From: Halorubellus sp. JP-L1
GTDB taxonomy: Archaea; Halobacteriota; Halobacteria; Halobacteriales; Natrialbaceae
NCBI RefSeq assembly: GCF_011440375.1
Contig: NZ_JAAOIR010000001.1
Coordinates: forward strand, 124,001-188,000
Reading direction: 5' to 3'
Length of the DNA stretch: 64,000 nt
A program made the translations under genes and the position numbers. Of this stretch, positions 1-64,000 are shown piece after piece. Positions within the stretch are counted from its first letter, which is position 1. Each line of letters opens with the position of its first letter. Below the pieces are notes generated by a model. It searched no databases, was not told the DNA's origin, and was given only the letters and a program-made list of their open reading frames with translations.

Positions 1-860
1 AGGACGACGCCGTACCGGTTGTCCCAGACCGAGTTCGCCGCGATCGTCGAGTTCTGGACGCCGAACGCGTAGATGCCGAACGCGTTCCGGAACGCGGTGT
101 TGTTCGCGATCGTGGCGTTGCTCGACGAGAACACCGCCGCGCCGAAGGCGCCGTTGTCCTTCAGTTCGTTGCCGACGACAACGTCGTTCGTCGTCCGGTT
201 CCCGGCGCGAGCGTCGACGACGACGCCGAGAGCGAGATTCCGGGAGGCGTTCGACTCCTGGACCGTGACGTCGTTCGCGTCGTCGAGGACGATGCCGCCC
301 CCGTTCTCGAACGCGTGGACGCCCGAGACGTTGGCGTCCGTGACGTTCTCGGCGAGCACGCCGTGGCTCCAGTTCGTCACCGTGACGTGATGGATCGTGA
401 CGTTCTCGACGCGTTCGTTCGACCGGACGGTGACGCCGACGCCGACGCGGTCCTGCGACGATGGTCCGTCGATCGTCTCGCCGATCCCAGCGTGCGAGAG
501 GTTCCCCGCGACGGCGTGTCTGTCCCCGTCGAAGTGGACGTCGCTCGACCGAATGTCGATGCAGACGCCCGCGGTGCTGTCCTCGACGTCCGCCGTCAGG
601 ACGTACTCGCCGGGTTCGTCGATGACGGTGCACGAGTCGATCTGGACGGGCTGGTGGGTCGACGCACGCTCGTCGCTCCGACTCTCGTCGGTCGCGTTCT
701 CGTCGGTTGCGCTCTCGCCGCTCGCGCTCCCGTCGGTCGCGCTCACGTCGGACACGGTCGCGGGAACCAACCCGACGAAGGGCGCGAGGAGGACCCCCGC
801 CCACAGCGCGAGGGCGATCCCGACCGTCGCGACGAGAACCATCGTGCTTCTATTTGGCAT
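1..860 (-). CDS. NosD-like secreted beta-helix protein, 3' end outside window
   Basis: The gene starts at an ATG (858-860) and reads openly to the window edge, so its C-terminus is missing. The N-terminus is a signal peptide (MPNRSTMVLVATVGIALAL), followed by a Ser/Thr/Asp/Glu-rich linker and then a parallel beta-helix array with many Asn-rich turns of the kind found in NosD/carbohydrate-binding (CASH) proteins. From about residue 65 the protein is nearly identical to the product of the gene at 1208-2971. Its linker is about 34 residues longer than in that copy. It is probably exported to the cell surface; the ligand is unknown. A TATA-like CTTAGAAG about 27 bases upstream is conserved in the second copy as CTTAGAGG. 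The family call is secure, the function is not. Confidence 0.85.
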   Translation of the reverse strand, partial: MPNRSTMVLVATVGIALALWAGVLLAPFVGLVPATVSDVSATDGSASGESATDENATDESRSDERASTHQPVQIDSCTVIDEPGEYVLTADVEDSTAGVCIDIRSSDVHFDGDRHAVAGNLSHAGIGETIDGPSSQDRVGVGVTVRSNERVENVTIHHVTVTNWSHGVLAENVTDANVSGVHAFENGGGIVLDDANDVTVQESNASRNLALGVVVDARAGNRTTNDVVVGNELKDNGAFGAAVFSSSNATIANNTAFRNAFGIYAFGVQNSTIAANSVWDNRYGVV

Positions 861-1158
861 ACGTACCAACGGTTGATGACCGGGCTTCTAAGGCTGGTTA
901 CGGGGTGGCGAGCGTGACGGTGGCTTTGAGACCGATAACCGGCACGTTGTCCTCGAATCGGAACGAATCGCATACAGTTGGCGTTGGATAATTACCGATG
1001 CACGCAGAGACAACCGTCGAGCGACGGTCCGCGACCGAAGCGACGCGACTCGGCGACGCGACCTTGTCGACGCGACTCGGTGACGCGACTCTTCGAAGAT
1101 CAGCAACGCGACGCGGCCGACGCCCGGACAGGGAGACGGTTCCTCGCCCCCCTCGAAC
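861..1158. other. Duplicated divergent intergenic region without a gene
   Basis: This is the copy A counterpart of 2972-3237. Short blocks are still recognisable, for example GTTGGATAA near 981 and near 3093, and CTCGAACGTG before the lost start codon. The TATA-like ACTTTTCC before the intact CBS gene reads ACGGTTCC here. I see no supported coding sequence. Confidence 0.6.
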
Positions 1159-1245
1159 GTGACGGGTAAGGAGGGGGACGACGGCGACGGCCGAAGCAAC
1201 CCCTACGTCACGGATTCCATGACCCCGGACGTGGTGACGGCGCCG
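1159..1245 (+). pseudogene. 5' remnant of a CBS-domain gene
   Basis: In frame, this stretch reads KEGDDGDGRSNPYVTDSM and then TPDVVT, matching the N-terminus of the intact CBS-ParB protein (DGDDGDGRSKPYVKDYM). The initiator ATG has become AAG, the TATA-like element is altered, and similarity ends after about 28 codons, where the 3' end of the beta-helix gene at 1208-2971 begins on the other strand. It is a truncated, start-less fragment left by the tandem duplication. A GTG at 1159 could in principle be used, but no functional product is expected. Confidence 0.8.
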
Positions 1246-2971
1246 CGACCGCTGGCTCGGTCGCGAGCCCGGAGTTCGGTACGACGGCGTCGGGTCCAGA
1301 GGCGACACCGATTGCGGGAGCGAGACTCGCGCCCGCAGTCCTGGCGGCCCTCTCGGGACCCGTCTCGTTCTCAGTCCCGGCCTCCGTCGTGCTCGCGTTC
1401 GTGGTCTCGTTCCCGGTTTCTGTCGTGGTGCCGTTCGCCGTCTCGTTTCCGCCGGCGGTCTCGTTCTCGTAATCGCCCTTCTCGGCGAGTAGAACGACGA
1501 GCCCCTCGACACCGTCGAGCGAGGCGGCGACCGTGTTCAGGTTCGGGTTGACCTCGACGTCACCGGCGACGACTGTCCAGTTCGCGGCGTCGGCGTCGTA
1601 CCGGGACACGTCGAGGTCGTCCTCGCTCGCCGCGAACGCGTCGAGCGAGGCGTCGTCGTACTGGAAGGCCACCTGGAGCGAGGTGTTCTCTCCGAACGTC
1701 GTGACGTTCAGGTCCACGCCCACCGAGTAATTGTTCCGGGGGAACGGCGGCGTCTCGACGGCTCGACCGACGCCGACGTCGCTCCCGGAGAACGACACCG
1801 GTCCGGCGTCGGTCGTCGCGTTCAGGACCGCCGTCGACGACCCGTTGAACCCCGCGTAGATCCAGTCCGCGGCGTCGCTCGCCCTTGCGTCGACGATCGT
1901 GTTGTTGCGGGCATCCTCCGCGACGACCGCCGCCGACGCGTTCGTCCGGAACGGATAGTACTGGCCGTCGGCCGGGCCGGTGTCCGAGAGGTCGTTGCCG
2001 AGGGCGACGTTGTCGTCTGCAGCGACGAACGCGAGCGCGGCGGCGGTGCTGTTCCGCACGACGTTGTTCACGAGGACGTTCGACCGAGCGTTCGTCGCGT
2101 TCACGGCCTCGGGTTGCACGCCGAGGTCGGCGGCGCTCGCGTCGGCGGCGCTTGCGTCGGCGTCGGTGCCGTTCGCGTCGGCGACGTTCGTCGCGTTCGA
2201 CCGGAACCCCTCCAGGACGACGCCGTACCGGTTGTCCCAGACCGAGTTCGCCGCGATCGTCGAGTTCTGGACGCCGAACGCGTAGATGCCGAACGCGTTC
2301 CGGAACGCGGTGTTGTCTGCGATCGTGGCGTTGCTCGACGTGAACATCGCCGCGCCGAACACGCCGTTGTCCTTCAGTTCGTTGCCGACGATCGCGTTGT
2401 TCGCCGTTCGGTTCCCCGAGCGGGCGTCGACGATGACGCCGAGGATGAGGTTCCGGGAGGCGTTCGACTCATGGACCGTGACGTCGTTCGCGTCGTCGAG
2501 GACGATGCCGCCGCCGTTCTCGAACGCGTGGACGCCCGAGACGTTGGCGCTCGTGACGTTCTCGGCGAGCAGTCCGTGATTCCAGTTCGTCACCGTGACG
2601 TGGTGGACGGTGACGTTCTCGACGCGTTCGTTCGACCGGACGGTGACGCCGACCCCGACGCGCGTCCGCGGCGGTGGTCCGGTAATGGTCTCGTTGATGG
2701 CTTCCCGCGAGAGGTTGCCAGAGACGGTGTGTCTGTCCCCGTCGAAGTGGACGTCGCTCGACCGGATGTCGATGCAGACGCCCGCTGTGCTGTCCTCGAT
2801 GTCAGATGTCAGGACGTACTCGCCGGGTTCGTCGATGACGGTACACGAGTCGATTCGGACCGGCTGGTTCGCCGCGTCAGACGCGGCGACCGTCGCCGGG
2901 AGGACGCCGACGGCCGGGGCGAGGAGGACCCCGACCGTGACGACCAGGGCCACTGCGTGTCGTGGTAGCAT
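1208..2971 (-). CDS. NosD-like secreted beta-helix protein (second copy)
   Basis: The product is 587 residues. A signal peptide (MLPRHAVALVVTVGVLLAP) is followed by a conserved SCTVIDEPGEYVLTSDI segment and a long right-handed beta-helix region with Asn-rich turns (residues ~50-400). A domain of the kind that often follows haloarchaeal beta-helices (GVDLNVTTFGEN onward) comes next, then an N-E-T repeat linker. There is no PGF-CTERM or membrane anchor at the end. The last 12 residues (AAPSPRPGSWNP) and the stop codon are encoded antisense to the CBS remnant, so the present C-terminus was created by the duplication junction. Export is likely; the role is unknown, possibly surface carbohydrate or adhesin-like. 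Confidence 0.85.
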   Translation of the reverse strand: MLPRHAVALVVTVGVLLAPAVGVLPATVAASDAANQPVRIDSCTVIDEPGEYVLTSDIEDSTAGVCIDIRSSDVHFDGDRHTVSGNLSREAINETITGPPPRTRVGVGVTVRSNERVENVTVHHVTVTNWNHGLLAENVTSANVSGVHAFENGGGIVLDDANDVTVHESNASRNLILGVIVDARSGNRTANNAIVGNELKDNGVFGAAMFTSSNATIADNTAFRNAFGIYAFGVQNSTIAANSVWDNRYGVVLEGFRSNATNVADANGTDADASAADASAADLGVQPEAVNATNARSNVLVNNVVRNSTAAALAFVAADDNVALGNDLSDTGPADGQYYPFRTNASAAVVAEDARNNTIVDARASDAADWIYAGFNGSSTAVLNATTDAGPVSFSGSDVGVGRAVETPPFPRNNYSVGVDLNVTTFGENTSLQVAFQYDDASLDAFAASEDDLDVSRYDADAANWTVVAGDVEVNPNLNTVAASLDGVEGLVVLLAEKGDYENETAGGNETANGTTTETGNETTNASTTEAGTENETGPERAARTAGASLAPAIGVASGPDAVVPNSGLATEPAVAAPSPRPGSWNP

Positions 2972-3310
2972 GCACCAGTGTGGTCGGCGACCGAGCCTCT
3001 AAGCGTGGTTACGGAATGGCGAGCGAGACCGTCGGTTCGACCTCGATACCCTCCGCATAGCGGCAGAGCGGAGCGAATCTGTCCTCCGTTGCCGTTGGAT
3101 AAACACGTCCGATGCCAGATGCAACGGTCGCGCGGCGGGACGAAACTCCGGCGAGCGACCCTTGGCGAGTCCGGAACCGACCGCGCTCCCCGACGGGACA
3201 GGGAGACTTTTCCTCGCCCACCTCGAACGTGGCGGGTATGGATGGGGACGACGGCGACGGCCGAAGCAAGCCCTACGTCAAGGACTACATGACCCAGGAC
3301 GTGGTGACGG
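2214..3310. repeat. Tandem duplication, copy B
   Basis: This is the partner of copy A. It holds the 5' half of the second beta-helix gene, the divergent intergenic region and the 5' end of the intact CBS-ParB gene. Similarity ends at about 3310, inside the first CBS domain; the matching breakpoint in copy A is near 1245. Confidence 0.85.
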
Positions 3311-4041
3311 TGTCGCCCGACGAGACCGTCGGCGAGGTCGCGGCGATGATCGCGAAGAGCGAGGAACATAGCGGGTTCCCGGTGTGCGAGCGCCGTCGCG
3401 TCGAGGGGTTCGTGTCCGCGAGAGATCTCCTGCTGGCGGACGACGACGAGCCGATCTTCAAGGTGATGACGACGGATCTCATCGTCGCGCACCCGGAGAT
3501 GAAGGTGACGGACGCCGCCAGGGTCATCCTCAGGTCGGGCATCCAGAAGCTCCCCGTGGTGGACGACGCGGGGAACCTCGTGGGCATCATCTCGAACGCG
3601 GACGTCATCCGCAGTCAGATAGAGCGGGCGACGCCGGAGAAGGTCGGGAAGCTCCGGCGGACCCTGGAGAACATCCACGGCGTGAGTCTCGACCAGGAGC
3701 GTCACAAGGTCGACCTCGACGGGTTGACGCCGACGCAAACGAAGGTGTACGCGGACGAACTCGAGGGGCGGCGCTACGAGCTAGAGCGCGGGCTGGCGGA
3801 GCCGCTCGTCGTCATCGACAACGGCGGCGACATGCTGCTCGCGGACGGCCACCATCGCGTGATGGCCGCGGACAGACTCGGGATGGAGTCCATGGACGCG
3901 TACGTGATCGTCATCGCGGACCCGATCGAACTCGGGATGGCGAAGACCGCCGAACGGGAGGGGCTGGAATCGCTCGCGGACGTGAACGTCGTCGACTACG
4001 CGCGGCACCCGCTCGTCGAGACGACCAAGCGCCTGCAGTAG
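3238..4041 (+). CDS. CBS-pair protein with ParB/Srx-like domain
   Basis: The product is 267 residues. Two CBS motifs occupy residues ~10-125 (YMTQDVVTVSPDETVGE; VMTTDLIVAHPEMKVTDAA, GIQKLPVVDD, GIISNADVI). They are followed by a ParB/sulfiredoxin-like module (~130-265) with the signature LLADGHHRVMAADRLG. CBS pairs typically bind adenosyl ligands, and the ParB-like fold can bind nucleotides or DNA; this combination is a known haloarchaeal architecture without a proven function. I chose ATG 3238 because a TATA-like ACTTTTCC lies about 29 bases upstream and the same promoter and start region is recognisable in the duplicated remnant. An in-frame ATG at 3112 is less likely. The gene is probably expressed alone and leaderless. 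Confidence 0.85.
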   Translation: MDGDDGDGRSKPYVKDYMTQDVVTVSPDETVGEVAAMIAKSEEHSGFPVCERRRVEGFVSARDLLLADDDEPIFKVMTTDLIVAHPEMKVTDAARVILRSGIQKLPVVDDAGNLVGIISNADVIRSQIERATPEKVGKLRRTLENIHGVSLDQERHKVDLDGLTPTQTKVYADELEGRRYELERGLAEPLVVIDNGGDMLLADGHHRVMAADRLGMESMDAYVIVIADPIELGMAKTAEREGLESLADVNVVDYARHPLVETTKRLQ

Positions 4042-4143
4042 CGAACGTCCAGTCGTCCGGAACCGACGCCCGTTTCCTGTCAGTATTCGCCACTCTCTCG
4101 ATCGAAGGGAAAGTTTAGGCTTCGTCGGACCCTTCGTTCAGTC

Positions 4144-5295
4144 GTGCAATCGAGTCCTTCAGGCGACGCCCGCGACGGTCGCGGAGGCACTGACGGTGAC
4201 GGGGACGCCAGTGCCGGCCGCGTCGACGCCGTCGGCCGTGACGGCTCGCCCGACGAGAGCGAGGTCGCGGTCCGGGCCGACGGTCTCCGGAAGGCCTTCG
4301 GCGACCCGGACGCCGACGGCGTGCTCGCGGTCGACGACGTCTCGTTCGCGGTCGCGAGCGGCGAGATCGTCGGCGTCCTCGGCCCGAACGGCGCCGGGAA
4401 GACGACGACGATCAAGATGCTGCTCGGTCTCGTCACGCCGACCGCGGGGTCCGCGACCGTCGCGGGCGTCGACGTCGCCACCGACGAGCGAGCGGTCTAC
4501 GAGCACGTCGGCGCGATGCTCGAGGGCGCGCGGAACGTCTACTGGCGGCTGAGCGTCCGCGAGAACCTCCGGTTCTTCGCGGCGATCGGCGGCGCGGACC
4601 CGAGCGACGTCCGGGAACGGCACGACGAACTGCTTTCGACACTCGGCATCGCCGAGAAGGCGGACGTCCCGGTCCGCGAACTCTCGCGCGGCCAGAAGCA
4701 GAAGGTCGCGCTCGCGTGCACGCTCGCCCGCGGCGCGGACGTCCTCTTCCTCGACGAGCCGACGCTCGGCCTCGACGTCGAGAGCTCGCTCTCCCTCCAG
4801 CGGGAACTGACGCGTCTCGCGCGCGAGGACGACGTCACGGTCGTGCTGTCGAGTCACGACATGGACGTCGTCGAGCGCGTCAGCGACCGCGTCGTCATCC
4901 TCGCGAACGGTCGCGTCGCCGCCGACGAGCGCGTCGACGACCTCGTGTCGGTGTTCGCCACGCAAGCCTACCGGCTGCGAGCGTCGAACGAACCGGGGTT
5001 GCGCGACGCCGTCGCGGCCGCCGGCACCGTCGAATCGTGGACCGTCCACGACGGCCTCGCGCGCTTCGAGGTCGTCGTCCCCGACCAGGACGCGTTCTAC
5101 GACCTCGTCGACGCCGTCCGCGAGACCGGAGCGACCCTGGATTCGTTCGAGTCCGTCGACCCCGACCTCGAGGACGTCTTCGTCGAACTCACGAGCGACG
5201 ACGACGCGACAGCGATGGATTCGGACGACGGCAACGACACGGGAAGGGAACGGTCACCGCCGGAGCCCGCGACGGACGGTGGTGAGGAGTCGTGA
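4144..5295 (+). CDS. ABC transporter ATP-binding protein
   Basis: The product is 383 residues. A charged, low-complexity N-terminal ~40 residues precedes a CcmA/NatA-type ATPase: Walker A GPNGAGKTTT, signature LSRGQKQKVALA, Walker B VLFLDEPTLGLD and the H-loop SSHDMD. The C-terminal extension (FESVDPDLEDVFVELT) is typical of ABC-2 exporter ATPases. The start is GTG, with TATA-like GTTTAGG about 28 bases upstream, suggesting a leaderless message. The stop codon overlaps the GTG of the permease gene (GTGA), so the two form an operon and probably one exporter. The substrate cannot be inferred. Confidence 0.9.
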   Translation: MQSSPSGDARDGRGGTDGDGDASAGRVDAVGRDGSPDESEVAVRADGLRKAFGDPDADGVLAVDDVSFAVASGEIVGVLGPNGAGKTTTIKMLLGLVTPTAGSATVAGVDVATDERAVYEHVGAMLEGARNVYWRLSVRENLRFFAAIGGADPSDVRERHDELLSTLGIAEKADVPVRELSRGQKQKVALACTLARGADVLFLDEPTLGLDVESSLSLQRELTRLAREDDVTVVLSSHDMDVVERVSDRVVILANGRVAADERVDDLVSVFATQAYRLRASNEPGLRDAVAAAGTVESWTVHDGLARFEVVVPDQDAFYDLVDAVRETGATLDSFESVDPDLEDVFVELTSDDDATAMDSDDGNDTGRERSPPEPATDGGEES

Positions 5296-6062
5296 GCTAC
5301 CGCGTCCTCTTCGGTGCGCTCGCGCGCAAGCGTCTGGTCATCCTGAAGGAGTACCCCGTGAACACGCTGACGCAACTCGCCGTCACGTACCTGTTCTTCG
5401 CCGGGATCTTCTTGGGCGGGAAGGCCGTCGCCGGCCCCGCCATCACGGACAGCCTCCCCGGCATCATCGTCGGGTTCTTCGTGTGGACGATGGCGATAAC
5501 GGCGTTCGCGGGCGCGGCGCGCTCGATCATGCAGGAGGCCCAGTGGGGGACGCTCGAACAGCTGTACATGTCGCCGTACGGGTTCGAGCGCGTGATGGCC
5601 GTCAACGCCCTCGTCCGCCTGCTGGAGTCGTTCGCGTGGGGCGCGGCCATCCTCGCCGCGATGCTCGCGACGACGGGCGAGGTGCTGACCCTCGACGTGC
5701 TCACCGTCGTCCCGCTCGTCGTCCTCACGGTCGCGAGCGCGCTCGGCGTCGGGTTCGTGTTCGCGGGGCTCGCGCTCGTCTACAAGCGCATCGACAACCT
5801 CTTCGGACTCCTCAACTTCGGCCTGCTGTTCCTCGTCGCGGCCCCCGTCGACGAGTACCCCGCGCTCGCCGCGCTCCCGCTCTCGCAGGGCAGTGCGCTC
5901 CTCCAGCGCGCGATGACCGACGGCGTCGCCATCTGGAACCTCCCCGCCGTCGACCTCGCCGTCCTCGTCGCGACCGCCGTCGGCTACGTCCTCGCGGGCG
6001 TCGTCGCGTTCAGGGTCGCCGAAGCACGCGCGCGCCGCGACGGACTGCTCGGGCAGTACTGA
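5292..6062 (+). CDS. ABC-2 type permease subunit
   Basis: The product is 256 residues with about six hydrophobic segments and the amphipathic segment QEAQWGTLEQLYMSPYG, characteristic of ABC-2 type permeases just after the second helix. It starts at a GTG overlapping the stop of the preceding ATPase by four bases, so translational coupling is expected. Together they should form a membrane exporter. The cargo is unknown; lipid, drug or polysaccharide export are family-level possibilities only. Confidence 0.88.
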   Translation: MSYRVLFGALARKRLVILKEYPVNTLTQLAVTYLFFAGIFLGGKAVAGPAITDSLPGIIVGFFVWTMAITAFAGAARSIMQEAQWGTLEQLYMSPYGFERVMAVNALVRLLESFAWGAAILAAMLATTGEVLTLDVLTVVPLVVLTVASALGVGFVFAGLALVYKRIDNLFGLLNFGLLFLVAAPVDEYPALAALPLSQGSALLQRAMTDGVAIWNLPAVDLAVLVATAVGYVLAGVVAFRVAEARARRDGLLGQY

Positions 6063-6141
6063 CGACGACGGCGTCCTCCGTCGACGGACCGGATCGACCG
6101 CTACCGAACGATTATAGTCGTGGTCGGTGAAAATTACGTCC

Positions 6142-7842
<1,701 letters not shown>

Positions 7843-7887
7843 ACGGTTCGCGTCGGCCTCCCAGAATGCAGTACGGCTGACCGACGC

Positions 7888-9192
7888 TCAGGCGCGCTCG
7901 TGCCGGATCGCTTCTTGCTGACGGTCGAGGACTGCCGCTTCGAGCGACGGTGCCCGGGTGTCGCCGAGAGCACCGACCGATGCGCGGTAGTCGGACGAGC
8001 GGACGGTAGCGGTCGCGTTCGCCTCGTCGAGCACGGCGAGCGCGATGGAGACGTTCGGGCTGCCGACGTACGCGCGAACGGCGGATCGCCGCGGGAGGAC
8101 GCGAGCGTCGCTCTCGACGGCCGAACGGGAGTCGACGACGTGTAGCGTCGTGTCGTTCTCCGAGCCGGTCGCGTAGACGTACGCGGTCTCGCCGGGCGCG
8201 AGCGATCGGTTCACGGCCGTCTGCGCGCTGACGTTCCCGAGCACGCCGACCGAGTGATTCGACAGGGTCCGTTCGCCCGTGTTCTCGAGTTCGAGCACGG
8301 TGCCGTTCGCGGCAAGTGTCCCGTTCAACCGCGTCACCTCGCTCGTCCACGCCGGCGTCGACAGCTCGGTGTCGTTCACTCCGCGGAGTCGGTAGTCCAT
8401 CTGCGTGCGCGCCATCGACCCGTCGGCGGACTCGATCGCGAGCGCCGCCTCGGCGTCGTGGATCGTCCCGCTCGCGTCGACGTACACCGCGAACGACATG
8501 TCCGAGAGCGAGCTGTTCGGGGCGCCGAGCACGCCACGGACCCGTTGGAACTGCGTCTCGTTCACCGCCGTCGTCTCGTACCGGACGACCTTCTCGCCGC
8601 TGCGGGTGTCGAACCCCGTCGGTCGCATGCGGTCGGACAGCTGGAAGTAGAGGAACGCGACGGACGGCATCGACTGGGACGGCTGCCGGTACGTCTGCAT
8701 CACGCTCCGGACCGGCCCGCTCCCGTACTCGGTCGTCGTCCCGCTCGCGCCGACCGTCTGCGCGTACACCGTGTTCCCCGACCGGTAGACGCGCTTCGCG
8801 GACGCCGTGCCGTTCCCGACCGTCCGCGTCTCGTTCGCGAACCCGCTCGGGCCGCGCGTGACGTTCGCGAACACGGTCGCGCGATCGTCCGCCGCGCCGC
8901 CACCGCGGAGGCGCGTGTACGACAGGTTCGACTGGTACGTCGACTGGGAGACCGACGCGAAGTGCGCCTGCAGCAAGCGACGCGGGTTCGGGATTCCACG
9001 CGGTCCCGCGCCCGGCGCCACCAGCGTCGACGGCACCGTCACACGGTTCGAATCCCCATTCGACGCCGTTTCGGACGTCGTCGTCGGCGAGTCCGTCGCA
9101 GCGTCCGGCGTGGTCGACGTCGCCGGCCCGCCGCTACAGCCCGCGAGCACGACGACCGCCACCACCAGCACCGTCGCGAATCTGCGTGTCAT
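7888..9192 (-). CDS. Predicted lipoprotein, haloarchaeal family
   Basis: The product is 434 residues. The N-terminus MTRRFATVLVVAVVVLAGC is a signal peptide ending in a lipobox, with the lipidated Cys at ~19 followed by a Gly/Thr/Ser/Asp linker that tethers the mature protein outside the membrane. The mature part is mostly beta-rich with no catalytic motif that I recognise. A distal segment (LENTGERTLSNHSVGVLGN) resembles an Ig-like or CARDB-like fold. It converges with the mutase gene and is transcribed alone. The function is unknown. Confidence 0.75.
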   Translation of the reverse strand: MTRRFATVLVVAVVVLAGCSGGPATSTTPDAATDSPTTTSETASNGDSNRVTVPSTLVAPGAGPRGIPNPRRLLQAHFASVSQSTYQSNLSYTRLRGGGAADDRATVFANVTRGPSGFANETRTVGNGTASAKRVYRSGNTVYAQTVGASGTTTEYGSGPVRSVMQTYRQPSQSMPSVAFLYFQLSDRMRPTGFDTRSGEKVVRYETTAVNETQFQRVRGVLGAPNSSLSDMSFAVYVDASGTIHDAEAALAIESADGSMARTQMDYRLRGVNDTELSTPAWTSEVTRLNGTLAANGTVLELENTGERTLSNHSVGVLGNVSAQTAVNRSLAPGETAYVYATGSENDTTLHVVDSRSAVESDARVLPRRSAVRAYVGSPNVSIALAVLDEANATATVRSSDYRASVGALGDTRAPSLEAAVLDRQQEAIRHERA

Positions 9193-9281
9193 TGGTCGAA
9201 CCCTCCCCCCGAACCTACTTGAACGTGGCTAACCGGTAACTGCCGACCACCGCCGCCGTAAATTCAGGTCCCGGCGACGCC

Positions 9282-10673
9282 CTATAGGTACTCCATCCCC
9301 GTCGTCTCGCCGAGGTCGAACCCGGCGCGTTCGTGCGACCACTCGACGGGCTCGTCGCGGTGTGCGTCCATGAACGAGACGATCTCCTCGCCGACGTCCG
9401 CGCCGTACAGTTCCGGGCCGTCGCGCATCCGTTCGCGGAGCGCGTCGTCGTCGGCCACGCGACTGACTGCCGCCTGGACGAACTCGCCGGAGATCGGCGG
9501 GACGAGGAGGTTCGTGTTCGCCTCGAACACCGTCTCCGGGCGGTCCGTGTTGAATCGCGCGGTGAGGCAGACGGTCTCCTCGATGTGGTTCAGTTCCTCC
9601 TGCATGCTCCCCGAGTCCGTGAACTCCGCGAGGCACTGCCCGGACTCGAGGAACTCGTAGACGTGCGCGTGCTTCTTCCAGAGGCCCGTGAACAGGAAGT
9701 TCTCGCGCTCGGCGTCGAGTTCGAGCAGCCGCTCGCGCAACCCCGTCGCCTCTAGCGCCGACCGGGTGGCGTTCAGTTCGACGAAGTTGACGTTGAAGCC
9801 GTCCTCGACGAGCGCGATCACGCCCTCGACGACCGCGCGGAACCGGCCCGGGAGCAGGTTCGCGCGCCGGTGGACGTCCACGCGGATCCAGTCGTCGCGC
9901 TCCTCCAGCGTCGGGTACACGTCGAAGACGCTCTCGTCGAGCTCCGCGGCGCGCTTCGCGTCGATCGCGTCGACGACGCTGTTCCCGACGACGGGGACGC
10001 GCTCCTCGGGGTAGCCCTCGCGGACGAGGTGCTCGCGGTTCAACTCGACGGGCGCGAAGTGATAGAGCGACGCGGCGGACCCGACGAACGTGTCGTACTG
10101 CTCGGGGAACGGCTCGGAGCGATCGACGTGCCAGTCGCCGGTCCACTGCGCGTCGACGAACGCGTCGACCGCGGCGTCGTCACCGACCGCGAGCCCCTCG
10201 CGGTCGACGGCGTCGTAGTCCGGCGCCATCCCGCGCAGTCCCGCCTCGTTGTGCGCGACCTGCTCGCCGGTCGCGAACGCCCACGCCTGCGGGATGGTCG
10301 CGGCGGCGTGCGTGTCCCCGTGCACGAGCGGGACGACGGTCGTGTCCGGGTGGTGCTCGTCGAGGTAGTCCGTGAACGCGTCGATGCGCGTCGTCACCTC
10401 CGCGGTCTTCTGTGAGAGGTCGCCGCGGACGCCGAGGTCGACGCCGACGCGGTCCTCGACGCCGTACTCCGCGAGCCCGTGCCCGAGCAGGTCGTCGTAG
10501 TGCTGGCCGGTGTGGAGGACGAACGCCGGCACCCCGAGGTCCTCGGCGGCGGTCACGACCGGCGCTTGCTTGTAGAAGTCGGGCTTGGTCGCCGTGACGA
10601 CGGCGATCGCGAAGTCCTCTCCCTCCAGTCTGGCGTCGAGTCGGTCCGCGTGGACCGTGTACGCAGAACTCAT
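9282..10673 (-). CDS. UDP-N-acetylglucosamine 2-epimerase-like protein
   Basis: The product is 463 residues, longer than the usual ~370-390 of non-hydrolysing WecB enzymes. GT-B fold landmarks are TKPDFYKQAPVV, LHTGQHYDD, VHGDTHAA, QVAHNEAGLRG, VPVVGNSVVDAI, DVHRRANLL and FTDSGSMQEELN. The enzyme would interconvert UDP-GlcNAc and UDP-ManNAc for surface-glycan synthesis. The region after HNEAGLR, where the family normally has a PEE-x-NR motif, is expanded by several dozen residues and reads PFPEQYDTFVGSAASLYHF, so substrate range may differ. I chose ATG 10673 because the open frame further upstream is low-complexity. The gene is divergent from acs. Confidence 0.85.
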   Translation of the reverse strand: MSSAYTVHADRLDARLEGEDFAIAVVTATKPDFYKQAPVVTAAEDLGVPAFVLHTGQHYDDLLGHGLAEYGVEDRVGVDLGVRGDLSQKTAEVTTRIDAFTDYLDEHHPDTTVVPLVHGDTHAAATIPQAWAFATGEQVAHNEAGLRGMAPDYDAVDREGLAVGDDAAVDAFVDAQWTGDWHVDRSEPFPEQYDTFVGSAASLYHFAPVELNREHLVREGYPEERVPVVGNSVVDAIDAKRAAELDESVFDVYPTLEERDDWIRVDVHRRANLLPGRFRAVVEGVIALVEDGFNVNFVELNATRSALEATGLRERLLELDAERENFLFTGLWKKHAHVYEFLESGQCLAEFTDSGSMQEELNHIEETVCLTARFNTDRPETVFEANTNLLVPPISGEFVQAAVSRVADDDALRERMRDGPELYGADVGEEIVSFMDAHRDEPVEWSHERAGFDLGETTGMEYL

Positions 10674-10851
10674 TGCCACCTGCTCGTCGTTCGAGGACCG
10701 AGTAGTTGTCCATCTACTGCTTCGTTCGCGCGGCGAGCGTCCGCGCTCCGGGGTCGTCCACGCGGTGCTCGCGACGGGCGCAGTCCGAGAACCGTCCGCC
10801 CGCGGCGGGGGAACGCTTATCCCGGTTATCGTCGTCGGTCTAGCACGAACT

Positions 10852-12843
10852 ATGGCCGACGATACCGAGGACGGCGAGGTGGAACTCGAAGCACGACTCG
10901 CAGAACAGGACACCTTCGAGCCCTCGGCGGCGTTCGTCGAGCAGGCGAACGTCAGCGACGACGGCATCTACGACGCGTTCGCGGAGAACTGGCCCGAGTG
11001 CTGGGAGCGAGCCGCCGACCTCGTCGACTGGGACGACGACTACGACGAGGTGCTGGACGACTCGAACCCGCCGTTCTTCGAGTGGTTCACGGGCGGGGAG
11101 CTGAACGCGAGCTACAACTGCATCGACCGGCACGTCGAGAACGGTGCGAAGAACCGCGCCGCCATCAAGTGGGAGGGCGAACTCGGTGAGACGCGCACGT
11201 ACACGTACCAGGACCTCTACCGGGAAGTGAACGCGTTCGCCGCCGGTCTCCGCGACATCGGCGTCGGCGAGGACGACGTCGTCACGCTGTACATGCCGAT
11301 GGTACCCGAACTCCCCATCGCCATGCTCGCGTGCGCGCGCATCGGCGCCCCCCACAGCGTCGTCTTCGCGGGATTCTCAGCGAACGCGCTCGCGACGCGG
11401 ATGAACGCTGCGGACTCCGAGTACCTCGTCACGTGCGACGGCTACTATCGCCGCGGCGACGCCCTCAACCACAAGGGGAAGGCCGACGAGGGCCTGCGCG
11501 GCGTCGACCACCACGTCGAGACGGTCGTCGTCGACCGCCTCGGCGACGAACTCACGCATTTCCTCGGCGACCACGCCCGAGACTACGGCGACCTCGTCGA
11601 CAAGCACGAAGGCGCCGAGGTCGACCCCGTCAGTCGCGACGCCGAGGACATGCTCTTCCTGATGTACACCTCGGGCACCACGGGCGAACCGAAGGGCGTG
11701 AAGCACACCACGGGCGGCTACCTCTCGTACGCCGCGTGGACGACCGAGAACGTCCTGGACGTGAAGCCCGAGGACACGTACTGGTGCGCTGCCGACATCG
11801 GCTGGATCACCGGGCACTCCTACATCGTGTACGGCCCGCTCGCGCTCGGCACGACGACTGTGATGTACGAGGGGACGCCCGACTACCCCGAGCGCGACCG
11901 GCTCTGGGAGTTAGTCGAGAAGTACCGCGTCGACCAGCTCTACACCGCACCGACCGCCATCCGATCGTTCATGAAGTGGGGGAACCAGTACCCCGAACGG
12001 CACGACCTCTCGAGCCTCCGCCTGCTCGGCACCGTCGGCGAACCGATCAACCCGCGCGCCTGGAAGTGGTACTACAAGCACATCGGTGACGAGGACTGCC
12101 CGGTCGTGGACACGTGGTGGCAGACCGAGACCGGCGGGATGATGATCACGACCCTCCCGGGCGTCGGCGAGATGAAGCCCGGGAGCGCCGGCCCGCCGCT
12201 CCCCGGCATCGGCGCCGAGGTCGTCGACGTCGACGGCGACCCCGTCGACGCCGGCGACGCCGGCTACCTCACCGTCGAGAAGCCCTGGCCGGGGATGCTC
12301 CGCACGCTCTACCAGAACGACGAGCGGTACGTCCAGGAGTACTGGGCGGAGTACTCGGACGTCGACAGCGACGACCCCGACGACTGGACGTACTTCCCCG
12401 AAGACGGCGCGAAGATAGACGACGACGGCTACATCACCGTCCTCGGCCGCGTCGACGACGTCATCAACGTCTCCGGGCACCGCCTCGGCACCATGGAGAT
12501 CGAGAGCGCGATCGTCGGCGTCGAAGGCGTCGCCGAAGCCGCCGTCGTCGGCGCGGACCACGACGTCAAGGGCGAAGCCGTGCACGCGTTCGTCATCACC
12601 GAAGACGACGCCACGCCCGGCGACGACCTCCGCGAACGGATAATCCAGGGCGTCGAGGACGCCATCGGCCCGATCGCCCGCCCCGAATCCGTCGTCTTCA
12701 CGCCCGAACTCCCGAAGACGCGCTCCGGGAAGATCATGCGTCGGCTCCTCGTCGACGTCGCGAACGGCGACGACCTCGGCGACACCTCCACGCTCCGGAA
12801 CCCCGACGTCGTCGACGACATCCAGGCCGCCGTCGAGAAGTAG
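10852..12843 (+). CDS. acs: Acetyl-CoA synthetase (AMP-forming)
   Basis: The product is 663 residues, full length for the family. Motifs are the P-loop YTSGTTGEPKGVKH, TWWQTETGG, the hinge/ribose motif VLGRVDDVINVSGHRLGT and the C-terminal PKTRSGKIMRR, whose Lys (K627) is the catalytic lysine regulated by acetylation in other organisms. It activates acetate to acetyl-CoA through acetyl-AMP in the cytoplasm. ATG 10852 is preceded by GGTTATCG about 27 bases upstream, consistent with a leaderless message. The gene converges closely on a small membrane-protein gene. Propionate activation cannot be excluded. Confidence 0.95.
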   Translation: MADDTEDGEVELEARLAEQDTFEPSAAFVEQANVSDDGIYDAFAENWPECWERAADLVDWDDDYDEVLDDSNPPFFEWFTGGELNASYNCIDRHVENGAKNRAAIKWEGELGETRTYTYQDLYREVNAFAAGLRDIGVGEDDVVTLYMPMVPELPIAMLACARIGAPHSVVFAGFSANALATRMNAADSEYLVTCDGYYRRGDALNHKGKADEGLRGVDHHVETVVVDRLGDELTHFLGDHARDYGDLVDKHEGAEVDPVSRDAEDMLFLMYTSGTTGEPKGVKHTTGGYLSYAAWTTENVLDVKPEDTYWCAADIGWITGHSYIVYGPLALGTTTVMYEGTPDYPERDRLWELVEKYRVDQLYTAPTAIRSFMKWGNQYPERHDLSSLRLLGTVGEPINPRAWKWYYKHIGDEDCPVVDTWWQTETGGMMITTLPGVGEMKPGSAGPPLPGIGAEVVDVDGDPVDAGDAGYLTVEKPWPGMLRTLYQNDERYVQEYWAEYSDVDSDDPDDWTYFPEDGAKIDDDGYITVLGRVDDVINVSGHRLGTMEIESAIVGVEGVAEAAVVGADHDVKGEAVHAFVITEDDATPGDDLRERIIQGVEDAIGPIARPESVVFTPELPKTRSGKIMRRLLVDVANGDDLGDTSTLRNPDVVDDIQAAVEK

Positions 12844-12858
12844 CCCGCGACCCCCTCC

Positions 12859-13140
12859 TCACTCCACCGCGGCGTCGTCGTACCGCGCCACGAACTGGAC
12901 GAGTGCGAGGAGCACGCCGAGCGAGACAGCGAGCATCGCCATCCCGTACAGCGCGAACGAGACGGGCGTGATCTCGAACGCGATCGGACCGAACGCCGCC
13001 ATCTCGACGCCCTTCTGTGCCGGCAGGATGATCCCGAGCACGTACCCGAGCACGCCAGCGAGTGCGACCACGCCGACGTAGACGACCACGACCACGCGCT
13101 TCCCGGAGAGCACCGTCGAGAGGCGAGCGTTCTCAGTCAC
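12859..13140 (-). CDS. Small two-helix membrane protein near oxidase gene
   Basis: The product is 93 residues with two long hydrophobic segments (VVVVYVGVVALAGVLGYVLG and SFALYGMAMLAVSLGVLLAL) and a short charged C-terminus. I chose the GTG at 13140 because a TATA-like GGCTAATCG lies about 27 bases upstream; the open frame further upstream is Arg/Pro-rich and unconvincing. It sits beside the terminal oxidase cluster and diverges from a 28-residue membrane protein, so a respiratory role is plausible. That is inference from position only. Confidence 0.7.
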   Translation of the reverse strand: MTENARLSTVLSGKRVVVVVYVGVVALAGVLGYVLGIILPAQKGVEMAAFGPIAFEITPVSFALYGMAMLAVSLGVLLALVQFVARYDDAAVE

Positions 13141-13199
13141 ACGCGACAGTTGGTGCGAGTAACGATTAGCCTTTGGCTTTGGGTCCCGTAGCCCGCGAC

Positions 13200-13286
13200 A
13201 TGAACGAGAAGGAGCTCCTGCTCGTCGTCCTCGGACTCGTCGCAATCATGATGTTCACCACCGGGTTCGTGCTCGCGACCGTCTGA
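13200..13286 (+). CDS. 28-residue single-helix membrane protein
   Basis: This very short frame reads MNEKELLLVVLGLVAIMM, then FTTGFVLATV. It is one transmembrane helix with a charged N-terminus, a composition quite unlike random GC-rich frames. It diverges from the 93-residue membrane protein, with promoter elements in the shared AT-richer stretch 13161-13180, and ends about 70 bases before the converging oxidase subunit I gene. Single-helix subunits of about this size occur in some haem-copper oxidases, such as subunit IIa of ba3 enzymes. Assignment as an oxidase subunit is speculative. Confidence 0.6.
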   Translation: MNEKELLLVVLGLVAIMMFTTGFVLATV

Positions 13287-13353
13287 GGACCCCTGACTGA
13301 CTCGCCTCGCAACGCACTCGTCGAGAACTCGAAGCGAAGAACAGACCGCCGCG

Positions 13354-15246
13354 TCAGGCGTCCTCGGACGACGCGTCGTCGTCCGGCTGGCCGCCGTCCG
13401 TCATCGCCGTCTCGTCCTCGGGCTCGCCGCCGTCGGCGAGCGTCGTGTCCAGGCGGTCCGCGTGCCAGTCGAACTCGCGACTCGGCACGCCGTCCTCCTC
13501 GAGGTTCCACGGGTCCGGGCCGACGACCGGCCCCTCGAGCCAGGACTGAACCATGTTCCAGAGCCAGATCAGCTGCCCGACGAGGAGGATGAACGCACCG
13601 ACGGTCGAGAGCACGTGCAGGCTCGTGAAGTAACCGAGGATGCCGTCGACGGTGATCCCGCTGTACGTCGCGTAGCGGCGCGGCATCCCGCCGTACCCCA
13701 GCAGGATCATCGCGAAGAACGTCAGGTTCGTGCCGACCATCGTCAGCCAGAAGTGCGCCTTCCCGAGCGTCCGCTGGTACATCCGCCCGGAGACGATCGG
13801 GAACCAGTAGTAGACGCCCGCGAACACCGCGAACGCGATGGCGCCCATGATGACGTAGTGGAAGTGCCCGACGACGTAGTACGTGTCGTGGAGCACGAGG
13901 TCGACGGGAATCGCGGCGAGGAACACGCCGGTGACGCCACCGATGATGAAGTTCGCGATGAACCCGATGCAGAACAGCATCGGCGTCGTCAACCGGAGGT
14001 TCCCGTTCCACATCGTCGTGATCCAGTTGAACGTCTTCACCGCGCTCGGTATCGCGATCGCGAGCGAGACCGCCATGAACCCCGCGCGCAGGCGCGGGTC
14101 GATGCCGCTCGCGAACATGTGGTGCGCCCACACGCCGAAGGAGAGGACGCCGATGGCGAGCGTCGAGTACACGACGAACTTGAACCCGAACAGCTTCCGT
14201 CCAGAGAACCGCGGGAGGACGTAACTGATGATGCCCATCGGCGGGAGCACCAGGATGTACACTTCGGGGTGACCGAAGAACCAGAACAGGTGCTGGTAGA
14301 GGATCGTCCCACCGCCTTCGACCATGAAGAACCCGGTCGCGAAGTTACGGTCGAGGAGGAGCATCACGAGCGCGCTCCCGAGGAGCGGGAACGAGAACAG
14401 GATGAGCGCGGACTGCGTGAGGATCGTCCACGAGAAGATGTCGAGCTTGTCCCAGCCGACGTCCTCGGCGCGCTCCGTGAAGATGGTCGCGATGAAGTTG
14501 ATCGCGCCCATCGTCGCGGAGACGCCAGTGAGGTGCAGGCCGAGGAGCATCAGGTCCGTCCCGACGTTCAACGCGGACGTGTCGATCTCCGTGGACGCGA
14601 TGACGCGACCCGCGTACTCGTACGTCATCGCGTCCCCACCGGCGGCGGTCTGTCCGGCCGCCAGGGGCGGGTACATCGTCCAGGACGCCATCGACGCGCT
14701 GATCGACTCGAAGAACGGTCCGAGGAAGAAGCCCGACCAGATGAGGACCGCGCCCGGCGGCAGGAGCCAGAATGCGATGGCGTTGATGCGCGGGAACGCC
14801 ATGTCGTCCGCGCCGATGAGGAGCGGGATGAAGTAATTCGAGAACGCAGCGAGGATCGGCGTCCCGAACAGGAACAGCATCGTGATGCCGTGACTCGTCA
14901 GCAGCGCGTTGTAGAACGTCTCGCCGCCGACGACAGCGAGGACGTCCATCGCGGGCGTCGCCAGCTCGGTCCGCATCAAGATCACGGCGAGGCCACCCCA
15001 CGCGAACGCGACGATCGCGTAGACGCCGTAGAGGATGCCGATGTCCTTGTGGTCGACCGTCGTCAACCACCGTACGATACCACCGGGCTTCTCGTCGTGC
15101 GAGTACCCGGTTTCGCCCCCGAGGGCGCCGCCGCCAGCCAGCGGCGTGTACGCGCGCCAGTCGTCGGCTCGCGACGCGAGCGCGAAGACGACGACGAGGA
15201 GCACGGCCATCAGGAGTGTAATTGCAAGCTCTCCGCTAAGACCCAT
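13354..15246 (-). CDS. ctaD: Haem-copper oxidase subunit I
   Basis: The product is 630 residues, a polytopic membrane protein. The first haem ligand region is LLTSHGITMLFLFGTP. WFFGHPEVYILVLPP carries the CuB His, the proton-channel Glu and the cross-linked Tyr of A-type oxidases. WAHHMF supplies two further CuB His, and VGHFHYV the haem ligands. It should reduce O2 at the end of the respiratory chain. An additional N-terminal helix precedes the typical core. No subunit II or III gene is visible within the window. The ATG at 15246 has a TATA-like CTTTAGGG about 27 bases upstream. Confidence 0.95.
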   Translation of the reverse strand: MGLSGELAITLLMAVLLVVVFALASRADDWRAYTPLAGGGALGGETGYSHDEKPGGIVRWLTTVDHKDIGILYGVYAIVAFAWGGLAVILMRTELATPAMDVLAVVGGETFYNALLTSHGITMLFLFGTPILAAFSNYFIPLLIGADDMAFPRINAIAFWLLPPGAVLIWSGFFLGPFFESISASMASWTMYPPLAAGQTAAGGDAMTYEYAGRVIASTEIDTSALNVGTDLMLLGLHLTGVSATMGAINFIATIFTERAEDVGWDKLDIFSWTILTQSALILFSFPLLGSALVMLLLDRNFATGFFMVEGGGTILYQHLFWFFGHPEVYILVLPPMGIISYVLPRFSGRKLFGFKFVVYSTLAIGVLSFGVWAHHMFASGIDPRLRAGFMAVSLAIAIPSAVKTFNWITTMWNGNLRLTTPMLFCIGFIANFIIGGVTGVFLAAIPVDLVLHDTYYVVGHFHYVIMGAIAFAVFAGVYYWFPIVSGRMYQRTLGKAHFWLTMVGTNLTFFAMILLGYGGMPRRYATYSGITVDGILGYFTSLHVLSTVGAFILLVGQLIWLWNMVQSWLEGPVVGPDPWNLEEDGVPSREFDWHADRLDTTLADGGEPEDETAMTDGGQPDDDASSEDA

Positions 15247-15508
15247 GGAAGACGGTCAGGATTGCACCCTAAAGAAAGGTTCGGGTCGGCGCTCGCACCG
15301 GTTTCGCTTCCCGGATGCCGGCACCCTAAGGGTGTCGGTTGCCGGTCGACAATCACTGAGTCACTGACCGCTCGCATGCCGCCCGCTCCGTGGGTTCGAC
15401 GGTTCCAGCAGGCACCAGCGACGGCGTCACGTCGAGTCGACCTCGGCGACGGCGCGGGACGGCGGTGTCGTCGCTATGAGGAGTGACTCGCGAACGGGAC
15501 GGGGTCGG
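15247..15508. other. Gap between oxidase genes, no gene seen
   Basis: Apart from the leaderless promoter of ctaD at about 15268-15275, this stretch shows no convincing coding frame on either strand and no strong hairpin. Confidence 0.5.
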
Positions 15509-15913
15509 TCAGAAGACCTGTTCGTGCTCGCCGTCGTCGGAGTCGGCCGATTCCGCGCGGTCGTCGGATTCGGCGTCGTCGCCCGTGACGGACGGCGTTC
15601 CCTCGGGGGACTCCGTCCCCGCGGTCTCGGAGGTGTCCTCGACGCCGGGTTTCTCCTCGGCGTGAGCCGCACGACCCGCCTCTTCGCTCGCGATCGCGTC
15701 GCCCTCGATGGCGATCGCGGAGAAGTACGTGAGGACGGTGAGGAGGACGAACGACCCCCCGATGATGCCGAGCATGAGCGTGCTGTACAGCGGGTCCCAG
15801 CTGAACGGACCCGCGAGGACGAACAGGCCGATGAAGAAGGCCAGGATGCCCAGTGGAATGATGTTCACCACGAGGTCGAGCATCGTGTCCTTCGTGAAGA
15901 CGCGCTGTGCCAT
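15509..15913 (-). CDS. Oxidase-associated two-helix membrane protein
   Basis: The product is 134 residues. Two hydrophobic segments (VNIIPLGILAFFIGLFVLAG and GIIGGSFVLLTVLTYFSAIA) are followed by a very acidic, disordered ~65-residue tail. The type resembles small haloarchaeal membrane proteins commonly found beside cytochrome oxidase genes, and it lies upstream of ctaD on the same strand. It may help assemble or stabilise the oxidase; no catalytic residues are evident. Confidence 0.75.
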   Translation of the reverse strand: MAQRVFTKDTMLDLVVNIIPLGILAFFIGLFVLAGPFSWDPLYSTLMLGIIGGSFVLLTVLTYFSAIAIEGDAIASEEAGRAAHAEEKPGVEDTSETAGTESPEGTPSVTGDDAESDDRAESADSDDGEHEQVF

Positions 15914-15982
15914 TGCTATCGGTGGCTATTGAGGCCCGGACAAATAGGTTGTCGGTTCGCACCCGGCGTGGAACGTAGAATC

Positions 15983-16423
15983 TCAGCCGGCGACGGCGAG
16001 TTCCTTCCGCGTGAACCCGGCGACGGACGCGAGGAGGGTGATGCCGCCCGCGGCCATCATCGAGAGCCCACGGTACGCGATTGCGTTCGGGACGGCGACG
16101 AGTGCTGGGCCACCGACGGCGCCACCGTAGAGCGCGAAGACGGCCGTCCCGGCGACGAGGACGACGACGGCGAGCACGCCGAGGGTCGTCCAGGCGTCGT
16201 CCACGTACCCGGCTTCGTGGAGGATGCCGGCGACCGCGCCCGTGAACGTGAGGACGCCGACGATGGTCAGAACGTACACGCCGACGACGACGCCCACCTC
16301 CGCGATGGCGAGCCCGAACGCGACGAACATCGGCCACAGCGACGCGGAGGGCTTGTGGTCTGTCACGGCGCGGTTCCCGTCTTCGCTCCCGGTACCCGCG
16401 TTCTCGACGCTCTCCTTTGCCAT
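15983..16423 (-). CDS. Four-helix membrane protein, oxidase cluster
   Basis: The product is 146 residues with a polar ~30-residue N-terminus and four hydrophobic helices (for example ASLWPMFVAFGLAIAEVGVV and LAVVVLVAGTAVFALYGGAV). I chose ATG 16423 over an upstream frame of poor composition. It lies upstream of the other oxidase-associated gene on the same strand and probably belongs to the same respiratory group. The specific function is unknown. Confidence 0.75.
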   Translation of the reverse strand: MAKESVENAGTGSEDGNRAVTDHKPSASLWPMFVAFGLAIAEVGVVVGVYVLTIVGVLTFTGAVAGILHEAGYVDDAWTTLGVLAVVVLVAGTAVFALYGGAVGGPALVAVPNAIAYRGLSMMAAGGITLLASVAGFTRKELAVAG

Positions 16424-16566
16424 GCCGTCACGTAAGTGGTTCAGGCATAAACACGTCACGGAACCCCCGCGTCCCGGTTCCGGCACCGTTCTCGAGGAGT
16501 GGCGGTCGTGTACGGAGCGCGCCGTTAACCACGACATATTAAGTGGTCGATGGCGAAGATTACGCC

Positions 16567-17733
16567 ATGTCAGGTGTACGAGTAGCAGGTGTCGGACTCA
16601 CTCCGTTCGGTGCGTCCCCGGAGCGCACGGGCCGGGATCTGTTCGCCGAAGCTGGCTGTGACGCGCTCGCGGACGCCGACGTCGACCGCGACGACGTCGA
16701 GGCCCTCCTCTACGGGAACTTCATGGGAGAACTGGCGGAACACCAGGGTCACCAGGGGCCGCTGATGGCTGAGGCCGTCGGCGTCGACGCGCCCGCGACG
16801 CGGTTCGAGGCGGCCTGTGCGTCCTCGGGGGTCGCGGTCCGCGAGGGCGTCAAGCGCGTCCGGAACGGCGAGGCGGACGTCCTCATGGTCGGCGGCGCGG
16901 AGCGCATGACGAACCTCGGGACGGCGGGGGCGACGGAGGCGCTCGCGATCGCCGCGGACGACCTCTGGGAGGTCAGCGCGGGCATGACGTTCCCGGGCGC
17001 CTACGCCCTGATGGCGCAGGCGTACTTCGCGGAGTACGGCGGGTCCCGCGAGGACCTCGCGGAGATAGCGGTGAAGAACCACGACAACGCCCTGATCAAC
17101 GATAAGGCCCAGTACCAGCGCGAGATCGACGTCGAGACGGTCGTCGACGCGCCGATGGTGTCCGAACCGCTCGGGCTGTACGACTCCTGCCCGATCAGCG
17201 ACGGCGCGGCGGCGGTCGTGCTCGTGAGCGACGAGTTCGCGGCCGAGCACGGTCTGGACGCGTCCGTCTCGATCACCGGCACCGGCCAGGGTGGCGACCT
17301 GATGGCGCTGCACGACCGCGAGTACCTCGCGCGGTCGCCGGCTGCGGACGAGGCCGCCGAGGAAGCGTACGCCGACGCGGACGTCCGCCCCGGCGACGTG
17401 GACGTCGCGGAGGTCCACGACTGCTTCACGATCGCGGAGGTGCTAGCCCTGGAGTCGCTCGGCCTCTGCGAGGTCGGCGAGGGCGTGTCTGCGGCCGCGG
17501 ACGGCGTGACGACGAAGGACGGCGAGATGCCCGTGAACCTCTCGGGCGGCCTGAAGGCGAAGGGTCACCCCGTGGGCGCGACGGGCGCGTCCCAGATCTG
17601 CGAACTCACGATGCTCCTGCGCGGCGACCACCCGAACAGCGACGCGGTGCCCGAGGCTGAGTGCGGACTCGCGCACAATGCCGGCGGCACGGTCGCGTCC
17701 GCGGTCGTTCACGTGCTCGAGGTGGTCGCATGA
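16567..17733 (+). CDS. Thiolase family protein (acetyl-CoA acetyltransferase type)
   Basis: The product is 388 residues of the archaeal thiolase/SCP-x type. The nucleophile Cys84 lies in RFEAACASSGVAV; the His motifs are EVHDCFTIAE and GLKAKGHPVGATGASQ. It catalyses thiolytic cleavage or Claisen condensation of acyl-CoAs. ATG 16567 has CATATTA about 29 bases upstream, strong support for a leaderless start. The next gene encodes a DUF35 zinc-ribbon/OB-fold protein. In archaea such pairs form complexes in which the DUF35 protein helps hold CoA, so the two products probably work together. Degradative versus biosynthetic direction cannot be told. Confidence 0.92.
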   Translation: MSGVRVAGVGLTPFGASPERTGRDLFAEAGCDALADADVDRDDVEALLYGNFMGELAEHQGHQGPLMAEAVGVDAPATRFEAACASSGVAVREGVKRVRNGEADVLMVGGAERMTNLGTAGATEALAIAADDLWEVSAGMTFPGAYALMAQAYFAEYGGSREDLAEIAVKNHDNALINDKAQYQREIDVETVVDAPMVSEPLGLYDSCPISDGAAAVVLVSDEFAAEHGLDASVSITGTGQGGDLMALHDREYLARSPAADEAAEEAYADADVRPGDVDVAEVHDCFTIAEVLALESLGLCEVGEGVSAAADGVTTKDGEMPVNLSGGLKAKGHPVGATGASQICELTMLLRGDHPNSDAVPEAECGLAHNAGGTVASAVVHVLEVVA

Positions 17734-17788
17734 GCGAGCGTCGCGAGCGAATGCGAGTACGCCCGAACGCAGTTCGGGAGGTGGACTC

Positions 17789-18184
17789 ATGAGCGACGCC
17801 GACGAGGAGGTCGTGGACGCCGGGTACGACGAGTGGGTGACGGCCGTCGCCGACGGCGAGGGCTACTACCTCGAGTGCGAGAACGACCACGGGTCACTGC
17901 CGCCGCGTCGGGTCTGCCCGCACTGCGGGTCCCTCGACATCGCGGAGGTCCCGCTCCCCGAGGCCGGCGAGATCCAGACGTTCACGGTCACGCACGTCGC
18001 GACGCCGAACTTCACGGAGGACACGCCGTACGCGGTCTGCATCGCTCGATTCGGTGACGTTCGCGTCACCGGCCAGATGCGGGACGTCGCGGTCGAGGAC
18101 GTCGAGGTCGGGCTCACGGTCGAGATCGATGTCGCCCAGACGGAGACGACCGGGGACGACCTCGTCGTCTTCCGGCCGCGGTAG
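17789..18184 (+). CDS. DUF35 zinc-ribbon/OB-fold protein (thiolase partner)
   Basis: The product is 131 residues: an N-terminal helix, a rubredoxin-like zinc ribbon (YYLECENDHGSLPPRRVCPH, ending in the pair CPHC) and a C-terminal OB-fold (~60-131). Only three Cys plus a nearby His are present at the metal site, so zinc binding may be by Cys3His or lost. It follows the thiolase gene after 55 bases and has a clear Shine-Dalgarno (GGGAGGTG) before ATG 17789, unlike most genes here, consistent with translation from a polycistronic message. Confidence 0.88.
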   Translation: MSDADEEVVDAGYDEWVTAVADGEGYYLECENDHGSLPPRRVCPHCGSLDIAEVPLPEAGEIQTFTVTHVATPNFTEDTPYAVCIARFGDVRVTGQMRDVAVEDVEVGLTVEIDVAQTETTGDDLVVFRPR

Positions 18185-18217
18185 GAGAGCGGACTCGTTC
18201 TCGGGACGGCCTTCGAA

Positions 18218-18236
18218 TCCGGACTCTCCGTCCGGA
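18218..18236. terminator. Hairpin between converging genes
   Basis: The perfect inverted repeat TCCGGAC-TCTCC-GTCCGGA (7-bp arms) sits in the 64-base gap between the DUF35 and hydrolase genes, whose 3' ends face each other. Its position suits a bidirectional transcription end or transcript-stabilising structure, but there is no flanking T tract, so confidence is limited. Confidence 0.4.
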
Positions 18237-18248
18237 GCACCGTTCGTG

Positions 18249-19232
18249 CTATTCGCGTTCGACGGCGATGCGGTCGGCCTCGACGTCGCGGTCGAGGTCG
18301 AGGTCGTCCGCGATGCCGTCGAGGAACGCCTCGGGGTGCTCGTCGTGGGGGAGGAGTGCGGCGTAGTCGACGACGACGAGCTTCGCGTTCGCGCGGTCGG
18401 CGAGTTCGCGGCCCGTCGAGAGCGGCGTGGTTTCGGCTTCGCGACCCCAGACGAGCGTCGTCGGGACGTCGAGGTCGGCGATGGCGGCGCCGAGGTCGAC
18501 GTCGCTGTCGAGATAGCCGGCGACGAACGAGGCGGGCGCGTAGCGCGCGCCGGACTGGTGGGTGGTCTGCCAGTCGTAGCGCTTCCGGTCGGTCGCGTAC
18601 GCGTCGGCGTCGTAGTAGGAGTGGTCGGCGCTGAAGTACTCGAGCGAGCGCTCGCTCGCGATCGCGTCGAACGCGAGCGTCCCGACGACCGGCGACCGGA
18701 GCAATCGCCGGACCATCGGTTTCTCGCCGCCCGGCATCGTCGACGCCGTCGGAGACACGAGCACGAGTCGACTCACCGACGCGCCCTTCGCGGCTTCGAC
18801 GGCGTACGCCGCGGACAAAGAAGATGCGAGGACGGTCGCGTCCTCGCCAGCCACGTCCTCGAGGAACGCCCGGAGGAAGTCCTCGTAGTGCTCGTTCGTG
18901 TACTGGATGGGCGGGCGGTCCGAGCGCCCGAACCCGGGGAGGTCGGGCGCGACCACGTGGTAGTCCGCCGCGAGCGCCTCGGCGATCGAGACGAACTCGT
19001 TGCTCGACGCCGCCGCATTCACGCCGTGCACGAGCACGAGCGTCGGATTGTCCGGGTTCCCGAGGTCCGTGTAGTACGTGTCCATGCCGCGCCAGCGGTA
19101 CGTCTCCCCGGCGCCGGGGAGCGGCCGCGGCAGGTCGCCGGCGCGCCGTCGAAGCAACCGGTCTGTCAGGACGCCGACGCCGATGGCACCCACGACGCCA
19201 CCGGCGGCGTACAGCGCCTTCTTGGCTCGCAT
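18249..19232 (-). CDS. Alpha/beta hydrolase, membrane-anchored N-terminus
   Basis: The product is 327 residues. A hydrophobic N-terminal segment (ALYAAGGVVGAIGVGVL) suggests a membrane anchor. The oxyanion region is VLVHGVNAA, followed by APDLPGFGRSDRPP. The nucleophile elbow is ASSLSAA, in which Ala and Ser replace the usual flanking glycines; the acid lies near VWGREAETTPL and the catalytic His in LPHDEHPE. It is probably an esterase or related hydrolase of unknown substrate. ATG 19232 is chosen over an upstream in-frame ATG with a weak context. Confidence 0.85.
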   Translation of the reverse strand: MRAKKALYAAGGVVGAIGVGVLTDRLLRRRAGDLPRPLPGAGETYRWRGMDTYYTDLGNPDNPTLVLVHGVNAAASSNEFVSIAEALAADYHVVAPDLPGFGRSDRPPIQYTNEHYEDFLRAFLEDVAGEDATVLASSLSAAYAVEAAKGASVSRLVLVSPTASTMPGGEKPMVRRLLRSPVVGTLAFDAIASERSLEYFSADHSYYDADAYATDRKRYDWQTTHQSGARYAPASFVAGYLDSDVDLGAAIADLDVPTTLVWGREAETTPLSTGRELADRANAKLVVVDYAALLPHDEHPEAFLDGIADDLDLDRDVEADRIAVERE

Positions 19233-19355
19233 GTCCGCACATAGGACCGGGAGCGACTTCAACCTCGTGCCGGCGTCCGCCGATTCGCTCGCGTCTCGGC
19301 CCGCTCGCGTCTCGGCCCGCTACCGTCTCGGCCGGACCGACCGGCCGCGAGTCCG

Positions 19356-20411
19356 TCAGTCCTCGTCGAGGCACTCGGCGACCGGTGCGAGGACGTCGTC
19401 CGCGATCGAGTAGGGGTCGGTGTCGCCGGCGAGCACGCTGTCGGCGAGCGCGTCCACGCCCCCGTGGTCCTCGAGTTCGCCAGCGACGAGCGCCGCCGCG
19501 TCCTCGCGGAGCAGCGTCCTGATCTCCTCGGCGGTCCGCTGCCGGCGCTTGGCCGTCATCTGCCCGGTCTCGGCGAGCCAGTCGGCGTGCTCCTGGAGCG
19601 TCGCCAGGAACTCGTCGACGCCCTCGCCGCTCGTCGCCACCGTCTCCAATACCGGCGTCTTCCATGGCTCGGGCGCGTCCGCCGACTCGTCGCCCGTCTC
19701 CGGCATGTCGACATCCGTCTCGATGCCCATGCCGTGATGGCCGCCGGCGACGCTCACGTGTCCGTCGTCCATGTGCACCATCTCCTCTAACTCCTGGACG
19801 GTCCGGTCCGCGCCGTCCATGTCCGCCTTGTTCACCGCGAACACGTCCGCGATCTCGAGGATGCCCGCCTTCAGCATCTGGACGTTGTCCCCGGACTCCG
19901 GCGGCACCAGGACCGCGACCGTGTCCGCCGCCCGCACGATGTCGATCTCGTTCTGGCCCGCGCCCACGGTCTCGATGATCACCTTGTCCTTCCCGAACGC
20001 GTCCAGGGCCTTCACCGCGTCCGCGGTCGCCGTCGAGAGCCCACCGAGGCTCCCGCGCGCCGACATCGACCGGAAGAACACGTCCATGTCGCCGACGTTC
20101 GACGCCATCCGGATCCGGTCGCCGAGCACCGCCCCGCCCGTGTACGGCGACGACGGATCGATCGCGACGATGCCGACGGTGAGTCCGCGGTCGCGGTACG
20201 TCTTCGCCATCTTGTCGACGAGCGTCGACTTCCCCGCGCCGGGACTACCAGTGACCCCGATGACGTCAGCGCTGCCGGTGTGCTCGTAGAGCCCGGAGAC
20301 GATCTCGCGGTAGCCGTCCTGGCGGTTCTCGATCTTCGTGATGGCTCGCGCGAGCGCGCGATGGTTCCCGTCGAGGATGCCCTCGAGGAGTTCCTCGGTG
20401 GAGAGCGTCAT
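19356..20411 (-). CDS. meaB: Methylmalonyl-CoA mutase-associated GTPase MeaB
   Basis: The product is 351 residues of the ArgK/MeaB G3E GTPase family. The P-loop is GVTGSPGAGKST; further motifs are AIDPSSPYTGGAVLGDR, IIETVGAGQNEIDI and NKAD. MeaB uses GTP to load and protect the B12 cofactor of methylmalonyl-CoA mutase. Its ATG overlaps the stop of the upstream B12-subunit gene (ATGA), so the two are cotranscribed. An acidic insert after the NKAD region (residues ~235-260) is probably a haloarchaeal surface loop. Confidence 0.95.
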   Translation of the reverse strand: MTLSTEELLEGILDGNHRALARAITKIENRQDGYREIVSGLYEHTGSADVIGVTGSPGAGKSTLVDKMAKTYRDRGLTVGIVAIDPSSPYTGGAVLGDRIRMASNVGDMDVFFRSMSARGSLGGLSTATADAVKALDAFGKDKVIIETVGAGQNEIDIVRAADTVAVLVPPESGDNVQMLKAGILEIADVFAVNKADMDGADRTVQELEEMVHMDDGHVSVAGGHHGMGIETDVDMPETGDESADAPEPWKTPVLETVATSGEGVDEFLATLQEHADWLAETGQMTAKRRQRTAEEIRTLLREDAAALVAGELEDHGGVDALADSVLAGDTDPYSIADDVLAPVAECLDED

Positions 20412-20824
20412 CGCTCGGGGACGTTCTCCCGGACGAACTCGATGGTATCCGCCATCGGCGTCCCCGGCCCGAACACCTCGGCGACGCCCATCTCCTTCAG
20501 TTCGGCCTTGTCGTCGTCGGGGACCACGCCGCCGACGAGGATGAGCGTGTCCTCGAACGCGTCGTACTCCTTGAGGCCGTCGATGACTTTCGGGACGAGC
20601 GTGCTGTGGGCGCCCGAGAGAATGCTGATCCCGACGACGTCGACGTCCTCCTGGACCGCCGCCTGCACGATCTCGTCCGGGGCCTTGTGCAGGCCCGAGT
20701 AGATGACCTCGAACCCGGCGTCGCGGAACGCCCGAGCGATGACGTGCGCGCCGCGGTCGTGCCCGTCGAGGCCGACCTTCGCGACGAGGCAGCGAATGGA
20801 CCGCTCCTCCTGGCTCTGGCTCAT
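20408..20824 (-). CDS. mcmB: Methylmalonyl-CoA mutase, B12-binding (small) subunit
   Basis: The product is 138 residues with the cobalamin-binding signature DGHDRGAHVIARAF, in which His is the lower axial ligand, plus GISILSGAH and LVGGVVPDDD. It completes the split mutase whose catalytic subunit is encoded at 6142-7842 on the other strand, some 12 kb away. It shares a four-base overlap with meaB. A TTAAAGTAAAA stretch about 27-36 bases upstream of the ATG is a good promoter candidate. Confidence 0.95.
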   Translation of the reverse strand: MSQSQEERSIRCLVAKVGLDGHDRGAHVIARAFRDAGFEVIYSGLHKAPDEIVQAAVQEDVDVVGISILSGAHSTLVPKVIDGLKEYDAFEDTLILVGGVVPDDDKAELKEMGVAEVFGPGTPMADTIEFVRENVPER

Positions 20825-21007
20825 GGCCAACTGTTCCCTTCCGGCAGGTTTTACTTTAACGGAAGTGTGACCGCCTACGGGTAGGGGTTCTCGGTGGGTT
20901 CGGCCCACCTTCGGTCCCGACGTCGACCAGCGACGCGTCCACGTCCGGGTCGAACTGCCGGCGAGGAATGCCAAAGCAATTACTCGCGCTCTCCTAACCC
21001 CCGGAGG

Positions 21008-21631
21008 ATGACGGAAACGACGACGCCGCCGCTCCGGGACCTGAAGGGGTCCGTGCTGCCGCTGACGATCGCGCTCACGGTCGTCGGGTACGGGCTCGTG
21101 CTCGGGACGCTCTACCTCGGCCTCCCCATTTATCCCGACGTGGGCCTGGAGACGGTGAACGCGCTGAGCGACGCCATCGCGGTCATCAATACGCTCGCGA
21201 CCACCAGTCTCGTCCTCGGCTGGTACGCGATCCGGCGGGGGAACGTCGACGCACACCGGCGGTTCATGTCGGGCGCGTTCGCGCTCATCCTCGTGTTCCT
21301 CGTCCTCTACCTCCTGAAGACCGGTGGCGGCGGGACGAAGGAGATCGCGCTCGAACCGGGCGCGATGTACTACGCGTACCTCGCGATGCTCGCCGTCCAC
21401 ATCCTCCTCTCCATCGTCTCAGTCCCGGTCGTCCTCTATGCACTACTGCTCGGCGTCACGCACACGCCGCGGGAACTCCGCGAGGAGACTCCGCACCGGC
21501 GCGTCGGACGCGTCGCCGCGAGCGCGTGGATCGTCTCGCTGTCGCTCGGCGTCGTCACGTACCTCATGCTGAATCACCTCTACGGGTTCGAGTTCGTGAA
21601 GGCAGTCGTCGCCGTACCGCTCCCCGTCTGA
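21008..21631 (+). CDS. DUF420 family membrane protein
   Basis: The product is 207 residues with about six hydrophobic helices and the family's conserved His-containing stretches (NVDAHRRFMSGAFALILVFL, YLAMLAVHILLSI). In bacteria DUF420 proteins such as CtaM are needed for maturation of haem-copper oxidases; a similar role for the oxidase encoded at 13354-15246 is inference. ATG 21008 has CAATTACT about 27 bases upstream. Confidence 0.85.
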   Translation: MTETTTPPLRDLKGSVLPLTIALTVVGYGLVLGTLYLGLPIYPDVGLETVNALSDAIAVINTLATTSLVLGWYAIRRGNVDAHRRFMSGAFALILVFLVLYLLKTGGGGTKEIALEPGAMYYAYLAMLAVHILLSIVSVPVVLYALLLGVTHTPRELREETPHRRVGRVAASAWIVSLSLGVVTYLMLNHLYGFEFVKAVVAVPLPV

Positions 21632-21708
21632 CGAGTGCTAACGACCCGCTCCGTCCACGCTCCCGCTAACGGATAGGCTTTTGTCGCCGCCTCGGGTACG
21701 GGGCGGTC

Positions 21709-22476
21709 GTGACTGTCGAACGCTTCGAGTCGCCGGACGCCGAGACGGTGGCGCGGGTCGTCGCCGCGGGCCTCCGGGAGGGCGCGGTCGTCTCCGTCGA
21801 GGCCGAGTGCGAGGTCGAGTACGACGGCCGCTCTGGCGGCTACCTCGGACCGGGAGACCGACTCGTCGTCTGCAAGCCCGACGGGACGCTGCTCGTGCAT
21901 CGGCCGTCGGGCCACAAGCCCGTGAACTGGATGCCGAGTGGCGCGACGATCAAGGTCGACCCGGGCGAGAGCGACGACGACGCGCCGCTGCTGTACGCGC
22001 GCCGGTCGAACCCGAACGAGTTCCTGCGCGTCTACCTCCAGGACGTCTACTCGCTGTCTCGCTTCGACGCCGAGGACGCGGTCGACTATCAGGAGCGCGG
22101 AACGGAGGCGGAGATGCACGAGTACATCCAGGAGAACCCCGAGGACGCCTTGGAGGAAGGCATCCGGATCGTCGAGCACGAGCGCGAGACCCAGTACGGG
22201 TTCCTCGACTTCTTCGCGCAGGACGCTACTGGCGTGCCGGTCGTCGTCGAAGTGAAGCGTCGGCAGGCGACCCTGAATCACTTCGACCAGCTCAAGCGCT
22301 ACATGGAGCTCTACCGCGAGTCAAACCCCGAGGTCCGGGGGATGCTCGTCGCACCGTCGACGAGCGATCGCGTGAAGCGCGCGCTCCGAGACAACGACAT
22401 GGAGTTCGTGCGGCTCGCGGAGTTCGACGTCGAGACGCGCGAAGCGTCGGAGACGACGCTCACGGACTTCTCCTGA
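21709..22476 (+). CDS. nucS: Endonuclease NucS (mismatch-specific EndoMS)
   Basis: The product is 255 residues. The N-terminal dimerisation/DNA-binding half includes LLVHRPSGHKPVNWMPSG. The C-terminal RecB-like nuclease domain has GFLDFFAQD and VVVEVKRRQATL, supplying the metal-binding Asp and Glu-x-Lys, followed by QLKRYMELY. NucS/EndoMS cuts branched or mismatched DNA and interacts with the sliding clamp in archaea. Its short final segment (TTLTDFS) could serve as a clamp-binding tail, but this is not certain. The GTG start fits the family N-terminus. Confidence 0.95.
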   Translation: MTVERFESPDAETVARVVAAGLREGAVVSVEAECEVEYDGRSGGYLGPGDRLVVCKPDGTLLVHRPSGHKPVNWMPSGATIKVDPGESDDDAPLLYARRSNPNEFLRVYLQDVYSLSRFDAEDAVDYQERGTEAEMHEYIQENPEDALEEGIRIVEHERETQYGFLDFFAQDATGVPVVVEVKRRQATLNHFDQLKRYMELYRESNPEVRGMLVAPSTSDRVKRALRDNDMEFVRLAEFDVETREASETTLTDFS

Positions 22477-22532
22477 TCGCGTTCACGGGTCGCCGACAGC
22501 GGTCGCTGGCCGGACGCGTCCGCCGAGTTCCG

Positions 22533-23309
22533 TCAGTCCGTCCGTGGAATTGCGAGCGCGCCGGCGGCGAGGAACCCGAGGGCGGCGACGGCGAGGACGC
22601 CGAGCGCGGCGAGCGGCCCGAGGTCGAGGACGACGGTGCCCGCGTCGGTCGACGCGGGCGCGATGGCCTGCCGGAGTCCCTGCGAGAAGTACGTGAGCGG
22701 GCTGAGGGCGACGATCGGGTGGAACCACTCGGGGAGGAGCGCCGGCTGGACGAACGTCTCCGAGAGGAACAGGAGCGGGAGGCCGATTGCGTTGCTCGCG
22801 GTGACCGCGCCGTCCTGGCTGTCCGCGAACGCGCCGAGGAGCGCGCCGACGCCACAGAAGCACGCGACTCCGACGGGAACGTAGACGAGCAGGAGCGGCG
22901 ACAACGTGATGGTCGCCCCCGTCAGGGCGGTGGTGAGTGCGAGCACGAGCACGGTCGCGACGCCGATGATGCCCACGTTCACGAGCGTCTGTGCGAGCAG
23001 CCACTCCCAGCGCCGCAGCGGCGTGGTCGCGAGCTTCTCGAAGCGGTTGTGCTCGCGGTGGCGCGCGACCTCGCTCCCGACGCGCGACAGCGGTGTAAAC
23101 AGGACGACGACCGCGACGTACCCGGGGACGTAGTACGACGCGGGCTTCGTGAACAGGCCCGCGCCGGCGGCGTCGGTCTGGACGAGTGCACCGAAGATGC
23201 CGACGAGGATGGCAGGGAAGAAGAACGTGAAGAACACGGCCACTCGCCGCCGGAGGAACGACCGCGCCGCCGCGGTCGACGCCGACCGGACCCGGCCGAC
23301 GCGACTCAC
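22533..23309 (-). CDS. ABC-2 type permease subunit
   Basis: The product is 258 residues with six hydrophobic segments. The N-terminus SFLRRRVAVFFTFFFPAILV and the coupling segment EHNRFEKLATTPLRRWEWL are typical of NodJ/DrrB-type ABC-2 permeases. The GTG start overlaps the stop codon of the upstream ATPase gene by four bases (GTGA). Together they probably form an exporter; the cargo is unknown. Confidence 0.9.
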   Translation of the reverse strand: MSRVGRVRSASTAAARSFLRRRVAVFFTFFFPAILVGIFGALVQTDAAGAGLFTKPASYYVPGYVAVVVLFTPLSRVGSEVARHREHNRFEKLATTPLRRWEWLLAQTLVNVGIIGVATVLVLALTTALTGATITLSPLLLVYVPVGVACFCGVGALLGAFADSQDGAVTASNAIGLPLLFLSETFVQPALLPEWFHPIVALSPLTYFSQGLRQAIAPASTDAGTVVLDLGPLAALGVLAVAALGFLAAGALAIPRTD

Positions 23310-24340
23310 GTCGCGTCACCTCCCGGGACCGTGGCGGACGCGTCGTCGTCGGGTTCGGCCGCGCGTCGCGTAGGACCGCCTGCGCGCTCTCCTGCGACGC
23401 CGTCCAGCCGTCCGGCCTCGTACGGTTCGCCCGCGAGTTCGAGGTAGACGTCCTCCAGGTCGGGTTCGCGCCAGGACAGGCCGGTGTAGGGAACGCCCGC
23501 GTCGTCGAGCGCGTCGGCGACGGCGGCCACGTCACGCGCCTCGACGCCGCGAACGCGGACCTCGGTGCCGTGGCGGTCCGGGTCCAGTCTCGCGTCCGAG
23601 AGCGCGTCCATCGCTGTCGCGACCGGGTCCTCGCCGTCCGTCGACGTGGTCGCGCCCACGGTCACGGCGACGCTCGGTGCGCCCGCGTGTTCGGCGACGA
23701 GCGCGTCCGGCGCACCGACCGCGACCAGGTCGCCGTCTGCGAGCAACCCGACGCGGTCCGCGAGCCGCTGAGCCTCCCGCATGTCGTGGGTCGTCAGGAC
23801 GACCGTCGTCCCGCCAGCGACCTGCTCCTCGATGCGGCTCCAGACCGTCCGTCGCCCGGCGGGGTCGATGCCCGTCGTCGGCTCGTCCAGGAAGAGCACG
23901 TCCGGGTCGTTCACGAGCGTGCTCCCCAGACAGACCCGCCGCTGCTCGCCGCCCGAGAGGTCGCCGTAGGACGTGTCCGCCGCCGCCGTCACCCCCACCG
24001 CCTCGAGCACGTCCGTCACGTTGCGCGCGTCGTCGTACAGGCCCGCGTAGTACGCCACCACCTCGCGTCCCGTGAGTCGCTCCGGCGGTGCGAACGACTG
24101 CGGGAGCACGCCGAGGCGCTCCGGGTCCGCGCGCCGGGGTACCGACCCGAGGAGCTCGACGGTCCCCGCGTCCGGCTCCGTCGTCCCCGTCAACGCCCGG
24201 ACGAGCGTCGTCTTCCCCGCGCCGTTCGGTCCCACGAGCGCGAACACCTCGCCCTCGGCGACCGAGAGCGACACCCCATCGACCGCGACGACGTCCCCGT
24301 ACGCCTTGCGGACGTCCCTCGCGACGAGCGCGTCAGTCAT
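23306..24340 (-). CDS. ABC transporter ATP-binding protein
   Basis: The product is 344 residues: Walker A GPNGAGKTTL, signature LSGGEQRRVCLG, Walker B VLFLDEPTTGID, H-loop LTTHDM, with the NatA/DrrA-like C-terminal region (LSWREPDLEDVYLELAGEPY). The last ~50 residues are low complexity. It is translationally coupled to the permease gene that follows and is unrelated in detail to the other ABC pair at 4144-6062. Confidence 0.9.
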   Translation of the reverse strand: MTDALVARDVRKAYGDVVAVDGVSLSVAEGEVFALVGPNGAGKTTLVRALTGTTEPDAGTVELLGSVPRRADPERLGVLPQSFAPPERLTGREVVAYYAGLYDDARNVTDVLEAVGVTAAADTSYGDLSGGEQRRVCLGSTLVNDPDVLFLDEPTTGIDPAGRRTVWSRIEEQVAGGTTVVLTTHDMREAQRLADRVGLLADGDLVAVGAPDALVAEHAGAPSVAVTVGATTSTDGEDPVATAMDALSDARLDPDRHGTEVRVRGVEARDVAAVADALDDAGVPYTGLSWREPDLEDVYLELAGEPYEAGRLDGVAGERAGGPTRRAAEPDDDASATVPGGDAT

Positions 24341-24398
24341 CGCCCATCGCTTCGGCGCGCGCCCGCTAATGCGTCCCGGTCTCGACCGGACGCCCCGT

Positions 24399-24478
24399 CA
24401 CCGGTCGGATCCATCACCGGTCGGTTCCATTACCGGTCGGTACCGTCGCCGATCGGTTCCGTCGCCGTCCGGTCACGG
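24399..24478. repeat. Five-copy 16-bp tandem repeat
   Basis: Consecutive units are CACCGGTCGGATCCAT, CACCGGTCGGTTCCAT, TACCGGTCGGTACCGT, CGCCGATCGGTTCCGT and CGCCGTCCGGTCACGG. The array ends just before the promoter of the downstream flavoprotein gene, in the gap shared with the divergent ABC operon. It may be an iterated regulatory site or simply slippage-prone sequence. Confidence 0.75.
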
Positions 24479-24529
24479 TGTCGTTCCGACACCCGCCAGC
24501 ATATGCCGCCGCGGTCCCAAGCCCTCTGC

Positions 24530-25765
24530 ATGCGAGTGCTCGTCCTCGGCGCCGGGTACGCCGGTCTCACCCTCGCCCGGAAACTCGAACGCACCCTCCC
24601 CGACGATGTCGACCTCGTCGTCGTCGACGACACCGGCACGCACCTCGTCCAGCACGAAGTCCACCGCGTCGTCCGCAAACCCCGCGTCGCCGAACACATC
24701 ACGCTCGACCTCGAGGACGTCCTCGAGTCCGCGACCATCCTCGAGGGCGAGGTCGTCGACGTCGATCCGGACGCGAACGAGGCCCACCTCGCCGACGGCA
24801 CCGTGCTCGCCTACGACGCCGCCGCGGTCTGCCTCGGCAGCGAGACCGCGTACTACGACCTCCCCGGCGTCCGCGAGCACGCCATTCCCTGCAAGCGCGT
24901 CTCGCACGCCCGCCGGATCCGCGAATCGGTCCTCGACGCCATCGCGCTCGGCGGGCACGCCGTCGTCGGCGGCGCCGGCCTCTCCGGCATCCAGGTCGCC
25001 GGCGAACTCGCCGCCCTCCGCGACGAGCACGTAAACGCCGACACCGACGGCGAGGCCACCGTCGACGAAAACGCGGACGACGACGCGGACGACGCCAGTG
25101 GCGGAGGAAGCGACCTGTCGGTCACGCTCCTCGAGATGCAGGACGCAGTCGCGCCCGGGTTCCCCGAGCCCTTCCAGCGTGCGGTCCACGACGCACTCGA
25201 GGATGCCGACGTCGACGTCCGCACGAACGCGACCGTCGAACGCGCCACCGCCGACGCCGTCGAACTCGCTGGTGGCGACGCCATCGAGTACGACACGTTC
25301 GTCTGGACCGGCGGCATCGCCGGCACTCCAGCGACAGGTGGCGAGCGCGTCGACGCCCGCGCTGACCTCCGCGTCGGCGACAGCACGTTCGTCGTCGGCG
25401 ACGCCGGAGAGGTCGTCGACGCCGACGGCGAAGCCGTCCCCGCGAGCGCCCAGTCCGCCATCCGCGAGGCCCGCGTCGCCGCGACGAACCTCCAGAAGCT
25501 CGTCGAGCACCGCCGGCAGAACGACCCGGGCGCGTTCGAGCCGACCCTCGAACGCTTCACCTTCAGTTCGCCAGGCTGGCTCGTCTCCGTCGGGAACGAC
25601 GCCGTCGCACAGGTCGGCCCGACCGTCCTCACCGGCCGCGCCGCCGTCGCACTCAAAGCCAGCGTCGGCGCCGGCTACCTCTCCGGGATCGGCGACCTCC
25701 GGAACGCCACCAACCTCGTCAACGACGAACTCGGCCTCGACCCCGGCACCGACGACGCACCCTGA
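24530..25765 (+). CDS. NADH dehydrogenase-like FAD oxidoreductase
   Basis: The product is 411 residues of the NDH-2/pyridine nucleotide-disulphide oxidoreductase family. The N-terminal FAD-binding motif is MRVLVLGAGYAGLTLARKL; the second nucleotide motif is AVVGGAGLSGIQVAGELA, followed by an acidic insertion (~residues 175-200) and the FAD-contacting STFVVGDAGEVVD. It would pass electrons from NAD(P)H to quinone or another acceptor at the membrane. ATG 24530 is preferred because GCATATGC sits about 27 bases upstream. The same frame is open far upstream over the ABC gene, but that is a GC artefact. Confidence 0.9.
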   Translation: MRVLVLGAGYAGLTLARKLERTLPDDVDLVVVDDTGTHLVQHEVHRVVRKPRVAEHITLDLEDVLESATILEGEVVDVDPDANEAHLADGTVLAYDAAAVCLGSETAYYDLPGVREHAIPCKRVSHARRIRESVLDAIALGGHAVVGGAGLSGIQVAGELAALRDEHVNADTDGEATVDENADDDADDASGGGSDLSVTLLEMQDAVAPGFPEPFQRAVHDALEDADVDVRTNATVERATADAVELAGGDAIEYDTFVWTGGIAGTPATGGERVDARADLRVGDSTFVVGDAGEVVDADGEAVPASAQSAIREARVAATNLQKLVEHRRQNDPGAFEPTLERFTFSSPGWLVSVGNDAVAQVGPTVLTGRAAVALKASVGAGYLSGIGDLRNATNLVNDELGLDPGTDDAP

Positions 25766-25797
25766 CCGCGAACGCGCGACCGCTCGCCAGAGGTGTC

Positions 25798-27549
25798 CTA
25801 CGCGTCCTCGTCGACCTCCGTCATGAACGCCTGCAGGAGCTTTCGTTCGCCCGCCCGCAGGTGCTCGTGGAGCGTCGGCGAGGAGATGTCCATCGCTGCC
25901 GCGACCTCCTCGGCCGTCGACTCGCGCGGCCACTCGTAGTACCCGGCGGAGAACGCGGTCTCCATCGCCATCTGCTGGCGTTCGGTCAACCGATCCTCGA
26001 GGTCCTTCCGGAACGACTCGTCGGACTGCACCGACCGCTCCACGCGCCGCTTCGAGAGCACGGACGTCTCCGGGTACGCGCTCTCCACGGCACGCGCGAG
26101 CGCCTTCAAGTCCGCGTCGGGCGCGACCTCCGCGACGAGCCGCCCCTCGCCCTGCTCGACGCGGAACGTCTTCACCGTCGCCCCCGCCGACGCCAGCGTG
26201 TTGACCGCCGACTCCGGAACAGTCACCTCCAGCAGCGACGGGTCGCCTTCCGTCACGAGCCGCACGTCCGCCACGTCGTCGTGCGTCGTCGCCGCCTCCA
26301 GGAACGACTCCCCGGAGACGTTCGCCGCCTCCACGTACACCGTCAGCGACGAATCGCTCGTCGACGCGACGCCCTTCAGGTTCGTCGTCGCACCCGTCGT
26401 CGCCGACAGGTCCACGAACGGATCAGAGCGATCCGTGTGCCGGAACTCCAGCTCGACGATCGTGTCCGCCAGCAGGAGCTGGCGTTGCTCGACGGAGTTG
26501 ATGCCGTTCCCGATGCGCTCGCCGAGCTCCCCGAACACCGACAGCTCCTGTTCGCCGAACGCCTCCTCGCGCTCGGAGTACACGAGCAACGCCCCGTACG
26601 TCTTCTCCCGGTACGAGAGCGGCGCGATCACGACCGACGCCGACTCGCCGACGTCACCGTCGCCGAACACCGCCGAGCGATGCGCCTCCGAGAGCGACTC
26701 GACGACCGTCACCTCGTTCGCCGTCACTGCGTCCTTCACGCGCGTCCCGACCTCGCTCACGCCCGCGGACTCCTCGGCTACCCGCTCGACGTCCGTCCCC
26801 GCACCGACTCGCGGGTCGAAGTGATCGGTGCGCTCGTTGTACTCCGTGATCCACGCCATCGAGTACGCCGCCGACTCCGCGAGCGACGCACACACCTCGG
26901 ACTCGATCTCCTCGCGGCTCTCGGCGTCCACGAGCACGCGATCGACCTCGCGGATGACCGTATTGATGTGCGTCAACCGCTCCAGTTGCTCCTCGCGGCG
27001 CTCGATCACCGGCTCGTACGCCTCGTACTGCTCGGTGATTTCGTCGCGCAACGCCGCGAGCTCGTCGGCGTCCCGGAGCTCTTCGGCGTCCCGTTCGGCG
27101 AGCGCTTCTTCGGTCGAACTCATCGCGAAGTACTCGCGGACGTCCGCGTCGAACGACGACCGCGCGAGCATCTCGTCGACCGCCTCCAGGATGTCGTCCT
27201 GGGACACCGGCTTCACGAGGTAGTCGTCGAACGGCATGTCGACGATGTCCGTGTCCGGCGCGACCGCGGTCATCATCGCCACCGGGACGTCGTACCCGCG
27301 CTCGCGGAACGCCTCCAGGACCTCGTCGCCCGAGAGCGTCGGCATCCGCCGGTCGAGCAGAATCGCGTCCACGGACTCGTCCATCTGCTCGAGGGCGTCC
27401 TCGCCGCTGTTCGCGACGCGAGCCTCGTACTGGCCGGCGTCGAGCCAGTACACGCACGTCTCCGCGAGGTCCTCGTCGTCGTCGACGACGAGGACGACCG
27501 GCGCGTCCTCCCGCGTGGCGTTGCGCTCGCCGCTCGCGTTGGTGCTCAT
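25798..27549 (-). CDS. Receiver-GAF-Bat-HTH transcriptional regulator
   Basis: The product is 583 residues. The domains in order are: a response-regulator receiver (residues ~17-135, acceptor Asp66 in LLDRRMP, conserved Thr in MTAV and Lys in VKPVS); a HalX-like coiled helical segment (~150-200); a GAF domain (~205-360); the bacterio-opsin activator (Bat) domain (~390-515); and a C-terminal HTH_10 (ERQQMAMETAFSAGYYEWPR, DISSPTLHEHLRAGERKLLQ). It is a cytoplasmic one-component/two-component hybrid; no histidine kinase is adjacent. It lies just downstream of the pilus operon on the same strand with its own promoter region, so regulation of that operon is possible but unproven. Confidence 0.92.
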   Translation of the reverse strand: MSTNASGERNATREDAPVVLVVDDDEDLAETCVYWLDAGQYEARVANSGEDALEQMDESVDAILLDRRMPTLSGDEVLEAFRERGYDVPVAMMTAVAPDTDIVDMPFDDYLVKPVSQDDILEAVDEMLARSSFDADVREYFAMSSTEEALAERDAEELRDADELAALRDEITEQYEAYEPVIERREEQLERLTHINTVIREVDRVLVDAESREEIESEVCASLAESAAYSMAWITEYNERTDHFDPRVGAGTDVERVAEESAGVSEVGTRVKDAVTANEVTVVESLSEAHRSAVFGDGDVGESASVVIAPLSYREKTYGALLVYSEREEAFGEQELSVFGELGERIGNGINSVEQRQLLLADTIVELEFRHTDRSDPFVDLSATTGATTNLKGVASTSDSSLTVYVEAANVSGESFLEAATTHDDVADVRLVTEGDPSLLEVTVPESAVNTLASAGATVKTFRVEQGEGRLVAEVAPDADLKALARAVESAYPETSVLSKRRVERSVQSDESFRKDLEDRLTERQQMAMETAFSAGYYEWPRESTAEEVAAAMDISSPTLHEHLRAGERKLLQAFMTEVDEDA

Positions 27550-27631
27550 TGCGGTGGTATTCCAGCCATCCCCGCAAAAGGAAATCCCCTAATATCTTAG
27601 GCCGACCCTGCGGTCGTGGAAGCGATTCGCG

Positions 27632-28402
27632 CTACGGCGTGTCGTACGTGACCTCGATCACGACCAAGCGAACGACGACGCGCTCCGTATTGCAACTCGC
27701 CTCCACGCTGTTCGACCCAGTCGTGCTGGCGCCCCACCCTTGCTCGTCGAGCGTCCGCTCCCACGCCGGTGCGTAATCCGTCCCCGTCACGTCGAACTTG
27801 ACGGTATTGTCTGCGGGACCGTTCGAATCGGTGAACAACAACCTCGTCTCCTGCTCGGCCATGCTCACCTCGACGTTTCCGTCCGCGCCGATCCGACCGT
27901 CAGGGGACTCTATCTTCACGAGCGAGACGATCGCGCGGTCGCTCGTGCACGTCACCGTCGGCCGCACGACCGTCACCGACGCCGACCCGTCGCGACGGAA
28001 CACGCCACCCGACTCGTACGCCACCGCCGTATCGTCCACCGAGTACTCGAGCGACCCGGTCACGTTCGGTCCAACGCTACCTGACGCGTCCCTCGTCACA
28101 GTCGTCCCGTCGACTATTACCTCGATCGCCGTCAAGTCCGTCGCCCCCAACTGGCCGCCACCGAGGTTCAGCGACCCGCCACGCCGCGACGCCTCGCCCT
28201 TCTCGATGTCCGACAGACTCAACGACAACGCCTCCATCGCCCGCTCGGCGTTGGCCTTCTGCTCGCCCTCGCTCACCTGCTTGATCGACGAGAATCCCGT
28301 CCCGTACACGAGCGCGACCGACGTGATGATGATCGAGAACACCATGATGAACGCCAGCACGTCGCTCACCGCACGGTCGTCCCGTCGGAACGGACCGCTC
28401 AT
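27632..28402 (-). CDS. Prepilin-like protein 5 of pilus operon
   Basis: The product is 256 residues. The N-terminus FRRDDRAVSDVLAFIMVF, then SIIITSVALVYG, is a class III/prepilin signal: a charged stretch, Arg-Ala before a Val, then one helix. That is the cleavage pattern used by archaeal prepilin peptidase. The remainder is beta-rich with three Cys that may form a disulphide. It is the last gene of the operon, overlapping the previous gene by four bases. It probably forms part of a pilus-like filament or its tip. Confidence 0.8.
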   Translation of the reverse strand: MSGPFRRDDRAVSDVLAFIMVFSIIITSVALVYGTGFSSIKQVSEGEQKANAERAMEALSLSLSDIEKGEASRRGGSLNLGGGQLGATDLTAIEVIVDGTTVTRDASGSVGPNVTGSLEYSVDDTAVAYESGGVFRRDGSASVTVVRPTVTCTSDRAIVSLVKIESPDGRIGADGNVEVSMAEQETRLLFTDSNGPADNTVKFDVTGTDYAPAWERTLDEQGWGASTTGSNSVEASCNTERVVVRLVVIEVTYDTP

Positions 28403-28959
28403 CGCTGCACCTCCGGCATCGGCGCCAGCGACGGGGACGACGGGTCGTTGGAGAGCGTCAACTCAAGGGTGCCACCGGATTCCTCTACGATAATATAAAA
28501 GGACCCACCGTTCACGTCCGGCAACGGCGTCTGGAGCTCTATGTTGGGATCGATCGGAACGAAGACCTCGTCGGTATCACCGGACGTGGAAAGAACGAGG
28601 CACTGCTCTTCGCTTGGCATCGGTGCAGCCTGCCCCGGTACGTCGCAGTTCGCGTCACCCTCTCGAATTTCCACCCGATAGTTGTCGCCTGCGACGTAAT
28701 CTGGATGGCTCACACGAACCACGACTTTACCGGACGACCCTGCCTCCCCGCTGTAATACGTCGACGACATCTCCGTCGCCATGCGATTCCCGATCGTGCG
28801 GAGCTCAGACTTCGTCGCACGATCTTTCTCGGTCTCCAGCAGCCCGCTCCCACCGACGAGTAGCCCCGTGATGAGGATCGTCGTGATGCCGATGGTCAGG
28901 ACGTGCGTCACCGCGATCGAAACCGCGCGCTCGTCAGCGTGGAAGGTTGAATCTCTCAT
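28399..28959 (-). CDS. Prepilin-like protein 4 of pilus operon
   Basis: The product is 186 residues. The prepilin-type N-terminus is FHADERAVSIAVTHVLTIGI, followed by more hydrophobic residues. A helical segment (KSELRTIGNRMATEM) follows, and then a beta-rich domain with two Cys. Four-base overlaps with both neighbours indicate translational coupling. It is a minor pilin candidate with no catalytic features. Confidence 0.8.
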   Translation of the reverse strand: MRDSTFHADERAVSIAVTHVLTIGITTILITGLLVGGSGLLETEKDRATKSELRTIGNRMATEMSSTYYSGEAGSSGKVVVRVSHPDYVAGDNYRVEIREGDANCDVPGQAAPMPSEEQCLVLSTSGDTDEVFVPIDPNIELQTPLPDVNGGSFYIIVEESGGTLELTLSNDPSSPSLAPMPEVQR

Positions 28960-30005
28960 CGTGATCGATTATACACCTCGATTTCGTACGACTCGGTAAA
29001 CGTCACCGACCCCGACCCATATGTCATCTCGAATTCGACCGACCATGCGACGTGAGTATAATACGGTGTCTCGTCACCGGTTAGGAGACCACCGCCGAGC
29101 GTCGTGGGATCGAAGACGTCACTTCCGACGTTTCCGTCGTCGTCGACTACGAGTCCGTACTGCCCGGCTGCTTTCGTACCGTTAAAGAAATCGATACTAC
29201 GTTCCTCTGATCGCTGAACCGCGGTATTCACATCCAACTCATCGGAACACGATGGGTATCCGTCGATGACTCCGTTCTCAAAGTCTATCGTTACGGTATC
29301 GTTGTCAGCCGATCCCGGGAGCACACAGGCCTCGGAAGCATCCCAGGCGACTTTGGGGTTCGACCGGTTTGCGACGGGCTGTACGACGACATCGTCGTCT
29401 GGGCCCGTTCCCGTTCTGTAAATCCAGACGGTGTAAGTCCCTGATGACTCTGAAGAATCCCAAACGATGCGGAACGGATCTCCACCTACACCACGCGGTC
29501 CATCGAGTGAATCTACCCGAAACGTCGTCTCGAACGCTCTAGTCCTCGCGTCATTCGTCGCGAGGGTCCAATTCCTGTCCGCGTCGATCGCCGATTCATC
29601 ATCGAACGCTGAGCCGTCACGATGCTGGACGTACGCGCCCATCTGGGTGACCTCATCGACCTGGAGCGATACCATCGTCGGTCTTGAGTTCCCGGTGACG
29701 TTCGCCAGTCCGCTCGAATACGCTGATACGTTCCCCTCGATTGCGTCCTCGAGCGCGTCATCGTTGGTCCAGTTGTTACCCGTTCCGATACGGTCGACTA
29801 GCCGTTGCGTTCCGAGTCTTGCCTCGCGATTCATTTGCTGGGCCTCTCGAGGCTCGTTCACCGCGCCCGACGACGCGACGTTCTCCGTGTACAGGACCGT
29901 GTTGAAGACGACAGCGAGCCCGAGGACGATGAACGCAATCGCGACCGCACCGACGAGGATGAGTTGCGCGCGCTCCGAGTGCTCGTCAAACGCGGATCCT
30001 ACCAT
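28956..30005 (-). CDS. Prepilin-like protein 3 of pilus operon
   Basis: The product is 349 residues, the largest of the five prepilin-like proteins. The N-terminus DEHSERAQLILVGAVAIAFI has the Arg-Ala/Gln cleavage pattern and hydrophobic helix. The long exterior part is Asn/Ser/Thr-rich with several potential N-glycosylation sequons (N-W-T, N-V-S, N-V-T) and three Cys. Base composition is visibly less GC-rich than in flanking genes. It overlaps the upstream gene by seven bases and the downstream gene by four. Confidence 0.8.
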   Translation of the reverse strand: MVGSAFDEHSERAQLILVGAVAIAFIVLGLAVVFNTVLYTENVASSGAVNEPREAQQMNREARLGTQRLVDRIGTGNNWTNDDALEDAIEGNVSAYSSGLANVTGNSRPTMVSLQVDEVTQMGAYVQHRDGSAFDDESAIDADRNWTLATNDARTRAFETTFRVDSLDGPRGVGGDPFRIVWDSSESSGTYTVWIYRTGTGPDDDVVVQPVANRSNPKVAWDASEACVLPGSADNDTVTIDFENGVIDGYPSCSDELDVNTAVQRSEERSIDFFNGTKAAGQYGLVVDDDGNVGSDVFDPTTLGGGLLTGDETPYYTHVAWSVEFEMTYGSGSVTFTESYEIEVYNRSR

Positions 30006-30619
30006 ACGATCACCTTCACGACCACAACGTTGTACACCGGACTGTCGTCGTAGGCGTCCGGGATCGGGTAATTACAGTCGGACTCCGCTTCGCACTCCGC
30101 GAGCGTCCTGTCGTCGTCGGCGGTCAACCGTTGATCGTCGTACAAGGTAATCGTGTACGAGGCCACCACGCCGCTCTCCGTCGAGAATCCGTTCCGGACC
30201 ATTACCAGATTCCCACCCTGGGGAGCTCCAGTCGTGTTTTGGTAGGTTAGAATGACGTTGTACCCGTTCTTGTCTTCGAAGGTATCTTCGAGGAGCACGA
30301 ACAAACCTCTCGGCGCAGACTTTGGAGGAATATCGCTGCTGTATCCGAGACTTCTACCATCGGAGGCGTTGAACTGACCGGGGCTCGTTGACGTATCCCA
30401 ATACCGGATCATCTTCGAGAGGTTCCCCGACTCCGCGCTCAACGTCAGCATGTCGTTGGCTTCGATGCGGACTTGATCCCTGGCGTCGCGGTCGACCGTC
30501 CCTGCCGTCGTCGGCGTGATGACGACCGACTGGAGCGCGAACAGCACCGCGGTCAGTATCAGTATCGACCCGATGAATCCCTCGAGCGTGTACGCTTGCG
30601 CGCGATCGTCGCTCACCAT
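29999..30619 (-). CDS. Prepilin-like protein 2 of pilus operon
   Basis: The product is 206 residues. The N-terminus SDDRAQAYTLEGFIGSILIL shows the Arg-Ala/Gln site and a Glu five residues into the mature part, the classic type IV pilin feature, followed by a hydrophobic helix. Two Cys lie close together near the C-terminus (CEAESDC). It overlaps both neighbours and, like protein 3, is relatively AT-rich. Confidence 0.8.
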   Translation of the reverse strand: MVSDDRAQAYTLEGFIGSILILTAVLFALQSVVITPTTAGTVDRDARDQVRIEANDMLTLSAESGNLSKMIRYWDTSTSPGQFNASDGRSLGYSSDIPPKSAPRGLFVLLEDTFEDKNGYNVILTYQNTTGAPQGGNLVMVRNGFSTESGVVASYTITLYDDQRLTADDDRTLAECEAESDCNYPIPDAYDDSPVYNVVVVKVIVW

Positions 30620-31122
30620 ACTCTCACCACCAGCAAGCAGCCGGTTCGACAGCCATCGACGTCCATGCGGACCACTCTCGTCGTCGACGCCGCCGCCTGG
30701 TTCTGCGGATAATCGTCACCCGCAACGAGTCGATACCCGGGATCACTCCCGGTTAGATCCGCCTTCACGATATCACCATTTCGCCGTTGAATCGTGATGT
30801 TCACTTGCGCAGTAGACCGCAGTCCGAACTCGGCGCGGAGATCACTGCCACCTTCGCCAATGAGGCCGTCTATCGACTCATTGTCCAGCGTTCGCGAACT
30901 CCCGTCGACGGCATTCGTATCGATGATCGTCGACGCGACCCGGTCAGACTTCGCGGGGATCGCGTCCGTCACGGGCGACCCGAACGGCGTCACCGTCGCC
31001 GGGACGAACGCGAACGTGAACGTCACCGTCAGCAGGAACACGCTGATGCCCGTCGCGAAGTCCTGGGTCGTCTGCCCGCGATCCCGGCCGCGGAGGCCGG
31101 TGAGGTCTCGCCCCGACATCAT
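30613..31122 (-). CDS. Prepilin-like protein 1 of pilus operon
   Basis: The product is 169 residues. The N-terminus RGRDRGQTTQDFATGISVFL gives an Arg-Gly/Gln cleavage site, the mature start QTTQDFATG and then a hydrophobic helix. It overlaps the PilC stop by four bases and is the first of five consecutive prepilin-like genes. It ends with a hydrophobic C-terminus (GCRTGCLLVVRVW) containing two Cys. Confidence 0.8.
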   Translation of the reverse strand: MMSGRDLTGLRGRDRGQTTQDFATGISVFLLTVTFTFAFVPATVTPFGSPVTDAIPAKSDRVASTIIDTNAVDGSSRTLDNESIDGLIGEGGSDLRAEFGLRSTAQVNITIQRRNGDIVKADLTGSDPGYRLVAGDDYPQNQAAASTTRVVRMDVDGCRTGCLLVVRVW

Positions 31123-33173
31123 CCTCCGCCCACCGCCGCCCAGACGACGAGCGCGATCGTCTGCAGCACGAGCACGAACTTCAGGCCGCTCGTGATGTCC
31201 GCGTCGCGGATGTAGCCCGCGATGAACCCCGAGAGGATGGCCTGCATCGTGACCGCGTGGAAGAACAGCATCGAGAGCAGTGAGACGTTGATACTGCTCC
31301 CCAGGCCCGCCGCTCCGCCGCCGGCCGCAGCACCGCCGCCGCCACCGGACGAGTTCCCGGTCACGCCCTGGAGCGTGTCCAGGAACTGCGTCTTCAGGAT
31401 CGCCATCACGGCGAGCAGGGTCAGGTACGTCATGATGATGATGACGACCTGCATCCGCGTCCGGGACTTGCGCTCGCGCTCGATGTCGTCCTGATTCTCG
31501 GACGCCTGCGCCGCCGTCGACAGGACGTCAGTGATCTGGCTCGACGCCTCCTGGGCCTTCGAGATGAGCTTCACCGTCCGCGCCATCCGCGGCATGTGGT
31601 ACTTGTTGTTGAACTCGACGAGTGCGTCCTTCAGGCTCATCCCGTAGTTCACTTTCGCGTGCATCGTGTCGAACTCCGTCGCGAGCTTCCCGCTCGTCGT
31701 ATCCGACACCGTCTTGAACGACTCCAGGAGCGTCAGCCCGGTGTCGTTCGCACTCGAGAGCTTCCGGAGGTTGTCCGAGATGTTCGACACGATCGCCTTC
31801 CGCGAGCGAACGTTCCACTCGCGGAACACCGCGAACGGCAGGAAGATCAGGTACGACGGCACGTACACGTACATGAACGTCCCCCAGACGGGCGCGTTCT
31901 GCATGCCCTCCCAGCTCGTCGGCATCGATCCCGTTAGCGCCGCGAGGACGAGGATGGCGATCGCGAGCGGAACCGTAATCACGGCGGTATACGAGGGGTG
32001 CTCGCGGAAGAACAGGTGCGGTGCCTTCAGGACGCGCACGGTCTCGTAGGTCCCTTCCTTGTTCTTGATGCGCTCGAACATCGACCCGCGGTCCGCGTAC
32101 TGCTCGATCAGGCCGAGGTTCAGGAGCCCCGAGTTCTGCTCCTGGAGGAGGCGTTCGTCCGCGTCGCTCGGCAGGAGGTAGCCGTCGCCGGGTTCGTCCT
32201 CCTTCACCGTGGACACCAGCACGAGGAATCCCAGGCCCGTCAGGGGGATGAGGCCGTACACGGTCCCGTACAGCATCGTCACCTGTGCCTCCCCGAGCAT
32301 CTGCATGATGACGAGGATGATGATGAGGAGGAGCGGGAACAGCGAGAGCGTCATGTACATCTCGCCGAACAACTCCAGGGTCTCCAGCGTGAGCTCCTGC
32401 TGCTGTTTCGCAGTCCGCATGTGTTTCTCCTTCTTGTCGTAGAGGAATCCCTCCATGTCACCGCCAGAGTTTACGATCGAGAGCATGTCCGTCAGGAACT
32501 GTGCCAGTTCGTCGCTCGGCGTCTCCATCGCCTGATTCCGTATCGCGGTCCGGTAGTCGGTGTCGAAGTACTCGGTCTCCTGAACGATGCTCTGGAACTC
32601 CTTTGCGACTTCGCCGTACGTGTCTTCCGCGGCCGCCATCGCCTCCAGGATTTCGAGTTGGTTCAGGCCGCCGACGGACAGCGCGTACATGAACGATACC
32701 GCGTCCGTGAGGAGCATGTTGATCTCGCGGTTCCGCGAGGACGCCTGCGAGTACGGCACTGCGACGAGCGCGCCGAACCCGAGCGCGAACCCGATCGCGC
32801 CCAGGAAGACGCCGCTCGAGAGGATGAGCGCCGGGACCTTGATCAGGTTGATGAAGTCCACGAGCGCCGGGTTCGAGATGCCGATCCCGGTCAGGCTCTC
32901 CGTGGACGTGACGAGGAACGTGAACACGAGGTACCCGATGAGCATCCCCATCAGCCAGAGGATGCCGCCCGCGAGCACGCCGATGGCGAGCGCGCGCGAG
33001 AGGTACATCTCGACGGTGTCCGTCATCCTCGCTTGGGCGAGTTTCGTCTCCACGTCCGCGACGAAGTCAGAGTCGTCCGCGAACAGCCGCTCGTAGAGCG
33101 GGTAGAACGTGTCCCCGAGGGAGTCGTTTCCCGCGTCGAACCCACCGTCTTGATCCGTCGTTTGCAGGCTCAT
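31119..33173 (-). CDS. pilC: Type IV pilus platform protein, PilC/TadC family
   Basis: The product is 684 residues with two type II secretion system F domains: LLTDAVSFMYALSVGGLNQL onward at ~150-290 and ISDNLRKLSSANDTGLTLLE onward at ~450-590. About eight to nine transmembrane helices lie around them, as in archaeal PilC proteins. It anchors the assembly ATPase and moves pilins out of the membrane. A Gly/Ala-rich loop (~610-630) precedes the last helices. The gene overlaps the ATPase gene by four bases. Confidence 0.92.
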   Translation of the reverse strand: MSLQTTDQDGGFDAGNDSLGDTFYPLYERLFADDSDFVADVETKLAQARMTDTVEMYLSRALAIGVLAGGILWLMGMLIGYLVFTFLVTSTESLTGIGISNPALVDFINLIKVPALILSSGVFLGAIGFALGFGALVAVPYSQASSRNREINMLLTDAVSFMYALSVGGLNQLEILEAMAAAEDTYGEVAKEFQSIVQETEYFDTDYRTAIRNQAMETPSDELAQFLTDMLSIVNSGGDMEGFLYDKKEKHMRTAKQQQELTLETLELFGEMYMTLSLFPLLLIIILVIMQMLGEAQVTMLYGTVYGLIPLTGLGFLVLVSTVKEDEPGDGYLLPSDADERLLQEQNSGLLNLGLIEQYADRGSMFERIKNKEGTYETVRVLKAPHLFFREHPSYTAVITVPLAIAILVLAALTGSMPTSWEGMQNAPVWGTFMYVYVPSYLIFLPFAVFREWNVRSRKAIVSNISDNLRKLSSANDTGLTLLESFKTVSDTTSGKLATEFDTMHAKVNYGMSLKDALVEFNNKYHMPRMARTVKLISKAQEASSQITDVLSTAAQASENQDDIERERKSRTRMQVVIIIMTYLTLLAVMAILKTQFLDTLQGVTGNSSGGGGGAAAGGGAAGLGSSINVSLLSMLFFHAVTMQAILSGFIAGYIRDADITSGLKFVLVLQTIALVVWAAVGGG

Positions 33174-36100
33174 TCCTCGTCACCGTCGGTCGACCCGGAC
33201 GCTGACTCCTCGTCGTTCGAATCTTCGCCGTCCTGCTCCTCACCGCTCGACTCCTCGCCGATCGATTCCGATCCGTCGCCGTCGTCGAAGACGCCGCCGC
33301 CCCCGCCGCCGAACACGGAGTCTTCGTCCGTCGCCGAGTCGGCGTCCCGACGCTGGGCGTCCTCGCCACCGAAGACGCTGTCGTCGTCGCCGTCGTCGAA
33401 CACCGAACCGTCGCTCTCTCCGAAGATGGATTCGTCCTCGCTCTCGTCGAAGAACGGTTCGTCGTCGTCGCCGAAGAACGCGTCGTCCCCATCGTCCTCG
33501 ACGGCCGCCCCGGTCGTCTCCTCGTCCTCGCCGAAGATGACGTCGTCCGGCTCGTCCGCCGACGCTTCGGCAGGTGTCGTCTCCGTACTCCCTGCATCGG
33601 CCGGCGACGTGGGGCCGTCGGAGGCGTCGGTGTCACCGCCGGAGTCCGCCGATTCGACGTCACTCCGGTCACCTGACGTCCCTACAGTCCCGTCCGCGTC
33701 CGCGTCGCTCCCGTCTTCGTCCGCTTCGGGCTGGTCCTCGTTCGCTTCAGTCCCCTTCTCGTCCTCTCCTTCGGTGGCGTCCGTCTCGTCGGTCAACGAG
33801 GGGAACTCCGCATCGATGTCGCCCGCATCGTCCTCCGGGCCAGACCCGTCCTCTCCGAACTCCCCAGCGTCCCCTTCGAACGCCCCAGCGTCCCCATCGA
33901 AGGCGGACTCGTCGGCCTCGAATGCCGCACCGTCCTCACCGAACGCCACGCCGTCGTCTTCAGCCGTCACACCTGCTTCCGGCTCGACGGAGTCGGAGTC
34001 GCCGACCGTCGGATCGCCAGCGTCCGTCGCGTCTGACGGCTCTGTGTGGGCGTCCCCGCCCATCTCCTGTCCGGACCGACCCGACTCCAGCTCCGGCGTC
34101 CCCGCTGGCGGCGCGTCCACGTCCGCCGCGTCCGGCGACGCCGACTCCTCGCCGGACTCCGACGACCCACGGAAGGGGTTCGCGTCACCATCGTCTTCGC
34201 CGAACGAGAATCCGCCGCCGTCGTCACTCAACCACGACGGCCCCTCCGCGTCGTCGCTCTCCCCGAACGAGAAGTCGTCGTCGCCGCCGTCGTCGCCCCC
34301 ACCGAGCATGAACCCGTCCTCGTCCACGTCGTCGAGCGAACTCCCGAAGTCGAACGCTTCGTCGTCCGACTCCACCGCCTCCTCCACGTCAACGTCCTCC
34401 TCGACCGACACCCCACTGAGCGCGCTCGCCAGCCCGCTCGGGATCTTCCCCCGGTACTCTTCGAACATCGACTCCTCCGCGCGCTCGAGGATGTCCTGCG
34501 CGAGGTTGTACGTCTCGTCGTCCGGATCCGGCCGCGGCACAAGTTCCTCGTCCTCAGGGTCGACGTCGATCAGGACCGACTCCATCTCGCGGAGGTCCTG
34601 CAGGCTCTCCTCCAGCTGGCCGTTCGCGATCAACGTCAGGATCGTCTCCGGGTCGTTGATGAACGCCTGCACCGTCGCCGCCACCTGCGCGTACTCGTTC
34701 AACCCAGTCTTGATGATGTACGCCAGGATGACGCGGCGCTTGAACAGCTCTTCCTCCAGCTTCTCCTGACCCCACCCGCGGTCGAACTTGATCTCGTCCA
34801 GCGTGTTCGAGTCCCCCATCTTCAGGAACTCGTCGGTCTCTGCCTGCCACTGGTAGACGTCCTGGACGTTGATCTCGTCGTTCTCCGCGTCGTAGTGATT
34901 GATCTCGGTGATGTTCCGGTTCCGACGGACCTTGTGCCCGCCGACGCGCGTCTGCGTCTGGATCGAGACGAGGTCGAGCGCGGTGAACATCGTCTTCGAG
35001 ACGTTGATCGGGTCGGTCGTGAACCGCTTCAGGACCTCGCCGACGGAGTCCGCGTGGAACGTCGTGTACGTCGTGTGCCCCGTCGACATGACCTGGAACA
35101 GCGTCCGACCCTCCTCCCCACGGATCTCGCCCATCACGATGTAGTCCGGCCGTTGCCGGAGTGCGGCCTCCAGCAGGTCGAACTCGTCGACGTCGCCCTG
35201 GCTGTCCTCGCTGAACGACGGCCGCGTGACGCTCGCGATCCAGTTCCGCTGGGGCAACTCGACCTCGCGCGTGTCCTCGATCGAGACGATCTTCCCGTTC
35301 GACGGGATGAAAAGCGAGATCGCGTTCAGGCTCGTCGTCTTCCCGGACGCCGTCCCACCCGCGAAGATGAGGCTCTTGTGGTTCTCGATGCACAGCCAGA
35401 GGAACGCCATCTCGTCGAGACTGAACGTGTTCCAGTTGATGAGGTCGACCGGCGTGAACGGCACGTCGTTGAACTGACGGATGGTATAGTTCGTCCCGTG
35501 ATCCGACACTTCCTTCCCGAGCGTGAGTTGCGCACGCGAGCCGTCCGGGAGCGTCGCGTCGACCTGCGGCCGACGCTTCGAGATGCCCTTCCCGGACCGT
35601 TGGGCGAGTTTGACGACGAAGTCGTCGAGCTCCCGTTCGCCGTGATAGATGTTCGTGATGATCTGCTCGTACTCGCCGTGGTAGACGAAGATCGGCGAGT
35701 TGTGGCCGTTACACGAGATGTCCTCGACGTTGATGTCGTGCTTGATCGGGTCGATGCGCTCGTACCCGATGAAGTCCCGCTTCAGGAAGTACAGGAGCTT
35801 CTCGACCTGGTACTCGTTCAGCGTCTCCGCGTCCTCCCCGAGCACGGCCGGTTCGGGGCGAGCCGCGATGCCATCGAGCTCGCGCCCGAATCCCTCCGCG
35901 TCGTCGTCGGCGCCGGTCTCGAGCGCGCCGTCGCCCGCCGCTTCCGCGGTCCCGAAGAACCGCTGGATGCTCTCCGTGATGCTCTGCGTGCCGGACGCCG
36001 CGCCCGCCGAGTCCGACGTCGCGGGCGTCCCCTCGAAGAGGTCGTAGCGCTTCAAGAGCCGCTTGGTCTCGCGGTCGATCACGTCGCGACGAGCGTCCTC

Positions 36101-37042
36101 GTCCTTCTCTACCGCGACGTCCTCGTCGGAGTACTTGATCGCCGTCCGAAGCTTCCCGGTCATGAACTCCTCGAGGTCGTCCTCGATCTGGTTCATGTAC
36201 GGCTGGACGACGTAGTACTTCACCTCGTTCTCCTTCTCGGAGAGGAAGATAATGACGAACGCGTAGGGCTTGTTCACCCAGTAGCGCTCCTCCTCGCGAA
36301 AGTGGGTCTTCTTCTCCAGCGGGACGGACTTCTCGAGGTCGTACCGGTTCACGACCGTCGTGTTCCCGCCCGGGTCGGAGAAGAACTCGTCCTCGTCGAC
36401 GTCCTCCTTGACGTTCACGGTGCGTTCCTCGACGACGTCCGCGAGTTCCTGCGCGAAGTCGTCGCCCTGACTGAGCACGCCCTCGACCTCGTCGTCCTCG
36501 AAGCTCAAGTGGTCGGTCTCGTCGAACTGGACCTTCTCGCCGTTGCCGTCGGTCGGACACGAGCCGTCGTCCTCGTAGTAGTACTGCCACTTGAAGTGCT
36601 CCCACGTCCACTCGTCCTTGACGACGGGCGTGGTCTCGGGGTCGACGGCGTCAGTGAACTGGTTCCAGAGCCACTTCGCGCCGGGCGCGACGTCCTCCGT
36701 GATGTGCTCGGCGAGGTCGTCTGGGTGAACTCCGAGGTACGTCTCCGGGTCGAAGTCGACGCGATCCCAGTCGCCGTCTTCCGGAACGGTCTGTACCGTG
36801 CCCTCTTGGGTGCCCAAGCCCATCCGACTCGAGTCCTCGCTCGTCGAGTCTTCGACGTTCCGGTAGAGTGTCGATACCTCGTCCTCGTATCCGAACTCCC
36901 GCATGAATTCCCGCCACGTGTACTCGCCAACCCGAACCGTCGAACCGTCGGTCGGGCCATCGGACGTCGACTCGTCCGACGCCCCAGAATCGCCCCCATC
37001 GAGACCGTCTTGCCCCGTCTGGTCGGCGTCGTTGATAGCCAT
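33170..37042 (-). CDS. pilB: Type IV pilus assembly ATPase, PilB/TadA family, with acidic tail
   Basis: The product is 1290 residues, much longer than the ~550-700 usual for archaeal PilB. Its N-terminal region is acidic and the ATPase core lies at ~430-780: DISCNGHNSPIFVYHGEYEQ, Walker A AGGTASGKTTSL near residue 560, SIEDTREVELPQ, the Walker B region YIVMGEIRGEEG and the His-box MSTGHTTYTTFHAD. From ~880 to the end it is almost entirely Asp/Glu/Gly/Ser with ten Phe-Gly dipeptides in contexts such as FSFGESDD, VIFGEDEE and SIFGESDG. It powers pilin assembly and starts the seven-gene operon; TTTTTT about 28 bases upstream may be its promoter. Confidence 0.93.
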   Translation of the reverse strand: MAINDADQTGQDGLDGGDSGASDESTSDGPTDGSTVRVGEYTWREFMREFGYEDEVSTLYRNVEDSTSEDSSRMGLGTQEGTVQTVPEDGDWDRVDFDPETYLGVHPDDLAEHITEDVAPGAKWLWNQFTDAVDPETTPVVKDEWTWEHFKWQYYYEDDGSCPTDGNGEKVQFDETDHLSFEDDEVEGVLSQGDDFAQELADVVEERTVNVKEDVDEDEFFSDPGGNTTVVNRYDLEKSVPLEKKTHFREEERYWVNKPYAFVIIFLSEKENEVKYYVVQPYMNQIEDDLEEFMTGKLRTAIKYSDEDVAVEKDEDARRDVIDRETKRLLKRYDLFEGTPATSDSAGAASGTQSITESIQRFFGTAEAAGDGALETGADDDAEGFGRELDGIAARPEPAVLGEDAETLNEYQVEKLLYFLKRDFIGYERIDPIKHDINVEDISCNGHNSPIFVYHGEYEQIITNIYHGERELDDFVVKLAQRSGKGISKRRPQVDATLPDGSRAQLTLGKEVSDHGTNYTIRQFNDVPFTPVDLINWNTFSLDEMAFLWLCIENHKSLIFAGGTASGKTTSLNAISLFIPSNGKIVSIEDTREVELPQRNWIASVTRPSFSEDSQGDVDEFDLLEAALRQRPDYIVMGEIRGEEGRTLFQVMSTGHTTYTTFHADSVGEVLKRFTTDPINVSKTMFTALDLVSIQTQTRVGGHKVRRNRNITEINHYDAENDEINVQDVYQWQAETDEFLKMGDSNTLDEIKFDRGWGQEKLEEELFKRRVILAYIIKTGLNEYAQVAATVQAFINDPETILTLIANGQLEESLQDLREMESVLIDVDPEDEELVPRPDPDDETYNLAQDILERAEESMFEEYRGKIPSGLASALSGVSVEEDVDVEEAVESDDEAFDFGSSLDDVDEDGFMLGGGDDGGDDDFSFGESDDAEGPSWLSDDGGGFSFGEDDGDANPFRGSSESGEESASPDAADVDAPPAGTPELESGRSGQEMGGDAHTEPSDATDAGDPTVGDSDSVEPEAGVTAEDDGVAFGEDGAAFEADESAFDGDAGAFEGDAGEFGEDGSGPEDDAGDIDAEFPSLTDETDATEGEDEKGTEANEDQPEADEDGSDADADGTVGTSGDRSDVESADSGGDTDASDGPTSPADAGSTETTPAEASADEPDDVIFGEDEETTGAAVEDDGDDAFFGDDDEPFFDESEDESIFGESDGSVFDDGDDDSVFGGEDAQRRDADSATDEDSVFGGGGGGVFDDGDGSESIGEESSGEEQDGEDSNDEESASGSTDGDEE

Positions 37043-37216
37043 TGCCTACCCCTTTACGCGTGCCAGCAAAAAACCTTCCACCGATTATCACTACTGATAC
37101 TGCCCGTTCGATCCAGTCAGCTGCTTGTCTAATCTTCGCTCTATCACCGCCCCTTACAGCGATTCAATCAGAAACGCCCTCGTTACGGGTCAATTTTATT
37201 CCACTCATTAATACAG

Positions 37217-37242
37217 AATATAAATCCCGGTTTGTACCGGGA
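37217..37242 (+). promoter_or_regulatory. TATA-like box followed by perfect hairpin
   Basis: AATATAAA (37217-37224) is immediately followed by the perfect hairpin TCCCGGT-TTGT-ACCGGGA (37225-37242). No protein gene starts at a suitable distance downstream; the only nearby ATG frame gives 13 codons. It could drive a small RNA, or the hairpin may be a bound operator. Tentative. Confidence 0.35.
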
Positions 37243-37462
37243 TGGGGTGGTCAAGATCGCGCTCCGCTCCGACCGGCCGGTAAGCCCACCATACGACGAT
37301 TCGTCACGCCACGAAACGGAGCACCGCCACCACAGGCACCTCGAAGTACAAACCACCCGTCTGTTCGTACCGGAGCAGCGGGCGTGACGGGAGTCCCGCG
37401 AGCGAACGCAGTGAGCGAGTGGGACTCAGGAACGCGCGCTACCCGACCATCGGGAGGGTAGC

Positions 37463-37483
37463 GGGCGTGACGGGATTCGAACC
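37463..37483 (-). repeat. tRNA 3'-half-like fragment A
   Basis: On the minus strand this 21-base stretch reads as a T-loop (GGTTCGAATCC) plus an acceptor arm ending CACGCCC. Those last seven bases are the exact Watson-Crick partner of the 5' acceptor strand GGGCGTG of the intact tRNA-Arg about 100 bases away. It looks like a displaced tRNA 3' end of the type left at an attachment site. Confidence 0.5.
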
Positions 37484-37526
37484 GAAGTGAGACGGTCAGC
37501 CTCGCTTCGCTCGGCTGCTGCGACTC

Positions 37527-37543
37527 ACAGGATTCGAACCCCG
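37527..37543 (-). repeat. tRNA T-arm-like fragment B
   Basis: On the minus strand this reads CGGGGTTCGAATCCTGT, a second T-stem/loop-like sequence lying between fragment A and the intact tRNA gene. No cloverleaf can be built around it. Confidence 0.4.
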
Positions 37544-37580
37544 CTTCCCGTGACGCTCCTCACCTTCGTTCGTGGCGACA

Positions 37581-37653
37581 CGGGCGCGGCGGGGTTCGAA
37601 CCCGCGATCGGGGGGTTAGGAACCTCCCGCCCTATCCGCTAGGCCACACGCCC
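37581..37653 (-). tRNA. tRNA-Arg (anticodon CCU)
   Basis: The 73-base cloverleaf reads from 37653 to 37581. The acceptor is GGGCGTG with CGCGCCC (one U6-G67 wobble), the D arm GCCTAGCGGATAGGGC, the anticodon loop TTCCTAA with CCT at positions 34-36, the variable region CGATC, the T arm GCGGG-TTCGAAC-CCCGC and the discriminator G. CCA is not encoded and no intron is visible. The anticodon stem (GGAGG with CCCCC) contains an A29-C41 mismatch. It decodes AGG. Confidence 0.9.
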
Positions 37654-37674
37654 GCGAGGGACGTGAGTGGAGAA

Positions 37675-37992
37675 TTAGCTGGAGTCCGCGGACGCGTCGG
37701 TCGACGTCTCCGTTGCCGTGTCCGTCGACGTTTCCGTCGCCGTGTCCGTGGACGCGTCGGTCGAGTCGTCGAACGCGCTGTCTTCCGTGCTGGACGGTCC
37801 GTCTCGCATTTCCTGGAGTTCGTCTTCGACTTCCTCGCGGCCCTTCTGGAACTCACCCATCGCTTCGCCCGTCGAGCGGGCGAGCTTGGGGATCTTGTTC
37901 GCGCCGAACAGCAGGACTGCGATGAGGAAAACGATGACCAGTTCCGGGCCACCGAGCCCCCCAATGAACGTCGGGACGGTTTCGAGTGCCAT
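37675..37992 (-). CDS. tatA: Twin-arginine translocase subunit TatA
   Basis: The product is 105 residues: a short N-terminal transmembrane helix with GPELVIVFLIAVLLFGANKI, the hinge KIPKLARSTGEAMGEF, an amphipathic helix and an acidic Thr/Asp/Ser repeat tail. It forms the membrane pore of the Tat pathway, which haloarchaea use for most exported proteins, such as the lipoprotein at 52048-52716. No other tat gene is adjacent. It ends 22 bases from the tRNA-Arg 5' end, on the same strand. Confidence 0.95.
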   Translation of the reverse strand: MALETVPTFIGGLGGPELVIVFLIAVLLFGANKIPKLARSTGEAMGEFQKGREEVEDELQEMRDGPSSTEDSAFDDSTDASTDTATETSTDTATETSTDASADSS

Positions 37993-38180
37993 CTCTACCT
38001 CACGCTTACCCGACGCCGAATATAGGCTTTTTGCTCGTTGCGCCTCCGTTAACCAACTGCTCCAGTTTAGATATCACTACTGGGCGGCCGGTGCATCGTG
38101 GAACCGAAACCCCTGGCGGAGGTCGGCCCGGTCGCCGGAAACCGAACGCGTATCCGGCCCCCGTCCCAAGCCGGCGCCAC

Positions 38181-38657
38181 ATGATCACGGAAGGGGACGA
38201 CGCGCCCGCGTTCACCGCACCGCTCGCGAACGGGAACGTCGAGTCGATCACGCTCTCGGACGCCCTCGAGGACGCACCGGTCGTGTTCGCGTTCTTCCCG
38301 GGCGCGTTCACGAGCGTCTGCACGGCAGAGATGTGCACGTTCCGCGACCGCCTGAGTGCCTTCGCCGAGGTCGACGCGACGGTGTACGGGGTCAGCACCG
38401 ACTCGCCGTTCGCGCTCAACGAGTTCCGCGACCAGAACGACCTCCCGTTCGGCCTGATCAGCGACTTCGAGAAGGAACTCGTCGAGAGGTACGACGTCCG
38501 AACGAGCTTCCACGACGTCGGCGTCCACGGGCTCGCCAAACGCGCCGTGTTCGTCGTCGACGCCGACGGGACGGTGACGTACGTGTGGGTGAGCGACGAC
38601 CCCGGCGTGGAACCGGACTACGACGAGGTGGCGGCCGCCGCAGCCGACGCCGCCTAG
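38181..38657 (+). CDS. Peroxiredoxin, AhpE/Bcp type
   Basis: The product is 158 residues with a thioredoxin fold. The peroxidatic Cys lies in FFPGAFTSVCTAEMC, giving CxxxxC spacing with a possible resolving Cys five residues on. FRDQNDLPFGLISDFE and GLAKRAVFVVDADG are typical for the family. It reduces hydroperoxides in the cytoplasm. ATG 38181 is supported by CGCGTATCCG about 27 bases upstream; the frame upstream is open but unlikely to be coding. Confidence 0.92.
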   Translation: MITEGDDAPAFTAPLANGNVESITLSDALEDAPVVFAFFPGAFTSVCTAEMCTFRDRLSAFAEVDATVYGVSTDSPFALNEFRDQNDLPFGLISDFEKELVERYDVRTSFHDVGVHGLAKRAVFVVDADGTVTYVWVSDDPGVEPDYDEVAAAAADAA

Positions 38658-38755
38658 CGGGTGTCGCCCAAGTCGTCGACGCCGACGCCGGGGCGATGCG
38701 AAGCAGTCGCACGCCGACCGAGGGTTCTTCTTAGCGGGGCCTGCAAGGTCGAGGT

Positions 38756-39577
38756 ATGAGCGACGTGGAAGCCGATACCGATGAATCCAGCGGGCGCGTT
38801 TACTCGCCGAAGGCCGAGCACTCGTTCCCGGACGAGAAGCTGAACGCGGTCCTGGAGTTCGTGGAGAACGACCCCGAGATCCAGACGTATCTGGAGGCAC
38901 AGAACGTCAACGCCGTGGCCAGGAAGGGCTACAACGACCACGGTTCGAAGCACATCTCTATCGTCCGTCATCGCGCGCTCTGCCTCTACGACCTCCTGAA
39001 GCGCGCGGGCGTCGAGTTCAACGGCGCCACCCAGCAGGGGCTCGAGGAGGCAGACGAGGCGGTGATCGTTGCGCTCGCCGCCACCCTCCACGACATCGGG
39101 CACGTCGTGCACCGCGACGACCACTCGTACTACTCGATCCCGCTCGCGTCCGACGAACTCGACCGCATCCTCCCCGAGTTCTACACGAAGCCGGAGTGCG
39201 TGCGCGTCAAAGGCGAGGTCCTGCACGCCATCCTCTGCCATCACACCGAGGAGATCCCGCTAACGAAGGAGGCGGGCGTGGTGCGGATCGCGGACGGCCT
39301 GGACATGGAGAGCGGTCGGTCGCGGATGCCCTACGAGCGCGGCGGACGCGGCATCAACACGATCTCGAGTCAGGCGATCGAGAACGTCGCGCTCTCGGAG
39401 GGCGACGACCACGCGGTCCTCGTCGAGATCGAGATGAACTCCGCGGCCGGCGTCTACCAGGTCGACAACCTCCTGAAGGCCAAGCTCCAGGGGTCGATGC
39501 TCGAGAGCGACATCCGCATCGTCGCCGTCCAGGCGACGAGCAACGGCGACGAACTCGTCGAACGCATCGAGCTCTGA
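38756..39577 (+). CDS. HD-domain metal-dependent phosphohydrolase
   Basis: The product is 273 residues. HD superfamily motifs in order are HGSKHISIVRHRA, ATLHDIGHVVHRDDH (~108-123), LCHHTEE and VRIADGLDME. The metal-binding His, His-Asp and Asp residues are all present, so it should be active on a phosphate ester, probably a nucleotide. The C-terminal ~80 residues may be a separate regulatory or dimerisation region. ATG 38756 has TTCTTAGCG about 27 bases upstream. The substrate is unknown. Confidence 0.88.
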   Translation: MSDVEADTDESSGRVYSPKAEHSFPDEKLNAVLEFVENDPEIQTYLEAQNVNAVARKGYNDHGSKHISIVRHRALCLYDLLKRAGVEFNGATQQGLEEADEAVIVALAATLHDIGHVVHRDDHSYYSIPLASDELDRILPEFYTKPECVRVKGEVLHAILCHHTEEIPLTKEAGVVRIADGLDMESGRSRMPYERGGRGINTISSQAIENVALSEGDDHAVLVEIEMNSAAGVYQVDNLLKAKLQGSMLESDIRIVAVQATSNGDELVERIEL

Positions 39578-39650
39578 GCTGGCTCTCCCGGCGACGGCGT
39601 GGGCCGCCGCGAGCGCAAGGTTTCTCCGCGCGCGGCCCGGACGGTACGGC

Positions 39651-39965
39651 GTGTACGGCGACGACGACGAGTCGGACGCGCCCGCGGGTAGCGACGACGA
39701 GTGGCCGGACCCGCCGCTCGACCGCGAGCGCGACCCGGGACGGCTCCGCGTCCGCCTCGCGTGCTCCGCGGTCGTCTTCCTCGCGTTCCTCGCGCTCTCG
39801 GGCGACTACGCGTTCGAACTGATCGGGATGCTGTGGCCGCCGCAGTCGTCCCTCGCTCGCTGGTCGACGCTCGTCCTCCTGCAGGCGCTCGGCTACGTCG
39901 TCATGCCGCTGCTCGTCGGTGGCCTACTCGGCGACCTCGTCTACGATCACGTGCTCGACCGATAG
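39651..39965 (+). CDS. Small two-helix membrane protein
   Basis: The product is 104 residues: an acidic N-terminus (YGDDDESDAPAGSDDEW) and two hydrophobic segments (LACSAVVFLAFLALSG and LVLLQALGYVVMPLLVGGLL). The start is GTG. It lies 73 bases after the HD gene and might be cotranscribed with it. No family recognised. Confidence 0.65.
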   Translation: MYGDDDESDAPAGSDDEWPDPPLDRERDPGRLRVRLACSAVVFLAFLALSGDYAFELIGMLWPPQSSLARWSTLVLLQALGYVVMPLLVGGLLGDLVYDHVLDR

Positions 39966-40013
39966 CGCTCGTCGACGCGAGGTGCGGGAGGATGCGGCCA
40001 CCAGAACGATCGG

Positions 40014-40319
40014 TCAGTTCGCGAAGCGAACCATCCGGGCAGCGTTCCGCTCGACGTAGCCGGCCGCCTCGAGCGTCGAGAGGACGGTGAACAGCCCGAG
40101 CTTTGGGACGTCGAGCGCGGACGCGAGGCCGTCGACGGTCGCCTCCCGCTCTCGCTCGAGATAGACGTAGACGAGCTTCGCTTGCGTCGATTCCAGCGCC
40201 GTCGGCACGGTGAGTGTCGTCTCGGACGGCGTCGAGTCGGTGCTCTCGGTCGGACTCGAGTCGGTCGATCTCGAGTCGGTCGGTGTCGTCGGTTCCGACG
40301 GCGTCGTGTTCGCGGTCAT
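40014..40319 (-). CDS. Small winged-helix regulator
   Basis: The product is 101 residues. A Ser/Thr/Pro-rich N-terminus (1-40) precedes a winged helix-turn-helix (STQAKLVYVYLEREREATVD, then LASALDVPKLGLFTVLSTLE and AGYVERN). TTTATG lies about 28-35 bases upstream of ATG 40319, overlapping a perfect palindrome, so autoregulation is plausible. It is probably a DNA-binding regulator with no sensor domain. Confidence 0.8.
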   Translation of the reverse strand: MTANTTPSEPTTPTDSRSTDSSPTESTDSTPSETTLTVPTALESTQAKLVYVYLEREREATVDGLASALDVPKLGLFTVLSTLEAAGYVERNAARMVRFAN

Positions 40320-40337
40320 CGTACCATCCTCCGAATT

Positions 40338-40348
40338 GTTCGACGAAC
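40338..40348. promoter_or_regulatory. Palindrome at promoter of winged-helix gene
   Basis: GTTCGACGAAC is a perfect 11-base palindrome lying between the start codon at 40319 and the TATA-like element at about 40347-40354 of the winged-helix gene. The position suits an autoregulatory operator. Confidence 0.45.
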
Positions 40349-40521
40349 ATAAATCTCTGTATCGTCGATCGTCGTAATCTTATCCGGGTGATGGATGCAC
40401 CCCTGTCACCTCGTGCGTTCCACAAGGTCGACCGGGGAGCCGTGGCTGCGCCCTTCGACGGCGCGTCGCCGGATTCGAAGCGAACTTCTTATGCGCGCGT
40501 GCGGGCAAGCAGGTGGTCGCC

Positions 40522-40716
40522 ATGAACATCGCAGAGATTGCGTTCGCGACGACGACGGGGCTCGTTGCCGGGGCCGTGTTCGCGCTCGTGGACGCTCCGA
40601 TTCCGGCACCGCCCGCGCTCGCCGGCGTCATGGGGATCGTCGGGATCTACCTCGGCTACAAGCTCGTCGAGCACTTCGACCTCGTTGGCGCCATCGCGAA
40701 CGCCATCCCGCTGTAG
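40522..40716 (+). CDS. XapX-domain small membrane protein
   Basis: The product is 64 residues with two helices: FATTTGLVAGAVFALVDAPI, then PAPPALAGVMGIVGIYLGYK, the pattern of XapX family proteins. The function of that family is not established. ATG 40522 is chosen over a GTG at 40513; an ACTTCTTATG box lies about 30 bases upstream. Confidence 0.78.
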   Translation: MNIAEIAFATTTGLVAGAVFALVDAPIPAPPALAGVMGIVGIYLGYKLVEHFDLVGAIANAIPL

Positions 40717-40738
40717 GTGCCACCGGAAACGAGTCGGC

Positions 40739-41263
40739 CTAGTTTCCCCCGGTCGCGGACCGATCGCGGTCGTCCTCGTCCGCCGGGACGTCGAACGCGT
40801 AGTAGACGACGCCGAGGACGACGCCGTACGCGGCGTGCCCGGCGAGCATCGCGGAGGAGACGTACGGGAACGGGACCGAGACCCCGGATTCGACGAGCGA
40901 GAGCCAGACCGGGAGGGCGACGACGGCGAACGCGAGCCAGACGGCGAGCGCGTACACGATCGCCGCACCGACCTGTTCCCTGGCGGAGGCACCAGAGAGC
41001 CCCGAGAGCCCGATGACCGCCGAGAACCCGATGCCGAGAACCGACGCGTGCAGGACGTGGACGATCCACCCGAACACGGGATCGTCCGGTGGGGCGACGC
41101 CGTAGACCGCCGGAATCGTCGATCGCAGGACGTCCGGCGACGTCACGGAGACGACCCCGCCGAACGCCAGTCCCGCGACGAGACCGGCGGCTAGACCCAA
41201 TCGCCAGTCACCACCCAGTAGCTTGGCGACGTCCGGCGTCGACGACCCCGTCTCGGTTGCCAT
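40739..41263 (-). CDS. Four-helix membrane protein, unknown
   Basis: The product is 174 residues with four to five hydrophobic segments (for example LGLAAGLVAGLAFGGVVSV, and LAGHAAYGVVLGVVYYAFDV near the end) and a short acidic tail. One loop carries DDPVFGWIVHVLHASVLGIG. I do not recognise the family. It converges with the XapX gene and has no operon partner. Confidence 0.7.
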   Translation of the reverse strand: MATETGSSTPDVAKLLGGDWRLGLAAGLVAGLAFGGVVSVTSPDVLRSTIPAVYGVAPPDDPVFGWIVHVLHASVLGIGFSAVIGLSGLSGASAREQVGAAIVYALAVWLAFAVVALPVWLSLVESGVSVPFPYVSSAMLAGHAAYGVVLGVVYYAFDVPADEDDRDRSATGGN

Positions 41264-41437
41264 GATTCGAGCGCACTAGGGGCGAGAGACGTAATGTAAT
41301 TCTGGACATATACGGCCAGCGGGTCCGTCGAGCGAGAATCGACTCCGGCACCGGACGGACCCACCGTTCGCGAGTAAGCCCGCGTTATCGACGACCGGAC
41401 GACAACGAAATGAAGACGGCGCGAGCCGCGAGCGTCG

Positions 41438-43282
41438 TCAGTACGAGCGTTCCTTCGGCTCGTAGGTCTTGTTCTGACCTTCGAGGATCACCGGCCGGAA
41501 GAACACCTCGGGCTCGCCGTCGTGCCACGCGATGAGCGTGTGCTTGAGCCACTCGTCGTCCTTGCGTTCCTGGTGCTCCTTGCGCCAGTGCGCGCCGCGG
41601 AACTCGTCGCGGACGAGCGCGCCCATCGCGATCGTCTCCGCGATGTCGATGAGGTTCCGCGTCTCGATCGTGTGCTGGAGGTCCGTGTTGAACGTCCGAC
41701 TCGGGTCCTCGACGTAGACGTCCTCGTACGCCTCGCGGATGTCGCGGATGTCGCGGAGCGCCTGCCGAACGCCCTCCTCCTCGCGGAAGACGTTCACGTT
41801 CTGGGTCATCGTCTTCTGGAGGCGCGCGCGGATCTGGGAGTGCTTCACGCCGTCCTCGCGGGACAGCATCTCCTCGACGCGCTCGCGCTGCGCTTCGACC
41901 TCGCGCTCGACGACCGCGGTCGCGTCCTGCGTGACCGCACCCCCGTCGGTCGCCGTCGACGCCTCGCCACCGGCACCAATGCCGGCTTCGCCGGGCTGGA
42001 CGGGCATCTCGGTGTCGTCGTACTCGATGTTCCCGCGCTCGCCCGTCTCGATCTTCGCGTCCTCGATGTCGCCGCCAGCGGCGTGCACGCCGGCGCGAGC
42101 ACCGAACACGATGAGTTCCGGGAGCGCGTTCCCGCCCAGGCGGTTCGCGCCGTGCACGCTCACGCACGCCGTCTCCCCGGCCGCGTACAGGCCGTCGATG
42201 CACGTGTGGCCGTTCTCGTCGGTCTCCACGCCACCCATCTGGTAGTGCTGGCCGGGCTTGACCGGCATCGGCTCCTTCAATCCGTCGACGCCCTCGAAGT
42301 CCTCCGCGAGGTGCAGGATGTTCTCCAGGCGGTCGAGGATGCGTTCCTCGCCGAGGTGGCGCATGTCGAGCATCACGTACTCGTCCTCGAACCCGCGGCC
42401 CTCGTTCACCTCCGTCAGCTCCGCGCGCGAGACGACGTCGCGAGAGGCGAGTTCGCCCTCGTTGTTCGCGTACCCGTGCTCGAACATGAAGCGCTCGCCG
42501 TCCGCGTTGTACAGGATACCGCCTTCACCGCGAACGCCCTCCGAGATGAGGACGCCCGTGCTCGGGAGCGTCGTCGGGTGGAACTGCACGAACTCCATGT
42601 CCTCCAGGGGGACGCCAGCGCGGTACGCGATCGCGTACCCGTCGCCGGTGTTCGCGACCGCGTTCGTCGTGTGGTCGAACGCCTGCCCGGGCCCACCGGT
42701 CGCGAGGATGACGCCGTCGTTCGCCTTGAACCCCTGAATATCGCCGGTCTTGACGTCAATTCCGACGACACCGTGACACGACCGCTCGCTCGGGTCGTCC
42801 TCGTCCGTCACCGCGACGTCCTGCACGAACCACTCGTCGTACACCTCGATCCCTCGCTTCACGACCTGCTCGTACATCGTGTGCAGGAGGTGATGGCCGG
42901 TCTCCGCGCCCGCGTACGTCGTCCGCGGGAACGACAACCCGCCGAACGGCCGCTGGCTGACGGTGCCGTCGTCCTCGCGCGAGAACGGCATCCCCCAGTG
43001 CTCGATGTTGATGACCTCCTCCGGGGAGTCCTGCGCGAGCGTCTCCACCGCCGGCGCGTCCGCGAGGTAGTCCGACCCCTTCATGGTGTCGTACGCGTGC
43101 AGCTCCCAGTCGTCGCCCTCGCGGAGCGCCGCGTTGATGCCACCCTCCGCCGCGCCCGTGTGCGAGCGAACCGGATGGAGTTTCGTCACGATAGCCACGT
43201 CCGCACCTTCCTCGTGGGCCGCGATCGCCGCGCGGAGCCCCGCGCCGCCACCGCCGACCACGATAACGTCGTGTTCGTACAT
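41438..43282 (-). CDS. sdhA: Succinate dehydrogenase flavoprotein subunit
   Basis: The product is 614 residues. FAD-binding motif VVGGGGAGLRAAIAA; SHTGAAEGGINAAL contains the His for covalent FAD; the active-site region is FVQFHPTTL and the substrate/FAD motif GANRLGGNALPELIVFG. With SdhB it oxidises succinate to fumarate on the inner face of the membrane. An acidic insertion (~420-440) is a halophilic feature. It is the last gene of the operon, six bases after sdhB. Confidence 0.97.
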   Translation of the reverse strand: MYEHDVIVVGGGGAGLRAAIAAHEEGADVAIVTKLHPVRSHTGAAEGGINAALREGDDWELHAYDTMKGSDYLADAPAVETLAQDSPEEVINIEHWGMPFSREDDGTVSQRPFGGLSFPRTTYAGAETGHHLLHTMYEQVVKRGIEVYDEWFVQDVAVTDEDDPSERSCHGVVGIDVKTGDIQGFKANDGVILATGGPGQAFDHTTNAVANTGDGYAIAYRAGVPLEDMEFVQFHPTTLPSTGVLISEGVRGEGGILYNADGERFMFEHGYANNEGELASRDVVSRAELTEVNEGRGFEDEYVMLDMRHLGEERILDRLENILHLAEDFEGVDGLKEPMPVKPGQHYQMGGVETDENGHTCIDGLYAAGETACVSVHGANRLGGNALPELIVFGARAGVHAAGGDIEDAKIETGERGNIEYDDTEMPVQPGEAGIGAGGEASTATDGGAVTQDATAVVEREVEAQRERVEEMLSREDGVKHSQIRARLQKTMTQNVNVFREEEGVRQALRDIRDIREAYEDVYVEDPSRTFNTDLQHTIETRNLIDIAETIAMGALVRDEFRGAHWRKEHQERKDDEWLKHTLIAWHDGEPEVFFRPVILEGQNKTYEPKERSY

Positions 43283-43288
43283 GATGTG

Positions 43289-44179
43289 TTACCAGAACTT
43301 GAGGTTGCTCTTGACCGCTTCGCGCTTCAGTTCCTGGATGTGCTCGGTCAGCGGGATGTCCTTCGGGCAGACCTCCGTGCACGAGAACTGAGTCTGGCAG
43401 CGCCAGACGCCGTGCTCCTGCTCGAGGATGCGGAGTCGATGCTCCTCGAGTTCCGCCTCGTCCTCGCGCTCGTCCATGTAGAACCGGTACGCCTTGTTGA
43501 TCGCCGCCGGCCCCAGGTACTCGTTGTCGCCCGCAGCGATGTTGCACGAGGACATGCACGCACCACACCAGATGCAGCGCGTACTCATCTTTATCTTCTC
43601 GCGGTTCTCCCGCGTCTGCTTCTGTTCCTCGCCGTCGGGCGCGTTCTCGCCCTGGAAGTACGGCTCCACCGAGTGCATCTGGTCGTAGAAGTGCTGCATG
43701 TCCACGACCAGGTCCTTCACGACGTCCTGGTGCGGGAGCGGCTCCACGCGAACCGGCCACTCCAGGTCGCTCATTTGGGTCTTACAGCACAGGCGCTGCT
43801 GGCCGTTGACGAACATCGCGTCCGACCCACACACCGCCTGCCGGCACGAGTGCCGGAACGTCAGCGACGGGTCGTAGTGGTCGCGCGCGTACATGAGCGC
43901 GTCCAGCACCGTCATCCCCTTCTCGAAGGGCACGTGGAACTCGTCGAACCGCGGCTCCTGCTTGCCCTCCACCTCGGGGTCGTACCGGAACACCTTCATC
44001 CGGACGGCCTCCTCGGCCGCCGCGATCTCCTCCTGGGCCTTCTTCTGGGCGTCCCGGTACGCGCGGTCCGTCGCCTTCTTCGCCATCCGCTGCTCCTGGG
44101 GTGATTCGACCGACGCGTCCGTCTCCGCGTCGGCGCTCGACTCCGCTTCGCCCTCCTGCTCCGGTACTTGCGTGCTCAT
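43289..44179 (-). CDS. sdhB: Succinate dehydrogenase iron-sulfur subunit
   Basis: The product is 296 residues. A charged N-terminal extension of ~60 residues precedes the ferredoxin-like domain with the [2Fe-2S] ligands SCRQAVCGSD and LCCK. The second domain has CIWCGACMSSCN for the [4Fe-4S] cluster and CQTQFSCTEVCPKDI, which supplies [3Fe-4S] ligands. It carries electrons from SdhA to quinone. ATG 44179 is chosen since the longer upstream frame overlaps sdhD. Confidence 0.96.
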   Translation of the reverse strand: MSTQVPEQEGEAESSADAETDASVESPQEQRMAKKATDRAYRDAQKKAQEEIAAAEEAVRMKVFRYDPEVEGKQEPRFDEFHVPFEKGMTVLDALMYARDHYDPSLTFRHSCRQAVCGSDAMFVNGQQRLCCKTQMSDLEWPVRVEPLPHQDVVKDLVVDMQHFYDQMHSVEPYFQGENAPDGEEQKQTRENREKIKMSTRCIWCGACMSSCNIAAGDNEYLGPAAINKAYRFYMDEREDEAELEEHRLRILEQEHGVWRCQTQFSCTEVCPKDIPLTEHIQELKREAVKSNLKFW

Positions 44180-44181
44180 TG

Positions 44182-44559
44182 TTATAGGAATCCGTTCATG
44201 ACGAGTGCGACGCGCGTGCCCTGCACCACGAGGAGCAGGGCGGCGATGCCGAGGACGCCCTGCGCCACTCGCTTCTGCGTGCCCTCGATGCCCTGGTTCA
44301 GCATCGCGTTGTAGATGCCGTTGACGCCGTGGAACGTCGCGGCGACGAGGAACAGCCACATCGTCGCGAAGTACGCGAGGTCCCCCATCCGCGCGGACGT
44401 CCCGGCGAACGTGACCTCGTACGCGTGGTTGTAGAAGTGCAGCAGGAAGAAGTGAAACGCGAGGACGACGATGAGGAACGCCGCCGTGATTCGCTGGAAG
44501 AGCCAGCCCCAGCCACCGCGATCGAAGGACGTCGGCGCACCGGCGGTGTCGGCCGCCAT
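44182..44559 (-). CDS. sdhD: Succinate dehydrogenase membrane anchor subunit D
   Basis: The product is 125 residues with three transmembrane helices (ITAAFLIVVLAFHFFLLHFY, MWLFLVAATFHGVNGIYNAM, GVLGIAALLLVVQG). The His residues in helices I and II are candidate haem b/quinone-site residues. Its ATG shares one base with the sdhC stop codon, and it ends two bases before sdhB. Confidence 0.9.
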   Translation of the reverse strand: MAADTAGAPTSFDRGGWGWLFQRITAAFLIVVLAFHFFLLHFYNHAYEVTFAGTSARMGDLAYFATMWLFLVAATFHGVNGIYNAMLNQGIEGTQKRVAQGVLGIAALLLVVQGTRVALVMNGFL

Positions 44560-44960
44560 CAGGCGCCACCTCCGAGCCCGGCGAGGAACGTCGGGACGCT
44601 CGCGACGACGATCGCGCCCGTCAGGACGAGCGACGCGTAGAAACTCCGGTCCTGCGACCCGAGACCGATGCCGAGGTCGACGAGCAGCAGTCGCGTCCCG
44701 TTCAGGATGTGGAACACGGCCGTCGCCAGCAGCCCGATCTCCAGGATGCGGACGACGAAGATGCTTTCGAGGCCCTGTAGCGTTTGCGTGTACGTTTCTG
44801 CGCCCGTCGTCGCCGTGCTGAGAACTGCGATGTGCGTGAAGAGGTACCCGACGAGGATCCACCCGGTGAACTTGTGGAAGATCCACGCCCACATGCCGGC
44901 CTGGAACTCCTTCCAGCGGCCGAAGTCCTCGATGAGACCGCGGTTGTAAGACTGGCTCAT
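44559..44960 (-). CDS. sdhC: Succinate dehydrogenase cytochrome b subunit C
   Basis: The product is 133 residues with three helices. [20 protein letters not shown] and [19 protein letters not shown] carry the family's conserved Ser/Thr-Gly and His haem-ligand positions. It is the first gene of the sdhCDBA operon; the promoter is indicated by a TATACC element around 44988 (about 28 bases upstream of ATG 44960). Confidence 0.93.
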
Positions 44961-45081
44961 GCTCTATACGCGACGCTTGGACCGTACCGGTATAGAAGTT
45001 ACTACCTCGCGCTCGCGAAACGCCCCGACGTTGCCGGTTCGAGCGCCCGCGACCGCGACTTGCGGTGGCCGTCCATCCGGG

Positions 45082-46122
45082 TCACGGGGATTCGCCGCCG
45101 GTCGACGCCCTCGGCGTCTGCTCGCGTTCGAGCGCGCGCCGCGTCGGTTCGTCGAGTTCGACGAGGTGACAGAGCGGGTTCCCCGGGTAGACGACCGGGT
45201 TCTCGAGGACGCCGACGAGCACGCCCGTGAACGGTGCCTCAACCTCGGTGTTGTCGAGCTTGAACGGGCTGGTGATGGTGCAGATGCGGTCGCCCTCGTG
45301 GACGAGCGACCCGGACTCGAAGTGCATGTCGACCATGCCGCCGGCGTCCGCGCGCAGCCACGTCTTCTCGTCGTTGTCCTCGACGACGGTCCGCCACCCC
45401 GGCCAGCTCACCGCCTCGGTCGCGAGCAGGCCGTACTCGGCGAGGACGCTCAGAACGCCCCCGAGCGCGCGGTCGATGAGCTGGCGCTGGAACCGGTGGG
45501 CTTCGCCCATCTCGATGGTGATGGTGGGGATACCGGCGTCGGTCGCCTCGCGCCGGAGCGTGCCGTCGGGGCCGTCGCTGCTGATGATGACGTTCGACGC
45601 GAACGCGTTCGCGAGCCGCGACACCTCGTCGTTCGCCATGTCCGCCCGGACGTGCAGCATGTTCGTTCGGCCGCGCGTCGACGTGTGGAGGTCGATGCCG
45701 AGGTCGCACGGTTCGACGAAGTTCGTGAAGATGCGGTGAGCCATCCGCTTCGCGCTCGTCGAGTCCTCGTGCCCGGGGAACGACCGGTTCAGGTCGCGGT
45801 CGTAGATCGGTAGGTACCGCTGCTGGGCGAGGAACCCGGGGACGTTCAGGACCGGCATGCAGACGAGCGTCCCCTGGAGGTCAGCGAGATCCCACTCGTG
45901 GGCGACCTCGCGCACGACCTCGATCCCGTTCAGTTCGTCGCCGTGCGCGGCCGCCGAGAGGAAGACGGTCGGCCCGGGGCGTTCGCCGTTGATGATGGTG
46001 ACGGGGATGCGGACGGGATCGCCGAGGTAGGTTTCGCTGATCCCGTAGCGGATGTTCGCGGTCTCGCCCGGGTCCACCCGCCCGCCGTTGTAGGTGAAGG
46101 CGTCCGCGTCGTCGTCGCTCAT
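45082..46122 (-). CDS. AstE/AspA-type zinc deacylase
   Basis: The product is 346 residues of the succinylglutamate desuccinylase/aspartoacylase family. The Zn ligands lie in SAAAHGDELNGIEV (His-x-x-Glu) and GIDLHTSTRG (His); the catalytic-side motif is TITIEMGEAHRF and YDRDLNRSFPG is the family's substrate-binding Arg region. The C-terminal ~80 residues form a beta-rich domain (SGSLVHEGDRICTI). It hydrolyses an N-acyl amino acid or related amide; the substrate is unknown. ATG 46122 is preferred over an upstream in-frame start. Confidence 0.9.
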   Translation of the reverse strand: MSDDDADAFTYNGGRVDPGETANIRYGISETYLGDPVRIPVTIINGERPGPTVFLSAAAHGDELNGIEVVREVAHEWDLADLQGTLVCMPVLNVPGFLAQQRYLPIYDRDLNRSFPGHEDSTSAKRMAHRIFTNFVEPCDLGIDLHTSTRGRTNMLHVRADMANDEVSRLANAFASNVIISSDGPDGTLRREATDAGIPTITIEMGEAHRFQRQLIDRALGGVLSVLAEYGLLATEAVSWPGWRTVVEDNDEKTWLRADAGGMVDMHFESGSLVHEGDRICTITSPFKLDNTEVEAPFTGVLVGVLENPVVYPGNPLCHLVELDEPTRRALEREQTPRASTGGESP

Positions 46123-46168
46123 ACACGCCCCTCTGGCGCCGGCACGTAAATGCCTGCATGTCCCCGCC

Positions 46169-46212
46169 GAGCCCACTGCAAGTCACCGGCGAGCCCACTG
46201 CAGGTCCACGTC
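46169..46212. repeat. 22-bp tandem duplication in divergent promoter region
   Basis: GAGCCCACTGCA occurs at 46169 and 46191 with related flanks (AGTCACC, GGTCCAC), and a third degenerate copy follows near 46213 (GAGCCCGCCGCG). It lies between the divergent deacylase and acetyltransferase genes. Function unknown. Confidence 0.55.
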
Positions 46213-46285
46213 GAGCCCGCCGCGGCTTCGAGTCGAGCGCGCGTCCGGGGCCGAGCGTTATTACGGTTGGTGTCGTACGTGTGGT

Positions 46286-47041
46286 ATGGAAGTACGTGAC
46301 GCCACCGCGGACGACTTCGAGGCGATGCGGCGGACGGCTGCAGCGTCGATGCACGAGTCCTACGATTCGTTCCTGGACCCGCAGACGATCGACGCGGCGC
46401 TCGAGGAATGGTACGGCGCGGACACGCTGGCCGCGCAGGTGTCCGCGGCGGACGCGCTCCTGTACGTCGCCGAGGCCGACGACGACGGCGTCGTCGGGTT
46501 CGTGCAGGCGGAGGTCGTGACGAAAGACCCGGTCGAGGGCCGCATCCTCTGGCTGCACGTGCATCCCGAAGCGCGGGGAGATGGCGTCGGGTCGCGGCTG
46601 TTCGTTCGCGCGCAGGAGGAACTCCTCCAGCGGGGCGCCGAGCGCATCACGGGCGTCGTCCTCGAGGGGAACGAGCTCGGGACGGCGTTCTACGAGGGCC
46701 ACGGGTTCGCGCGCGCCGGCGACCGGACGGTCGACGTCGGCGACGAGTCCTACGCGGAGGCGCTGTACGTGCAGGCGGAAGCCGGAGAGGTCGAGTGGGA
46801 GAGCCTCGACGAGTACGACGTCGACGGCCAGTCGGTGTTCGTGAGCTACAGCGAGGCCGACCGCGGGTCGAAGGGGCCGCTCTACCAGGCGTACAGCGAC
46901 CCCGACCGCGACCGCAAGTACGGCTACTTCTGCGGCGCGTGTCACTCCTTCGACGTGTCGATGAGCTCGATGGGGGTCGTCGAGTGCAACGACTGCGAGA
47001 ACCGCCGGAAGGCGACCCGCTGGGACGCCTCCTACCTCTGA
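46286..47041 (+). CDS. GNAT acetyltransferase with C-terminal zinc ribbon
   Basis: The product is 251 residues. The GNAT domain (1-~150) has the acetyl-CoA motif WLHVHPEARGDGVGSRLF and the late strand/helix FYEGHGFARAGDR. The C-terminal ~80 residues include YFCGACHSFDVSMSSMG and then ECNDCEN, giving two CxxC pairs of a zinc ribbon. The acceptor substrate is unknown; the ribbon may recruit a nucleic acid or protein. The leaderless promoter GTTATTACGG is about 27 bases before ATG 46286. Confidence 0.88.
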   Translation: MEVRDATADDFEAMRRTAAASMHESYDSFLDPQTIDAALEEWYGADTLAAQVSAADALLYVAEADDDGVVGFVQAEVVTKDPVEGRILWLHVHPEARGDGVGSRLFVRAQEELLQRGAERITGVVLEGNELGTAFYEGHGFARAGDRTVDVGDESYAEALYVQAEAGEVEWESLDEYDVDGQSVFVSYSEADRGSKGPLYQAYSDPDRDRKYGYFCGACHSFDVSMSSMGVVECNDCENRRKATRWDASYL

Positions 47042-47092
47042 GAGTCGATCGCCGGAGTGACGCCTTCGCCACAGCGGAAGTGTCAGAACAGC

Positions 47093-47152
47093 GACGCCAG
47101 CCCCGACGCCAACCTCGACGCCAATCTCGACGCCACCCGCGATGCCGTGGGT
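47093..47152. repeat. 12-bp tandem repeat, about five units
   Basis: The units GACGCCAGCCCC, GACGCCAACCTC, GACGCCAATCTC, GACGCCACCCGC and a degenerate GATGCCGTGGGT lie in the gap before the RimK-like gene. Their period is a multiple of three but no gene frame covers them convincingly. Likely slippage-prone intergenic sequence. Confidence 0.7.
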
Positions 47153-47220
47153 GGCACGCACACGCACTTGCGACCGCGCTATCAGGGAACGCTTTTGGAA
47201 CCAGCGCGAGTGGGTAGTAT

Positions 47221-48576
47221 ATGAACGGTTCGTCCGGTGTACGCGTCGGTGTTCTCAGTTTCCACAACAGCAAGGAGTCCAAGGCGATCTGTAACGCGAT
47301 CGAGGACCTCGGGCACGAACCCGAGTGGCTGCGCGAGGAGAACACGAGCGTCCGCGTGCGCGGCAACGACGTCGAGTTGACGCCGAACGTGGACGTCGTG
47401 GCGAACCGGATGCTGCTCTCGAACACCGAGCAGCCCTGCGAGGACCTCGGGGTCGCGAACACGATCGCGAGCCTGCGGCCGATGCTGAACGCGCCGAACG
47501 CGACGCTCCGGGCGTCCCACAAGTTCGCGACCGCGGGCGCGCTCGCCGAAGCCGACATCCAGGTGCCGGACGCGCTGCTGGCGCTCGATGCGACGACGCT
47601 GAACGCCGCGCGGGAGGAGTTCGGCGACGAAGCCGTGTACAAGACCGCGATCGGGACCCACGGCGGCGGGACGTGGAAGGTCGGGCGAGACGAGCACGTG
47701 AACCCGAAGGTCGGGAACCGGTACGCGTTCCTCCAGAGCCTCATCGAGCGCGACGACCAGGACCACCGCGACATCCGCGTGTACGTCGTCGGTGACGAGG
47801 TCGTCGGCGCGATGTACCGGTACGCGCCCGACAACGACTGGCGGACGAACGTCGCGCTCGGCGGGAGCGTCGAGGACGCGACCGGCGACCTCCCCGACGA
47901 GGTCGTCGACATCGCGACGGAGGCGTCGGACGTCGTCGGCCTGGACTACGCGGGCGTCGACATCGTCGAGGGGAACGAGGGCTGGTTCGTCCTCGAGGTC
48001 AACCCGACGGCGGGATTCAAGGGACTGTACGAGGCGACCGGGCGGAGTCCGGCGCCGTACATCGCGAAGCTCGCGATCGAACGGGCCGGTGGGAGCGTCG
48101 ACGCGGAGCGCGTTCGCGAACTCTCGGCGACGCTCGACGACTCCGTGCCGTCGTGCAAGCCGCGCGCGCCGACGTCGGAGTCCGACGAACCGGTCGTCGT
48201 CGGGTACACGGAGGAGGTCGTCGTCCACGGCACGCAGGGCTCGAAGACGGTGCTCGCGAAGTCCGACACGGGCGCGACCCGCACCAGTATCGACACGAGC
48301 CTCGCCGCGGAGATCGGCGCCGGCCCGATCAAGTCCGTGATGAAGGTGAAGTCCGGGAGCCTGAAGAGCGGGAAGTCGCGACCGGTCGTCGACCTCGTCG
48401 TCGGCGTCGGCGGCCGCCAGCATACGGTCACGGCGAGCGTCGAGGACCGCAGTCACATGGACTACCCGCTCCTCCTCGGCCGGGACATCCTCGGGAACTA
48501 CCAGGTGGACGTCTCCAAGCGCGTGGACGCGACCGAGGAAGCGGACGACGAGGAGGAAGAAGAGAGCCTGGAATAG
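47221..48576 (+). CDS. RimK-like ATP-grasp ligase fused to aspartic-protease-like domain
   Basis: The product is 451 residues. The N-terminal ~300 residues are a RimK/glutathione-synthetase ATP-grasp ligase (ASHKFATAGALAEA, KTAIGTHGGGTWKV, FVLEVNPTAGFKGLYEATG). After a linker the C-terminal part (~325-440) resembles the RimB/Zn_protease (PF05618) retropepsin-like fold, with D349-T-G-A in KSDTGATRTSID and a second LLLGRDIL motif. Known RimK enzymes add glutamates to peptides or make amide bonds; the RimB-type domain could trim such a product. The real substrate is unknown. The final residues are acidic. Confidence 0.88.
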   Translation: MNGSSGVRVGVLSFHNSKESKAICNAIEDLGHEPEWLREENTSVRVRGNDVELTPNVDVVANRMLLSNTEQPCEDLGVANTIASLRPMLNAPNATLRASHKFATAGALAEADIQVPDALLALDATTLNAAREEFGDEAVYKTAIGTHGGGTWKVGRDEHVNPKVGNRYAFLQSLIERDDQDHRDIRVYVVGDEVVGAMYRYAPDNDWRTNVALGGSVEDATGDLPDEVVDIATEASDVVGLDYAGVDIVEGNEGWFVLEVNPTAGFKGLYEATGRSPAPYIAKLAIERAGGSVDAERVRELSATLDDSVPSCKPRAPTSESDEPVVVGYTEEVVVHGTQGSKTVLAKSDTGATRTSIDTSLAAEIGAGPIKSVMKVKSGSLKSGKSRPVVDLVVGVGGRQHTVTASVEDRSHMDYPLLLGRDILGNYQVDVSKRVDATEEADDEEEEESLE

Positions 48577-48579
48577 CTC

Positions 48580-48924
48580 CTAGATGGCTTGAAGCGTCCA
48601 GAGGGCGACCATCCCGGCGGCGATCGTCGCGAGCACGTTCTCGGTCTTCCAGGCGACGAGCGCCGCGATCGCCGCGGCCGGGAGCTTCGGCGAGTACGCC
48701 ACCGTCGGGAGGACGAGCGCCCCGCCGGACGCGTCGACGGCGACGACGGCGGGGACGACGAGTGCGGCGAGGACTGCCGCGGGCACGAACTCGAGCGCGC
48801 GCTCGATGCGTGGCGGGATCTCGTCGACGCGACCGACGACGACGACGAACGACGCCCTGAGGGCGTACGTGCCGACGCCGCCGGCGAGCACGACCAGCCA
48901 GAGGACGCCCGCGTCGTCGATCAT
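48580..48924 (-). CDS. azlD: AzlD-type branched-chain amino acid exporter subunit
   Basis: The product is 114 residues with four hydrophobic segments (LWLVVLAGGVGTYALRASFV, LEFVPAAVLAALVVPAVV, LPAAAIAALVAW, and a C-terminal helix), matching the small AzlD subunit. It partners AzlC, whose gene overlaps its ATG by four bases upstream. Together they export branched-chain amino acids or analogues in bacteria. Confidence 0.9.
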   Translation of the reverse strand: MIDDAGVLWLVVLAGGVGTYALRASFVVVVGRVDEIPPRIERALEFVPAAVLAALVVPAVVAVDASGGALVLPTVAYSPKLPAAAIAALVAWKTENVLATIAAGMVALWTLQAI

Positions 48925-49643
48925 GCCTCCTCCTCCGCCGAGCCGTCGGTGGCGTCGGTCGCGAGTGCGTCGTCGAGGATCGTCGCGACGACGACGCCGG
49001 CGAGCGCCGCGGCGACGAGCGACACGTCGTAGGGGAGGTTCGCCCCGAGGACGGTGCCGACGCCGCCGACGAGCGCCGCGAGCGCACTCGCCCTGTCGGT
49101 GACGTTCGGGACGAGGAGCGCGAGGAACGTGAGGGGGATGGCGAACTCGAGGGAGAGCCCCGGTGGGACGCGCGCGCCGACGAGGATGCCCGTGATCGTG
49201 GACAGCTGCCACGCGATCCAGAGCGTGAAGGCGGCGCCGACGTAGTACCAGAGCCGCCGGTCGGGACTGGTGTCTTGCTCGCGGTACTCGGTGAGTGCGA
49301 CGGCGTACGCCTGATCGGTCATCAGGTACGCACAGATCGCGCGGGAACGCGTGGTGAACGCGCGGAAGTGCGGCGCGATGCTCGCCGCGTACATCGGGTA
49401 CCGGAGGTTCACGACGAGGATCGTCGCGAGGACGACGACCGCGGGCGAGCCCTTCGCGATGAGGTCGACCGCGGCGAGCTGAGCCGCGCCCGCGAACACG
49501 ATCGCGGACATCGCCGCGACGAGCGTCGGGTCGAGCCCGCGGTCGATCGCCGTCACACCGTACACGAGGCCGAACGGGACGACGCCGAGGAGGAACGGAC
49601 TGATCGCGCGTGCGCCGTCGATGGCGTCCGCCCGATCACTCAC
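48921..49643 (-). CDS. azlC: AzlC-type branched-chain amino acid exporter subunit
   Basis: The product is 240 residues. Family features are GVVPFGLVYGVTAI, AMSAIVFAGAAQLAAVDLI and NLRYPMYAASIAPHFR. It has about seven to eight helices and an acidic C-terminus. I chose the GTG at 49643 because a Shine-Dalgarno-like GGGGGGTG precedes it; an in-frame GTG at 49673 would add ten residues. It is the first gene of the azlCD operon. Confidence 0.9.
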   Translation of the reverse strand: MSDRADAIDGARAISPFLLGVVPFGLVYGVTAIDRGLDPTLVAAMSAIVFAGAAQLAAVDLIAKGSPAVVVLATILVVNLRYPMYAASIAPHFRAFTTRSRAICAYLMTDQAYAVALTEYREQDTSPDRRLWYYVGAAFTLWIAWQLSTITGILVGARVPPGLSLEFAIPLTFLALLVPNVTDRASALAALVGGVGTVLGANLPYDVSLVAAALAGVVVATILDDALATDATDGSAEEEA

Positions 49644-49777
49644 GGTGGCACCCCCCGGTTTGTCGCGTAACACGCAGGCATGAACGGGGCCGACGAAGGC
49701 ACGCCCAATCGCTCTTTGGGTCGGGGCAGACGCTGACCCGGGGCGAAAGCGGCCACGCGCGCCGACCGCCGAACCCG

Positions 49778-49847
49778 GTCAGTCCTCCACCACTTCGTCG
49801 ACGGCCACACCGGCTCGGCGAGTCAGTCCTCCACCACTTCGTCGACG
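49778..49847. repeat. 26-bp direct repeat over the 3' end of the glycosylase gene
   Basis: The same 26 bases (beginning GTCAGTCCTCCACCACTTCG) occur at 49778 and 49822, a 44-base period. The second copy contains the stop codon and last codons of the glycosylase gene. The first lies just beyond the stop, so a short tandem duplication has left a spare C-terminal coding end. Confidence 0.8.
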
Positions 49848-50479
49848 CCGTCGACGACGTCTTCCTCGATCCGCCAGAGGTAGAGCGTCGCGTAGCTCCG
49901 GTACGGCTTCCAGCGTTCGGCGCGCCCGACCATCTCGCTGCGCGAGAGGTCGTCGCCGTCGGGGAACACGCGCCGCATCCCTTTGCGGACGCCGAGGTCG
50001 CCGACCGGGAAGACATCCTCGCGGCCGAGCGCGAACAAGAGCTGCATGTTCGCGGTCCAGTCGCCGACGCCCGTGATCGACGTGAGAGCCTCGCGGACGG
50101 CGTCGTCGTCCCAGTCCGCGAAGTGGTCGACCGAGTACCCGCGCTCGGCGAACGTCTCGGCGACCGCGTTCACGTACCGCGTCTTCTGCCGGGACAGCCC
50201 GACGTCCCGCAAAACGTCGTCGTCGGCGGCGCGAATCCCGTCGGGCGTGACGTCCACGGCGTCGAACAGGCGCTCTCTGGTCGCCGCCGCGCTCGCCATC
50301 GACACCTGCTGTCGGAGGATCGAGACGACGAGGCGCTCGAAGAGGTCCTCGGCGGTCTCGACGGAGAGTTCGCCGTGCTCGGCGACGGCCGGTCCGAGAT
50401 ACTCGTCCGCTCGGAGGAACGGGTGCGGGTCGTCGTCGACGGCTTCCGGAGCGTCGGTGGCTTCCGAGTCGTTCGTCAC
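49823..50479 (-). CDS. AlkA-type DNA-3-methyladenine glycosylase
   Basis: The product is 218 residues of the HhH-GPD superfamily: VVSILRQQVSMASAAA, the helix-hairpin-helix ALTSITGVGDWTANM and the catalytic Asp in DVFPVGDLGVRKGM, then RWKPYRSYATLYLWR. It excises alkylated bases. I chose the GTG at 50479 because CCATAACTCC is about 27 bases upstream; an ATG at 50515 would add twelve residues. Confidence 0.9.
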   Translation of the reverse strand: MTNDSEATDAPEAVDDDPHPFLRADEYLGPAVAEHGELSVETAEDLFERLVVSILRQQVSMASAAATRERLFDAVDVTPDGIRAADDDVLRDVGLSRQKTRYVNAVAETFAERGYSVDHFADWDDDAVREALTSITGVGDWTANMQLLFALGREDVFPVGDLGVRKGMRRVFPDGDDLSRSEMVGRAERWKPYRSYATLYLWRIEEDVVDGVDEVVED

Positions 50480-50614
50480 GGGCGCCCGTAGCCGCTCGGC
50501 GGAGTTATGGTTCACGGGTTCGAGGTGCTCGCGGTCCGCGTCGCCAATGCGCCCGGCGGCGGGCTAGAGGATTTGGCTGGACCCACACCTGTCGCGAGTG
50601 ACACAACCCTAGAC

Positions 50615-51055
50615 ATGGAACGAACCGAACGATCCGTTGGGTCGTCCGTGACCACGGCCGTCGACGCCGCCCTCGCGTTCGCGGGCATCGTCGCTATCGT
50701 CTTCCCAATCACCGCGCTTGCGGATGCGGTCCTCGGATCGCCGCTCGGACGGGGCGTCCTGTTCGCCTCCTTCGCGGCTGGTGCGCTCGGAGCGGCTGGT
50801 TTCGTCACGACCGACCGGTCGCTCACGCGGCTCGCGAAGTTCCTCGGATTCTCGTTCGCGAGCGGGTTCGGGTGGCTCGTCGTCGTCGCCGCCGTCATGA
50901 CCGCGTTCGGCGTCGCTATCCCCGCGGGCGACCGGCGGCCGTTCCTCTACGCCGGACTGCTCGCGCTCGCCACCGGCTACACGTTCGTGTACGGGGACGC
51001 CGTCGACGCGACGTTCGAGTCCGGGGACCCCTCCTCGTTCGGGAGTGAGTCCTGA
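50615..51055 (+). CDS. Tandem paralogous membrane protein 1
   Basis: The product is 146 residues with four hydrophobic helices. It shares the order of landmarks with the next two genes: an N-terminal helix, a Leu/Gly loop, RLAKFLGFSFASGFGWLVVV, and a final helix LLALATGYTFVYGDA. No family recognised; it ends in a short polar tail. Confidence 0.72.
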   Translation: MERTERSVGSSVTTAVDAALAFAGIVAIVFPITALADAVLGSPLGRGVLFASFAAGALGAAGFVTTDRSLTRLAKFLGFSFASGFGWLVVVAAVMTAFGVAIPAGDRRPFLYAGLLALATGYTFVYGDAVDATFESGDPSSFGSES

Positions 51056-51158
51056 CGGACGTTCGACCACGGCCGGTCGAGTGCGGGCGGGTCCCAGACC
51101 GGCGCCCTCGAAGCACTCCGATCGGTAGTGTCAGGTAGGAGAACCTCGACCGTCGAGT

Positions 51159-51566
51159 ATGGGAAGCGCCGCTCGCGAGGCCACGTCCTGGCTGCTCGCA
51201 ACGCTCGACTTCGTCTTCGCGTTCGTCGGCGTCGGCGCCGTCGCGTACCCGACCCTCCGGCTCGTCGCCGAACTCGCCGGGCCGACAGTCCCGCGCGGAC
51301 TCGTCCCGCTCGCGGCGTTCGCGCTCGCGTTCGGCGCGAGCTACCCGTACGTCGCCGGGGACTGGTCGCTCGGCCGCCTCGGCGAGTTCCTCTTCGTCGC
51401 CATCGCGAGCACGCTCGCGTGGGGCGTCCTCGTCGCCGGCGTCGTCCTCGCGCTCGACCTTCCGAGCTACCCCGCCGACCCTGCACCCGCCGCGACCGCA
51501 TGGACGCTCGCGCTCGCCACCGCGTACGCGGTCGTCTACTGGCGAGCGATTCGACTGTTCCGGTGA
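51159..51566 (+). CDS. Tandem paralogous membrane protein 2
   Basis: The product is 135 residues with four helices. It aligns with its neighbours through RLGEFLFVAIASTLAWGVLV and TLALATAYAVVYWRA. It lies 103 bases after protein 1 and 63 bases before protein 3, on the same strand. Function unknown. Confidence 0.72.
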   Translation: MGSAAREATSWLLATLDFVFAFVGVGAVAYPTLRLVAELAGPTVPRGLVPLAAFALAFGASYPYVAGDWSLGRLGEFLFVAIASTLAWGVLVAGVVLALDLPSYPADPAPAATAWTLALATAYAVVYWRAIRLFR

Positions 51567-51629
51567 TCCACTGTCGGTGACTCGCAGCGGACCGAAACTC
51601 TCACGGAGTGAAGCGGCGACGACCATACC

Positions 51630-52031
51630 ATGCCCGACCTCGAACAGCGCGTGCAGGCGTTCCTCGACGTGGGCGTCGAAGTCGCCCTCGCCGCCATCGC
51701 GTTCCTCCTCGTCTCCCTCTTCACGATCGGTCTCGCGAACAGCGTCCTCGGGTCGCCGCTCGCGGCCGGCGTCCCCGTGCTCACTGTCGGCGTCGTCCTC
51801 GTCGGGACCGCGGTCGCCGTCGGCCAGGGCTGGTCGTCGGAGCACCTGGGGCACTTCCTGACGGCCTCGCTCGGCGCCGGCGCGGTCTGGGTGCTCGTCG
51901 TCGGGAGCATCGTCTACGCCTTCGACCTCCCGCTCGCCGCCCGAGACCCGGTCGCGATCCTCACCGCGTGGTCCCTCGGGCTCGCGACCGCCTACGTCGC
52001 CGTCTACGTCGGGGAGGACGCACTCGCCTGA
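51630..52031 (+). CDS. Tandem paralogous membrane protein 3
   Basis: The product is 133 residues with four helices. HLGHFLTASLGAGAVWVLVV and SLGLATAYVAVYVGED match the corresponding segments of the two preceding proteins, and SVLGSPLAAGV matches AVLGSPLGRGV of protein 1. Function unknown. Confidence 0.72.
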   Translation: MPDLEQRVQAFLDVGVEVALAAIAFLLVSLFTIGLANSVLGSPLAAGVPVLTVGVVLVGTAVAVGQGWSSEHLGHFLTASLGAGAVWVLVVGSIVYAFDLPLAARDPVAILTAWSLGLATAYVAVYVGEDALA

Positions 52032-52047
52032 CCGCAGGAAGCGTCCT

Positions 52048-52716
52048 TTAGAGCTCGTACTCGGGCCCGGACGTCGACGGCTTCACGGGCGTGCCGTCCG
52101 GTCGTAGCACCCACCAGACGTCCCCGACGCCCTGGCCCTCCGCGTCACCGGGCGATTCGTCGGGCGCGAAGTAGTACAGCGGCCAGCCGGCCGCGGCGAC
52201 CTGCGTCGACTCGTCGTCCCGCGAGAACGTCGTGAGTTCGGCGGTCACGCCGTCGCCCGCGACCGGGTCGCCCTCGACGGTGAGCGGCGGCCAGTTCGAC
52301 GCGCAGTCGCCGCTGCACGTACTCGACTCGCTTCCCTTCTCGTCGTTGTCGAACATGTAGAGCGTCATCCCGTCGGCGTCGACGAGGACGTCGCCGTGCT
52401 CGGAATGGGAGCGCACCTGGACCGTCGCGCGAGCGGACCCACCGTCTTCCGTCGCCGACTCCGCGTCGGTGTCGGTCTCTCCGTCAGTGTCGGTCCCGTC
52501 GTCGGTATCCGTCTCCGCGTCGGTCTCGGTTTCCCCGTGAGTATCGGTTTCGGTGGTGGTAGCCGCTCCGTCGTCGCCTGGAGCGGTGGTGGTCGCCGCC
52601 CCCTGGTCGGTGACTTCGGTCGCCGTCGCGTCGCCGCCGCCGGTGAGGCACCCGGCGGCGCCGACGACGATGCTGCTGCCGGCACCAGCGAGGACCGCGC
52701 GTCGTGAGAGGCGCAT
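52048..52716 (-). CDS. Tat lipoprotein with secreted-repeat (Yp motif) domain
   Basis: The product is 222 residues. The N-terminus MRLSRRAVLAGAGSSIVVGA combines a twin-arginine signal with a lipobox, the lipidated Cys being at ~22. A Thr/Asp/Glu linker follows. The mature part has two repeats of the COG4315/Lipoprotein_15 type (MTLYMFDNDEKGSESSTCSG, CASNWPP; then WPLYYFAPDESPGDAEG, GVGDVWWVL). Family function is unclear. The start is set by the Tat motif. Confidence 0.88.
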   Translation of the reverse strand: MRLSRRAVLAGAGSSIVVGAAGCLTGGGDATATEVTDQGAATTTAPGDDGAATTTETDTHGETETDAETDTDDGTDTDGETDTDAESATEDGGSARATVQVRSHSEHGDVLVDADGMTLYMFDNDEKGSESSTCSGDCASNWPPLTVEGDPVAGDGVTAELTTFSRDDESTQVAAAGWPLYYFAPDESPGDAEGQGVGDVWWVLRPDGTPVKPSTSGPEYEL

Positions 52717-52814
52717 GGTACAACGAGGGCCGCATCCGAGCAAGAAGCTATTCCGAACTCGGTCCAAAATTCGTCCGACATCGCGTCTCGCGAGCCCGGG
52801 GACGACCGATACTC

Positions 52815-53123
52815 TCAGCGGAGCGTGACGTTCGCGAGGAACGCGAGCGCGAGGAGTTCCAGCCCGCAGAGGAAGGTCAAACCGACCTGGACCTCGAGGC
52901 TCGACTCGACGAACCAGCCGACGAACGCCGGGTGGAGGACGTAGAAGAACAGCCAGAGCAAGTTCTCCACGAAGAGGAACCCCGCGAACACGAGGAGTGC
53001 GAGCGTGTGCGACGCCCCGTGCTGGCGGTAGTTCCGGAGCCAGACGCTCCCCAACGCGAGCAGGAGCAGGGCGTTCGCGCCCGCGGCGACGCGAGCGACG
53101 TCAAGCCAGACGGCCATCGTCAC
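52815..53123 (-). CDS. Three-helix membrane protein paired with winged-helix gene
   Basis: The product is 102 residues from the GTG at 53123; an ATG at 53117 is an alternative. Three hydrophobic helices (VAAGANALLLLALGSVWLRN, HTLALLVFAGFLFVENLLWL, VGLTFLCGLELLALAFLA) are present. The pattern of a small ArsR-like regulator followed by a short membrane protein is common in haloarchaea. The function is unknown; they are probably cotranscribed with a 48-base gap. Confidence 0.72.
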   Translation of the reverse strand: MTMAVWLDVARVAAGANALLLLALGSVWLRNYRQHGASHTLALLVFAGFLFVENLLWLFFYVLHPAFVGWFVESSLEVQVGLTFLCGLELLALAFLANVTLR

Positions 53124-53171
53124 CCCCTATGGAAGGCATCGCCAAATGTGCTGTCCAAACTTCGTCCGAAC

Positions 53172-53459
53172 TCATGGGTCGTCCTCCGCGACGGTGTCGA
53201 GTACCTCCTCGACGATCCCCCAGTTCGACTTCGCTTGGTCCGTGAACAGGTAGACGGCGGCGTAGTCGTCGTCGGTCCGCCGGACGACGTTGTTCTCCAT
53301 GAGGACGTCCAGGTGGTGGCGTATCGTCGTGTAGTCCATGTCGAGTTCCTCGGCGAGCTGGTTCGCGTTCTGCGGTCGCTCGTCGAGCGCCTGCACGATG
53401 CGGACGCGCGTCGGCCCGCCGCGGGAACTCGCGAGTACGTACCACAGAACGCCCTCCAT
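53172..53459 (-). CDS. ArsR-like winged-helix regulator
   Basis: The product is 95 residues. The HTH reads TRVRIVQALDERPQNANQLA, then EELDMDYTTIRHHLDVLMEN and NVVRRTDD. There is no metal-binding Cys pair, so the signal is not a classic ArsR metal. It probably regulates itself and the membrane protein that follows. Confidence 0.85.
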   Translation of the reverse strand: MEGVLWYVLASSRGGPTRVRIVQALDERPQNANQLAEELDMDYTTIRHHLDVLMENNVVRRTDDDYAAVYLFTDQAKSNWGIVEEVLDTVAEDDP

Positions 53460-53515
53460 CGGGGCGGAGATTCCCGGGGAGATGCCCTAAAGCCTCGGGC
53501 GAAGAAGTCGGTCAT

Positions 53516-53723
53516 ATGACGGCGTGCTCGTGGCCGCCTGAAAAACGGTCAGTTAGCGTGACAAACCAGCACAATCAGACGATGTCCCAATCGATCACAC
53601 GATGTCCGCGCGAGCAAAGCGAGCGCGGTTCACCGCGAGCGCCCCAGCGGGGCGCGAGTGGCATTTTTCATCGACGTTTTTCGAGGAGGGTCGGCGAAGC
53701 CGACCCGGCGAAGAAAAAGGTTG
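53516..53723. other. Non-coding gap with three strong hairpins
   Basis: I see no gene in this 208-base gap. Three inverted repeats stand out: CCGCGC...GCGCGG near 53608, GCGCCCC-AGC-GGGGCGC near 53639, and GGGTCGGC-GAA-GCCGACCC near 53688. Short T or A runs lie between them. Seen from the acyl-CoA dehydrogenase gene the order is a T tract then hairpins, consistent with a transcription end region. Confidence 0.6.
53705..53722 (-). terminator. T-tract terminator of acyl-CoA dehydrogenase gene
   Basis: Immediately after the stop codon the minus strand reads ACCTTTTTCTTCGCC, a T-rich tract of the kind that ends archaeal transcripts, followed by the perfect 8-bp hairpin at about 53688. Confidence 0.5.
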
Positions 53724-54875
53724 TCAGTAGCCCTTGCCGAGGAGTTCGCGCGCGATGATGTTCTTCTGGATCTCGGTCGTGCCCTCGTAGATCTGCGTGA
53801 TCTTCGCGTCGCGGTAGAAGCGCTCGACGGGGAAGTCGTTCACGTAGCCGGCGCCGCCGTGGATCTGGACGGCCTCGTTCGCGGCGTCGACGGCGACGCG
53901 CGACGCGAACTCCTTCGCCATGGAGGCGAGTTTCGTGATGTCCTCGCCCTGGTCGACGTTCCACGCGGCCTTGTACGTCAGCATGCGCGCCGCCTCCGTG
54001 CGCGTGTGCATGTCGGCGAGCTTGTGCTGGATGGCCTGGAAGTCGCCGATGGGGCGGTCGAACTGCTCGCGCTCCTGCGCGTAGTCGAGCGCGGCCTCGG
54101 CGGCGCCCTTCGCGATACCGACGCCCTGGGCGGCGACGGCGGTGCGGGTCTCGTCGAAGAACTGCATCTGCTGGAGGAAGCCCATCCCGCGCGTCCCGAC
54201 GAGGTTCTCCTCGGGAACGCGGACGTCGTTCAGGATGAGTTCCGCGGTGTCGCTCGCGCGGATGCCCAGTTTCCCCGTGATCTTCTCGGCCTCGAACCCG
54301 TCGCGGTCGGCCTCGACGACGATCTGACTGAAGCCGTTGTAGCGCCCCTCGGCGTCCGGGTCGGTCTCGCAGAGGACGACGTAGTAGTCGCCGATCGAGC
54401 CGTTCGTGATCCACATCTTGTTCCCGTCTATCACCCACTCGTCGCCGTCCTTCTCGGCCTGCGTGGAGACCGAGGAGACGTCGCTCCCGGTGTCGGGTTC
54501 GCTGATGGCCGCGCCCATGATGGCGTCGCCCTTCGGGATGGGTTCGAGGAAGCGCTCCTTCTGATCTTCCGTCCCGAACTCCATGATGGCGTCCGCGCCG
54601 AAGGACGCCGAAGTCAGGCAGAGCCCGATGCCGGGGTCCACTGCGAACAGTTCCTCGGTGATGAGTGCGGATTCGAGGTTGCCGTAGTCCGCGCCCCCGT
54701 ACTCGAAGGGGATGTGTGCGCCGAGCAGGCCGGCATCGGCGGCCTTCTCCATGACCTCCCAGGGGTACTCCTCGTTCACGTCGTACTCCTTCGCGACGGG
54801 TTCGACCTCGTTCTCGGCGAACCGTGCGACCTCCTCTTTGACCTGTTTCTGCTCGTCTGAGAGCGCGAAGTCCAT
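53724..54875 (-). CDS. Acyl-CoA dehydrogenase
   Basis: The product is 383 residues, full length. Motifs are [17 protein letters not shown] (substrate/FAD), [53 protein letters not shown] and the catalytic Glu in [13 protein letters not shown]. It performs the first step of beta-oxidation or a branched-chain acyl-CoA oxidation, passing electrons to ETF. It is divergent from a dehydrogenase-hydratase gene. A TTTTTAAC box about 27 bases upstream overlaps a palindrome, suggesting repressor control. Confidence 0.95.
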
Positions 54876-54884
54876 AGTAAACCA

Positions 54885-54903
54885 TTAACGCATTGTTCGT
54901 TAA
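54885..54903. promoter_or_regulatory. Palindromic candidate operator at acyl-CoA dehydrogenase promoter
   Basis: TTAACG-CATTGTT-CGTTAA is a perfect inverted repeat with 6-base arms and a 7-base spacer. It overlaps the predicted TATA box (about 54900-54907) of the acyl-CoA dehydrogenase gene, and it lies in the short region shared with the divergent dehydrogenase-hydratase gene. Confidence 0.55.
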
Positions 54904-54991
54904 AAAGCTATGTACCCGGCCGTAAACTAGAGAGCAGTTCCCGGGTTCGGTAAGGGAAACCTTGAAACGATTGCCAGTTGTCTTCTCGGCC

Positions 54992-56977
54992 ATGGAGCTG
55001 GAAGAAGTCAACACCGTCGCAGTTCTCGGCGCTGGTAACATGGGCCACGGTATCGCGGAGGTCGCGGCCCTCGCCGGCTACGACGTCGCCATGCGTGACA
55101 TCAAGGACGAGTTCGTCCAGGACGGCTACGACAAGATCGAGTGGTCGCTCGGCAAGCTCGCCGAGAGCGACCAGATCAGCGAACAGGACGCCGACGACGC
55201 GCTCGACCGCGTCACACCCCTCGTCGACCTCGAGGAGACCGTCGCCGACGCCGACGTCGTCATCGAGGCCGTCCCCGAGAAGATGGAGATCAAGGAGGAC
55301 ACGTGGACGGACGTCGAGGCGTACGCGCCCGACCACGCGATCTTCACGACGAACACGTCGTCGCTGTCGATCACGGACCTCTCCGAGTTCACCGACCGCC
55401 CCGAGGCGTTCTGCGGGATGCACTTCTTCAACCCGCCGATCCGCATGGACCTCGTCGAGGTCATCTCCGGCGAACACACCGACACGGAGACGCTCGACCT
55501 CGTCGAAGCGCTCGCCGAGGACTTCGGGAAGACGCCCGTCCGCGTCCGCAAGGACGTCCCCGGGTTCATCGTGAACCGCATCCTCGTCCCGCTGATGAAC
55601 GAGGCCGCGTGGCTCGTCGACGACGGCGTCGCCACCATCGAGGAGGTCGACGCGACGACGAAGTTCGACATCGGCCTCCCGATGGGGAGCTTCGAGCTCT
55701 CGGACTACGTCGGCATCGACGTCGGCTACCACGTGCTCGACTACATGCACGAGGTCGCGGGCGACCGCTACGAGCCTGCGCCGATGATGGTCGAGAAGGT
55801 CGAGAACGAGGAGTTCGGCCAGAAGTCCGGGAAGGGCTTCTACGACTACGAGGACGGCGAGGGCGCGGACGTCCCGATGGACGACGACCTGTTCAGCGAG
55901 ACCGTCAAGGAGCGCCTGCTCGCGGTGCTCGCGAACGAGGTCGCGTACCTCGTCGGCGACGACGTCGCCTCCCCGGAAGAGATCGACACCGCCGTCAAAC
56001 TCGGTGGGCGGTGGCCGAAGGGCCCAGCGAAGTTCGCCGACGAGTACGGCGTCGCCCGGCTCGCGGAAGCGCTCGAGGCTGCCCACGAGGAGTCCGGGCA
56101 TCCGCGCTACGAGGCGTTCGACCACCTCGCCGAGTTCGCCGAGGCCGGCGGATTCTACGACGACGACGGTGCCGAGGACGACGGCGCGCCGTCGTTCGAC
56201 ACGCTCGAACTGACGTACCCCGGCGAGAAGGTCGCGCAGATCGAGCTCTCGCGCCCCCAGCAGATGAACTCCATCAGCCTCGAACTCATCGAGGAGCTCG
56301 ACGACGCCATCGACGTCGTCGACGAGGACGATAGCGTTCGCGCGCTCCTGCTGACGGGTGCGGGTTCGAAGGCGTTCTCCGCGGGCGCGGACTTCATGAG
56401 CATCGCCGGCAGCGGCGCGGACCCGTTCGAAGCGGTCGAGCTCTCGAAGTACGGCCAGGAGACGTTCGGTCGCCTCGAGGAGATCGAGATGCCGGTCGTC
56501 GCCGCGATCGACGGCTACTGTCTCGGCGGCGGCATGGAACTCGCGACGTGCGCGGACGTCCGCGTCGCCTCCACGCGCGCCGAGTTCGGCCAGCCCGAGT
56601 TCGACCTCGGACTCCTCCCGGGCTGGGGTGGCACGCAGCGCCTCCAGCGCATCGTCGGCATGGGGCGCGCGAAGGAGATCATCTTCACCGCCGAGCGCTT
56701 CCCCGCCGACGAGATGGAGCGCTTCGGGTTCGTGAACGAGGTCTACGAGCCCGACGAGTTCGAGGACGCAGCCGTCGAGTACGCCGAGAAGCTCGCGGGC
56801 GGCCCACCGCTCGCACAGCGCTTCGCGAAGCGCGCGATGCTGAAGGGCTGGGACGACAGCGACGCCGGCCTGGAGATCGAGTCGATGGGCTTCGGCCACG
56901 TCGTCAACTCCGAGGACGTCCACGAGGGCATCAACGCGTTCTTCGGCGACGACGAGCCCGAGTTCGAAGGGAAGTAG
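54992..56977 (+). CDS. 3-hydroxyacyl-CoA dehydrogenase / enoyl-CoA hydratase fusion
   Basis: The product is 661 residues. The N-terminal ~390 residues are the NAD-dependent 3-hydroxyacyl-CoA dehydrogenase (VAVLGAGNMGHGIAEVA, catalytic His in GMHFFNPPIRMDLVEVI, KDVPGFIVNRIL). The C-terminal ~250 are a crotonase (oxyanion region GSKAFSAGADFMSI; GYCLGGGMELATCADV and GQPEFDLGLLPGWGGTQRL hold the two catalytic Glu). The domain order is the reverse of bacterial FadB. It catalyses two consecutive steps of beta-oxidation or the reverse. ATG 54992 is chosen over an in-frame start 30 bases upstream. Confidence 0.94.
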   Translation: MELEEVNTVAVLGAGNMGHGIAEVAALAGYDVAMRDIKDEFVQDGYDKIEWSLGKLAESDQISEQDADDALDRVTPLVDLEETVADADVVIEAVPEKMEIKEDTWTDVEAYAPDHAIFTTNTSSLSITDLSEFTDRPEAFCGMHFFNPPIRMDLVEVISGEHTDTETLDLVEALAEDFGKTPVRVRKDVPGFIVNRILVPLMNEAAWLVDDGVATIEEVDATTKFDIGLPMGSFELSDYVGIDVGYHVLDYMHEVAGDRYEPAPMMVEKVENEEFGQKSGKGFYDYEDGEGADVPMDDDLFSETVKERLLAVLANEVAYLVGDDVASPEEIDTAVKLGGRWPKGPAKFADEYGVARLAEALEAAHEESGHPRYEAFDHLAEFAEAGGFYDDDGAEDDGAPSFDTLELTYPGEKVAQIELSRPQQMNSISLELIEELDDAIDVVDEDDSVRALLLTGAGSKAFSAGADFMSIAGSGADPFEAVELSKYGQETFGRLEEIEMPVVAAIDGYCLGGGMELATCADVRVASTRAEFGQPEFDLGLLPGWGGTQRLQRIVGMGRAKEIIFTAERFPADEMERFGFVNEVYEPDEFEDAAVEYAEKLAGGPPLAQRFAKRAMLKGWDDSDAGLEIESMGFGHVVNSEDVHEGINAFFGDDEPEFEGK

Positions 56978-57004
56978 CCACGGGCTGACCGCGTCGTCGG
57001 TCCT

Positions 57005-57565
57005 TCACTGGAAGTCGTAGTTCGCTTCTCGTTTCTCGCGGCCACGGTGCGTCTCGTAGTCGATCATCCACAGCGCCAGGGCAACGCTCGCGACGGTGGG
57101 GATACCGAGGGTGACGACGAATCCGCCGATGGAGTAATACACGCCGTATGCGACCGCATCCCAGAGTGCATTGAGCGGCACGAACGAGCCGTCGCTGACG
57201 TACACGTAGGCGGTGTACCCCATGGACAGCAGCGGGCCGAGGGTCAGCCAGGAGAGCGTCCCGATGCCGAGTCCAGTCCAGAACGCGTTCCGCCGCGAGA
57301 CCGGGCCAGCGTCCGGAATACGCCACCGCCAGAGCGCCCAGGTCCATGCACCAGCGTTCGCGACGACGAGGGGCACCCAGAGCGATGCGGCCGGTTCCGA
57401 GACGAGCAACGCGGGGAGTCCGATGAACAGCGTCGAGAACGCGAGCGCGAACGCGCCATACACCTTGGCGGCGGTCCGCGGGTCGCGCGGGCTATCCGCG
57501 ACCCAGTCGGGACGGTCCGGAATCCGGCGCTCGACGAACCCCGGCAGCTGGTCCTCGATGCGCAT
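57005..57565 (-). CDS. Four-helix membrane protein, unknown
   Basis: The product is 186 residues. A soluble N-terminus (MRIEDQLPGFVERRIPDRPD) precedes four helices (FALAFSTLFIGLPALLV, LWVPLVVANAGAWTWALWRW, FWTGLGIGTLSWLTLGPLL, GVYYSIGGFVVTLGIPTVAS). Not recognised. It converges with the preceding gene and is divergent from the LOG-like gene. Confidence 0.72.
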   Translation of the reverse strand: MRIEDQLPGFVERRIPDRPDWVADSPRDPRTAAKVYGAFALAFSTLFIGLPALLVSEPAASLWVPLVVANAGAWTWALWRWRIPDAGPVSRRNAFWTGLGIGTLSWLTLGPLLSMGYTAYVYVSDGSFVPLNALWDAVAYGVYYSIGGFVVTLGIPTVASVALALWMIDYETHRGREKREANYDFQ

Positions 57566-57667
57566 CTTGATCGACGGTTCAGAGGCGCGAAACAAAGACG
57601 TTCCGGCGCGGTCGTCGACGCCCCGGGCATCGGTAGGTTGGTTGCAGTCCCGTCCCGAACGTTCGAC

Positions 57668-58114
57668 ATGCGAGTGAGCGTCATCGGTGGCGGGAGCGTC
57701 GGCGCGGACGACCACGAGGTTGCACGCGAGGTCGGCCGTCTCCTCGGCGAGCAGGAGTTCGACCTCGTCTGTGGCGGTCGTGGCGGCGTCATGGCCGCGG
57801 CCTGCGAGGGCGCAGAATCCGCGGGGGCGACGACCATCGGTATCCTCCCCGGCGAGGACCGCGACGCCGCGAACGAGCACGTCGACGTCGTGATAGCGAC
57901 GGGACTGGGCCACGCGCGGAACGCGCTCGTCCCCCTGAACGGCGACGCCGTGGTAGCCATCGACGGCAGCCACGGCACCCTCAGCGAACTCGGGTTCGCG
58001 GGCGTCTACGACCGCCCGGTCGCAGGTCTCGGAACGCACGACGTCGATGGCGCGTACGCCGCCGAATCGCCCGCGGACGCGGTCGAGTACGTCGCCGACG
58101 CGCTCGACGCGTAG
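57668..58114 (+). CDS. LOG-family-like nucleotide-binding protein (TIGR00725 type)
   Basis: The product is 148 residues with a Rossmann-like fold: VSVIGGGSVGADDHEVAREV, CGGRGGVMAAACEGAESAGA and GSHGTLSELGFA. The last replaces the PGG-x-GT-x-x-E motif of cytokinin-type LOG phosphoribohydrolases, so the catalytic activity may be absent or different. It probably binds a nucleotide; the role is unknown. Confidence 0.85.
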   Translation: MRVSVIGGGSVGADDHEVAREVGRLLGEQEFDLVCGGRGGVMAAACEGAESAGATTIGILPGEDRDAANEHVDVVIATGLGHARNALVPLNGDAVVAIDGSHGTLSELGFAGVYDRPVAGLGTHDVDGAYAAESPADAVEYVADALDA

Positions 58115-58147
58115 CGAGCACCCGCGGGCCTCGCGGCCGACGCGCCC

Positions 58148-59635
58148 TCAGCGCTCGGTGAACGCGAGCTCGACCGGGCGGTCCGGCTGGAGCGTCGCGC
58201 TGAACGACACGTCGACCTCGTCCGTGACCGGTTCGACCGCGAAGCGGTCGAGGATCGTCGCGAGCGCGAGCTTCGCCTCGAGCGTCGCGAATCGGTTCCC
58301 GATACACGACCGCGGGCCACCACCGAACGGATAGTGCGCGTACTCCGGGAGCGCTTCACGTGTCTCTTGAGTCCACCGGGCAGGGTCGAATTCGCGGGGG
58401 TCGTCGAACCAGCGTTCGTCGCGATGTACGACCCACTGCGGGGTGGTGACGACCGTTCCCTCGGGAACCTCGTAGGGACCGATCTCGACGTCGCGCTTCG
58501 TCTCCCGGAACATGTTGTACGCGGGCGGACGGAGTCGCGTCGTCTCGTCGACGACGTTCTCCAGATACTCGGCGTCCGCGACCGCCTCCGCGGTCGGTGC
58601 GTCGCCGTCCAGAACCTCGTCGAGTTCGTCGTGCACGCGCGACTGCGCGTCCCGGTCGTTCGCGAGCAACCAGAGCGCCCACGTCAATAACAACGCGGTC
58701 GTCTCGTGACCAGCGAACACGAACGTGACGAGGTGGTCCTGGAGGACCTCGCGGTCCATCGTCGACCCGTCCGCGTACTCCGCGTCGACGAGCATCGAGA
58801 GCAAGTCGTCGCCGGTATCGTCGCTCGCTCGCCGCTCGTCGGCGAGGTCGTCCATCACGTCCCGCAAATCGCGCATCGTCCGCAGGAACCGGCGGTTCGT
58901 CGGCGTCGGCACCCACGGCGGCAGGAACGAACTCGGGTTCGTCGGCTGCAAGCGCTCCAGGATCACCTCGGCGGCGTCCCTGATCACCGCGCCGTCGCCC
59001 GAGAGGTCGGTGCCGAACATCGTTCGAGCGATGATGCGCAGGGTGAGGTCCTTCAGGTCGGTGTCGACGCGCACGACGTCGGCCTCGGCCCACGCGTCGG
59101 TCGTCCGCTCGGTTTCGTCCACCATCGCGTCCGCGTACGTCTCGATCCGCTCCCGGTAGAACGCGGGCTGGACGAGCGCGCGGTCCCGCGTCCACTGCTC
59201 GCCCTCGCTCGCCACGAGGCCGTTCGGCGCGAGGCCGTCGAACGCGCGCGACAGGACCTTCCCCTTCCGGTAGTCCGCATCCTCCTCGACGAGCACCTGC
59301 TGGACGTACTCCGGATGGGTCACCATCACCGCGTCCGTTCGGTTCACCGAGTACGCGACCACGTCCGCGTCGTACCCGTACCCGACCTCCTCGTAGAACT
59401 CGTTCGTGTGCCGCATCAACTGCACGACTTTCCCCACGACGGGGAGTTCGTCTACGTACGGTGGCTTCGCGCGCTCGCCACGAGTCGCTGCTGCGTCCAG
59501 CGGTCGTCGACGCTCCCCCGTGGACGTATCAGCCGTATCGTCCCCTACCGCTGCGTTGCCGTCGGCTGTCCCATCGCCGTCGGTCACCCCATCGCCGTCG
59601 CTCGCCTCGCCACCCGGCCTGGAACGAGATCTCAT
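58148..59635 (-). CDS. Cytochrome P450
   Basis: The product is 495 residues. I-helix AGHETTALLLTWALW, the ExxR motif DETTRLRPPAYN and the haem-binding loop YPFGGGPRSCIGNRF, with the thiolate Cys444. After ~60 low-complexity N-terminal residues the fold begins at ELPVVGKVVQLMRH. Soluble-type: no membrane anchor. It hydroxylates an unknown substrate; no ferredoxin or reductase gene is adjacent. ATG 59635 is used; a TTG at 59662 lies closer to a plausible TATA (CTTATGAA near 59695). Confidence 0.93.
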   Translation of the reverse strand: MRSRSRPGGEASDGDGVTDGDGTADGNAAVGDDTADTSTGERRRPLDAAATRGERAKPPYVDELPVVGKVVQLMRHTNEFYEEVGYGYDADVVAYSVNRTDAVMVTHPEYVQQVLVEEDADYRKGKVLSRAFDGLAPNGLVASEGEQWTRDRALVQPAFYRERIETYADAMVDETERTTDAWAEADVVRVDTDLKDLTLRIIARTMFGTDLSGDGAVIRDAAEVILERLQPTNPSSFLPPWVPTPTNRRFLRTMRDLRDVMDDLADERRASDDTGDDLLSMLVDAEYADGSTMDREVLQDHLVTFVFAGHETTALLLTWALWLLANDRDAQSRVHDELDEVLDGDAPTAEAVADAEYLENVVDETTRLRPPAYNMFRETKRDVEIGPYEVPEGTVVTTPQWVVHRDERWFDDPREFDPARWTQETREALPEYAHYPFGGGPRSCIGNRFATLEAKLALATILDRFAVEPVTDEVDVSFSATLQPDRPVELAFTER

Positions 59636-59729
59636 ACCCGACGGTTCGACGGGCTCCCGCAAGGAGATTCCGTCGAAGTGACTAGATAGTTCATAAGTAG
59701 CGTGTCGACAGGGCGGCCCGTGAGTCGTC

Positions 59730-60509
59730 CTACGCGTTCGAGAGCGCCTCGAAGTCCGACGGGCGGACGTGGTCGTCGAGTCGCGTCACGACCTCGTCCG
59801 CGAGCACGCGGAGGTTCCGGGTGTCGTCGCGGTTGTACTCGACGAGCGTCTCCAGCGCGCGCTCGTCGCCGTCCTGGTACTGGTGCCAGAGCCGGACGGC
59901 GTCGCGCCCCGATATGTCCGGCTGGTCGCGCTCGAGTCCGATCTCGCGCTCGATGCGCTTCAGGCCGCCCGTGAGGTCGACGCGCTTGCACGGGTACATG
60001 AGGTCGAGGTGGGGGACGTCCGGCGTCACGCCGAGTTCCGCCTCGAGGAACGGGACGTCGAAGCGCGCGCCGTTGAACGACGCCACCATCGACGCCGCGT
60101 CGAACTGCTCGCGCACGCGCTCGGCGGTCAGGTCCTGCCCGCGGACGAGCGTCTCCGTCTCTCCGTCCATGTGGAAGCTCACCGTCGTCACGTCGTTCCG
60201 GTGCTCGTCCAGTCCCGTCGTCTCGATGTCGAAGAACAGCGTCTCGTCACGGAAGTTCTCGTACAGCCGCCAGCGCTCGTCGCTCGGGAACTGCTCGCCG
60301 AAGAACCGCGAGTCGCCGTCATCCAGTCGCTCGCGGGCGTCCGCGAGGAACGACTCGATGCGGTCCGCGGTCGTCTCCCCGAGCCCGCGCGTCGACGACA
60401 CCCGCGACCGCTCGAACTCGTCCCAGTGCGTGACGCCCTCGCGCCACAGGTTCCGCTCCGTCTTCTCGCCCACCCCACGCACGCCGATGAAGCTGTTCTC
60501 CAGTCGCAC
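59730..60509 (-). CDS. HhH plus DEDD 3'-5' exonuclease-like protein
   Basis: The product is 259 residues. The N-terminus has a helix-hairpin-helix-like segment (FIGVRGVGEKTERNLWREG). An RNase H-like DEDD exonuclease domain follows (FFDIETTGLDEHRNDVTTVS, SFNGARFDVPFLEAEL, EYNRDDTRNLRVLADEV), with all four acidic residues apparent. It probably degrades or trims nucleic acid. I chose the GTG at 60509 because CTTTTGA lies about 27 bases upstream; the longer frame upstream is Arg/Gly-rich. Confidence 0.85.
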   Translation of the reverse strand: MRLENSFIGVRGVGEKTERNLWREGVTHWDEFERSRVSSTRGLGETTADRIESFLADARERLDDGDSRFFGEQFPSDERWRLYENFRDETLFFDIETTGLDEHRNDVTTVSFHMDGETETLVRGQDLTAERVREQFDAASMVASFNGARFDVPFLEAELGVTPDVPHLDLMYPCKRVDLTGGLKRIEREIGLERDQPDISGRDAVRLWHQYQDGDERALETLVEYNRDDTRNLRVLADEVVTRLDDHVRPSDFEALSNA

Positions 60510-60624
60510 GAGCAAGCCTTCGTCGGGTTCGGTCAAAAGCCCTCGCTTCCGCCGCCGTCGACCAGGCGCCCGTCCGTGACCGCAGGGGTCCTGGCCCCGG
60601 CGGGACGGCAGTACGGCGACGCCG

Positions 60625-61026
60625 TCAATCCAGGCCTTCGAACTCGCGTACTCGCTCGTGGTACCGGTCCGGGAGCTCGACGGCCTCCCGCGATTCACGG
60701 TCGTACGCCACCTGCACCGTCGACGCGGTCGCCGCCAGCTCGTCGGTCGCGTACACCTCGTACTCGAACGTGATGCTCTTCGTGCCGAGGTCCGCGACCG
60801 CGATGTGGACCGTCACGTGGTCGTCGTCCATCGTCACCGGCCGCAAGAAGTCGATCTCGAGGTTCGCGATCACCGCCTCGATCTCCACGTCACCCAGTAC
60901 GTCCTGCAGGTACTCGACGCGCGCCTCCTCGAGGTACGTCGCGTAAATGGCGTTGTTCACGTGCCCGAGCGCGTCCACGTCTTGATAGCGGACGTCCACC
61001 TCGACCGCGTACGACTTGTCGTCCAT
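60625..61026 (-). CDS. Hotdog-fold acyl-CoA thioesterase
   Basis: The product is 133 residues. RYQDVDALGHVNNAIYATYL is the 4-hydroxybenzoyl-CoA thioesterase/YbgC active-site motif, with Asp as the catalytic residue, followed by EEARVEYL. It hydrolyses acyl-CoA thioesters. ATG 61026 is chosen. Substrate preference cannot be read. Confidence 0.9.
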   Translation of the reverse strand: MDDKSYAVEVDVRYQDVDALGHVNNAIYATYLEEARVEYLQDVLGDVEIEAVIANLEIDFLRPVTMDDDHVTVHIAVADLGTKSITFEYEVYATDELAATASTVQVAYDRESREAVELPDRYHERVREFEGLD

Positions 61027-61131
61027 ACCGTCCAATGCGCCGACGCCGACCCTCGGTCTTTCGGTCTCGACAAGACGAACGGTCGGCCCGCCAACCCCCG
61101 GCCGATACGGGTATATGGCCGCGTACGGCCG

Positions 61132-63525
61132 TCAGTCGTCGTCCTTCGAGAGGTAGAGCGTCCGGTCGATGATCTGGACGGCGGCGTCCGCCCACGCGTC
61201 GACCGCGGCCCCGTTCGCGCCCGGGATCTCGAGGCGGACGGTGCCCTCGTCCACGGAGAGCTCGGCGTGCGCGGTGTCGTCCCGGTCGAGGTAGTTCCGG
61301 AGCTGGTACTTGAGGAGCCGTTCGCGCGCACCCCCGAGGTCGACGGACTCGTCCGGCGTGAACGACAGCGTCGCCGTCTCCGCGTCCGCGGATGCGCCGA
61401 CGGCGAACGACGACCCGGAGAGCGGGAACGTGTACGCGCCGTCGTCGAGCGCGTCGACCGCGCCGTCGAGCTCCTCGTCGGCGACGTCGGGCGTCATGCT
61501 CGTCCCGCCGACCTCCTGCGTGAGCGTATCGAGTTCGCGATTCACGAGGTCCGCGATCCCGTCGTCGTCGGTCGCATCGTCGCCCGCGTCCTCGAAGACG
61601 GCGGCCTCATCCAGTTCCGAAGGCGACTCCTCCGCGTCGAGTGAGCCGTCGCTGGTCGCGTCGTCGCCAGTCGCGTCGTCGTCCGCGTCGTCGTTGCGGC
61701 GGTCCGCGAGTGCGTCCTCGAGAGCGTCCGGCTCGCTCTCCCCGGACGCCGCTCTCGATTCGTCAGTGGATTCGTCGTCCGCGTCAGCCGCGAGCTGGTC
61801 GCCGTGGACGGCCGCGGCCGCGAGCGCGTCGAGCATCTCCTCGGCCGGCATCCCGCTTCCCTTCACGCCCGGCGTCTCCGCAGCCTCCTGCTGGAGCGAC
61901 GCGTAATCGAGCACCCCGTCCTCGTCGCTGTGGCGCGCCCGGATCTCCGCCTTCGTCTCCGCCAGATCCGCGACCACGCCGTCCGCGACGGCACCGTCCG
62001 CGCCCGCGTCATCTTCGTCGTCCACGTCACCGTTGTCGTCCGCGCCATCTTCGTCGTCCGCGTCCGACGTACCGGCCACTGCGACGTCACCCTGGCCGGT
62101 CGTGACGTCGTCGCCGGCAGAACCGTCCAGCGAGTCGTCGCCGGAATCGACTGTCTCGTCCCCGTCGACCGCCTCGTCACTGGCGACCGCCTCGTCATCG
62201 GAACCGGCAGCCTCGTCCCCGTCGTCGTGGAGGTCCGCGAGCGACGTCGTCGCGACGTCGGTCACGGTGGTCTCGCCGATGTCCTCCTCGCCGAAAGAGG
62301 ACACGGGGTTCGGATCCACGTCCTCGTCGACCTCAGTCCCCACCTCGGAGTCGTCCCCATCCACCGGCTCGGTACTCGCGTGGTCGTCGTCCGCGTCCGA
62401 CTGGAGCTGCGAGCGCAACCCCGGTCGGTGCAGTCCGAACGGCCCCGGGCCGGCGTCGTCGCGGTCCTCGAGAGCCTCGATGCCCGCGGGTTCATCGGAG
62501 CCGCTACCGGGGCGAGCGACCGGGGGGACGTCCATGCGGACGTCGTACCACGCCGTGTCGCCGCGGCCGTCGCCAGCGAACCGGCCGACGTTCCGCCGTG
62601 GCGCAGTGGGCGTCGCTCCGTCACCATCGGAACCGGCCGTCGGTCCCGCGACGCTTTCGTCGCCGACGGCCGACTCGTCCTCGACGACGTCGACATCGGT
62701 CGCGTCGTCGTTGATCGCCGCCTCGTCGGTGGTCACCTCGCCGCTCGCCGCTTCGTCAGTCGCCGCTTCGTCGCTGGTCGCTTCGTCGGACGGCGATCCT
62801 TCGGCGTCCGCGTCTGCGCCCTCGCCTCGCTCGTCGACCGTCTCGGCTGGGGTCGAGTCGGGGGTCGCTTCCTCCGCCTCCGCGTCGTCCGCAACGCTGC
62901 TCCCGCCAGCCGCTCCGGCCACTGCCCCCGAACCGGTCGCTGCGTTCGCTCCGCCAGTCGCGTCCGCACCTGCCGTCGCCCCATCGACTCGGCCACCACC
63001 CCTGGGTGCCGCGGCCCCCACCCCAGCCGTCGCCCCCGTGGCGTCCGCCCCCACGCGACCACGACGGATCGACGCATCGGCGGCGTCAGCCGTCCCGTTC
63101 GACGGCCGACTCCCGGCTGGCGGCGACCCCGGCGCGCCGACGCCGGCGTCCGCCCCGGCCTGCCCCTCTGGCGCCGAGGCGGCCGACCCGCCACCCATTC
63201 GGTCGTAGATGCGCGTCAACGTCCCGTTGATCATCGCCAGGTCCGAGTCGACGTCGTCCTCGAGGTAGTCGATCTTCTCGGCGACGTCCCTGAGCGCGAG
63301 CGCGATGTCCCAGAGGACGACGACCATGAGGAACAACAACATCAGGAGTATCGTCCCGGCGATACCCGCCAGGAACTGCGCACTCAACTCGACCTGCAGC
63401 GGCGTCGCAGCCGCGATGCCGGCCAGGAGCGGATCGGCGACGCCGGCCAGGAGCGGATCGGCGACGCCGGCCAAAAGCGAATCGGTGACGTCCGTCGGGA
63501 GCTGATCGGCGACCTCGGAGGTCAT
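61132..63525 (-). CDS. Large, very acidic membrane-anchored protein with C-terminal domain
   Basis: The product is 797 residues. An N-terminal octad repeat (DPLLAGVA, about three copies) leads to one strong transmembrane helix (FLAGIAGTILLMLLFLMVVV) and a short helical segment (ALRDVAEKIDYLEDDVDSDL). Some 550 residues of Asp/Glu/Ala/Gly-rich low-complexity follow. A compact C-terminal domain (~690-797: YTFPLSGSSFAVGA, LLKYQLRNYLDRDD, GTVRLEIPGANG) is well conserved in character. I recognise it as a haloarchaeal type but not its function. It is cotranscribed, perhaps, with the gene entering at the window end. Confidence 0.8.
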   Translation of the reverse strand: MTSEVADQLPTDVTDSLLAGVADPLLAGVADPLLAGIAAATPLQVELSAQFLAGIAGTILLMLLFLMVVVLWDIALALRDVAEKIDYLEDDVDSDLAMINGTLTRIYDRMGGGSAASAPEGQAGADAGVGAPGSPPAGSRPSNGTADAADASIRRGRVGADATGATAGVGAAAPRGGGRVDGATAGADATGGANAATGSGAVAGAAGGSSVADDAEAEEATPDSTPAETVDERGEGADADAEGSPSDEATSDEAATDEAASGEVTTDEAAINDDATDVDVVEDESAVGDESVAGPTAGSDGDGATPTAPRRNVGRFAGDGRGDTAWYDVRMDVPPVARPGSGSDEPAGIEALEDRDDAGPGPFGLHRPGLRSQLQSDADDDHASTEPVDGDDSEVGTEVDEDVDPNPVSSFGEEDIGETTVTDVATTSLADLHDDGDEAAGSDDEAVASDEAVDGDETVDSGDDSLDGSAGDDVTTGQGDVAVAGTSDADDEDGADDNGDVDDEDDAGADGAVADGVVADLAETKAEIRARHSDEDGVLDYASLQQEAAETPGVKGSGMPAEEMLDALAAAAVHGDQLAADADDESTDESRAASGESEPDALEDALADRRNDDADDDATGDDATSDGSLDAEESPSELDEAAVFEDAGDDATDDDGIADLVNRELDTLTQEVGGTSMTPDVADEELDGAVDALDDGAYTFPLSGSSFAVGASADAETATLSFTPDESVDLGGARERLLKYQLRNYLDRDDTAHAELSVDEGTVRLEIPGANGAAVDAWADAAVQIIDRTLYLSKDDD
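63418..63489. repeat. 24-bp tandem repeat inside the acidic protein gene
   Basis: The unit GATCGGCGACGCCGGCCAGG-AGCG occurs at 63432 and 63456, with partial copies on both sides. It encodes the octapeptide DPLLAGVA repeated ahead of the transmembrane helix. Confidence 0.85.
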
Positions 63526-63677
63526 GATACTGGCCGTAGCACGCTCGTCGGTAAAGAGGCTCGTCCGATATCGAGACTCGATACGCGCGACCCTCGTCAT
63601 CGCGGGAGTAGGGGAGTGCACGCACGGGAGAGACTGTACCGTACTGGAGCGCACGCACGCCCCGCGGCCGGTCGACC

Positions 63678-64000
63678 TTACAGTTCTATCCAGCCGGTGT
63701 CCGCGCCGCGATCCCGGAGGTCCCAGCGCTGCTGGAGGCCATCGTCGCCGTCCCGGACCTCGACGATCGCGTCGAATAGCGGTTCGAGCAAGTGAACGTA
63801 GTCGCTGTCCCGCCCCAGCGGGAGGTGGAAGTGACCCATCCCGTCGACCTCGCGGACGCGAGAGGTCACCATGTGCAGGAGACGGAACACGTTCTCGGAC
63901 TTGTGGTCGCGGAGGAGCGGCGTCACCGAGTCGAAGCACAGGCGGAGTTCCGCGGGCGCCAGGTCGAACTCGTCGTCGTACGCGGCGACCGCGTCGATGG
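63678..64000 (-). CDS. 3' part of a haloarchaeal gene, start outside window
   Basis: The frame is open from the window edge to a TAA at 63678-63680. The visible ~106 residues include AELRLCFDSVTPLLRDHKSE, NVFRLLHMVTSRVREVDGMG, HFHLPLGRDSDYVHLLEPLF and the C-terminus DTGWIEL. The style matches the C-terminal region of haloarchaeal RAD55/RecA-like ATPase-related proteins (HTR-like), but no ATPase motif is in the visible part. It is upstream of the acidic membrane protein on the same strand. Confidence 0.7.
   Translation of the reverse strand, partial: IDAVAAYDDEFDLAPAELRLCFDSVTPLLRDHKSENVFRLLHMVTSRVREVDGMGHFHLPLGRDSDYVHLLEPLFDAIVEVRDGDDGLQQRWDLRDRGADTGWIEL

Follow-up and report, generated by a model that had tools for sequence, protein, structure and literature searches.

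The 64,000-nucleotide stretch of Halorubellus sp. JP-L1 that we analysed (contig NZ_JAAOIR010000001.1, positions 124,001 to 188,000; hereafter the window) contains an open reading frame that runs from an ATG start to a TAG stop and encodes 451 amino acids, in which a RimK-family ATP-grasp ligase precedes a RimB-like retropepsin domain and an acidic tail (Table 1). On comparative grounds, this frame is a real gene and chance is ruled out: 96 distinct fusion proteins, comprising that of the window and 95 others at 48-92% identity (the closest named relative, from Halorubellus salinus, at 92%), share the DTGA region. The ligase half matches the RimK family (PF08443) over residues 98-273 (E = 4e-24; 85.7 bits against a cut-off of 21), and the C-terminal domain, which has a short flap and the residues LLGRD at 418-422, matches the Zn_protease, or RimB, family (PF05618) over residues 372-435 (39.5 bits; cut-off, 27), a match that recurs in all 51 members of set A1 at E ≤ 0.001. 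Among NCBIfam models, the protein scores above the cut-off of rimK_fam (TIGR00768; 153 bits vs. 143.4), below those of the equivalogs for S6-type RimK (NF007764; 62.9 vs. 331) and LysX/ArgX (TIGR02144; 115.2 vs. 275.6), and far below that of the MptN equivalog; another gene of the same genome (L004) meets the LysX model at 297.8. The retropepsin domain also falls below the RimB equivalog (NF052261; 17.9 vs. 200 bits).

Table 1. Features at the fusion locus, in coordinates of the window.
Feature	Position	Strand	Basis or remark
RimK-family ATP-grasp ligase with C-terminal RimB-like retropepsin (fusion)	47221..48576	+	ORF, Pfam, NCBIfam, predicted structure
Ligase part, pre-ATP-grasp and ATP-grasp, residues 1 to ~300	47221..48120	+	Pfam, conserved residues, structure match
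RimB-like retropepsin domain, residues ~326-435	48196..48525	+	Pfam, structure matches
DTGA motif, residues 349-352	48265..48276	+	Codon of predicted catalytic Asp 349 at 48265-48267
Acidic tail ending in Glu, residues 433-451, predicted acceptor	48517..48573	+	Tail statistics, low pLDDT
Aspartoacylase/succinylglutamate desuccinylase-like hydrolase, AstE/AspA family (PF24827)	45082..46176	-	Pfam, co-occurrence; divergent partner
GNAT acetyltransferase fused to DUF5816	46094-47041	+	Between fusion and aspartoacylase gene
AzlD/AzlC-like pair	48580-49673	-	Just downstream of fusion, convergent
Succinate dehydrogenase-like block	41438-44960	-	Named by eye; includes sdhB-like gene

Structural modelling, which the original prediction had put forward as the check on its reading, returned a retropepsin fold for the C-terminal part. 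AlphaFold2 models, for which 51 of the 96 fusion sequences served as input, reached a pLDDT of 86.8 for the whole chain and a mean of 82.6 for the C-terminal domain alone, with low confidence at the flap tip (378-384) and in the tail (439-451; pLDDT <50). The top solved matches of the C-terminal model in Foldseek were RloA2 (9g59), Lpg0085 (2pma) and RloA (9g58), at E-values of 1.8e-7 to 1.5e-6, followed by the foamy-virus, EIAV, HIV and Ddi1 proteases; TM-scores were moderate (0.53-0.58 for the first six matches), and VIA Z values for the bacterial structures 9g59, 2pma and 9g58 were 12.9, 12.8 and 12.2 over 99-106 residues. Judged from its model, the C-terminal domain is thus a retropepsin fold. 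The whole-chain model was best matched by LysX/ArgX and RimK, with LysX/ArgX matching as well as RimK. Family models and predicted structures therefore agree that a RimK-like ATP-grasp ligase is joined to a retropepsin-like domain bearing a DTGA motif, as originally predicted.

Both active sites are intact. In the ligase half, K141, D184, R186, R200, R208 and N210 occur in 96/96 fusion proteins, and D247, E259 and N261, which by E. coli RimK we take to be metal ligands, in 95/96 (one protein has a gap); an ATP-grasp fold, as modelled, and conserved metal and ATP residues are thus both present. In the retropepsin half, D349, G351 and R410 are kept in all 96 proteins, K347 in 95 (with Arg in the remaining one) and R387 in 95, and the segment L419-G-R-D422 is retained in 95-96 of the 96, its G420, R421 and D422 without exception. 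In RloA, K46, R92, R114 and R137 touch poly-glutamate in a model and D48 is catalytic, the strongest mutant effects are those of R114A and R137A, and reporters with six or fewer Glu are not cut (PMC12239564). Mapped by spacing, K46, D48, R114 and R137 of RloA correspond to K347, D349, R387 and R410 of the fusion: Lys and Asp lie 2 residues and the two Arg 23 residues apart in both, and an alignment with RloA2 agrees. RloA R92, which is Ala in Pseudomonas aeruginosa RimB, has no mapped counterpart, and the interval from Asp to the first key Arg spans 38 residues in the fusion vs. 66 in RloA, or about 28 fewer. That one enzyme both adds and removes residues, for example poly-glutamate, had been part of the original prediction and is still the most likely reading, considering that the poly-Glu residues of RloA are kept and that the bacterial RimB/RimK pair does just this (PMC11957791); that glutamate is the residue added we infer, and the idea itself is already in print for a bacterial hybrid. 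For a small peptide product, the alternative that was also raised, we found nothing specifically in support.

The ligase half of the fusion forms a clade of its own (100/100) on a long stem, and the E. coli, methanogen and RimBK ligases share another clade (98/90), such that the tree would place the fusion ligase outside the S6-type RimK clade; its position beside LysX has weak support (73/58). Because the ligase lies outside the S6 clade, scores far below the S6, LysX and MptN models and matches LysX/ArgX structures equally well, the amino acid it adds and the linkage it forms could differ from those of RimK. RimK is known to put poly-alpha-glutamate on the bacterial ribosomal protein bS6 as part of a RimB-RimK pair, its poly-alpha-glutamate synthesis is stimulated by RimB, and RimB needs six Glu, or five starting at the last encoded Glu (PMC11957791). 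Dynamic ribosome modification has been described as potentially archaeal too (PMC7343187). A search of the Halorubellus genome, the one genome of its kind searched, found no bS6 (PF01250); 10 of 14 control genomes match, and all 10 are bacterial.

Within the class, the RimB family model PF05618 matches 222 of 242 genomes and 67 of 73 genera; as a count of fusions, 222 is a maximum for this sample, since at least one genome (G114) has only a stand-alone domain. All 114 haloarchaeal PF05618 loci that we inspected, among them the window and its two copies, encode the fusion and yield the 96 distinct proteins, the loci being a non-random set in which some groups are mostly best-scoring matches and others, including second copies, were chosen for genus spread. 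Among the matches listed, two have short frames: One (L237, in G063) matches the fusion over residues 7-436 and adjoins an aspartoacylase gene, and the other (L236, in G114, at 3098-3418) is a RimB-like domain alone, 47% identical to residues 330-436 in a frame of 258 amino acids, around which no ligase or aspartoacylase match lies within 6 kb and which was left out of the 96. The domain is also held by the genome of Haloferax volcanii. The fusion covers at least 80% of its length in no phage record and in 11 plasmid records (H1-H11), all haloarchaeal by name and 49-66% identical; a search of genome contigs with the fusion returned only two relatives. The methanogen genomes belong to one family of the phylum, which we take to be Methanosarcinaceae because the control Methanosarcina acetivorans matches; in them RimB has a gene to itself, and a rimK-like frame comes after it in 14/14 loci (L037-L050). 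PF05618 matches in methanogen proteins of about 180 amino acids (170-200; profile positions 25-138) were rejected as RimB since DTG is absent from the three that were read (L139, L140, L152). These three carry HELEH or HEIEH, and the two scanned (L139 and L152) are weakly peptide-deformylase-like; by these motifs, PF05618 seems to mix two unlike groups.

The tails of the fusion proteins vary in sequence and in length (1-26 residues past residue 432), and their ends are constrained: Glu is terminal in 93/96, and Glu-Glu in 75/96, with Glu at position -2 in 76/95 and at position -3 in 28/95. When residues were shuffled within tails (n = 95, one tail of fewer than four residues being left out), 30.4±4.5 Glu and 8.6±2.8 Glu-Glu termini were expected vs. 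93 and 75 observed, and when each 70% identity group was represented once (19 groups, 18 usable), 17 Glu and 15 Glu-Glu termini compare with expectations of 6.1 and 1.8. As controls, 42 of 352 conserved neighbour genes at 71 loci end in Glu and 2 in Glu-Glu (counts that are not independent, because these genes fall into few families and the fusion proteins are related), and 47 of 369 ORFs from 464 kb of the same genome, window included, end in Glu and 9 in Glu-Glu (the ORF calls come from a crude rule based on codon-position GC, and some are surely spurious). The fusion is the only one of these 369 to have four Glu in a row within its last 12 residues. Three fusion proteins do not end in Glu (L014, L112 and L105), of which L105 is a shortened copy whose counterpart in the same genome, L106, ends in Glu-Glu. 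A Shine-Dalgarno origin of the Glu-Glu terminus, with GAGGAG resembling the ribosome site of a downstream gene, is unlikely as a general cause: GGAGG is found in the last 15 bases of only 12/96 genes, among 80 loci, 32 have a convergent gene as their nearest conserved downstream neighbour, 24 have one on the same strand and 24 have none that was found, and the last Glu codon is GAG in 85/93, like that of other Glu-ended ORFs (41/47).

The known protein acceptors of this ligase family, bS6 (PMC11957791) and LysW/ArgW, end in Glu, and arginine synthesis in the haloarchaeon Natrinema gari depends on the last residue of ArgW, a Glu, and stops with E54A; by analogy, the fusion's own tail is the best candidate for an acceptor. 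Given such Glu-ended acceptors, and given that encoded Glu runs do not exceed six residues (a length reached in 5/96 tails), about the minimum for RimB, our reading is that the tail could serve as an acceptor, which RimB would cut more readily after extension. The C-termini of the seven methanogen RimK proteins looked at read GKG and that of the Aureibacter RimBK hybrid TND, and the Glu-ended tail hence seems to be a haloarchaeal trait, and a self-acceptor would not be general.

At the haloarchaeal loci, the fusion is accompanied by a gene for an aspartoacylase-like hydrolase, which lies within the fetched flank at identities of at least 67% in 65 of 80 loci, and in 64 of them is divergent upstream (neighbour counts come from searches with named proteins). 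A conserved operon with the GNAT-DUF5816 or AzlC gene was considered and rejected, as the former lies near the fusion in just 20/80 loci and the latter in 4/80. Gene order is generally conserved (an sdhB-like gene is near the fusion in 41/80 loci), making adjacency alone a weak argument, and co-occurrence was therefore tested, with counts that ignore kinship. The hydrolase occurs at 62-93% identity somewhere in each of 18 fusion-positive genomes, which were picked, not drawn (14 whose tested locus, 15 loci in all, lacked it, and 4 others). Among the 20 genomes lacking PF05618, hydrolase relatives do not exceed 37% identity in 17, and the other three (G110, G168 and G184) hold the hydrolase at 74-77% with a fusion fragment beside it (L230, L231 and L232, respectively; 42-70 residues at 45-59% identity), as if, to go by these remnants, the fusion had been lost first. 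A further genome among the 20 (G180) has a fusion fragment without a close hydrolase, and the remaining fusion matches, at about 27-41% identity, are no closer than other RimK-family genes.

The same combination of genes recurs outside the haloarchaea. All 7 methanogen loci examined have rimB, rimK and a third gene side by side; the third gene is of the AstE/AspA family in 3/3 scanned (L138, L143, L154), and in each of the seven loci it is 32-36% identical to the hydrolase encoded in the window. On bacterial plasmids, the hydrolase is beside rimB and rimK in 4/4 annotated split loci that were opened (Vibrio, in which the order differs, Salinivibrio, Acaryochloris and Phaeobacter). Methanogens and some bacteria thus have a rimB-rimK-aspA triad, of which the aspartoacylase-like gene is the third member. 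No hydrolase was found within 3-5 kb of the two bacterial hybrids opened (Aureibacter and Thioclava), and a Pseudoalteromonas RimK-family gene has neither rimB nor an aspartoacylase gene beside it; a Halomonas record carries no annotation. In a tree in which long branches meet, the rim hydrolases of haloarchaea, methanogens and bacteria cluster in a single group (96/89) apart from 11 of 15 other haloarchaeal relatives, the other four (52-62% identity) falling inside its haloarchaeal part.

From the two predicted folds, the intact sites, the constrained terminus, the co-occurring hydrolase and the absence of bS6, we infer a self-contained writer and eraser of glutamylation, a reading that is quite possible if somewhat short of probable. 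The RimK-type half would use ATP to join amino acids, most likely Glu, onto a C-terminal Glu acceptor, and the RimB-type half, as a homodimer with one catalytic Asp per chain, would cut poly-glutamate runs back off. The best candidate acceptor would be the protein's own tail, kept ending in Glu or Glu-Glu, and the enzyme would set its own tail length. Short tails, such as those with five residues past residue 432, may not reach the ligase site of the same chain, which speaks against a self-acceptor; some tails being very short, self-modification might occur in trans within an oligomer. The fusion may also act on further Glu-ended proteins, and the aspartoacylase/AstE-type hydrolase of the neighbouring gene would process what results, possibly by taking off the final residue. 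Further points against this reading are that the published bacterial RimBK did not ligate the bS6 tested (PMC11957791), that RloA spares reporters with six or fewer Glu, and that the RimB-like domain of G114 stands alone. Carried further, this would amount to a haloarchaeal rim system with writer, eraser and acceptor in one polypeptide, in which the protein's own Glu-Glu is polyglutamylated, the retropepsin resets it and the hydrolase is a second, exo-acting eraser, giving a self-contained timer or switch in most of the class; as a whole, this extension strikes us as rather doubtful.

The same writer-eraser chemistry could also be directed at another protein, ribosomal or not, with the fusion's own tail as a regulatory pseudo-substrate in the RimB cleft or the ligase site. 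Bacterial RimB and RimK do act on bS6 (PMC11957791), constraint on a terminal Glu suits binding as well as ligation, and encoded runs of six Glu or fewer stay near the RimB limit; however, less than proteome-wide searching brought up no acceptor candidate, the genome lacks bS6, and 9/369 of its sampled ORFs have Glu-Glu ends; we consider an external acceptor unlikely while allowing it some weight. Distinctly less likely is that the product is free poly-alpha-glutamate, or short acyl-glutamate peptides serving as solute or storage, with RimB stimulating synthesis or trimming and the hydrolase recycling N-acyl or terminal Glu. This would accord with the stimulation by RimB of poly-alpha-glutamate synthesis by RimK (PMC11957791) and with a partner whose family is named for N-acyl amino acid hydrolysis, but leaves the constraint on terminal Glu unexplained.

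The remaining readings assign a different role to one half or the other. If the retropepsin fold were a dimerisation or regulatory module that does not cut, the missed RimB equivalog cut-off and the Asp-to-Arg interval some 28 residues shorter than that of RloA would be accounted for, but D349, G351, R410, G420, R421 and D422 (96/96) and K347 and R387 (95/96) would be needless, and we regard this as very improbable. Scarcely probable at all is a tail acting as an amino-group carrier in cis, similar to LysW/ArgW, on which an amino acid is attached to the gamma-carboxyl of the terminal Glu, processed and released by the hydrolase: A poly-Glu protease has no evident part in such a scheme, and the fusion is far below a LysX model that another gene of the genome meets, even though LysX/ArgX are among the best structural matches and haloarchaeal ArgW works via a C-terminal Glu.

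The nearest published systems are the bacterial RimB-RimK pair and the RimBK hybrid, and in the haloarchaeal version the domain order is reversed and the bS6 target is missing. The RimBK hybrid (Desulfotalea psychrophila DP2392 and others; Little et al. 2025, PMC11957791) similarly joins a RimB-type retropepsin and a RimK-family ligase in one chain, and its protease part was shown to be active in the bacterial protein; its RimB is N-terminal, whereas that of the haloarchaeal fusion is C-terminal and short. In our tree, the ligases of two bacterial RimBK hybrids are S6-type, in contrast to the separate haloarchaeal clade, and unlike the hybrid, the fusion has an archaeal host without bS6 and a terminus constrained to Glu. 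Because of its separate ligase clade, its failure against the RimB equivalog and the absence of bS6, the fusion does not qualify as a RimBK hybrid of the kind that has been published, although it probably works like one. RimA-RimB-RimK of Pseudomonas likewise combine a RimK-family ligase and a RimB-family retropepsin as poly-Glu writer and eraser, but are separate genes acting on bS6, which the genome with the fusion lacks. The rimB-rimK-aspA loci of methanogens and bacteria have the same three parts side by side as the haloarchaeal locus, but with separate rimB and rimK genes and an S6-type RimK. RloA retropepsins (9g58, 9g59) resemble the fusion in fold, catalytic Asp motif and basic poly-Glu-contacting residues, but are described as secreted and stand-alone, and have a longer Asp-Arg stretch. 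LysX/ArgX with LysW/ArgW share the ligase fold and a C-terminal Glu as acceptor, but use a separate carrier protein and have no protease domain, and the fusion is under the LysX cut-off.

Among the open-licence papers listed in our searches, we found none on an archaeal RimK-RimB fusion, a self-acceptor tail, autoglutamylation or a RimK-aspartoacylase link, nor, by title, any prokaryote paper on RimK with aspartoacylase, and the main text of PMC11957791 contains no word beginning with "archae". That the system is widespread in haloarchaea and occurs in a genome lacking bS6 suggests that this branch of the RimK family has another target, for which the constrained Glu terminus names one candidate, and the aspartoacylase-like hydrolase emerges as a third component in haloarchaea, methanogens and some bacteria. 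Within the haloarchaea, more divergent fusions at 48-55% identity (L006, L008, L009, L012, L014, L087, L100, L129, L135) are often second copies, and some divergent or second-copy fusions (L062, L065, L087, L135, L158) have an aspartoacylase neighbour of their own.
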